In this document: positions 1 through 30,053 of the stretch, piece by piece
Numbering within the stretch: the first letter of the stretch is position 1
How the letters are laid out: each line of letters starts with the position of its first letter
Source: a virus
Length of the DNA stretch: 30,053 bases
IMG/VR virus record: IMGVR_UViG_3300042303_000009
Location: 1-30,053 of that record
Direction: 5' to 3' (one strand)
Program-made: the position numbers and the translations under genes
The notes under the pieces: model-generated
The model's database searches: none
The model's input: the letters and a program-made list of their open reading frames with translations, nothing else
Told to the model about the DNA's origin: nothing

Positions 1-18
1 ATCATCGCGGATAACTGA

Positions 19-2358
19 TTGGCTACACCAGCACAGATCGATGAACAAGTAGCTCTAGAGCGAGAGCAAATCAGGCAAGGACTTCAACGCCTTAGAGATA
101 ACACTCGTAAGCTACAAGATCAAAGTTATGCAAGTGCTACAGTGTATGGTGCAGCATCTATTGATGCACTGTTACCTGAGCTTGTTAAGTATATTGAGGA
201 GTCAAGTGAGTATCGCCTGAAGCGTGGTTCTGGTCATCAATTTGATATCATCAAGAATTATGTCTCTCAACTAGAACCACTAGCATCCGCTTCTATTGCA
301 TTAAAGATTACCTTTGATAAGGTGTTCTCTACCACCAAAGGTAGTGATCAACTGCAATCAGTGTGTGATAGCATCGGTAACGCTATAGAGTCTGAGTGTC
401 AGATGAGGCACTATGAGAAGACTGCACCTGGTCTACTTGCTTCTCTAAAGAAGAACTACTTTCACAAGTCCATTGGTACTAGGCAGAAACTAACTGTCAC
501 TCAAACACTAATGAACAGGTGTGAAGTACCTGAGTGGGAGATATGGGGTAGAGCTAATCGCATTAAGCTAGGTGCATGGCTTCTTGACTGCATCATGACA
601 ACTAGTGGTTGGTTCGTAAAGGAGCTACGTAGGCTTGGAAAGGTGACGGTAACCTATGTGGTACCAACACCTGAGTTCCTAGCTATCAAGGACAAGGTAA
701 TGGCCGATGCAGAGCTGTTTGCTCCACTTGCATGGCCAATGCTTATCGAACCTAATGATTGGACTAACGATCGTCCTGGTGGTTACCTACTCAATGAGGT
801 AATGCGAGGCTATTCCTTGGTTCGTAGGGGAGACCCCACCCGTCTACAGGAGGAGATTCCTCTTGCCTTTCTGAACAAGATTCAGAAGGTAGCTTACCAG
901 ATAAATCCCTTTACTTATGGGGTTGCTGAGGAGCTGACTAGACTAGAACGCTCTGTTGGTAAGTTCCTGCCTATCGTTCATCACCCTCTGCCTGCTAAAC
1001 CTGCTGACATTGAAACCAATTACGATAGCCGCAAGGATTATCGGAGAAGAGCAGCAGAGGTGTTGAATACACAGGCACAAGAACCTAAGAAGTCATGTAG
1101 AACTCGCATGACTATGGAAGCAGCTAAGAGGTTCAAGGATAGAGATAGATTCTTCTGTCCATGGTCATTTGACTATAGAGGTAGAGCTTATCCTATCCCT
1201 GCTTTTCTAACACCACAAGACACTGACTTTGGTAAATCATTACTGAGGTTTGCTGATGGGTCTTATATGACTCCAGAAGCTGAGTCGTGGTTAGCATTTC
1301 AAGTAGCAACTTGTTATGGGTTAGATAAAGCAACCATGTCTGAGCGGTTAGCTTGGGTTGAGGATAACATCACACTCATCAGCCGTATTGCTACTGATCC
1401 GATTGGGTCTTTACCAGAGTGGGAGGTAGCAGAAGAACCATGGCAATTCTTAGCAAGTTGTGAAGAGTATTATCATTGTGTGATCACAGCTGATAGACAA
1501 TTCACAACCCAGCCTATTGCTGTAGATGCAACCTGTAGTGGTCTCCAAATCTTGGCAGGACTCGCACGGGATAAGTCAACAGCTAAGCTGGTTAATGTCT
1601 TGCCTGGTGATAAACCACAAGATGCTTACAAGGTAGTAGCTGAGGCAGCTATGTCCTCAGTTCCTGAACGCTTACGTCCTCACCTCGATAGGAAGAAGAC
1701 CAAGCGCTGTGTTATGACTATCCCTTACAACGCTAAGCCTTACTCCAACAGGGGTTACATTAAAGAGGCTTTCCTAGATGATGGGATAGAACTTGAGAAG
1801 GAAGAGCTTGCTCAAGTTGTTAAAGCTATCAGGTCAGCTATGGATGTGGTCGTACCAGGTCCTATGGCTGTCATGAAATGGATTGAGACTGAGGTAGCAG
1901 CTGCTGTAAAGCGTGGTGTACAATACCTTGAATGGAGGACTCCATCTGGGTTTGTTGTTCACCAGAAGCTTAACAAGAAGAAGTTCCAGTCTATGGAGCT
2001 ACAGCTGTTAGGTCGTTGTAAGATGAAGGTGGCAGTTGGGGAGACTGATGAGGTTGATCTCAACCACCACAAGAATGCAACAGCTCCTAATCTAATCCAC
2101 TCCCTTGATGCTAGTCTTTTGCATCTGAGTGTCCTACGCTTTGACGCACCCATTGCTCTTATTCACGACTCTGTGCTTTGTCGTGCAACGGATATGTCTA
2201 CCCTATCCGCCATTGTACGAGAAACCTACATGCACCTGTTCGCAGAGCATGACTACCTACGAGACTTCGCCAAGTATATTGGTGCAGAGTCTGACCCACC
2301 GATCATTGGTGATCTAGAACCAGAAACCGTGATCGAATCCACTTACTTCTTTTGTTAA
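19..2358 (+). CDS. T7-like single-subunit RNA polymerase
   Basis: DNA-directed RNA polymerase that would transcribe the phage middle and late genes from phage-specific promoters. At 779 residues it is about 100 shorter than T7 gp1 (883), mostly at the N-terminus. Motif A (VDATCSGLQILA) gives catalytic Asp503. Motif B (KTKRCVMTIPYNAK) gives Lys562 and Tyr570, matching T7 Lys631 and Tyr639. Motif C (IHDSV) gives Asp717, matching T7 Asp812. The protein ends in FFC, like T7 RNAP's essential aromatic C-terminus. The start is TTG directly after an in-frame TGA at 16-18. The next in-frame Met is far inside conserved sequence, and from memory the Syn5 polymerase begins with a similar TPAQID segment, so TTG is the best choice. 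The gene abuts the ssDNA-binding protein gene with a TAATG overlap. Confidence 0.97.
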   Translation: MATPAQIDEQVALEREQIRQGLQRLRDNTRKLQDQSYASATVYGAASIDALLPELVKYIEESSEYRLKRGSGHQFDIIKNYVSQLEPLASASIALKITFDKVFSTTKGSDQLQSVCDSIGNAIESECQMRHYEKTAPGLLASLKKNYFHKSIGTRQKLTVTQTLMNRCEVPEWEIWGRANRIKLGAWLLDCIMTTSGWFVKELRRLGKVTVTYVVPTPEFLAIKDKVMADAELFAPLAWPMLIEPNDWTNDRPGGYLLNEVMRGYSLVRRGDPTRLQEEIPLAFLNKIQKVAYQINPFTYGVAEELTRLERSVGKFLPIVHHPLPAKPADIETNYDSRKDYRRRAAEVLNTQAQEPKKSCRTRMTMEAAKRFKDRDRFFCPWSFDYRGRAYPIPAFLTPQDTDFGKSLLRFADGSYMTPEAESWLAFQVATCYGLDKATMSERLAWVEDNITLISRIATDPIGSLPEWEVAEEPWQFLASCEEYYHCVITADRQFTTQPIAVDATCSGLQILAGLARDKSTAKLVNVLPGDKPQDAYKVVAEAAMSSVPERLRPHLDRKKTKRCVMTIPYNAKPYSNRGYIKEAFLDDGIELEKEELAQVVKAIRSAMDVVVPGPMAVMKWIETEVAAAVKRGVQYLEWRTPSGFVVHQKLNKKKFQSMELQLLGRCKMKVAVGETDEVDLNHHKNATAPNLIHSLDASLLHLSVLRFDAPIALIHDSVLCRATDMSTLSAIVRETYMHLFAEHDYLRDFAKYIGAESDPPIIGDLEPETVIESTYFFC

Positions 2359-2939
2359 TGTCCCAACCCATCCACGTTACTCAACAGCCTGTTATCCTTG
2401 AAGGTTATCAAGCTGTACTGAAACCATCTAAGTTTGGTTATTCACTGTCTGCACTCCTGGACTCCCAGCTTATCGAAGCATTGGAGGAGGACCGTAAGGA
2501 AACACTTAAGTGGGCAGAGTCCAAACTGAAGAACCCCAAGCGTAGTGTCCTCAAGCCTGAACCCTGGGAAGAGGTTACTGCAGGTTCCTATAAGACTAAG
2601 TTCTCCTGGAATGAAGAGAACCGCCCACCTGTTGTAGACAGTGAGGGTACACCTATCACCAACACTGATCTGCCTGTCTATAGTGGCAGCAAGGTTAAGC
2701 TTGCCTTCCGACAGAAGCCCTACATCCTCAAGGATGGTGTCACCTATGGCACTAGCCTCAAGCTTGTTGGTGTCCAAGTAGTAGAGCTTGGCGGTGGTGC
2801 TGGTATTGACCGTGGTGACCTTGGTGAGACCGAGGTAGCTGCACTGTTTGGTCAGACTTCTGGCTTTAAAGCTGGCTCTGTGCCTGCATCCACTAGTGAT
2901 GAGGTGTCTGATGATGTCGTCGAGGATGATGACTTCTGA
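2358..2939 (+). CDS. Single-stranded DNA-binding protein (T7 gp2.5-like)
   Basis: 193-residue protein in the T7 gp2.5 position, between RNA polymerase and endonuclease I. T7 gp2.5 (232 residues) coats ssDNA and recruits the polymerase and primase-helicase through an acidic tail. The last 13 residues here (DEVSDDVVEDDDF) are strongly acidic and end in Phe, the feature known to be essential in T7 gp2.5. The body is basic and beta-rich-looking, with little sequence identity visible by eye, so the call rests mainly on position, size and tail. The ATG overlaps the polymerase stop (TAATG). A TTG two codons upstream is also in frame but less likely. The stop overlaps the next start (TGATG). Confidence 0.88.
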   Translation: MSQPIHVTQQPVILEGYQAVLKPSKFGYSLSALLDSQLIEALEEDRKETLKWAESKLKNPKRSVLKPEPWEEVTAGSYKTKFSWNEENRPPVVDSEGTPITNTDLPVYSGSKVKLAFRQKPYILKDGVTYGTSLKLVGVQVVELGGGAGIDRGDLGETEVAALFGQTSGFKAGSVPASTSDEVSDDVVEDDDF

Positions 2940-3292
2940 TGGCATTCCGCTCAGGACTTGAAGAGAAGGTCGCTGATCTTCTCACTAACCTGGGTGTCAA
3001 ATACGAATACGAATCAACCAAGGTACCTTACGTACTGCAATGCAACTACACGCCAGACTTCCTCCTACCTAATGGTATCTACCTAGAGACCAAGGGTCAA
3101 CTAACGGAGGAGGATAGGCGTAAGATGAAAGCAGTCAAGGCAGCACATCCCGACCTTGATATTCGTTTCGTATTTCAGTCACCCCACAACAAGATCTACA
3201 AAGGATCAAAAACCACCTATGCTAAGTGGTGTGAGAAGCACGGCTTCCAATACTGTTCCTTCCACTCGATTCCTATTTCATGGCTGACCTAA
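2939..3292 (+). CDS. Endonuclease I (T7 gp3-like Holliday-junction resolvase)
   Basis: 117-residue homologue of T7 gp3, the homodimeric structure-specific nuclease that resolves Holliday junctions and branched DNA and helps break down host DNA. The match is clear throughout: FRSGLEEKV, KYEYES.KVPYV, YTPDFLLPNGIYLETKG, DLDIRFVFQSPHNKIYKGSKTTYAKWCEKHG. Catalytic residues E8, D40, E50 and K52 align with T7 Glu20, Asp55, Glu65 and Lys67. It lacks T7's N-terminal extension of about a dozen residues and the basic C-terminal tail (T7 149 residues). The start overlaps the ssDNA-binding protein stop, suggesting translational coupling. Confidence 0.97.
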   Translation: MAFRSGLEEKVADLLTNLGVKYEYESTKVPYVLQCNYTPDFLLPNGIYLETKGQLTEEDRRKMKAVKAAHPDLDIRFVFQSPHNKIYKGSKTTYAKWCEKHGFQYCSFHSIPISWLT

Positions 3293-3426
3293 AGGAGATC
3301 AAAGCTATTGTCTCAACCCTCATCGAGGCTCTTGATAAGACTAGCTCTCCTAATGATATTATCGAAGCATTCGAGGATGAACTCGATGCTTATGATGCAC
3401 TGATTCAAAACTACCACCAGAAATGA
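3280..3426 (+). CDS. Small acidic hypothetical protein (48 aa)
   Basis: A 48-residue ORF beginning MADLKEIKAIVSTLIE and ending ALIQNYHQK. It overlaps the endonuclease I end by 13 bases and the next gene's start by 4 (ATGA-type junction). It is acidic and apparently all alpha-helical (EAFEDELDAYDAL). The clean fit between two real genes, with no gap either side, supports translation. I do not recognise the family. It sits in the interval where T7 carries its lysozyme (3.5) but bears no resemblance to an amidase. Confidence 0.6.
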   Translation: MADLKEIKAIVSTLIEALDKTSSPNDIIEAFEDELDAYDALIQNYHQK

Positions 3427-3635
3427 TGCGTCCCACTAAGTACGGCACACCTGAGTATTATGCTGATCTCTTTGGAGATATCCTTGCAGATGTAGATAAC
3501 TCGCAGCCTGCATATGCTGATGCAATAGTTGAGGGGTTCATCAAAGCAGTAGACGATTGGTTTAATTATCACGATGAGCAAGCACGAACTTATGCAGAAC
3601 TCCGAAAGCGAGTTCGTGAGGCACTTACCGTGTGA
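3423..3635 (+). CDS. Hypothetical protein (70 aa)
   Basis: Acidic 70-residue protein (MMRPTKYGTPEYYADLFG...), probably helical and soluble, with no membrane segment. It begins with two consecutive ATGs (3423 and 3426), so either Met may be used. It overlaps the previous ORF by 4 bases. Its last 62 bases are shared with the primase-helicase start in another frame. I do not recognise it. Its place in the tightly packed replication operon suggests a small accessory replication or host-takeover protein, but that is only inference from position. Confidence 0.65.
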   Translation: MMRPTKYGTPEYYADLFGDILADVDNSQPAYADAIVEGFIKAVDDWFNYHDEQARTYAELRKRVREALTV

Positions 3636-5166
3636 TGTATGTGGGTCATCTGATGCAGCTAGCCTGTACACAGATGGCCACACTTTTTGTTTTTCATGCA
3701 ACGCCTACACTAAAGGCGAAGGTGATGTTCACACTCATAAAATGTCCACCAATGTCCAACTCCGAGGTTCAGCCGAGCGGCTGCAAAAGCGGAACATCTC
3801 AGAAAAGGTTTGCCAACAATACCGGATCTACAAAGACGGAGACGTTCTACGCTTCTATTATTTCGATGATGCTGGAGTCGTTAAAGGCTGTAAGGTAAAG
3901 ACAAAGAGCAAACTATTCACCTATGAAGGAGAAACACCTGGCACACTCTTTGGACAACATTTGTTTCCCGCCACTGGAAAACGAGTCGTCATCACTGAAG
4001 GGGAACTCGATGCGGCTTCGTGTAGTGAGGCTATGCCGGGGTGGCCGATGGTATCTCTACCTAGCGGTGCCGCAGCGGCCAGGAAGTCGATTCAACGGGC
4101 TCTCCAATGGCTCCAGGGTTATGAAGAGATTGTCCTGTTCTTCGACAATGACGAGGCAGGCCGTAAGGCAGCGGAGGACGCGGCAGGGGTCCTACCACCT
4201 GGCAAGACAAAGATCGCAAGACTTGAGGAATACAAGGATGCGTCAGACGCACTTCAAGTCAATGACACTGAAGCGATTCGTCGAGCTATATGGGACGCGA
4301 AACCTTACCGTCCAGATGGCATCATCGACGGAAAGTCTCTGCTCGATGTAGTAACAACACCAAACCCACCATCAGATCATGACTACCCCTTCGACGGCCT
4401 TCAACAGAAGCTACATGGGATACGGTATGGAGAGCTTGTCACAATTACTGCAGGCTCTGGTATTGGTAAATCCAGCTTCTGCCGTGAACTCGCAACTCAC
4501 CTTCTTAATAACGGAGAACGAGTTGGGTACTTGGCGCTTGAAGAAAGTAACCGTAGAACCGCCCTGGGACTAATGTCCGCTGCTGTTGGTAAATCACTTC
4601 ACCTTGGTAATCATGACAGAACTGCCCTCACCGAAGCTTATAATCACAGTCTTGCTAAGTGGAACCTGTTTCTTTTTGATGGCTTCGGTTCTTTCGACCC
4701 AGACGTTATCTACAACCGAATTGAATATCTTGCTTGCGGGCTAGATACTAAGGTCATCTTCCTTGATCACCTATCTATCCTTATGTCTGGACTAGAGGGT
4801 GACGAAAGGCGGATGATTGATGTTACCATGACCAAGCTACGTTCTCTTGTAGAGCGTACTGGTATTGCTATGTTCCTTGTCTCCCACCTACGACGCACAT
4901 CAAATGACACCAACCACGAAGAAGGAGCAAGAGTCACCCTTGGACAACTTAGAGGTTCGGCAGCTATTGCTCAATTGTCAGATGGAGTTATTGCGCTTGA
5001 ACGGAACCAGCAAGCGGATAGAGGAGGCTCTTCTACGACTGTGCGAGTCCTCAAAAACCGTTACAGTGGCGAAGTGGGAGTAGCTTGTCAGCTTACCTAC
5101 GACCTAGATACTTGTAAATTTACAGAGACTGAAGCTAATGACTTCGACCCAACAACCGACTTCTGA
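3574..5166 (+). CDS. Primase-helicase (T7 gp4-like)
   Basis: 530-residue bifunctional replication protein: an N-terminal primase making RNA primers on the lagging strand, and a C-terminal hexameric helicase unwinding the fork. A CXXC...CXXC zinc-binding domain (C20, C23, C39, C42 in CDVCGSSDAASLYTDGHTFCFSC) matches T7's. A TOPRIM-type segment follows (VITEGELDA, LFFDNDEAGRKA), then the helicase Walker A GSGIGKSS at 294-301 and a Walker B-like segment VIFLDHLSI. The acidic tail DFDPTTDF ends in Phe as in T7, where it contacts the polymerase. T7 makes a short form from an internal Met64. An in-frame Met57 exists here, but I see no clear ribosome site before it. The start overlaps the upstream gene by 62 bases. 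Met7 (3592) is an alternative. Confidence 0.97.
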   Translation: MSKHELMQNSESEFVRHLPCDVCGSSDAASLYTDGHTFCFSCNAYTKGEGDVHTHKMSTNVQLRGSAERLQKRNISEKVCQQYRIYKDGDVLRFYYFDDAGVVKGCKVKTKSKLFTYEGETPGTLFGQHLFPATGKRVVITEGELDAASCSEAMPGWPMVSLPSGAAAARKSIQRALQWLQGYEEIVLFFDNDEAGRKAAEDAAGVLPPGKTKIARLEEYKDASDALQVNDTEAIRRAIWDAKPYRPDGIIDGKSLLDVVTTPNPPSDHDYPFDGLQQKLHGIRYGELVTITAGSGIGKSSFCRELATHLLNNGERVGYLALEESNRRTALGLMSAAVGKSLHLGNHDRTALTEAYNHSLAKWNLFLFDGFGSFDPDVIYNRIEYLACGLDTKVIFLDHLSILMSGLEGDERRMIDVTMTKLRSLVERTGIAMFLVSHLRRTSNDTNHEEGARVTLGQLRGSAAIAQLSDGVIALERNQQADRGGSSTTVRVLKNRYSGEVGVACQLTYDLDTCKFTETEANDFDPTTDF

Positions 5167-5251
5167 CATTAAGCGACCCAAACCCCCTACACCTGAGGCA
5201 ATCAAGCGAGCACAGTTCGTTGACAAGACCTACAAGTGGACTGGTAAGTGA
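5138..5251 (+). CDS. Possible small ORF bridging primase-helicase and next gene (37 aa)
   Basis: A 37-residue ORF (MTSTQQPTSDIKRPKPPTP...FVDKTYKWTGK) that starts inside the 3' end of the primase-helicase gene and stops in a GTGA overlap with the next start. It fills the only gap (5167-5247) in this otherwise gapless operon. It is Pro/Lys/Thr-rich and basic. I do not recognise it. The junction at its end argues for translation, but the short length and first-third overlap with a larger gene keep confidence low. Confidence 0.4.
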   Translation: MTSTQQPTSDIKRPKPPTPEAIKRAQFVDKTYKWTGK

Positions 5252-5595
5252 CACAACAACACCCCCTCACCCCACCGCCAGAGCTGTTGCAAAAGTGGTG
5301 GGCGGAAACAATTGACCAACCACAAGCTGATGCGCTTTTTGCCGCCTGTGCCGCAAAATGGGGCGCTGACCAGGAGCTGGAAGCGTGCTGTGATTGGTTC
5401 CAAGAGTTCTACAAAACTGAGTCTTGGGTCAAGCACGATTTGGAACACTTCCGCTCCGCCCGCCGCCCCAAACCGCTGAGCTTGAAGCAGCAGGCGCTGG
5501 AGGCTCTGAGCAAATCATATGTTGAAATGTGGTGCGTAGACATGGAAGCAGATTTAGCTGTGATCCACGCTGCTATTGAATCCCTGCCCGACTAA
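5248..5595 (+). CDS. Hypothetical protein, GC-rich and possibly host-derived (115 aa)
   Basis: 115-residue protein beginning MTQQHPLTPPPELLQKWWAE. It is rich in Trp, Cys, Ala and Leu and predicted helical and soluble. The GTG start overlaps the preceding stop (GTGA), and its TAA overlaps the exonuclease start (TAATG). By hand count its GC is near 55%, against about 43% in a 60-base sample of the next gene, and it uses more GC-ending codons. From memory, proteins opening with a TPPPEL.Q.W segment occur as uncharacterised small proteins in marine picocyanobacteria, so a host origin is plausible but unproven. The function is unknown. Confidence 0.75.
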   Translation: MTQQHPLTPPPELLQKWWAETIDQPQADALFAACAAKWGADQELEACCDWFQEFYKTESWVKHDLEHFRSARRPKPLSLKQQALEALSKSYVEMWCVDMEADLAVIHAAIESLPD

Positions 5596-6113
5596 TGAAC
5601 CTAATCTTTGACTTAGAGACCGACGGCTTATACGATGATGTTACCAGGATCCACTGTATCGGCATCTATGATCTCAACACTGATCAGACTCTTGTCTTCA
5701 ATGATGAAGGTAGTGAGCAACCTGTCTCGAAAGGTATCCAACTACTTGAGGATGCCAATGTCCTTATTGGTCACAACATTGTCGGTTATGATTTGCCTGT
5801 TATCCGTAAACTCTATGCTTGGTTTACCCCCAACGCTAGGGTTATTGATACTCTGGTTCTCAGCCGCATTTATCACGCTGACATGTTGAAAACTGATCAG
5901 AAGCGTAAGTGGAAGGATATGCCACCTAAGCTTTTAGGTCGTCACTCGCTGGAGTCCTATGGTTATCGCCTTGGTGTGTACAAGGGTGAGTTTGGCAAGG
6001 ACACAGACTGGAAGCACTGGTCACAAGAGATGCAGGACTACTGCATACAAGACGTAAAAGTAACACAGAAGTTATGGCAACATTTCCATCCATACCTGAC
6101 TTCATCCAACTAG
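5595..6113 (+). CDS. DNA polymerase 3'-5' exonuclease domain, separate gene (T7 gp5 N-terminal part)
   Basis: 172-residue DnaQ-like proofreading exonuclease corresponding to the first roughly 180 residues of T7 gp5. The metal-binding acids are present: D6 and E8 (FDLETDG), D66 in HNIVGYDLPV, and D153 in YCIQDVKVT (T7 Asp5, Glu7, Asp65, Asp174). DTLVLSRIYH and RHSLESYGYRLG also match T7. The ORF stops at 6113, just after the domain ends. The polymerase domain continues in another frame from 6074, so the enzyme is encoded as two polypeptides that presumably reassemble. A similar split is known, to my recollection, in one clade of marine cyanopodoviruses, so this is unlikely to be a sequencing error. 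Confidence 0.95.
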   Translation: MNLIFDLETDGLYDDVTRIHCIGIYDLNTDQTLVFNDEGSEQPVSKGIQLLEDANVLIGHNIVGYDLPVIRKLYAWFTPNARVIDTLVLSRIYHADMLKTDQKRKWKDMPPKLLGRHSLESYGYRLGVYKGEFGKDTDWKHWSQEMQDYCIQDVKVTQKLWQHFHPYLTSSN

Positions 6114-7336
6114 AACATGATGTCGCAACAATCCTCACCAACCAAGAATTACATGGATGGTACTTTAACGAAGATGCTGCACGGGAACTTGCACAAGCTC
6201 TCTATTCCGAGCTTGATGGCCTTAATCGTGTACTACGGAAGCGGTACCCTTACGTTGCAGGACGCGAATTTACTCCGAAGAGATCTAACCGAACCACAGG
6301 TTATGTAGGTGGTGCTACTGTAACCAAACTCAAGGAGTTTAGCCCTACCAGTCGTGATCATATTGCATGGGTCATGAAGAACCTGCACGGCTGGGTACCG
6401 GATAAAGAGACAGCAAGTGGCAAGACTGCCATTGATGAAACTGTTCTCAAAGACATCGGTACAGAGGAGGCGCTACAGTTCTTCCGTTGCCTTGAGTTAA
6501 CTAAGCAGCTTGGTATGTTATCTGAGGGTAACAATGCCTGGCTTAAGCTAGTCAAAGGTAACCGTATTCACCACCACTGTTCAGTTGCTACTAACACCCA
6601 CAGATGTGCTCACCGTAATCCTAACCTTGCACAGGTGCCAAGTGATCTTAACTTCAGGAAGTTGTTCACTGCTAGTCCTGGTATGGTCATGGTTGGTGCT
6701 GACCTTGCGGGCATTGAACTACGAATGCTCGCCCACTACCTTGCTCGATATGATGGAGGTAGGTACGGAGACGTACTTCTCAACGGTGACATACACCAAG
6801 AGAATGCAGACAAGATAGGCATATCACGCCGACTAGTAAAGACTGTAACCTATGCGTTTCTGTATGGGGCAGGCGATCAAAAGATAGGACTTAGCTATGA
6901 CCAAAGCCTTTCCCCGAACAAGGCAAAAGAAAAGGGGGCAGAGATACGAGCTGCTTATGTTGCTGCCATTGACGGCTTGGATAGTCTTCTTACCGCTGTT
7001 CGTCAAGCAGGTGAGCGAGGCTTTATCCGGTCCATAGACACACGTAAGATCTCTGTAGATAGCCCACACAAGGCTCTCAACTACTTGCTCCAATCAGGTG
7101 CAGGTGTTGTTGCTAAGCGATGGATGGTTATTGCTAACAATACTTTCTTCCATAATCACACTCATCAACTTGCGTTTATTCATGACGAGTTGCAATGGGA
7201 AACCACACCAGATGCTGCTGAGATTCTCAAGCTTCACCTGGAAGAGTCAGCCATAGCTGCTGGCCAATACTACAACCTCCGTATCCCTATCGCTGCCGAG
7301 GGTAAGATCGGATCCACTTGGGCAGATGTTCACTAA
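6074..7336 (+). CDS. DNA polymerase, family A polymerase domain, separate gene (T7 gp5 C-terminal part)
   Basis: 420-residue replicative DNA polymerase lacking its own exonuclease domain. Motif A is VGADLAGIELRML with catalytic Asp210 (T7 Asp475). The fingers motif is RRLVKTVTYAFLYGAGDQK with Lys256 and Tyr260 (T7 Lys522, Tyr526). Motif C is FIHDELQ with Asp371 (T7 Asp654). The N-terminus (LEHDVATILTNQELHGWYF) aligns with the T7 sequence just after the exonuclease domain. Together the two genes encode 592 residues against 704 in T7; the missing part includes much of T7's thioredoxin-binding and exo-to-pol linker sequence. The ATG at 6074 lies 40 bases inside the exonuclease gene, in the -1 frame. 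Confidence 0.96.
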   Translation: MATFPSIPDFIQLEHDVATILTNQELHGWYFNEDAARELAQALYSELDGLNRVLRKRYPYVAGREFTPKRSNRTTGYVGGATVTKLKEFSPTSRDHIAWVMKNLHGWVPDKETASGKTAIDETVLKDIGTEEALQFFRCLELTKQLGMLSEGNNAWLKLVKGNRIHHHCSVATNTHRCAHRNPNLAQVPSDLNFRKLFTASPGMVMVGADLAGIELRMLAHYLARYDGGRYGDVLLNGDIHQENADKIGISRRLVKTVTYAFLYGAGDQKIGLSYDQSLSPNKAKEKGAEIRAAYVAAIDGLDSLLTAVRQAGERGFIRSIDTRKISVDSPHKALNYLLQSGAGVVAKRWMVIANNTFFHNHTHQLAFIHDELQWETTPDAAEILKLHLEESAIAAGQYYNLRIPIAAEGKIGSTWADVH

Positions 7337-7338
7337 TT

Positions 7339-7476
7339 ATGGCCACCAAATCAAAGACTGCACTAGGACGTGTAGAGTTCAAGTCCCGTGCTAAATACAA
7401 ACGTACCCGCCAAGGTAACGGTACACGATCACTACCCTCCCATGGACGCAAGCTTCGTCGAGGTCAGGGTAAGTGA
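7339..7476 (+). CDS. Very basic small conserved cyanophage protein (45 aa)
   Basis: 45-residue, extremely Lys/Arg-rich protein (MATKSKTALGRVEFKSRAKY...RRGQGK). It begins two bases after the polymerase stop and ends in a GTGA overlap with the exonuclease start, so it is an integral operon member. From memory, short basic proteins with this opening and an RGQG(K/R) ending are common in marine cyanophages, including T4-like ones. The charge suggests nucleic-acid binding, but no function is known to me. Confidence 0.75.
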   Translation: MATKSKTALGRVEFKSRAKYKRTRQGNGTRSLPSHGRKLRRGQGK

Positions 7477-8240
7477 GTCTACTCATTGATGCTGACTTCA
7501 TCGTCTACAAGTGTTGTGCAGGAGCCGAAACAGAGATTGACTTTGGAGAAGACCTCATCGTCGTTACCTCCAACTTCAAAGAAGCCTACGAGTATGTCGA
7601 GCGAGAGTTGTACAACATCGCAACTGACCTTGGATGCTTCGATGATTCTATTCTGTTCTTTTCTGATTCTATCAACTTTCGTAAATCTATTGATCCAGCG
7701 TATAAAGGACATCGAAACCGAAAGAAGCCGTGCGGCTACAAAAGGGTTATCAACAAACTCAAGGAAGAGTATCCAGTTGTTGTAATGCCTACACTAGAGG
7801 CTGATGATGCCTTGGGTATCTACGCCACTAAAGAGCCAGGACACATCCTTTGCAGCCCCGATAAGGACATGCGACAGATCCCTGGGCAGCTCTATGACCT
7901 TACCGATGGGGTGGTTACTGTAGAGCCTGAGGAGGGCCGCAGATGGCACCTCATCCAAACACTAGCTGGTGACCAAACTGATGGCTACGCTGGTGTACCT
8001 GGTATTGGTATCAAACGTGCTGTGGCTCTCTTTGAGAAAGAGGGTTACACCTGGGATACAGTAGTTAAAGCATTCGCTGAGAAGGATCTTGGAGAAGATG
8101 TAGCTCTTATGAATGCACGCCTTGCTAAGATTCTACAATGTGATGACTATGATTTCACCAATCAAGAACCAAGACTTTGGTCTCCCAGCTCCAGTACTGG
8201 AACTAACGATGGAGCAGCAGTTCAAACTCAAACAGATTGA
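7473..8240 (+). CDS. 5'-3' exonuclease (T7 gp6-like, FEN family)
   Basis: 255-residue nuclease matching T7 gp6 (347 residues), which removes RNA primers, degrades host DNA and processes phage ends. FEN-family acids are visible: LLIDADF (D6, D8), LEADDALG (E109, D111, D112), SPDKDMRQIP (D130, D132) and the helix-hairpin-helix-like GDQTDGYAGVPGIGIKRA (D167, D170). FSDSINFRKSIDPAYKGHRNRKKPCGY matches T7's DSVNWRKELVDPNYKANR...KKPVGY. The C-terminal LAKILQCDDYDFTNQEPRLWSP also matches. It is shorter than gp6, chiefly in the insert after the hairpin. The GTG start overlaps the preceding stop. Confidence 0.95.
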   Translation: MSLLIDADFIVYKCCAGAETEIDFGEDLIVVTSNFKEAYEYVERELYNIATDLGCFDDSILFFSDSINFRKSIDPAYKGHRNRKKPCGYKRVINKLKEEYPVVVMPTLEADDALGIYATKEPGHILCSPDKDMRQIPGQLYDLTDGVVTVEPEEGRRWHLIQTLAGDQTDGYAGVPGIGIKRAVALFEKEGYTWDTVVKAFAEKDLGEDVALMNARLAKILQCDDYDFTNQEPRLWSPSSSTGTNDGAAVQTQTD

Positions 8241-8436
8241 GAATGCACTGCGTGATAAAGACACTAAGCTAGAAGATGTAATCACTATCTTCATGGCTCT
8301 TCAACGCCAAAACTTTACTCTCTGTAATACAGTATCCAACCTAGTTAAGAAATGGCCAACTCAAATACCACAGGTCCCAGTTACTACAAGCGAGGAAACG
8401 TTGAAGTTTGGGACTTCATCAGAGACCAAGGGCTGA
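8209..8436 (+). CDS. Hypothetical protein (75 aa)
   Basis: 75-residue ORF starting MEQQFKLKQIENALRDKDTK, helical and likely coiled coil in its first 45 residues, with a Pro/Thr-rich tail. It overlaps the exonuclease end by 32 bases and the DUF3310 gene by 85 bases. The frame is open further upstream to an ATG at 8113, but that would lie deep inside the exonuclease gene, so 8209 is preferred. I do not recognise it. The heavy double overlap makes it less certain than its neighbours. Confidence 0.5.
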   Translation: MEQQFKLKQIENALRDKDTKLEDVITIFMALQRQNFTLCNTVSNLVKKWPTQIPQVPVTTSEETLKFGTSSETKG

Positions 8437-8645
8437 ACTACCACCTTGGTAATGCAGTTAAATATATCTGCCGTGCTGGCTTTAAAGACAGCCGAGTAGA
8501 AGATCTTAAAAAAGCAATCCACTATCTTCAAAATGAGCTTGAATCCATCACCACAACAGCAAGCAAAGGAGTTCCGAGCTGGTTTCCAAGTAACGAACAG
8601 TACGAGTCCAGCTTCACGGACTATGCAGCGGACTTTGATCGTTGA
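8352..8645 (+). CDS. DUF3310 protein (T7 gp1.7 nucleotide kinase-like)
   Basis: 97-residue protein with the DUF3310 signature: SYYKRGNVEVWDFIRDQGLNYHLGNAVKYICRAGFKDS followed by EDLKKAIHYLQNEL. T7 gp1.7 belongs to this family and is a dGMP/dTMP kinase, so a role in supplying dNTP precursors is reasonable, though many DUF3310 members are uncharacterised. The remaining 30 residues (SWFPSNEQYESSF...) form a tail I cannot assign. Its neighbours, MazG and RNR, also act on nucleotides. It overlaps the MazG-like gene by 113 bases. Confidence 0.88.
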   Translation: MANSNTTGPSYYKRGNVEVWDFIRDQGLNYHLGNAVKYICRAGFKDSRVEDLKKAIHYLQNELESITTTASKGVPSWFPSNEQYESSFTDYAADFDR

Positions 8646-8916
8646 GGAATTTAAAGAGTTCCTTGATGCAGAGAACCAGTTACTTTTGGGATTCGTAGTC
8701 AACGCTACCGATGCCCTTAAAGAGCTAGCTGATCTTGTCTATGTCTGCTATCAATATGCAGAGAACCTAGGATGGGATCTAGATGAAGCCCTCTATCGTG
8801 TTCACCAAAGCAACATGAGTAAGCTTGGTGAAGACGGTAAACCTATCTACCGAGAGGATGGTAAAGTCCTCAAGGGTCCTAACTATCAACCACCAAACCT
8901 TAGTGATCTTGTCTAG
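8533..8916 (+). CDS. MazG-like nucleoside triphosphate pyrophosphohydrolase
   Basis: 127-residue all-alpha NTP pyrophosphatase (MazG/HisE-like). Members hydrolyse NTPs or dNTPs to the monophosphate plus pyrophosphate with Mg. Cyanophage MazG was once thought to act on ppGpp but is better described as a (d)NTP hydrolase. The metal-binding helices are VEEFKEFLDA (E38, E39, E42) and KELADLVYV (E64, D67). The typical phage ending YRVHQSNMSKLGEDGKP...GPNYQPPNL is present. The start at 8533 keeps the family's first helix (QQAKEFRAGFQV). It requires a 113-base overlap with DUF3310 in another frame. Met31 (8623) would lose that helix. Confidence 0.92.
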   Translation: MSLNPSPQQQAKEFRAGFQVTNSTSPASRTMQRTLIVEEFKEFLDAENQLLLGFVVNATDALKELADLVYVCYQYAENLGWDLDEALYRVHQSNMSKLGEDGKPIYREDGKVLKGPNYQPPNLSDLV

Positions 8917-8917
8917 T

Positions 8918-10300
8918 ATGTATACCGAACTCATCGCACGAACTGGCCGTGTACAAAGTTGGATTGATGATCCGACATCTCGTCTTCCTGTAAGTTGTAC
9001 AGTCTTCGTTGTTGAAGACACTATGGAGGGACCTAATGGAATCGAAGCATCTTGGCGATTTGTCTCACACGCCCTCCGATACGGAGCTGGCGTGGCTGTT
9101 CATTTATCGAAGCTACGACCTAAAGGAAATGAAAACGGCAAAGGATTGGTTGCGTCTGGTCCAGTCTCCTTTGCCAAGATTTATTCCACTCTTAATGAAA
9201 TCCTAAGGCGTGGAGGTGTGTACAAGAATGGTGCTGTCGTTTGTCATTTGGATCTCAATCATCCAGATGTGCTTGACTTTATCACTGCTAGTCGGGCTGA
9301 TCTACCTTGGGTTAAGCGTTGCGTCAACATTAACCAGCATTGGTGGGAAGAGACAACTCAAGAAGTAAAAGATGCCCTCCTTGAAGGCATTAAAAAGGGT
9401 GACATCTGGCTTAACAAAACAAAGGTAGACAAGAATGGAAATCGAATCAGAGGTAACGTATGCCTGGAGGTATACCTCCCCAGTCGAGGGACCTGTCTAC
9501 TTCAACATGTTAACCTCGGCGGATGTGAACTCGATCAAATTCGAGGTGCGTTTGTCCAAGGAATGTCCGAACTGTGCACACTACACAGCAAAACAAATGT
9601 TGGAGAAAGCGGAGAATACCTGCCTTCAGAGACTGATCGCCAAGTCGGTCTCGGATTGCTGGGACTTGCCAACCTTCTCCGACGCTATGGCATCACCTAT
9701 CAAGCCTTCGGACAAGCCCTGAGCTATCTGAATGATGGTATTATTCCTGTAGAAGCTGATGGTGCCTATGTGCTAGCCAAGGAACTACAAGCTGGTATCC
9801 AAGCAGCAGCAGAGGTAGCTAAGTTCAACAACATGGACCGTGCCTTTGCTATTGCCCCTACTGCTTCATGTAGCTACCGCTACAAGGATCTCGATGGCTA
9901 TACTACTTGCCCTGAGATCGCTCCTCCTATTGCCCGTCAAGTAGACCGTGATAGCGGTACCTTCGGCGTCCAGAGCTTTGATTACGGTCCTGTTGAGATC
10001 GCATCTGAAGTTGGCTGGGAGAACTACAAACGAGTTACGGATGGTATTGTCCGACTGCTCGATACTACGGGACTTCTTCATGGGTACTCATTCAATAGCT
10101 GGTCTGATGTGATCACCTATGATGAAGCATTTATTGAGGAGTGGCTGGATAGCCCCCAAACATCTCTTTACTACTCACTCCAAGTGATGGGAGACGTTCA
10201 GGATAAATCCAGCGCATATGCAGCACTGGATGAAGCTGAAGTCGATGATTACCTGGAGTCAATTCTTAACTCAGCTCCTGATTGTAATTGCGGCGAATGA
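8918..10300 (+). CDS. nrdA: Class I ribonucleotide reductase, alpha subunit (compact)
   Basis: 460-residue catalytic subunit that reduces ribonucleotides to deoxyribonucleotides. Active-site Cys27 (LPVSCTVF), N180/C182/E184 (NVCLEV) and Cys193 (TCLLQHVNLGG) correspond to E. coli NrdA Cys225, Asn437/Cys439/Glu441 and Cys462. The radical-transfer pair Tyr418-Tyr419 (SLYYSL) and the C-terminal CNCGE thiols are present. Only 26 residues precede the first catalytic Cys, so there is no N-terminal ATP-cone for dATP inhibition. E. coli NrdA is 761 residues. Similar cyanopodovirus enzymes were once annotated as B12-dependent class II; the adjacent beta gene and YY pair argue for class I. The frame is open upstream to 8825, but ATG 8918 directly follows the MazG stop. 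Confidence 0.93.
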   Translation: MYTELIARTGRVQSWIDDPTSRLPVSCTVFVVEDTMEGPNGIEASWRFVSHALRYGAGVAVHLSKLRPKGNENGKGLVASGPVSFAKIYSTLNEILRRGGVYKNGAVVCHLDLNHPDVLDFITASRADLPWVKRCVNINQHWWEETTQEVKDALLEGIKKGDIWLNKTKVDKNGNRIRGNVCLEVYLPSRGTCLLQHVNLGGCELDQIRGAFVQGMSELCTLHSKTNVGESGEYLPSETDRQVGLGLLGLANLLRRYGITYQAFGQALSYLNDGIIPVEADGAYVLAKELQAGIQAAAEVAKFNNMDRAFAIAPTASCSYRYKDLDGYTTCPEIAPPIARQVDRDSGTFGVQSFDYGPVEIASEVGWENYKRVTDGIVRLLDTTGLLHGYSFNSWSDVITYDEAFIEEWLDSPQTSLYYSLQVMGDVQDKSSAYAALDEAEVDDYLESILNSAPDCNCGE

Positions 10301-11007
10301 ACCCTTATCAAAAACTACAAAATCGTAAACGTACCTGGACTCCAGTACAAACCACAGCAGGTGAACTTTGTGCAGGCTCTGAAGAAACCATCTACCGTGC
10401 CCTCGCTATGCGACACATGGAACTCCCCGTTGGTAGCTTCATTCAAGATGCCATTGATGAAATTCCAGCTCTATCGGCAGACCTGCTACGCTCTAATGTC
10501 AAAGACGAAGAAAACCACGACCTGGCTCTCGGTTACATCGCCAATGCTTTGGGTGTTGACGAAACTGCTGAAGCCGAAGCAAAGCGCCTTAGGGATGCTT
10601 GGCAAGCGCATCCTGATCACACTGTCCTCAAAGCACTTGTTGCCGAGCGTGCAATTTTCTTCGTACTACTCCCCTTCTTCCGCTTTAATGGTGACGGTGG
10701 TCTCCGCACAGTCTCCGCTGACATCAGCCGAGATGAGCAAGTCCATGTAGCGGCCAATAGCCTTGTCTGCAAGGAGCTTGGGTTGGAGATCAGCCCATCC
10801 TTGGACAAGCTGCGTAAGGCTACTATTAACTGGGTTATGTCGCCCCTCAAGGCATCTACTAACAAATATCTGGACAAAAAATTTTGGCTGGATGCCAGTG
10901 ACCGCTTGATGTATGAAGGGAAGGCTCCAGAACTTTCTGATACAAAGCGAGCACGTATGCCTGCCTTCTTTGAACATGCAAACCCCAACCTACCTCAGTA
11001 TGCTTGA
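10297..11007 (+). CDS. nrdB: Class I ribonucleotide reductase, beta subunit (compact, atypical)
   Basis: 236-residue ferritin-like radical-generating partner of the alpha subunit, overlapping it by ATGA. Candidate metal ligands are E71xxH74 (EENH), E117 (AERAIFF) and E147xxH150 (EQVH), fitting the NrdB pattern; the first acidic ligand is probably on the MELPVGS helix. E. coli NrdB has its radical Tyr122 four residues after the first ligand His. Here that position is Leu78, so a stable tyrosyl radical at the usual place seems impossible. Published reanalysis of the P-SSP7 RNR described an overlooked short beta subunit of this kind and suggested a distinct subclass. It is about 140 residues shorter than E. 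coli NrdB. TTG 10288 is an alternative start. Confidence 0.85.
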   Translation: MNPYQKLQNRKRTWTPVQTTAGELCAGSEETIYRALAMRHMELPVGSFIQDAIDEIPALSADLLRSNVKDEENHDLALGYIANALGVDETAEAEAKRLRDAWQAHPDHTVLKALVAERAIFFVLLPFFRFNGDGGLRTVSADISRDEQVHVAANSLVCKELGLEISPSLDKLRKATINWVMSPLKASTNKYLDKKFWLDASDRLMYEGKAPELSDTKRARMPAFFEHANPNLPQYA

Positions 11008-11173
11008 GACCCATGGTCTCCAGTTTACTTCTCTCCTCCAACAACTAGAGGAGAACTTCCCACCACTTAATCCCCACCCGGATGACTCACACTCATTAAT
11101 TATGTACCGCTCTGGCCAACGTTCAGTGGTCGAGTGGATTCAACACCAACTCAACGAAGAGAACAATGGCTAA
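11000..11173 (+). CDS. Hypothetical protein (57 aa)
   Basis: 57-residue ORF (MLETHGLQFTSLLQQLEENFPPL...VVEWIQHQLNEENNG) overlapping the RNR beta end by 8 bases and the next gene by 8. RSGQRSVVEWIQHQLNE resembles a short helical motif seen in small proteins of related phages. I cannot name a family. The coordinates fit the overlapping style of the operon, which supports it as a gene. The same frame is open upstream to 10913, but that start would lie inside nrdB. Confidence 0.65.
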   Translation: MLETHGLQFTSLLQQLEENFPPLNPHPDDSHSLIMYRSGQRSVVEWIQHQLNEENNG

Positions 11174-11924
11174 TACGAAGAAGAACAATCCAGCTCCCAA
11201 GGCTTCAGCTCCCAAGGCACCAACGCTAAGTCAAGACTTGAAGATTGCTGGTACTGGTGGTATCACTAAGCAAGAACTTAAGACCATCACTGAGGCAAGT
11301 GGTAAGTCAGGCGGTCAAGTTATCCAACGACTGGATGCGCTAAACCAAAAACTTAAAGGAAAGGATCAGACAGGTATCAACCTCAATTCTGGTGCTGCTA
11401 ATATGTTAATCAAACAGGCAGGACCAGCTTATGGTGGTATGTATGGTCTTACTCAAAAACCTACCTTTGGTACTGGTAGGATTGGCCAGACTCTAGAAGG
11501 TATGCGTGGAACTCGTGCAAGTGATGGTCCTGGTACAGCATCTAGGCTTATGATGGGTGGCACAGCTCTTCGTCCTGGTGGACGTGAAGTTGTGCAAGGA
11601 TTTGGTAAGCAGTACGGTATGCCTACTTCCACCAAAGGTCCCTATGATGGTATGATGGATAATCTAACTGGAAACGATCAAGGGCTTCCGCCTCCACCTA
11701 CTTCTAGTTCTATTGAGCCCGAGACGCTTCCCGAGCTTGCACCCGAAGAGGGAATGCAACCGGACATCAACATTAACATGGATTCACTTGGCTCTAACCT
11801 AGCTAATTGGGCGCCTGGATTCAAGACTGCACGCAGCAGCCGTCAACGTGCTGGCCGTAAAGCACAAGGTCTAGGTCAACAACGTGTATCACCGACTGGT
11901 TCATTCAGAGGTAGTGTAGGTTAA
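11166..11924 (+). CDS. Low-complexity protein preceding portal, possible tail/virion assembly protein
   Basis: 252-residue protein with an Ala/Pro/Lys-rich start (KKNNPAPKASAPKAP), a Gly-rich middle and an acidic Pro/Glu linker (PPPPTSSSIEPETLPELAPEEG). A basic C-terminus (ARSSRQRAGRKAQGLGQQRV) ends in a Ser/Gly tail. T7 has gene 7.3 just before the portal gene. The basic Arg/Gly-Ser ending here loosely recalls the C-terminus of gp7.3 (a tail assembly/host-range protein), but the similarity is compositional only. Position immediately upstream of the portal supports a structural or assembly role. Confidence 0.6.
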   Translation: MANTKKNNPAPKASAPKAPTLSQDLKIAGTGGITKQELKTITEASGKSGGQVIQRLDALNQKLKGKDQTGINLNSGAANMLIKQAGPAYGGMYGLTQKPTFGTGRIGQTLEGMRGTRASDGPGTASRLMMGGTALRPGGREVVQGFGKQYGMPTSTKGPYDGMMDNLTGNDQGLPPPPTSSSIEPETLPELAPEEGMQPDININMDSLGSNLANWAPGFKTARSSRQRAGRKAQGLGQQRVSPTGSFRGSVG

Positions 11925-11929
11925 TTCAA

Positions 11930-13555
11930 ATGTCAGCTAAAACAAGATACGATTATCTAAGTAAGTATCGTTCCACGTTTCTAGACACAGCTGTACAGTG
12001 CTCTCAGTTGACATTACCTACCCTCATTCAACAGGATGATGATGTAGGACGTTCAACTAATCTTAGGTTGACTACACCATGGCAAAGTGTTGGTGCTAAG
12101 GGAGTTGTGACTCTAGCTTCTAAGTTGATGCTAGCTCTTCTACCTCCTCAGACCAGCTTCTTTAAGCTACAGATCGATGATTCAAAGATCGGTGTAGATC
12201 TCCCAGCAGAAGCACGATCAGACCTTGATATCTCCTTCGCCAAGATGGAGAGGTCTGTCATGGAAATCATAGCAGCATCTAGTGATCGCGTTACCGTACA
12301 CCAAGCTCTCAAGCACCTGGTGGTTGGTGGTAATGCTCTCATCTACATGGGTCCTAAGGGACTGAAGCTATATCCATTGAACCGCTATGTTGTAGATAGA
12401 GATGGTAACGGTGAAATCCTAGAGATCGTCACACGTGAACGCATCAGTCGTAAACTACTTGCACCTATCCTTACTGCCACTCTTCCCGTCAACCCACCTG
12501 GTGAAGATGGAGCTGATAATGATGAGGATGTAGATGTTTACACACATGTAAGACGAGACAACAACCGTCTTGTATGGCACCAGGAAGTCTTCGATAAGAT
12601 CATTCCTGGCTCACAGGGTAAAGCACCATTGGATGCCAACCCTTGGTTAGTCCTTAGGTTCAACGTTGTAGACGGAGAATCATTTGGACGTGGTAGAGTG
12701 GAGGAGTTCCTTGGAGATCTCCGTTCACTTGAAGCTCTTATGCAAGCTCTCGTAGAGGGCTCTGCAGTGGCCGCTAAGGTGGTCTTTACTGTCTCCCCGT
12801 CTAGCACTACTAAGCCGCAGACACTCTCTGCTGCGGGGAACGGAGCCATCATTCAGGGGCGTCCCGATGACATCTCTGTTGTACAAGTTGGCAAGACAGC
12901 TGACTTCAAGACTGCTATGGAGATGGCTAGTGTACTAGAGCGTCGCCTCAGTGAAGCATTCCTGATTCTTAACGTAAGGAATAGTGAACGTACCACAGCT
13001 GAGGAAGTACGCATGACTCAGATGGAACTAGAGCAACAACTCGGTGGCCTATTCTCGCTGCTGACTGTTGAGTTCCTTGTTCCCTATTTGAATCGTAAGC
13101 TCTCTGTTCTACAGAAGACACAAGAGATTCCACGTATCCCTAAAGATCTTGTACGTCCTACCATTGTTGCTGGTATCAATGCACTTGGTAGAGGACAGGA
13201 TAGAGAGTCACTGACTCAGTTCTTCACTGTCATTGCTCAGACACTAGGACCTGAAACACTTGGCACTTACCTTAATGTAGACGAGGCAGTTAAACGTCTT
13301 GCTGCTGCTCAAGGTATTGATGTACTGAACCTGGTTAAGTCCATGAGTCAAGTACAACAAGAGCAACAGGTAGCACAGCAACAAGCTATGCAAATGGAGC
13401 AACTTAAGCAAGCACCTAACATGGCTAAAGCTCCACTACTGGATCCCTCAAAGAATCCTGAACTATTAAATGGTTTAAATGGACAAACAAACACCAACGA
13501 GATCCCAGAGATCGAACAAGAAAGCAACATCCCCGGAGGAAGTCCCTTCGGTTGA
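11930..13555 (+). CDS. Portal (head-tail connector, T7 gp8-like)
   Basis: 541-residue portal, which forms the dodecameric ring at one capsid vertex through which DNA is packaged and ejected. Similarity to T7 gp8 (536 residues) is extensive: TPWQSVGAKGVVTLASKLMLALLPPQTSFFKL, HQALKHLVVGGNALIYM, DVYTHV, GRGRVEEFLGDLRSLEALMQALVEGS, GRPDDISVVQVGKTADF, ERTTAEEVRMTQMELEQQLGG, and RPTIVAGINALGRGQD. The C-terminus is Gln/Met-rich (QVQQEQQVAQQQAMQMEQLK), as in many portals. The ATG lies 6 bases after the preceding stop. Its last 77 bases overlap a small ORF in another frame. Confidence 0.97.
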   Translation: MSAKTRYDYLSKYRSTFLDTAVQCSQLTLPTLIQQDDDVGRSTNLRLTTPWQSVGAKGVVTLASKLMLALLPPQTSFFKLQIDDSKIGVDLPAEARSDLDISFAKMERSVMEIIAASSDRVTVHQALKHLVVGGNALIYMGPKGLKLYPLNRYVVDRDGNGEILEIVTRERISRKLLAPILTATLPVNPPGEDGADNDEDVDVYTHVRRDNNRLVWHQEVFDKIIPGSQGKAPLDANPWLVLRFNVVDGESFGRGRVEEFLGDLRSLEALMQALVEGSAVAAKVVFTVSPSSTTKPQTLSAAGNGAIIQGRPDDISVVQVGKTADFKTAMEMASVLERRLSEAFLILNVRNSERTTAEEVRMTQMELEQQLGGLFSLLTVEFLVPYLNRKLSVLQKTQEIPRIPKDLVRPTIVAGINALGRGQDRESLTQFFTVIAQTLGPETLGTYLNVDEAVKRLAAAQGIDVLNLVKSMSQVQQEQQVAQQQAMQMEQLKQAPNMAKAPLLDPSKNPELLNGLNGQTNTNEIPEIEQESNIPGGSPFG

Positions 13556-13709
13556 CACAGTTGATGATCAACCTACTGAAGCTGCGCCTTACATGAAGCG
13601 CACTAAGGTAGGTGAACCCACCATCGGTCGTTCCCCCGATTTTGTCAAGACAGTAGGTCTTGGAAATCTAACCGTTATCACAGCAAATGGCAAACGAAAT
13701 TACACTTAA
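13479..13709 (+). CDS. Hypothetical protein between portal and scaffold (76 aa)
   Basis: 76-residue ORF overlapping the portal end by 77 bases and the scaffold start by 23. The N-terminal third is Thr/Ser/Lys-rich. The C-terminal half (YMKRTKVGEPTIGRSPDFVKTVGLGNLTVITANGKRNYT) looks like a compact conserved segment. If the ATG at 13593 were used, only that compact segment would be made. No family recognised. The frame covers the otherwise non-coding 130 bases between portal and scaffold, which supports its being real. Confidence 0.55.
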   Translation: MDKQTPTRSQRSNKKATSPEEVPSVDTVDDQPTEAAPYMKRTKVGEPTIGRSPDFVKTVGLGNLTVITANGKRNYT

Positions 13710-14451
13710 TCCGTATGAGCAAGTAGAGGGTGAACTCTCTGCTGAAGAACTTGATTCCCTGGAAGTTGGTGAACGTCTAGCTGAGCAAGAGCAACAGTTG
13801 TTGGCTGGTAAGTACAAGTCAGCAGAGGAGCTAGAGCGTGGCTACCTTGAGCTACAGAAACGCCTTAGTGGTAAGGAGGCGCCTGAGGTAGAGGCACAAG
13901 AAGAGCCTCAGGAGGAAGCATCTACTGAGGATGAGGAAGGTGGTAACCTCTACGAAACAATTATGGAGTCCTACCGTACTGGTGAGTGGGATCCTCAAGT
14001 AGTTAATGCAGTTGAAAGCATGAACCCTGTTGATGTTGCTAACATGTTCCTTGAGAACCAGCAAGCTCAACAGCAATCTACCCCTCAAGCTACAGAGTCT
14101 GACATCGAACAAATCCAAGAGGCAGTTGGTGGTTCTGATGAATATCGGAACATGATTCAATGGGCTGGTCAGAATCTTTCTGAACAAGAGGTAGCTATGT
14201 ATGATGCTGTTATGGATCGTGGTGATCCTCTTGCTATGTTCTTTGCTGCTCAGGCATTGAATGCACGTTACCAAGATGCTGTAGGTTACGATGGTGAGAT
14301 GCTTACTGGCAGTGCTCCACGTAATACTGCTGATGCATTCCGTTCACAAGCTGAGTTGGTAGCAGCAATGAGTGATCCTCGCTACGATAAGGATCCAGCC
14401 TATCGTGCTGATGTAGCAGATAAGCTTGAACGATCCAACATCAATTTCTAA
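13687..14451 (+). CDS. Scaffolding protein (T7 gp9-like)
   Basis: 254-residue, strongly acidic, Glu/Gln-rich protein between portal and capsid genes, the position of T7 gp9 (307 residues). Scaffold directs procapsid assembly and leaves before packaging. It has a predicted helical region AEELDSLEVGERLAEQEQQLLAGKYKSAEELERGYLELQKRL followed by a very acidic linker (EAPEVEAQEEPQEEASTEDEEGG). The AGKYKSAEELERGYLELQ segment is a pattern I associate with phage scaffolds. The C-terminal part (NTADAFRSQAELVAAMSDPRYDKDPAYRADVADKLERSNINF) also has typical scaffold features and may bind the capsid protein. Confidence 0.9.
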   Translation: MANEITLNPYEQVEGELSAEELDSLEVGERLAEQEQQLLAGKYKSAEELERGYLELQKRLSGKEAPEVEAQEEPQEEASTEDEEGGNLYETIMESYRTGEWDPQVVNAVESMNPVDVANMFLENQQAQQQSTPQATESDIEQIQEAVGGSDEYRNMIQWAGQNLSEQEVAMYDAVMDRGDPLAMFFAAQALNARYQDAVGYDGEMLTGSAPRNTADAFRSQAELVAAMSDPRYDKDPAYRADVADKLERSNINF

Positions 14452-14624
14452 TGAACGACACTAACATCTTCGCTAAAGAACCCACCATGTACACCGACGA
14501 ATCCTACACTGTGCCTCATAACGAACGTGCTGAACTCCTCAATGGTCGCCTTGCTATGCTTGGCTTTGTGGCTGCTATTGGCGCTTATATCGTAACTGGT
14601 CAAATCATTCCTGGAGTATTCTAA
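14451..14624 (+). CDS. hli: High-light-inducible protein (Hli, chlorophyll a/b-binding-like)
   Basis: 57-residue one-helix protein with the [30 protein letters not shown] signature. [12 protein letters not shown] is the chlorophyll-binding motif (the Glu and Arg/Asn ligands of LHC-type helices). Hli proteins sit in the thylakoid membrane and protect photosystems by binding chlorophyll and dissipating excess energy. Cyanophages carry them to keep the infected host photosynthetically active. The one membrane helix spans about residues 32-50. Start and stop overlap the scaffold and the next gene by TAATG. psbA lies 1.2 kb downstream in the same cluster, so both are probably expressed together before or with the capsid genes. 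Confidence 0.96.
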
Positions 14625-14764
14625 TGGCTCTTAAGAAAGGCTCATCTGATAAGACTGTATCTGCCAACATCCGTAAGATGAAGGCAGAAGGTTATCCTCA
14701 GAAGCAAGCTGTTGCTGCTGCACTTAATAGTGCTGGTAAGGCAAAACCTAAGAAGAAAAAGTAA
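14624..14764 (+). CDS. Small basic protein (46 aa)
   Basis: 46-residue, Lys-rich protein ([46 protein letters not shown]). The segment VSANIRKM...[13 protein letters not shown] is one I recall from short basic proteins in many phages, usually near structural genes. No enzymatic motif is present. The charge suggests DNA or capsid-interior binding. TAATG overlaps on both sides show it belongs to a chain of four translationally coupled small genes starting with hli. Confidence 0.8.
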
Positions 14765-15003
14765 TGGCTAAAAGTGTTAGCCTAAAAATTGGTGTACACA
14801 AATCCCGTACTGGTGGATTAACAAAAGCTGGTCGGGATAAATATAACAGAGAGACAGGCTCTAACCTAAAGGCTCCACAGCCTGAAGGTGGTCCTCGAAA
14901 GCGTTCCTTCTGCGCTCGTATGTCTGGCGTGAAGGGACCAATGAAAGATGAGAAGGGTAGACCTACCCGTAAAGCACTAGCCCTTCGTAAATGGAAATGC
15001 TAA
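14764..15003 (+). CDS. Small basic conserved phage protein (DUF6321-like, 79 aa)
   Basis: 79-residue basic protein whose core GGLTKAGRDKYNRETGSNLKAPQPEGGPRKRSFCARMSGVKGPMKDEKGRPTRKALALRKWKC matches a widespread phage/host small-protein family that I believe is DUF6321. The two cysteines (SFCARM and the C-terminal WKC) are typical. The function is unknown. The conserved basic character suggests nucleic-acid contact. It overlaps the preceding gene's stop by one base and is followed immediately, with no gap, by another basic small gene. Confidence 0.85.
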   Translation: MAKSVSLKIGVHKSRTGGLTKAGRDKYNRETGSNLKAPQPEGGPRKRSFCARMSGVKGPMKDEKGRPTRKALALRKWKC

Positions 15004-15153
15004 ATGGCTAAACCTGGACTCTACGCAAACATCCACGCCAAGCGTGAACGTATCGCTAAAGGTAGTGGTGAAAAGATGCGTAAACCTGGTGCTAAAGGAG
15101 CACCTACTGCAGCTCAATTTAAACGTGCTGCTAAAACTGCTAAAAAGAAGTAA
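15004..15153 (+). CDS. Small basic conserved phage protein (49 aa)
   Basis: 49-residue Lys/Arg-rich protein, MAKPGLYANIHAKRERIAKGSGEKMRKPGAKGAPTAAQFKRAAKTAKKK. I recall the opening KPGLYANIHAKR.RI..GSGEKMRKPG from many phage genomes as an uncharacterised conserved protein. The ATG directly follows the previous TAA. It is the last of three consecutive basic mini-proteins after hli. The function is unknown. Confidence 0.82.
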   Translation: MAKPGLYANIHAKRERIAKGSGEKMRKPGAKGAPTAAQFKRAAKTAKKK

Positions 15154-15162
15154 ATAGTAGTT

Positions 15163-15198
15163 AGAGGCTTAGCCCCTAGCGAGTAGTGCTTGGCCTCT
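15163..15198 (+). terminator. Possible RNA hairpin after small basic genes (weak)
   Basis: AGAGGC and GCCTCT (15163-15168 and 15193-15198) can pair around a 24-base loop in the 88-base gap between the basic mini-genes and rlpA-like gene. There is no U-run afterwards, so a true rho-independent terminator is unlikely. An RNA-processing or attenuation structure is possible. Nothing else clear is visible in 15154-15241. Confidence 0.25.
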
Positions 15199-15241
15199 TA
15201 AATGAGTAGATGGAAATATAAATGTTCCTTGCTATCTTATT

Positions 15242-15538
15242 ATGATCCCTCTTCTAACTACTCTGTCGGTGATTACCTCTTGGTATGGTCCTGGTTTCCA
15301 TGGTAACCTTACTGCGAGTGGATCTCGATACAATCAAAACGGCCTTACTGCAGCGCACAAGACACTCCCCTTTGGCACACGTTTACGTACTTGCTTTAAG
15401 AGGTGTGCCGTGGTGACGGTCAACGATCGTGGTCCCTACATTCATGGTAGGAGCCTTGATCTCAGTAAAGGTGCGGCTGATGCTATCGGTCTCACTGCCT
15501 CTGGAGTTGGACGAGTCTCTGTTACTCGACTTAACTAA
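15242..15538 (+). CDS. RlpA-like double-psi beta-barrel protein
   Basis: 98-residue protein that is essentially one RlpA domain: TSWYGPGFHGNLTASGSRYNQNGLTAAHKTLPFGT...VTVNDRGPYIHGRSLDLSKGAADAIGL. Bacterial RlpA is a septal lytic transglycosylase acting on denuded peptidoglycan. H39 (AAHKTLPFGT) and D62 (VNDRGPY) correspond to residues considered catalytic in Pseudomonas RlpA. The domain is complete but there is no SPOR domain and only 12 N-terminal hydrophobic residues, too few for a full signal peptide. ATG 15242 has no good ribosome site and overlaps (ATGA) the end of a 7-codon ORF from 15222, so coupling is possible. The role could be lysis, wall penetration or a virion part; the sequence does not decide. 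Confidence 0.85.
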   Translation: MIPLLTTLSVITSWYGPGFHGNLTASGSRYNQNGLTAAHKTLPFGTRLRTCFKRCAVVTVNDRGPYIHGRSLDLSKGAADAIGLTASGVGRVSVTRLN

Positions 15539-15544
15539 CTACAC

Positions 15545-15898
15545 ATGGTTACAATCGCGGATTCCGCATGGATGGCTGGACTCTTCGAGGGCGAAGGGTC
15601 TATATCCATTAGTCAGAAAAAAGGTTACTGCTACCTTCAACTAGTCAGTACTGATCATGACGTTCTACTTAAGTTCGCCGGGTTAGCTAATTGCACTAAC
15701 AACAAAATTACTTACTGCCCGCGTCGGTCACACCAAAATAAAGATGCTTGGAAGTGGCAAGTTGGTAATAGAAAAGATGTTACTCGACTGCTCAATCTAA
15801 TGCTACCGTATCTGGGTGATCGTCGTGCCCATAAGGCATTAGATGTTTTCGATTTTTACGATGACCGCAACTTTAACTCTACCCCAGAAAGAGTCTAA
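15545..15898 (+). CDS. LAGLIDADG-type homing endonuclease
   Basis: 117-residue free-standing homing endonuclease with one LAGLIDADG-like motif, [17 protein letters not shown] (residues 7-23), whose acidic residue in GEG would bind metal. The rest fits phage members of the family: [50 protein letters not shown]. Single-motif enzymes act as homodimers and cut a long site, copying themselves into uncut relatives. It lies immediately upstream of psbA, and its last 38 bases are the first codons of psbA in another frame. psbA itself is uninterrupted, so no intron is seen here. Confidence 0.88.
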
Positions 15899-16922
15899 TA
15901 TCTGGGATAAGTACCTTAGCTGGGTAACCAGTACTAATAATCGTCTTTATATCGGACACTTTGGGGTGATCATGATCCCCTGTTTACTGGCTGCAGCTAT
16001 CTGCTTTATTATCGCTTTTGTAGCAGCACCTCCAACGGATATTGATGGTATTCGTGAACCAGTATCAGGCAGCCTTCTTTATGGAAACAACATCATATCG
16101 GGAGCCGTCGTTCCGAGCAGCAATGCCATCGGACTACACTTCTACCCAATTTGGGAAGCTAATTCACTTGATGAATGGCTCTACAACGGGGGTCCATTCC
16201 AACTTACAGTGTTCCACTTCCTCATTGGCATCTATGCTTACATGGGACGAGAGTGGGAACTTAGCTATCGACTAGGAATGAGGCCTTGGATCTTTGTCGC
16301 ATACTCTGCTCCCGTGGCGGCTGCTACCGCTGTATTCCTTATCTATCCCTTTGGTCAAGGAAGCTTCTCTGATGCTATGCCTTTGGGTATCTCCGGCACC
16401 TTCAACTACATGCTGGTGTTCCAGGCTGAACATAACATTCTTATGCACCCCTTCCATATGCTTGGAGTCGCGGGTGTATTTGGTGGGTCTTTGTTTAGCG
16501 CGATGCACGGCAGCCTGGTTACGTCTAGTCTTGTTCGTGAAACGACTGAAGAGATCTCTCAGAACTATGGGTACAAGTTCGGTCAAGAAGAAGAGACTTA
16601 TAACATCGTTGCCGCTCATGGTTATTTTGGACGTTTGATCTTCCAGTATGCATCTTTCAATAATAGCCGTAGCCTTCACTTCTTCCTTGCTGCTTGGCCT
16701 GTTGTTGGTATCTGGTTTGCTGCTTTGGGCGTTTCGACCATGGCTTTCAATCTTAATGGTTTCAACTTTAACCAAAGCCTTGTCAGCTCTGAAGGGAAAG
16801 TGATTAACACTTGGGCTGACATTCTTAACCGAGCTGGTCTTGGTTTTGAAGTGATGCATGAACGCAATGCTCACAACTTCCCACTTGACCTTGCAGCACA
16901 CACTGCACCTATCATTGGTTAA
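15861..16922 (+). CDS. psbA: Photosystem II D1 protein
   Basis: 353-residue D1, the core photosystem II reaction-centre subunit that binds P680, pheophytin, QB and the oxygen-evolving cluster and is rapidly photodamaged. Phage copies replace host D1 during infection. The whole conserved chain is present: [158 protein letters not shown]. Numbering is offset +1 from standard D1. Residue 131 is Glu (canonical 130). The tail after the CtpA cleavage Ala (345) is only 8 residues. ATG 15861 gives the normal N-terminus; an ATG at 15843 would add six odd residues. The start lies inside the endonuclease gene and has no clear ribosome site. Confidence 0.98.
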
Positions 16923-16924
16923 TT

Positions 16925-17104
16925 ATGGCACGCGCTAATCCTTTTGATCCGAAGGTATCTTCGGTATCTGCTGTTCAATACGTAACGAATCTCGCTGCTT
17001 CTCCTGCCTTTGCAACTGCATATGGTGAAGCTAATCAAACGCTCGTTGAAATGAGCCCTAAGGGTGTTAAGGTGCAAGCTGGTACGCTTGCTACTTGGCC
17101 CTAA
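16925..17104 (+). CDS. Hypothetical protein between psbA and terminator (59 aa)
   Basis: 59-residue protein (MARANPFDPKVSSVSAVQYVTNLAASPAFATAYGEANQTLVEMSPKGVKVQAGTLATWP) starting two bases after the psbA stop and ending 15 bases before a terminator. It is Ala/Ser/Thr-rich, with no membrane segment or motif I recognise. Being the last gene before the terminator, it probably shares the psbA transcript. It may be a small virion-associated protein, but that is only inference from position and composition. Confidence 0.6.
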   Translation: MARANPFDPKVSSVSAVQYVTNLAASPAFATAYGEANQTLVEMSPKGVKVQAGTLATWP

Positions 17105-17118
17105 CTTTTAATTGGATT

Positions 17119-17151
17119 GGAGGCACCTCAGAGTAGGACCTCCTTTTCTTT
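17119..17151 (+). terminator. Rho-independent terminator after psbA cluster
   Basis: GGAGG (17119-17123) pairs with CCTCC (17139-17143), with an inner CCT/AGG extension around a 6-base loop, followed by TTTTCTTT. It separates the psbA cluster from the capsid gene, which then needs its own promoter or readthrough. Confidence 0.75.
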
Positions 17152-17272
17152 GGCTTAGGCCGGTTACGACCGATACCCTTTGCCATGACAGTCGGAGAGA
17201 CGACACCAAAAATGACTACAAAATTTTCTAGGATCCTAGAGAGACAACGCAAACAACTCTCTCTTAACTATT
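17152..17272 (+). promoter_or_regulatory. Capsid gene leader with palindrome and hairpins
   Basis: This is the untranslated stretch before the major capsid gene. It holds CGGT-TACG-ACCG, a perfect 14-base palindrome TCTAGGATCCTAGA (17227-17240), and AGAGAGA (17238-17244) that can pair with TCTCTCT (17258-17264), a 7-bp stem ending 8 bases before the start. A late phage promoter and a processed or stabilised 5' end are expected here by analogy with T7 gene 10, but I cannot identify the promoter with certainty. Confidence 0.5.
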
Positions 17273-18292
17273 GTGGCTAACACTCTTGTAACTCCTGTAG
17301 GTCGGATTAATAACACTAGTTCGACCCCTCTTGCTCTTGGTACTGCTTATGATACCAAGTACGCAACTTATCTGAAACTGTTCTCTGGCGAGATGTTCAA
17401 AGCCTATGAAGGCGCGACTATCGCTAAGGGCACTGTGCAAAGCCGTACCCTGAAGAACGGTAAGGCAATGCAGTTCATCTTCACTGGCCGTATGGAAGCG
17501 GCTTACCACGAGCCTGGTACTCCGATCCTGGGCAGTGGTGATCCTCCGGTGGCCGAGAAGACCATCGTCTGTGATGACCTCCTCATCAGCTCTGCATTCG
17601 TGTATGATCTTGATGAGACCCTTGCTCACTATAGCCTCCGTTCGGAGATTGCCAAGAAGATTGGTTATGCTCTGGCTGAAGCTTATGACAAAAAGATCTT
17701 CCGTCAGATCGCTAAGGCTGCTCGTGAAGCTCATCCTATCACTGCCGCTCCTGGTCCTGAGCCCGGCGGTTCTGTGATTCAACTTGGTGCTAACAAAGAG
17801 TATGATGCTCAAGCACTGGTTGATGCCTTCTTCGAGGCTGCTTCTATTCTCGATGAGAAGAACCTGCCTAAGCAAGGCCGCACTGCTGTACTGTCTCCTC
17901 GTCAGTACTACGCACTTGTGTCTCAGGTGGACAGCAACATCCTCAACCGTGACTATGGCAACAGCCAAGGTAACCTGAACAGCGGTGAGGGCCTGTATGA
18001 GATCGCTGGTATCTCCATCAAGCGTTCCAACAACCTACCCTTCCTGGCTGGTAACGTGTCTTCCGTCAACGGTGAGAACAACGACTACTCCGGTAACTTC
18101 AGCACCCACTGTGGTCTGATCTACTACAAGGATGCCGCTGGTGTTGTGGAAGCTATTGCTCCTTCTGTGCAGACTACCTCTGGTGATGTCTCCGTGATGT
18201 ACCAGGGTGACCTGATCGTGGGTCGTCTGGCTATGGGCTGCGGTACCCTGAACCCCGCTGCTGCTATTGAGCTGCAGTCGGCTCGCTCCTGA
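17273..18292 (+). CDS. Major capsid protein (T7 gp10-like)
   Basis: 339-residue capsid shell protein, close to T7 gp10A (345 residues) with the expected HK97 fold. Recognisable parts are FSGEMFKAYEGATIAKGTVQSRTLKNGKAMQFIFTGRMEAAYHEPGTPILG, IVCDDLLISSAFVYDLDETLAHYSLRSEIAKKIGYALAEAYDKKIFRQI, and the C-terminal VMYQGDLIVGRLAMGCGTLNPAAAIELQ. The start is GTG. No Shine-Dalgarno is obvious, so the structured leader may matter. Codon use favours C-ending codons far more than neighbouring genes, as expected for the most abundant protein. It ends in tandem stops TGA TAA. T7 makes a minor frameshifted form; I see no comparable site here. Confidence 0.97.
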   Translation: MANTLVTPVGRINNTSSTPLALGTAYDTKYATYLKLFSGEMFKAYEGATIAKGTVQSRTLKNGKAMQFIFTGRMEAAYHEPGTPILGSGDPPVAEKTIVCDDLLISSAFVYDLDETLAHYSLRSEIAKKIGYALAEAYDKKIFRQIAKAAREAHPITAAPGPEPGGSVIQLGANKEYDAQALVDAFFEAASILDEKNLPKQGRTAVLSPRQYYALVSQVDSNILNRDYGNSQGNLNSGEGLYEIAGISIKRSNNLPFLAGNVSSVNGENNDYSGNFSTHCGLIYYKDAAGVVEAIAPSVQTTSGDVSVMYQGDLIVGRLAMGCGTLNPAAAIELQSARS

Positions 18293-18307
18293 TAAAGGAG
18301 ACAGCTA

Positions 18308-18640
18308 ATGGGATTCGCACTTGTTGACGGTGTAGGTGTCACTACTAGTGAAACTGCCTACATGCGTCCTCCTATTGAGCCTGGCCGTGAAGGTGGTACG
18401 GTTGTCAGTGTAACTCGTACATCTGGTGGTACTGGCCAAACTGCTGGTACCGGTAAAACCACAACTGCCGATAACATCAATGGCTCTGGCTGTACCATCA
18501 CTACCACTGTAACTAGTGGTGCTGTAACTGGCCAGACTGTTGCTGCTGGTGGTGATGGCTATCGCGTTGGTGATGTGCTGTCAGTTGCTGGTACAACCGC
18601 TGCAACCTTCCGTGTTGACACTGTTTCTTATACCAACTGA
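18308..18640 (+). CDS. Gly/Thr-rich small virion protein, putative
   Basis: 110-residue protein with a strongly biased Gly/Thr/Val composition and a segment GGDGYRVGDVLSVAGTTAATFRVDTV, a G-GY-x-x-GD-x-L-x-V pattern seen in many phage capsid or tail decoration proteins. It follows a good ribosome site (AAGGAGA, 6 bases before the ATG) and sits 15 bases after the capsid gene, before the late terminator. It shares the capsid gene's C-rich codon use, so it is probably abundant. A head-decoration or knob-type protein is plausible. No direct homologue is recognised. Confidence 0.7.
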   Translation: MGFALVDGVGVTTSETAYMRPPIEPGREGGTVVSVTRTSGGTGQTAGTGKTTTADNINGSGCTITTTVTSGAVTGQTVAAGGDGYRVGDVLSVAGTTAATFRVDTVSYTN

Positions 18641-18651
18641 GGTACTATCTA

Positions 18652-18924
18652 ATGGCTAATCTTTCTACTGCTGCTGGTGGTAACGGTGTTGCTGGTAACG
18701 TTAACTTCGCTACCCGCACTGTGACCGGCGCATACGCTTCTACCTATGCTGATAACGGCAACCTGGCTGTCTCTGACAACCACGCTGTTCGTCGCTCGGT
18801 ATCCCGCACCCATGGTGGTGCTACCGCCTCTGGCGTGTTCTCGGAGACCCAATGTCTTCGTACTTCTTACTCTGGTGTTGAGTCGGATGTTCCGGCACTT
18901 GACGCCAGCCGTACTGCTGCCTAA
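18652..18924 (+). CDS. Ala/Gly/Ser-rich small virion protein, putative
   Basis: 90-residue protein (MANLSTAAGGNGVAGNVNFATRTVTGAYASTYADNGNLAVSDNHAVRRSVSRTHGG...) with codon use like the capsid gene. It is the last gene before the strong terminator at 18936. Low complexity and the location suggest an abundant virion or capsid-associated component. I do not recognise a family. The Shine-Dalgarno (TGAGGT, about 10 bases upstream) is moderate. Confidence 0.7.
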   Translation: MANLSTAAGGNGVAGNVNFATRTVTGAYASTYADNGNLAVSDNHAVRRSVSRTHGGATASGVFSETQCLRTSYSGVESDVPALDASRTAA

Positions 18925-18935
18925 CTAGGTTTACT

Positions 18936-18964
18936 AAGGGGGTCCTTCGGGATCCCTTTTTTTT
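18936..18964 (+). terminator. Strong rho-independent terminator after capsid operon
   Basis: AAGGGGGTCC-TTCG-GGATCCCTT followed by an unbroken T-run: an 8-10 bp stem with one G-T pair, a UUCG tetraloop and 8 Ts (18957-18964). It corresponds to the T7 Tphi terminator position just after the capsid gene and would reduce transcription into the tail genes. Confidence 0.9.
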
Positions 18965-18987
18965 AATTCTTCTATAACACCATTGTT

Positions 18988-19647
18988 ATGCCGTATACCA
19001 ATAACGCTCAGGCTGAGCTACAAGCTGTTAATGAAATTCTGGCGTCTATTGGTCAGGCGCCTGTTACCACCATTGAGGCACAGACCATCACATATGAAGA
19101 TGGTACTACTGTCGAAGCTGTAATCAACCCGGAAGTTGCAATTACTTACGAGACCTTAATGCAAGTCTCTCGGGAGGTACAGGCTGAGGGGTGGACATTT
19201 AACCGAGAGGTTGAATACCCACTTACTCCTGATACTAATGGCTATCTATCACTTACTGGTAGTATGCTACAAATTGATCTTAGCGATAACGTAGCTAATA
19301 GTAACTACGATACTGTCATTAGGAATGGCAGGCTTTACGATAAGATCGGACACACTGATGTATGGGATACAACTAAGACATACGATGTAGATGTTGTCTG
19401 GTATTACGACTTCGTTGATCTTCCTCAAGTCTTTAAGGACTACATCACATCACGAGCTGCTACACGTTGTGCTATTCGTCTTGTTGGTGATGTCAACCTT
19501 ACTCAAGCCCTGGCATCATTCGAGACATGGCGTAGGTCCAACTGTCTTGAGTATGAATGCAATGAGGGTGACTACACTATGTTTGGTTTCAAACAAGGTG
19601 ATGGATTCTACAGCAGCTATAAACCATTCAAGGCTCTTGCACGATGA
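18988..19647 (+). CDS. Tail tubular protein A (T7 gp11-like)
   Basis: 219-residue adaptor that forms the ring joining the portal to the tail nozzle. AQAELQAVNEILASIGQAPVTTIE matches T7 gp11 ([23 protein letters not shown]). Matching continues at VQAEGWTFNREVEYPL, the IGHTDVWD region and the C-terminal MFGFKQGDGFYSSYKPFKALAR. It is 23 residues longer than T7 gp11 (196). ATG 18988 lies 24 bases after the terminator T-run with no strong ribosome site. The stop overlaps the next gene's start by ATGA. Confidence 0.94.
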   Translation: MPYTNNAQAELQAVNEILASIGQAPVTTIEAQTITYEDGTTVEAVINPEVAITYETLMQVSREVQAEGWTFNREVEYPLTPDTNGYLSLTGSMLQIDLSDNVANSNYDTVIRNGRLYDKIGHTDVWDTTKTYDVDVVWYYDFVDLPQVFKDYITSRAATRCAIRLVGDVNLTQALASFETWRRSNCLEYECNEGDYTMFGFKQGDGFYSSYKPFKALAR

Positions 19648-22097
19648 CAGCAATCTCTCAACGTATACCTAATTTCATTGGTGGTGTGTCCCAACAGGCT
19701 GATGAGAAGATGCTGTTGGGTCAAGTTAAAGATGCCCTTAACTGTTACCCTGATATTACCCTTGGCTTGCTCAAGCGTCCTGGTGGTAAGTTCCTGGGTA
19801 GACTAGCGAATATAACTGCCAACACAGCTAATACAGCTGCATGGTTCAGTATGTTTAGGGATAACCAAGAGAAGTATATTGCTACTATATCTTCTGCTGG
19901 TGTACCTAGGGTATGGAACCTGTTGACTGGACTAGCTGGTACTATCACTTACCCGACTGGTAAGCAAGCATCTATTGAAAGCTACCTAACTGCTACTGAC
20001 TACCGTAGTATCAAAACTCTCACTATTAACGACTTCACCTATATCGTCAACAGTGAGAAGATTGTTACAGCTAAAGCAGCACCAACTTGGAATGCTAAGC
20101 GTCAGGCAACACTTATTGTTACTGCTGTTGACCACGATAATACCTACTCTGTAACCATTAACAGTACAACTTTTACCTATACATCGCCTAGTTCTAATTC
20201 TGGTAACCTGGTTATTGGTACAGTGATGACTGGCATATCTAATGCTATCACTAGTGGCTTTGCTACTAAGACTATCATTGATAATACCATCTACCTAACC
20301 TTTAACTCTGATACTAATGTATCTGCTTCTGGTGGTCCTGATGGTAAGTACATCAGAGCTTTCCAAGATTCAATCAATACATTTGCAGGTCTACCAGAAC
20401 AAGCTAAACACAACCAAGTCGTTAAGATCAACAACACATCAGCTAACCAAGATGACTTCTATCTGAAGTTTGTTGCTGATGATGGGGATAAAGGTAAAGG
20501 TTATTGGGAAGAGACTATTGCACCTAATGTAAGTAGGGGTGTTAATGAGAATACAATGCCTATTGCATTGATTCGTACTAGCCTTAGTCCTCTTACCTTT
20601 AGGGCTACCTTCCTGGATGGTTCAGAAACAATCAATGGACTTCCTCTGTTGTGGGAACCACGATTGGTTGGGGATGATGAATCCAATACCCACCCATCCT
20701 TTGTTGATAATACGATCCAAGACGTCTTCCTATTTAACAATAGGCTTGGATTTCTGACTGAAGATAATGTCTCCATGTCTCAAGCTGGAGATTACTATAA
20801 CTTCTACCATAAGTCTGCTACTACACTTACTGCAGCTGATCCTATTGACCTTAGCTGTGCCAGCATTAAACCTGCTATTGTTCGCTCGGTTGTACCAATC
20901 ACTCAGGGTCTTCTGTTGTTTAGTGATAGCCAACAGTTCCTGATGGAAGCAGAGAATGGTGCATGGACACCAGCTAACTGCACGATCAGCACTATTGCTA
21001 ACTACGAATGTGATCGCTATCTAAAGCCTATTGACCTCGGCTCTACTGTGTTGTATGCCAGTCGTAACCAGAGCTGGTCTAGGGTCTTTGAGATCTTCAC
21101 TAGGGGTCAAAGAGAAACACCTACTGTTACTGAGACCACAAAGATCGTTCCTGAGTGGGTACCACAAGACATCACGGACTCCGTAGGAAGTGCCCAGAAC
21201 GGCCTGTGGGCAGCCTCTGGTAGAGCCTCTAATACTTTGTACCTGTACAAGTTCTTTGAGCAGGGAGACGAACGTCCTATGGCTGCATGGGTTAAGTGGA
21301 CTCTACCATCTAATATCATCCATACAGCTGTTCAGAATGATGTTCTCTTTGTACTTACCAGTGGTACTGAGGGATACACTGTAACTCAACATAAACTTGT
21401 ACTAGCACCTAGTACTGGTGGTCTTATCAACAGCCTAGGAAACACTGTTGATCCTTACTTGGATTCATGGTGTGAGGTAACTGATGCTGCTATGGTATCC
21501 CCTACACCTCCTACTGCTCCAAGCTATAGTAATACTACTTCTGTTACTAAGGTATACTTGCCTACTTACTTCAACACCACCAAGGTGATCAAGTTTGTCG
21601 TAGGTCTACTTAAGGTTGGTAACCCAGGTACGCAATCTGGTTATACTAACGTAGCCACATTAGCCACTGATGGTGGTGGTACATACTTCACTATTCCTGG
21701 TGATGTTACTGGTAACTATATCTATGTTGGCTATGAATACAACATGGAGATTACCCTGCCTAGATACTACTACTCAATGGGTCAATCAGGTGTTGACTTT
21801 ACTGCTGTTACCACGACATCACGTATGGCATTCTATACGGGATTAGGTGGTGATATTTACTTTAGTATCAGAGATCGTAGTAGACCTGAATGGTCCAGTA
21901 TTGGTGGTGCACAGATAGCTGACTTCTATCCAGCCAATACCTCACCATTCCGTGATACTTACGTCTATAAAGTTCCCATTTATCAAAGGCCAGACAACTA
22001 TACAATGAAAGTAACTTCAAATACTCCATTCCCTGTTAGTCTTGTGGCTATGCAATGGGAAGGACAATACTCACCTGGCTTCTATAGGAGGACCTGA
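19644..22097 (+). CDS. Tail tubular protein B (T7 gp12-like nozzle)
   Basis: 817-residue nozzle protein (T7 gp12 is 794), six copies of which form the stubby tail through which DNA leaves. The diagnostic N-terminus ISQRIPNFIGGVSQQADEKMLLGQVKDALNCYPDITLGLLKRPGGKFLGRL matches T7-like gp12 proteins. FLFNNRLGFLTEDNVSMSQAGDYYNFYHKSATTLTAADPIDLSCAS, a beta-propeller-type segment, is also typical. The gene starts 4 bases inside gene A's end (ATGA), supporting coupled translation. The stop is followed after 2 bases by the next ATG. Confidence 0.95.
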   Translation: MTAISQRIPNFIGGVSQQADEKMLLGQVKDALNCYPDITLGLLKRPGGKFLGRLANITANTANTAAWFSMFRDNQEKYIATISSAGVPRVWNLLTGLAGTITYPTGKQASIESYLTATDYRSIKTLTINDFTYIVNSEKIVTAKAAPTWNAKRQATLIVTAVDHDNTYSVTINSTTFTYTSPSSNSGNLVIGTVMTGISNAITSGFATKTIIDNTIYLTFNSDTNVSASGGPDGKYIRAFQDSINTFAGLPEQAKHNQVVKINNTSANQDDFYLKFVADDGDKGKGYWEETIAPNVSRGVNENTMPIALIRTSLSPLTFRATFLDGSETINGLPLLWEPRLVGDDESNTHPSFVDNTIQDVFLFNNRLGFLTEDNVSMSQAGDYYNFYHKSATTLTAADPIDLSCASIKPAIVRSVVPITQGLLLFSDSQQFLMEAENGAWTPANCTISTIANYECDRYLKPIDLGSTVLYASRNQSWSRVFEIFTRGQRETPTVTETTKIVPEWVPQDITDSVGSAQNGLWAASGRASNTLYLYKFFEQGDERPMAAWVKWTLPSNIIHTAVQNDVLFVLTSGTEGYTVTQHKLVLAPSTGGLINSLGNTVDPYLDSWCEVTDAAMVSPTPPTAPSYSNTTSVTKVYLPTYFNTTKVIKFVVGLLKVGNPGTQSGYTNVATLATDGGGTYFTIPGDVTGNYIYVGYEYNMEITLPRYYYSMGQSGVDFTAVTTTSRMAFYTGLGGDIYFSIRDRSRPEWSSIGGAQIADFYPANTSPFRDTYVYKVPIYQRPDNYTMKVTSNTPFPVSLVAMQWEGQYSPGFYRRT

Positions 22098-22099
22098 GG

Positions 22100-22999
22100 A
22101 TGGATCCAATTAGCGCGATCCTTGGAATAGGTAGTTCCATCTTTGGTGGCTTAGCTGGACAAGCTGAAGCAGATGCTCAGAATAGAGCCATCAATGCACA
22201 ACATAAATATAGTACACAAGCTTGGCGTTACGGTAAACGTAGTACCATGGCTGATTGGCGTCATAGCACTAAGCAGTGGCGTCTGAATGAAAAGAACGAA
22301 GAGACACTTGGTGCATTCAAGGATGCAACTAACCTTCAAGATTGGCAGTACAACTTAAAGATTCAAGACTTTGAGTACGCCTCTCAGATGAAGCAATATG
22401 CTAAGTCTGAGAAGATCTACGGTCAGCAGCTCACCTTCAACCAAATGGCACAAGCTGCTGCCAATGAAGCTGAGTATCGTAAGCTGGAAGATACCATGAA
22501 AGAGATGGCATTCCAGAATCAAGATATTGTTATCAAAGCTCTTCAGTCTGAAGGCGCTGCTGCTGTTAAAGGTCAGCAAGGTAGAAGTGCAGAGAAGATG
22601 GAGCAAGCTCAATTTGCTGCTCTTGGTCGTAACCAGGCAATTCTTGCTGAGTCACTGTTGAGTGCTAAGGCTGATACAGCATCTGCCTTGCGTAAGATTG
22701 CTAACGATAAGTTTGGTGCTGATCTTGCTGCAGAAGCTAGCCGTATGCTACGTCCTGATCGCCTTCCACAACCGCCTAAGCCTCTTACTACACCACGTGC
22801 TGAGTATCTCAAACCACGTAAGCCTAAGGCATTTGACTTCGGTCCTAAACCTGTTAAAGGTGCTATGGCATCTTCTACTGGTGCATGGATGGGAGCAGCT
22901 ACTCAAGGTTTAACTAGCATTGCTGGTGCTATTGGTAGTTCTGGAAGTAAATACGATTTCACACTAGGAGGTAGAACCAACTCTTTAGGTGGAGCATAA
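22100..22999 (+). CDS. Internal virion protein (T7 gp14-like)
   Basis: 299-residue core/ejection protein located where T7 has gp14 (196 residues). Gp14 is ejected and forms a channel in the outer membrane at infection. The N-terminus (ISAILGIGSSIFGGLAGQAEADAQN) is Gly/Ile/Ala-rich and could insert in a membrane. The middle is long, charged, helical and Gln/Lys-rich (RAINAQHKYSTQAWRYGKRS...). The C-terminus is basic and Pro-rich, ending in Gly/Ser. It has an excellent ribosome site (AGGAGGACCTGAGG before ATG). The call rests on position, length and helical character; sequence identity to T7 is low. Confidence 0.8.
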   Translation: MDPISAILGIGSSIFGGLAGQAEADAQNRAINAQHKYSTQAWRYGKRSTMADWRHSTKQWRLNEKNEETLGAFKDATNLQDWQYNLKIQDFEYASQMKQYAKSEKIYGQQLTFNQMAQAAANEAEYRKLEDTMKEMAFQNQDIVIKALQSEGAAAVKGQQGRSAEKMEQAQFAALGRNQAILAESLLSAKADTASALRKIANDKFGADLAAEASRMLRPDRLPQPPKPLTTPRAEYLKPRKPKAFDFGPKPVKGAMASSTGAWMGAATQGLTSIAGAIGSSGSKYDFTLGGRTNSLGGA

Positions 23000-23017
23000 T
23001 CACTAACTAACATTGAA

Positions 23018-26011
23018 ATGGATCAAGTAAATTACAGAGGGTACGCCCGGAGTATAGGTTTCGATCCTATTAAAGCACCTACGGAAGGTCTTGCTAGAAT
23101 GCAAGAACGAGACGGCCGTATCATACGTGGTATGGAAGAGAACCGTAGGGAAATTAAACAGGTAAGAGACGAGTATGGTGCTGGTCTTGAGCGTAAGCTC
23201 AACATCGAAGCACGTGATCGTGATCAAAACTATCAGTGGGAAAAGAAGCTTGCTGAGAAACGTCAGGAAGCTATTAGTAAGAACGCTCAGATACTAATTC
23301 AAAGCGAACTACAGCGTGGTAAGAACGCAGAAGCTACGTTTGAAAGTCTAGCTAAATTCAGCACAACTCTTAGCGAAGGTCTCACTGAGTACCGCAAGGC
23401 TAAGGATGAGTCTGATATGATGGCTGGCTACATGGAAGTAGCTACTGGTGGTCTATCAACACAACGTCAGCAATCAGTAGCTAATGTTGAGTCACTACTT
23501 AAGCAAAGCGGTGAAGCACAGGATCAAATTGCTGAAGGGTTCCAAGCTAGAGGACTAGATCCCACTGTTGTTACTAACCTCCTTAGCGGCAATAAGGCAC
23601 GTGACTACGGTCGCCTCAAGGCTCACATGGAGATCATCACTGCTGAGTTTCCAGCTTATGCTCAGTCCAAGTTGGATGAGATGGGAGCTACTGGTGCAGC
23701 TGATCGCACTGCAGCTATGCAGAGTATCTTTGGTGACTTCCTAAAGGAGAATGGTGTCTTTGGCCTTAGTGCTGACTTCATGGCACCTGCTCTTATGAAG
23801 ATGAGGGGTACCTACAACTCATTCATCGAAGCTGCAAGAAAGTCAGATGTAGTCAATAAGTCTTCTACAATGCGTGATGACGCCCTTAGTGGTATGTCAC
23901 GCACTAAGACTGGAGAGAGCCTTACTGAGGCATTTAGGACCACCTCACGTAGCTATAGAGAGGATGGTGTAACACCAGTTGGTAATGCAGTTGCTAAATC
24001 TGAGATCTTTAAGGAACTAGCTGATACTACCCGCTACTCAGATGCTGATGTTGAGCGTATGCTCAAAGAGGCACAGACTGATCAAGGTAGCTGGTATGAT
24101 CGCTTCCCTCGTGAGATCGATGACCTACGTAATGCCAGGCAAAAGGATCAAGAGGCTGAGTTCCAGCTTGTTGAAGCACAAGAGCGTCGTGAGAATAAGA
24201 AGCAAGAGGACCAACTGCTTGATTGGGTGAAGAACAATAACCCCAATGAAGAGACACTCCAAGCTATCATCAAAGAGTCAGCAACAAAAGGCATCAACAC
24301 TGATCGTCTTAAAGCATATCTAGCCTTCACTACTGAGCAGCAGAATGCTGACTTCTGGGGTAAACAGTTCCGTGAGCAGTACGAACAAGGTACTCTCACT
24401 GCTGATGATGTTGATCAACCTGGTGTACCTATTGAGGTACGTGAGACGTGGCGTACACGTGCTCAGCAGCTAGATCAGCAACGATCTGATTCTGGTATCA
24501 AACAAGAGACAATCAAAGGTGAACTCAGTGATGCTCTCAAACAGAACTTGATTGGTGATAGCACTAACCGTTCCGCTCACTACAGCCTACGTGGTGCTTC
24601 TGACTATGCTCTCAAGCTGTACAATCAGAAGTTTAAGCAGTACGCTAAGACAATGGAACCTAGCGTTGCTGCTAATAAAGCACGACTGGATGTTCTAACT
24701 GCTATCGAAACTAAGAAAGGTGCGTTTGCTGTTATTGCATCTTCTCAGGCAAAGGCAGGTCAAACACAAGCCTTCTATGCTGCCTTCACACCTGGTAAGC
24801 ATCCTGGTGCACCAGCTGCTATTAATGTCATCACTACCTCTGAAGTTGTTAAGAAGGTACGTGCTAACAGTAATGTAATCAACACTGAAGTACTGGCTAG
24901 CCCTGCTCTGCTCAAGGATATTGATAACCGCATTGCCAATGGTAAGCCTATCTCTATCCCACAGATCTATACTGATTTGTCTAGGGCAGTACCTGGTATG
25001 ACCCCTACCCAGATCCTTAATGCACAGCTTGCAGCAGCAGGGCTTAGTCAACGAATTAAGCCTGGCTTTAGAGATCAACTAAATCAGATTAATGATCCTG
25101 TGTTGCGTCGTATCTTGGATCAACCTCTTACTCAAGATCGCCTTAATACTACTATCATTGGTAGTGGTAATGCACCTGCTACTGTACGTACAGGTAACAG
25201 TGGTTTTGCTGATGTACAAGCACTTGGTAATGCATCTGGGTTTAAGTTCCCTCAGGTGATGGCTGCTATGTGGGCATTGGAGTCTGGCTGGGGTAAGTAT
25301 ACCTCAGGTAAGAATAATGTCTTTAACATTAAGGCACGTCCTGGTCAAGGTACTATGAAGAATGGTTCCTATTGGAGGGACTATGCCTCTCCTCTTGAGT
25401 CTGCAAAGGACTTCCTGAACCTCATGACTGATCCTAGGTATGCTCCTGGGCTGTCACGTGCTCAGACACCACGTCAAGCTATCGAAGCTATTGCAGCTGG
25501 TGGCTATGCTGGTGGTGAGGCTGCCTATCCTAGTAAGATCATTCGTGTGATGCAACAGATGGGTGTTAATGTTGATCAACCCTATAAACCAGCAGCTACT
25601 CCTGCACGTAACCAAGGCTTCATGCGTCCTACGCTTGCCTACATTACAGATAACATTGGACCTACCTCTACTGGTCCCCACCTAGATGTTAAACAACAAG
25701 ACAACCCTAACACACCACAGAATGAATTTGCTAGGGAGTTCTCATCTAAAGCACTTGATAACTTTGTCGTTGTCGAGGATCCTCAATTTGGACGTGTTCC
25801 TTTGAGTCGTATTCCTGTCACCGATACTTTTGCTGGTCATGTAGCCCGTGGTTCTCACGGTATTGACTACGGTACAGCCAAAGGATCTAAGGTGTTTCTA
25901 CAGAATGGAGCACGTATTGTATCTAAATCCCGTACACAACATGGAGATAAGTTGGTTATTCAACTGCCGGATGGACGGCGTTTCAGTTTCCTACATGGTA
26001 AAACCTTATGA
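23018..26011 (+). CDS. Internal virion protein (T7 gp15-like) with C-terminal peptidoglycan hydrolase domains
   Basis: 997-residue protein in the gp15 position (T7 gp15 is 747). It is mostly charged and helical through about residue 720 (REIKQVRDEYGAGLERKL..., and several KQEDQ-type helices), typical of ejected core proteins. Residues about 727-850 form a glucosaminidase/FlgJ-like (GH73-type) domain, FKFPQVMAAMWALESGWGKYTSGKNNVFNIKA with probable catalytic Glu755. Residues about 935-997 (RGSHGIDYGTAKGSKVFLQNGARIV...DKLVIQLPDGRRFSFLHGK) resemble an M23 metallopeptidase fold, but the first metal His is displaced, so it is probably a degenerate or binding version. In T7 the wall-cutting domain is in gp16 instead. 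The stop overlaps the next start (ATGA). Confidence 0.88.
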   Translation: MDQVNYRGYARSIGFDPIKAPTEGLARMQERDGRIIRGMEENRREIKQVRDEYGAGLERKLNIEARDRDQNYQWEKKLAEKRQEAISKNAQILIQSELQRGKNAEATFESLAKFSTTLSEGLTEYRKAKDESDMMAGYMEVATGGLSTQRQQSVANVESLLKQSGEAQDQIAEGFQARGLDPTVVTNLLSGNKARDYGRLKAHMEIITAEFPAYAQSKLDEMGATGAADRTAAMQSIFGDFLKENGVFGLSADFMAPALMKMRGTYNSFIEAARKSDVVNKSSTMRDDALSGMSRTKTGESLTEAFRTTSRSYREDGVTPVGNAVAKSEIFKELADTTRYSDADVERMLKEAQTDQGSWYDRFPREIDDLRNARQKDQEAEFQLVEAQERRENKKQEDQLLDWVKNNNPNEETLQAIIKESATKGINTDRLKAYLAFTTEQQNADFWGKQFREQYEQGTLTADDVDQPGVPIEVRETWRTRAQQLDQQRSDSGIKQETIKGELSDALKQNLIGDSTNRSAHYSLRGASDYALKLYNQKFKQYAKTMEPSVAANKARLDVLTAIETKKGAFAVIASSQAKAGQTQAFYAAFTPGKHPGAPAAINVITTSEVVKKVRANSNVINTEVLASPALLKDIDNRIANGKPISIPQIYTDLSRAVPGMTPTQILNAQLAAAGLSQRIKPGFRDQLNQINDPVLRRILDQPLTQDRLNTTIIGSGNAPATVRTGNSGFADVQALGNASGFKFPQVMAAMWALESGWGKYTSGKNNVFNIKARPGQGTMKNGSYWRDYASPLESAKDFLNLMTDPRYAPGLSRAQTPRQAIEAIAAGGYAGGEAAYPSKIIRVMQQMGVNVDQPYKPAATPARNQGFMRPTLAYITDNIGPTSTGPHLDVKQQDNPNTPQNEFAREFSSKALDNFVVVEDPQFGRVPLSRIPVTDTFAGHVARGSHGIDYGTAKGSKVFLQNGARIVSKSRTQHGDKLVIQLPDGRRFSFLHGKTL

Positions 26012-29000
26012 CTAGTACCCCTTATGTGGACGAAGAAGAACTGAAGCGTCTAGAAGCTGAAGCACTTGCTGAAGAGCAAGCTTTGCAACAGGCAGCTCCA
26101 GCTTATAGTCCTAAAACAGCTCCTGATACAATGTATAAGGAGGCTACACCAGATCAGAATCAGGCAGCTGGTAATGTACAACCTGTTAAGTCTCCTCAAC
26201 AGCAAGCCGTTCAACAGCTTACTGGTGGTGGTCAACAGCAGCCTCAACAACCACTCAACCGAGGTAGTGGCTTCATTTATGGTAGTGGTGATCCTAACGC
26301 TACTCTTGGTGAGGACCTTGGTACCTATGCACAACGCACCCTTGAGGGTCTTGGATCCGTTGGTATGGGTATCATTGACTTTGGTATGGATGCCATTGGT
26401 CGTATTCCTGGTGCTGAGTGGATCGACGATGCATGGGATGCTAAGACAAAGTTCAAGAACCCTGGCTTCCAAAAGGTAAGAGAAGTATCCTCTATTCTTG
26501 TACCTAGTATTGGTGTTGGTGCTACATCACGTGTCGCTACTGCTGGTATGACTGGTGGCCCTATTGCTCGTGGTCTATCTGCTCTTGGTATTAACGTTGC
26601 TGGTGATGTCGCTATCAACGCTATTAGCGACCAATCTGAGGGTGATACAGTATCGACGATTGTGAAAGAGGCAGCACCTTGGTTGCCTGTTCCTGATGCA
26701 CTTGTCGTTAAGGATACTGACTCTCCTGAACAACGTCGTCAACGTAACATCTACGAATCAGCTGGTATCAGTATTGTTGGTGACATTATTGGTTACTCTG
26801 CTGCTGCAGGTCGTGGAGTAATGGATTGGTTTAAACCTAACGATAAGACTGCTCAGGAGTTTATGTCTTCTGAGGTTCTTGTTAATGCTGACTCTGCTAC
26901 TGCTACTCGACTGTCTGAGATTGACACTCGGCGTATGGAGTTGCAACAACAACTAGATCAAGTAGCTTCTACGCCTGCTCTGGATCAAGAGACACTTAGA
27001 GCACAGCTAGATATCATTGGTGAACTTGACTCTCAAATCAAAGCACTTGATAGTGAAGCTGGTAAGCTCGGTAAACAGTACGCTGATACCGGAGCCTCAG
27101 ATCTCACTGAGAGCCCTCTAGAATCGTTTGTAGAGCGTCAACAGATCAGCCGTGATAGTCAGATCGATGAGGTAGGTAAGGGGCGCCTTATGGACGATCC
27201 TGAAGGGGCTGGTGGTGTTGATCCTATGGTTACTCCTAACATGTTCCCTGAGGGTTCTACTGCTGCTCTTAGCATCCCTCCTGGTAACATTGCCCGTAAC
27301 ATGGCTGACACTACTGCTATCAAGCTTGGTAACAGTGGTGGTACACCTGCTCCTATCCTTTCTGAGCGTGCCTACTATGACCTTAGTAAAGGTAATGCTG
27401 TATCACGTAACCTTATCGAGGACCTGGCTGAAGGTACTCGTGCTACTGGTAGCTTTGATGCAACCGTAGAGGGATTTAGGTACACTAAGGCTCAGATGAG
27501 TGATGCTGCATGGAAGATCTACAATGATATCATTGGCACTGATAAGGTATCTGATCTAAAGAACCTCTTCCTTGATAACCGTGATGTAAAGAACCTCCTT
27601 GATGGTCGCTCTATTAAGTATGTCAACGATGTTCAAGCAGAAGCTATTGGCTTTGCTATGCGTGAGTTGACTGATAAGTACATCGGTCAAGTTGTTACTG
27701 AAACATCAGCTCGTGCTATGGATACTGTAGGACGTGAAGTAGCTGACATTGCTGAGGGCTATAAAGCATTCCCTGAGACTGCTGACCTTGGTCGTACCAC
27801 TGAGATGCTTGGTGATCGCCTTGCCTTCCTTATGGAAGAGTACGCTCTCAATAAGTACATCGCAGGTTGGGCACTTAAGAACCAAGATCGTTGGCAGAAG
27901 TTTCTTAAGGAGTCACCTGATAAGGAGTCTGCTATTAGGCAGATTACTGAACAGTTTGACCTTAAGGTACAAGAGAAGAACATGCAGGCACAAGGCTATC
28001 GGGATATGATCCGTACTATTGCTAGGGATCGTCCTGATGCTGCTCAACCTTTGATTGATGCATTTGCATTGTCTAAGGGCGATGTGGACTCTCTTGATAA
28101 GTTGATGAAGTGGAGTGCTAAGCAACTTAGCCCCATGGGTCTTCTTAAGAGTGGTGATGAAGGGCTTAATGCCTTTGCACAAGGTGTGTGGTCAGTACGT
28201 TACAACAACATGCTGTCTGGTATTTCAGCTCTCAAGGCTATTACTGGTAACACTGTTGCGCTTACCCTCCGTACTAATAATGCATTCCTTGGTACTGGCA
28301 TTGGTATGTTGATGGGTCGTAATACGGTTGATGATCTCCGTAAAGCTACCCATGTCTACGGTTCATTCTGGCAGACCAACAAGCGAGCACTTGCTGATTC
28401 CTGGGATACTTTCAAGCGTACCTGGAATAACGGTAAGTGGGGCAATGATGCTACTACTGACTTCCGTGAACTAGCGCGTGAAGACCTTGTTACTGACTAT
28501 AATCCTAACCTGTGGGACACCTTAGCTGACATGGAACAGGTGTGGGAGAAGGATGGTAACTGGGGTCGTCTCTTCCAATACAGGTCTGCTAGATTTTTGT
28601 ATGACCTTGGTAACTGGCGTTGGTTTAAGTATGGTACTAATGCAATGATTAGTGCTGATGCCTTTGTACAGACTACTGTTGCTTCACAACTTGCTCGTGC
28701 TAGGGCTTGGGATGAGATCTCTGGTATTGGTTACAAAGGTGCTGAACTGGCTCAACAGCTAGCTAAGGCTGAAAAGATTGCTTATGATGAGTCCTTTGAT
28801 GCTCTTGGTAACCTCACTGATGCTGCTGCTAAGAATGCTGCTGGAGAGATCGCACTTAACCTTGATGACGAGACTGCTACATGGTTGACTCGTGGTATCA
28901 ATAAGCTGCCTATCTTGAAGCCATTCTTCATGTTCCCTAAGACTGGTGTTAATGGTGTTAAGTCTGCTATGTCCTATACACCTATAGCCACTCTACCTGG

Positions 29001-30053
29001 CATGAACAGGTACTCTAAGGTACTGTGGGCTGGTGATGACATTGATAAGATCAAAGACGCTCTCATGGAGCATGGTATTGCTTATGATGGTGTACCTAAT
29101 GGTATGGCTATCTTCAAGGGTCTTGAGGCTGAATACCGTGGTCGTGTGGCATTCGGTGCTCTTCTGTCTACTTCCATGCTTGGTTATGCTCTTGGTGGTA
29201 ACATCCGTGGTAACGGTCCTGTTAATGCTGGTGAACGTAAGAAGCTTCGTGATAACTTTGGCTGGCAGCCTAAGACGATCAATGTTGCAGGTAAGTGGGT
29301 CAGCTATGCTGGCTATGAACCTCTCGATACTATCCTTACTCTTGTTGGTGATCTCGCCTATTACTCCCGTGACATTGGCTCTACTCTCACTGAGTCGTTT
29401 GTTGATAAACTAGCGTGGACTCTTTCTGCTACCTTTGTTAATAAGTCTTGGGTAGCTGGTCTTGAGCCTGTTGTTGCTGTTGCTAACGGTGATGAAACAG
29501 CTATTACTAGATTCCTTGCTAATGAAGTACGAGCTGCTATTCCTATGTCTGGTGCTCTTGGTGTTGTTTCTAGCGCTATCACAAGCTCCCAAAAGGATAT
29601 CTACAATGACCTAGTTGGCTATATTACCAATAGGGTTCCTGGCTTCTCCAGTCAACTACCAGATCAAATTGATATCTACACCGGTAAGCCTCTTAATGAT
29701 ATTGACAATCCTGTACTTCGTTCACTTAATGCTGTTAATCCAGTTAAGATTAGCGAAGGTACAGAACCTTGGCGTCAGTGGCTTATTGACAGTGGCTGGG
29801 ATGGAGTCCAAATGATTCGTAAGGACTCATCTGGTAACCACGAATATACTCCACAGGAACGTGAAGTACTGTATAAGTACATCGGTGAACAGCAGCTGTG
29901 GAAGGAATTCGATAAACTCAGCAGGAACAAGAAGTATAATGATCAGTTGGATCGTATTCGTGCAATGCGAGTACAAGGTCGTCCATCTGAAGAGATACAA
30001 GCAGCTCAAAGTGAAGTCTATTCAGTGATGAATGATATCATGTCTCAAGCCCA
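26008..30053 (+). CDS. Large internal virion/ejection protein (T7 gp16-like), partial at right edge
   Basis: Open frame of at least 1348 codons running off the window; T7 gp16 is 1318 residues. The N-terminal 90 residues are Gln/Pro-rich and disordered-looking (EEQALQQAAP, QQQAVQQLTGGGQQQPQQP). A Gly/Ala-rich segment with several hydrophobic stretches follows (GLGSVGMGIIDFGMDAIGRIPG, SILVPSIGVGATSRVATAGM). A long helical middle precedes a C-terminal region (about 950-1220) with PFFMFPKTGVNGVK, WVSYAGYEPLDTILTLVGDLAYY and VNKSWVAGLEPVVAV. I associate that arrangement with large DNA-ejection proteins of T7-like and other marine phages. No transglycosylase motif (ES...GLMQ) is visible at the N-terminus, unlike T7 gp16. 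Start is by ATGA overlap with the gp15-like gene. Confidence 0.85.
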   Translation, partial: MTSTPYVDEEELKRLEAEALAEEQALQQAAPAYSPKTAPDTMYKEATPDQNQAAGNVQPVKSPQQQAVQQLTGGGQQQPQQPLNRGSGFIYGSGDPNATLGEDLGTYAQRTLEGLGSVGMGIIDFGMDAIGRIPGAEWIDDAWDAKTKFKNPGFQKVREVSSILVPSIGVGATSRVATAGMTGGPIARGLSALGINVAGDVAINAISDQSEGDTVSTIVKEAAPWLPVPDALVVKDTDSPEQRRQRNIYESAGISIVGDIIGYSAAAGRGVMDWFKPNDKTAQEFMSSEVLVNADSATATRLSEIDTRRMELQQQLDQVASTPALDQETLRAQLDIIGELDSQIKALDSEAGKLGKQYADTGASDLTESPLESFVERQQISRDSQIDEVGKGRLMDDPEGAGGVDPMVTPNMFPEGSTAALSIPPGNIARNMADTTAIKLGNSGGTPAPILSERAYYDLSKGNAVSRNLIEDLAEGTRATGSFDATVEGFRYTKAQMSDAAWKIYNDIIGTDKVSDLKNLFLDNRDVKNLLDGRSIKYVNDVQAEAIGFAMRELTDKYIGQVVTETSARAMDTVGREVADIAEGYKAFPETADLGRTTEMLGDRLAFLMEEYALNKYIAGWALKNQDRWQKFLKESPDKESAIRQITEQFDLKVQEKNMQAQGYRDMIRTIARDRPDAAQPLIDAFALSKGDVDSLDKLMKWSAKQLSPMGLLKSGDEGLNAFAQGVWSVRYNNMLSGISALKAITGNTVALTLRTNNAFLGTGIGMLMGRNTVDDLRKATHVYGSFWQTNKRALADSWDTFKRTWNNGKWGNDATTDFRELAREDLVTDYNPNLWDTLADMEQVWEKDGNWGRLFQYRSARFLYDLGNWRWFKYGTNAMISADAFVQTTVASQLARARAWDEISGIGYKGAELAQQLAKAEKIAYDESFDALGNLTDAAAKNAAGEIALNLDDETATWLTRGINKLPILKPFFMFPKTGVNGVKSAMSYTPIATLPGMNRYSKVLWAGDDIDKIKDALMEHGIAYDGVPNGMAIFKGLEAEYRGRVAFGALLSTSMLGYALGGNIRGNGPVNAGERKKLRDNFGWQPKTINVAGKWVSYAGYEPLDTILTLVGDLAYYSRDIGSTLTESFVDKLAWTLSATFVNKSWVAGLEPVVAVANGDETAITRFLANEVRAAIPMSGALGVVSSAITSSQKDIYNDLVGYITNRVPGFSSQLPDQIDIYTGKPLNDIDNPVLRSLNAVNPVKISEGTEPWRQWLIDSGWDGVQMIRKDSSGNHEYTPQEREVLYKYIGEQQLWKEFDKLSRNKKYNDQLDRIRAMRVQGRPSEEIQAAQSEVYSVMNDIMSQA

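Follow-up and report, generated by a model that had tools for sequence, protein, structure and literature searches.

A LAGLIDADG endonuclease gene that overlaps psbA and probably spreads among cyanopodoviruses by intronless homing

Phage T4 offers an established case of intronless homing, in which the free-standing Seg endonucleases are encoded by optional genes lying beside conserved genes, and a break made outside the insertion point leads to co-conversion of flanking markers (PMC2988022, partial text). At psbA, the gene for the photosystem II protein D1, the described case is F-CphI of the T4-like phage S-PM2: a free-standing homing endonuclease with an Endo VII motif, encoded beside psbA, that cuts psbA of phage S-BM4, a gene without an intron, in a scheme where the donor psbA is protected by one (PMC6083498, partial text). 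For S-SRM01, endonucleases borne on introns within psbA have been suggested, and for S-CBWM1 they have been reported (PMC8557907, partial text). More generally, homing endonuclease genes (HEGs) lie where stretches exchanged between phages begin or end (PMC10448857, partial text), and cyanophage psbA is known to be mosaic and to recombine without any HEG (PMC3900582, partial text). In the main text of a comparison of 20 cyanopodovirus genomes, no word starting with ‘homing’ occurs (PMC4646655). A LAGLIDADG HEG at podovirus psbA is not described in the titles and abstract openings found, a coverage in which subscription journals are mostly not included.

The window, meaning the whole stretch of DNA analysed here, is a virus record of 30,053 bases whose genes are arranged as in a T7-like cyanophage, and it carries a HEG directly upstream of psbA (Table 1). 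Like the Seg genes, it is an optional gene beside a conserved one. Unlike them, it is of the LAGLIDADG type, occurs in T7-like cyanophages, is known here from sequence alone, overlaps its presumed target gene and occupies the old start of that target. It shares with F-CphI the free-standing position adjoining psbA, but differs in motif, in phage type and in the state of the donor: there is no intron, and the donor psbA differs by a whole 5′ block.

Table 1. Features of the HEG–psbA region, in window coordinates
Feature	Position	Strand	Basis
rlpA-like gene (DPBB, lytic transglycosylase-type), next to the HEG on the left; the moving block has its left border at the end of this gene	15242..15538	+	Pfam DPBB_1 80.5 bits; alignments to HEG-free relatives
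Leader, before the psbA ATG in HEG-free relatives and before the HEG start in the window	15530..15544	+	Comparison with HEG-free leaders, e.g. L032, L040
Single-motif LAGLIDADG homing endonuclease gene (HEG), 117 aa	15545..15898	+	Open frame, Pfam, predicted structure, fold comparison
LAGLIDADG motif of the HEG, residues 9–20	15569..15604	+	Sequence and alignment of relatives
psbA (photosystem II D1), intact, intron-free, 353 aa, one open frame	15861..16922	+	Pfam Photo_RC 291.7 bits; Rfam
Overlap of HEG end and psbA start, 38 nt, psbA in +1 frame	15861..15898	+	ATG at 15861, HEG stop ends at 15898
psbA 5′ block swapped together with the HEG; right border at psbA nt 180–240 in seven pairs	15861..16100	+	Alignments of pairs with and without the HEG
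Tyr18 codon of psbA (Phe17 of solved D1)	15912..15914	+	psbA comparison, alignment to solved D1
His33 codon of psbA (Trp32 of solved D1)	15957..15959	+	psbA comparison, alignment to solved D1

A sequence-only reading of this region had proposed a LAGLIDADG homing gene next to an intact, intronless psbA, and both parts are borne out. The HEG protein matches Pfam LAGLIDADG_3 at 26.8 bits (cut-off 22.5), with LAGLIDADG_1 at 21.6 bits lying under its cut-off of 23.1, and psbA is a single frame in a window where no Rfam family, hence no Rfam intron, matched anywhere. Residues W9 and G12–G18, E15 and E17 included, are identical in 34/34 aligned relatives; E17 is, from what is known of the family, presumably the catalytic acid. 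The AlphaFold model has a pLDDT of 90.6, its least certain residues being 115–117, which are encoded in the psbA overlap. The closest solved folds are I-CvuI (Z 13.9, rmsd 2.6, 106 residues aligned), I-CreI and I-MsoI, with Z of ∼12–14 over 105–108 residues. These three enzymes are intron-encoded and longer than the free-standing HEG protein, whose predicted fold is otherwise alike. The motif with its conserved acidic residue and the predicted fold both place the protein among the LAGLIDADG homing endonucleases. PHROG 5046, labelled HNH, also matches it, and many relatives in phage records are annotated as HNH endonucleases; Pfam and the predicted fold of the window member are those of LAGLIDADG, and the HNH label looks wrong. 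Values of dN/dS (0.01–0.08 in eight pairs; 0.02–0.13 against the window where computable, nine loci) indicate that the protein is under purifying selection, and the frame is open in all 22 loci in which the gene is docked at psbA.

The sequence-only reading was also correct that the last 38 bases of the HEG are the first 38 nt of psbA in another frame (ORF 15545–15898, ATG 15861). All 22 loci examined with a HEG at psbA (the window, L009–L026, L203, L204 and L242) have such an overlap, of 32–50 nt and always +1, although 22 is not a count of independent cases because several loci are near-duplicates. Its presence in every one of them takes the overlap beyond chance. That reading had taken an overlap common to all relatives with no sign of mobility as speaking against it; half of this holds, in that the overlap is common to all carriers, but there are clear signs of mobility.

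A search with the HEG gave 22 loci, 18 of them with psbA directly downstream (L009–L026); L027 and L029 stop shortly after the HEG or inside it, and L028 and L030 have no psbA match. Among phage records the HEG protein had 151 matches, all below 60% identity, and none of the 60 listed has psbA annotated under the match. Searching with a profile of the family (best 80 of 240 matches) added L203, L204 and L242 at psbA. Across the psbA-docked loci psbA is the constant partner of the HEG, while the gene upstream differs: it is mostly rlpA, with other genes in L022–L024 and L026 (by eye, lysozyme-like in L023 and membrane-protein-like in L026).

When presence and absence were compared across close relatives, as had been suggested, relatives lacking the HEG were found in which psbA begins at the position taken by the HEG start in the window. 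DSL-LC07, the nearest annotated phage, has no HEG, and its psbA begins four bases after the end of rlpA; the alignment of this phage with the window runs to 15543 and resumes from 15920. The leader TTAACTAACTACAC directly precedes the HEG start codon in the window and the psbA ATG in HEG-free L032 and L040, and the HEG therefore sits at the old psbA start. In L020 compared with L116 a slightly different leader has likewise been taken over by the HEG. Searches anchored on the capsid, with the best 80 matches kept from each, yielded 160 loci, 62 of them with a psbA start and one of these unreadable; the HEG is present in 4/61, on contigs also found by the HEG search, and absent in 57/61. In nine or more HEG-free loci the capsid protein is 98–100% identical to that of the window. 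DSL-LC07 and the 57 loci without the gene show it to be optional and free-standing between conserved genes, as in intronless homing elements. In the HEG-free L109, a 522-nt insert of unrelated small ORFs (1156–1677) lies between rlpA and psbA, and the D1 allele, GHAGV, is near that of L242, which has the HEG; the insert possibly replaced a HEG.

Recombination tracts starting at the HEG, which the sequence-only reading had put forward as something to look for, were found in pairs of loci with (HEG+) and without (HEG−) the gene. Between L116 (HEG−) and L020/L017 (HEG+), rlpA and psbA from nt 178 to ∼420 are nearly identical, and these stretches enclose the HEG and the first 177 nt of psbA, the latter with an identity of 59–67% per 90-nt window. 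Further 3′, L017/L020 psbA is 78–83% identical to that of L116 at nt 450–630 and 97–100% at nt 720–990; because the sequences differ again and then match, these genes are mosaic beyond the 5′ block. Six further pairs, for which the HEG− partner was the closest match in the psbA 3′ end, again have the right border at psbA nt 180–240. The left border is the HEG start within ∼45 nt in 6/7 pairs, the left flank of L015/L058 being too divergent to tell. In 7/7 pairs, then, psbA has been replaced from nt 1 to nt 180–240, a co-conversion tract in the neighbouring target gene. For L022–L026 the best HEG− identity in the psbA 3′ part is 78–81%, which provides no close HEG-free partner for border mapping.

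The contrast holds in a control on 72 unique psbA (14 HEG+, 58 HEG−; 5′ part, nt 1–177). Where the 3′ identity is at least 95%, the 5′ identity is 56–73% in HEG+/HEG− pairs (mean 65, n = 48), compared with 86–100% in HEG−/HEG− pairs (mean 90, n = 15) and 75–100% in HEG+/HEG+ pairs (mean 85, n = 14), the pairs in each group being non-independent. Below 80% 3′ identity, HEG+/HEG− and HEG−/HEG− pairs are hardly apart in 5′ identity. The proposal that the overlap ensures co-transfer of psbA thus stands for the first fifth of the gene (nt 1–180/240) and not for the whole, as the rest follows HEG-free relatives; for the same reason, whole-psbA transfer is ruled out. Within psbA, window positions 16131–16310 (nt ∼271–450) are 97–99% identical in DNA to HEG-free DSL-LC07, with adjoining windows at 80–89%, which may reflect a recombination hotspot or synonymous-site constraint.

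The exchanged block includes two D1 positions, 18 and 33, that correspond to Phe17 and Trp32 in two aligned solved D1 chains. Tyr18 and His33 occur together in 14/14 unique HEG+ psbA and also in L203 and L242; the 58 uncultured HEG− psbA have Phe/Trp in 40 cases and Tyr/His in 18. The residue was read directly in 13 isolate records and is Trp in all, that of the remaining records being deduced from identity, and two H-type (His33) peptides had best identities of 84% and 80% against 512 phage records with psbA. The suggestion that psbA had spread from phage to host found no support: the exact H-type pattern occurs in 0 cyanobacterial genomes of the collection, in a scan with a single pattern that misses GHAG/GHSG and had no W-type (Trp33) positive control. 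Its two hits lie outside cyanobacteria, one on a podovirus-like contig under a Porticoccaceae MAG and one unrelated. The contig L192 (PABE01000131.1), filed under a Porticoccaceae MAG, has hli, an H33-type psbA and capsid genes, and is cyanopodovirus-like. A literature search on D1 W32 found no paper.

Trees of the 5′ and 3′ parts were built from 70 unique psbA of at least 900 nt (10 HEG+, 19 HEG− H33, 41 HEG− W33), in an analysis whose bootstraps had not settled. In the 5′ tree the W33 and H33 types split at 100/100, with every HEG+ sequence on the H33 side and three changes of HEG state. In the 3′ tree the HEG+ sequences are scattered, with eight changes of HEG state, at least six of them forced. 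Synonymous differences per site (pS) were measured from the window in nine loci, and are the fair comparison for the HEG because purifying selection inflates nucleotide identity. The HEG pS is 0.32–0.61 in eight loci and 0.86 in L025. Against L011 the HEG has a pS of 0.47, other genes outside the psbA 5′ block 0.19–0.46 and the psbA 5′ part 0.56; against L020 the HEG again has 0.47, and other genes range from 0.42 (rlpA) to 0.77. Judged by synonymous sites in the nine loci and by the 3′ tree, HEG divergence is decoupled from that of the core genes, and the element has a history unlike that of the genome, as intronless homing entails; plain vertical inheritance is ruled out by the same two lines of evidence. 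The 87% nucleotide identity of the HEG between window and L020, where core genes are at ∼69–76%, is weakened as proof of recent transfer, since much of it reflects purifying selection. The psbA 5′ blocks of the window, L011, L013 and L020 differ by a pS of 0.52–0.64. With blocks this old, and HEG+ sequences that do not form a single clade in the 5′ tree, the carriers do not represent recent copying from a single donor.

The HEG belongs to the same sequence family as the phage LAGLIDADG genes of PHROG 5046, and other cyanopodovirus members adjoin a capsid or exonuclease gene; the family looks as if it had three docking places. Among the best 80 of 240 profile matches, judged by neighbouring matches, 22 loci have a member directly upstream of the capsid gene (L207, L209–L211, L213, L215–L226, L228, L229, L231, L237, L241) and 13 have one directly upstream of the exonuclease gene, preceded by DNA polymerase on contigs that include it (L235, L236, L238, L240, L246, L247, L252, L255, L256, L259, L260, L263, L267); L007 is also exonuclease-docked. 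L258 groups with the exonuclease-docked members in the tree, and its contig ends before the exonuclease gene. The cyanopodovirus NATL2A-133 has a member directly upstream of its capsid or exonuclease gene. Unlike these, the psbA-docked members form a clade of their own (97/88), and only at psbA is the downstream gene seen to have had its 5′ end replaced. This behaviour is not taken to be general, because in L005/L237, the one close pair at the capsid gene with a related HEG, the capsid 5′ end is unchanged.

It is likely that the HEG is a free-standing, single-motif, I-CreI-like endonuclease spreading among cyanopodoviruses by intronless homing, with psbA as its target. The protein, presumably as a dimer, would in a mixed infection cut the 5′ end of a HEG-free psbA somewhere within about nt 1–180, the donor being spared by its different 5′ sequence. 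The break would be widened and then repaired from the HEG+ genome, the copied tract ending on the left where homology starts, at the old psbA start, and on the right in a very conserved stretch 180–240 nt into psbA. The recipient would gain the HEG, which takes the original psbA leader and start position, together with a different psbA 5′ end, now starting within the HEG. Counted against homing are the left flank of L015/L058, which is poorly matched, the non-independence of close pairs, the three changes of HEG state in the 5′ tree, the age of the 5′ blocks of different carriers, the further mosaicism of L017/L020 psbA, the unchanged capsid 5′ end in L005/L237, a scan for pseudo-palindromic sites with nothing above chance and the want, for L022–L026, of a HEG-free psbA relative above ∼81% in the 3′ part.

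Recombination of psbA known to occur without a HEG also counts against homing, and is the starting point of another explanation, namely that psbA 5′ ends were swapped through conserved stretches by homologous recombination of the ordinary kind, which selection on D1 may have favoured, with a linked HEG that has lost its cutting activity carried along. Such recombination is on record (PMC3900582, partial text), and the H-type 5′ ends found in 18 of the 58 HEG-free psbA have also moved between psbA backbones, the W class showing nine changes in the 3′ tree, at least seven of them forced. A passive passenger is harder to reconcile with a reading frame kept open in every psbA-docked locus at a dN/dS of 0.01–0.08, or with a left border that coincides with the old psbA start across varied backgrounds, and hitchhiking of this kind is unlikely, if the most serious competitor to homing. 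Very strong purifying selection is equally what would be expected of a domesticated nuclease, kept because it benefits the phage, for example through cleavage of psbA in hosts or competitors or through translational coupling to psbA, its mobility being of lesser importance; that the HEG has the psbA leader and psbA starts inside the HEG would suit this too. The patchy presence of the gene (4/61 capsid-anchored loci, all four also HEG-search finds) and the abundance of intact HEG-free psbA make such a role distinctly improbable.

The sequence-only reading had offered collaborative or marker-type homing. The marker-type part stands, in that a 5′ block is exchanged with the HEG. Collaborative homing with a psbA intron, the HEG being a remnant or partner in the manner of F-CphI, would share the target gene and the adjoining position (PMC6083498, partial text), but the window psbA is one whole open frame with no intron found to protect a donor, and a LAGLIDADG protein is not an Endo VII-motif one; an intron remnant is ruled out for the window, and the idea as a whole has next to no probability.

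Under intronless homing, the protein presumably cuts psbA, and its site can be sought among the differences between carriers and likely recipients. When 10 HEG+ psbA are compared with 21 of the 41 W-type psbA, picked because they are likely recipients, fixed differences within nt 1–240 fall at nt 19, 28, 53 and 97–99. The last of these is codon 33, the sole run of adjacent fixed differences, and a cut site there would fit. No 20, 22 or 24 bp window of psbA exceeded the 95th percentile of shuffles in a scan for pseudo-palindromic targets, and no cut site is named because no pseudo-palindrome rose above chance. A more tentative and rather doubtful reading is that the viral D1 with Tyr18 and His33 is a footprint of the HEG: the cut site would lie over the Trp32 codon, a donor with CAY would be immune, and homing would have spread the loss of Trp32 and Phe17, with HEG-free H33 phages as descendants or recombinants that kept the immunity without the nuclease.

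That cyanophage psbA is mosaic was known; the HEG now offers a specific candidate for what drives the exchange, with one border set at the psbA start and a 5′ block replaced over much the same length in a number of phage backgrounds. If homing is the correct explanation, the sequence of a photosynthesis protein that infected cells produce is in part determined by a selfish gene; if the footprint reading were also true, a selfish DNA cutter would choose which photosystem II protein the viruses make.
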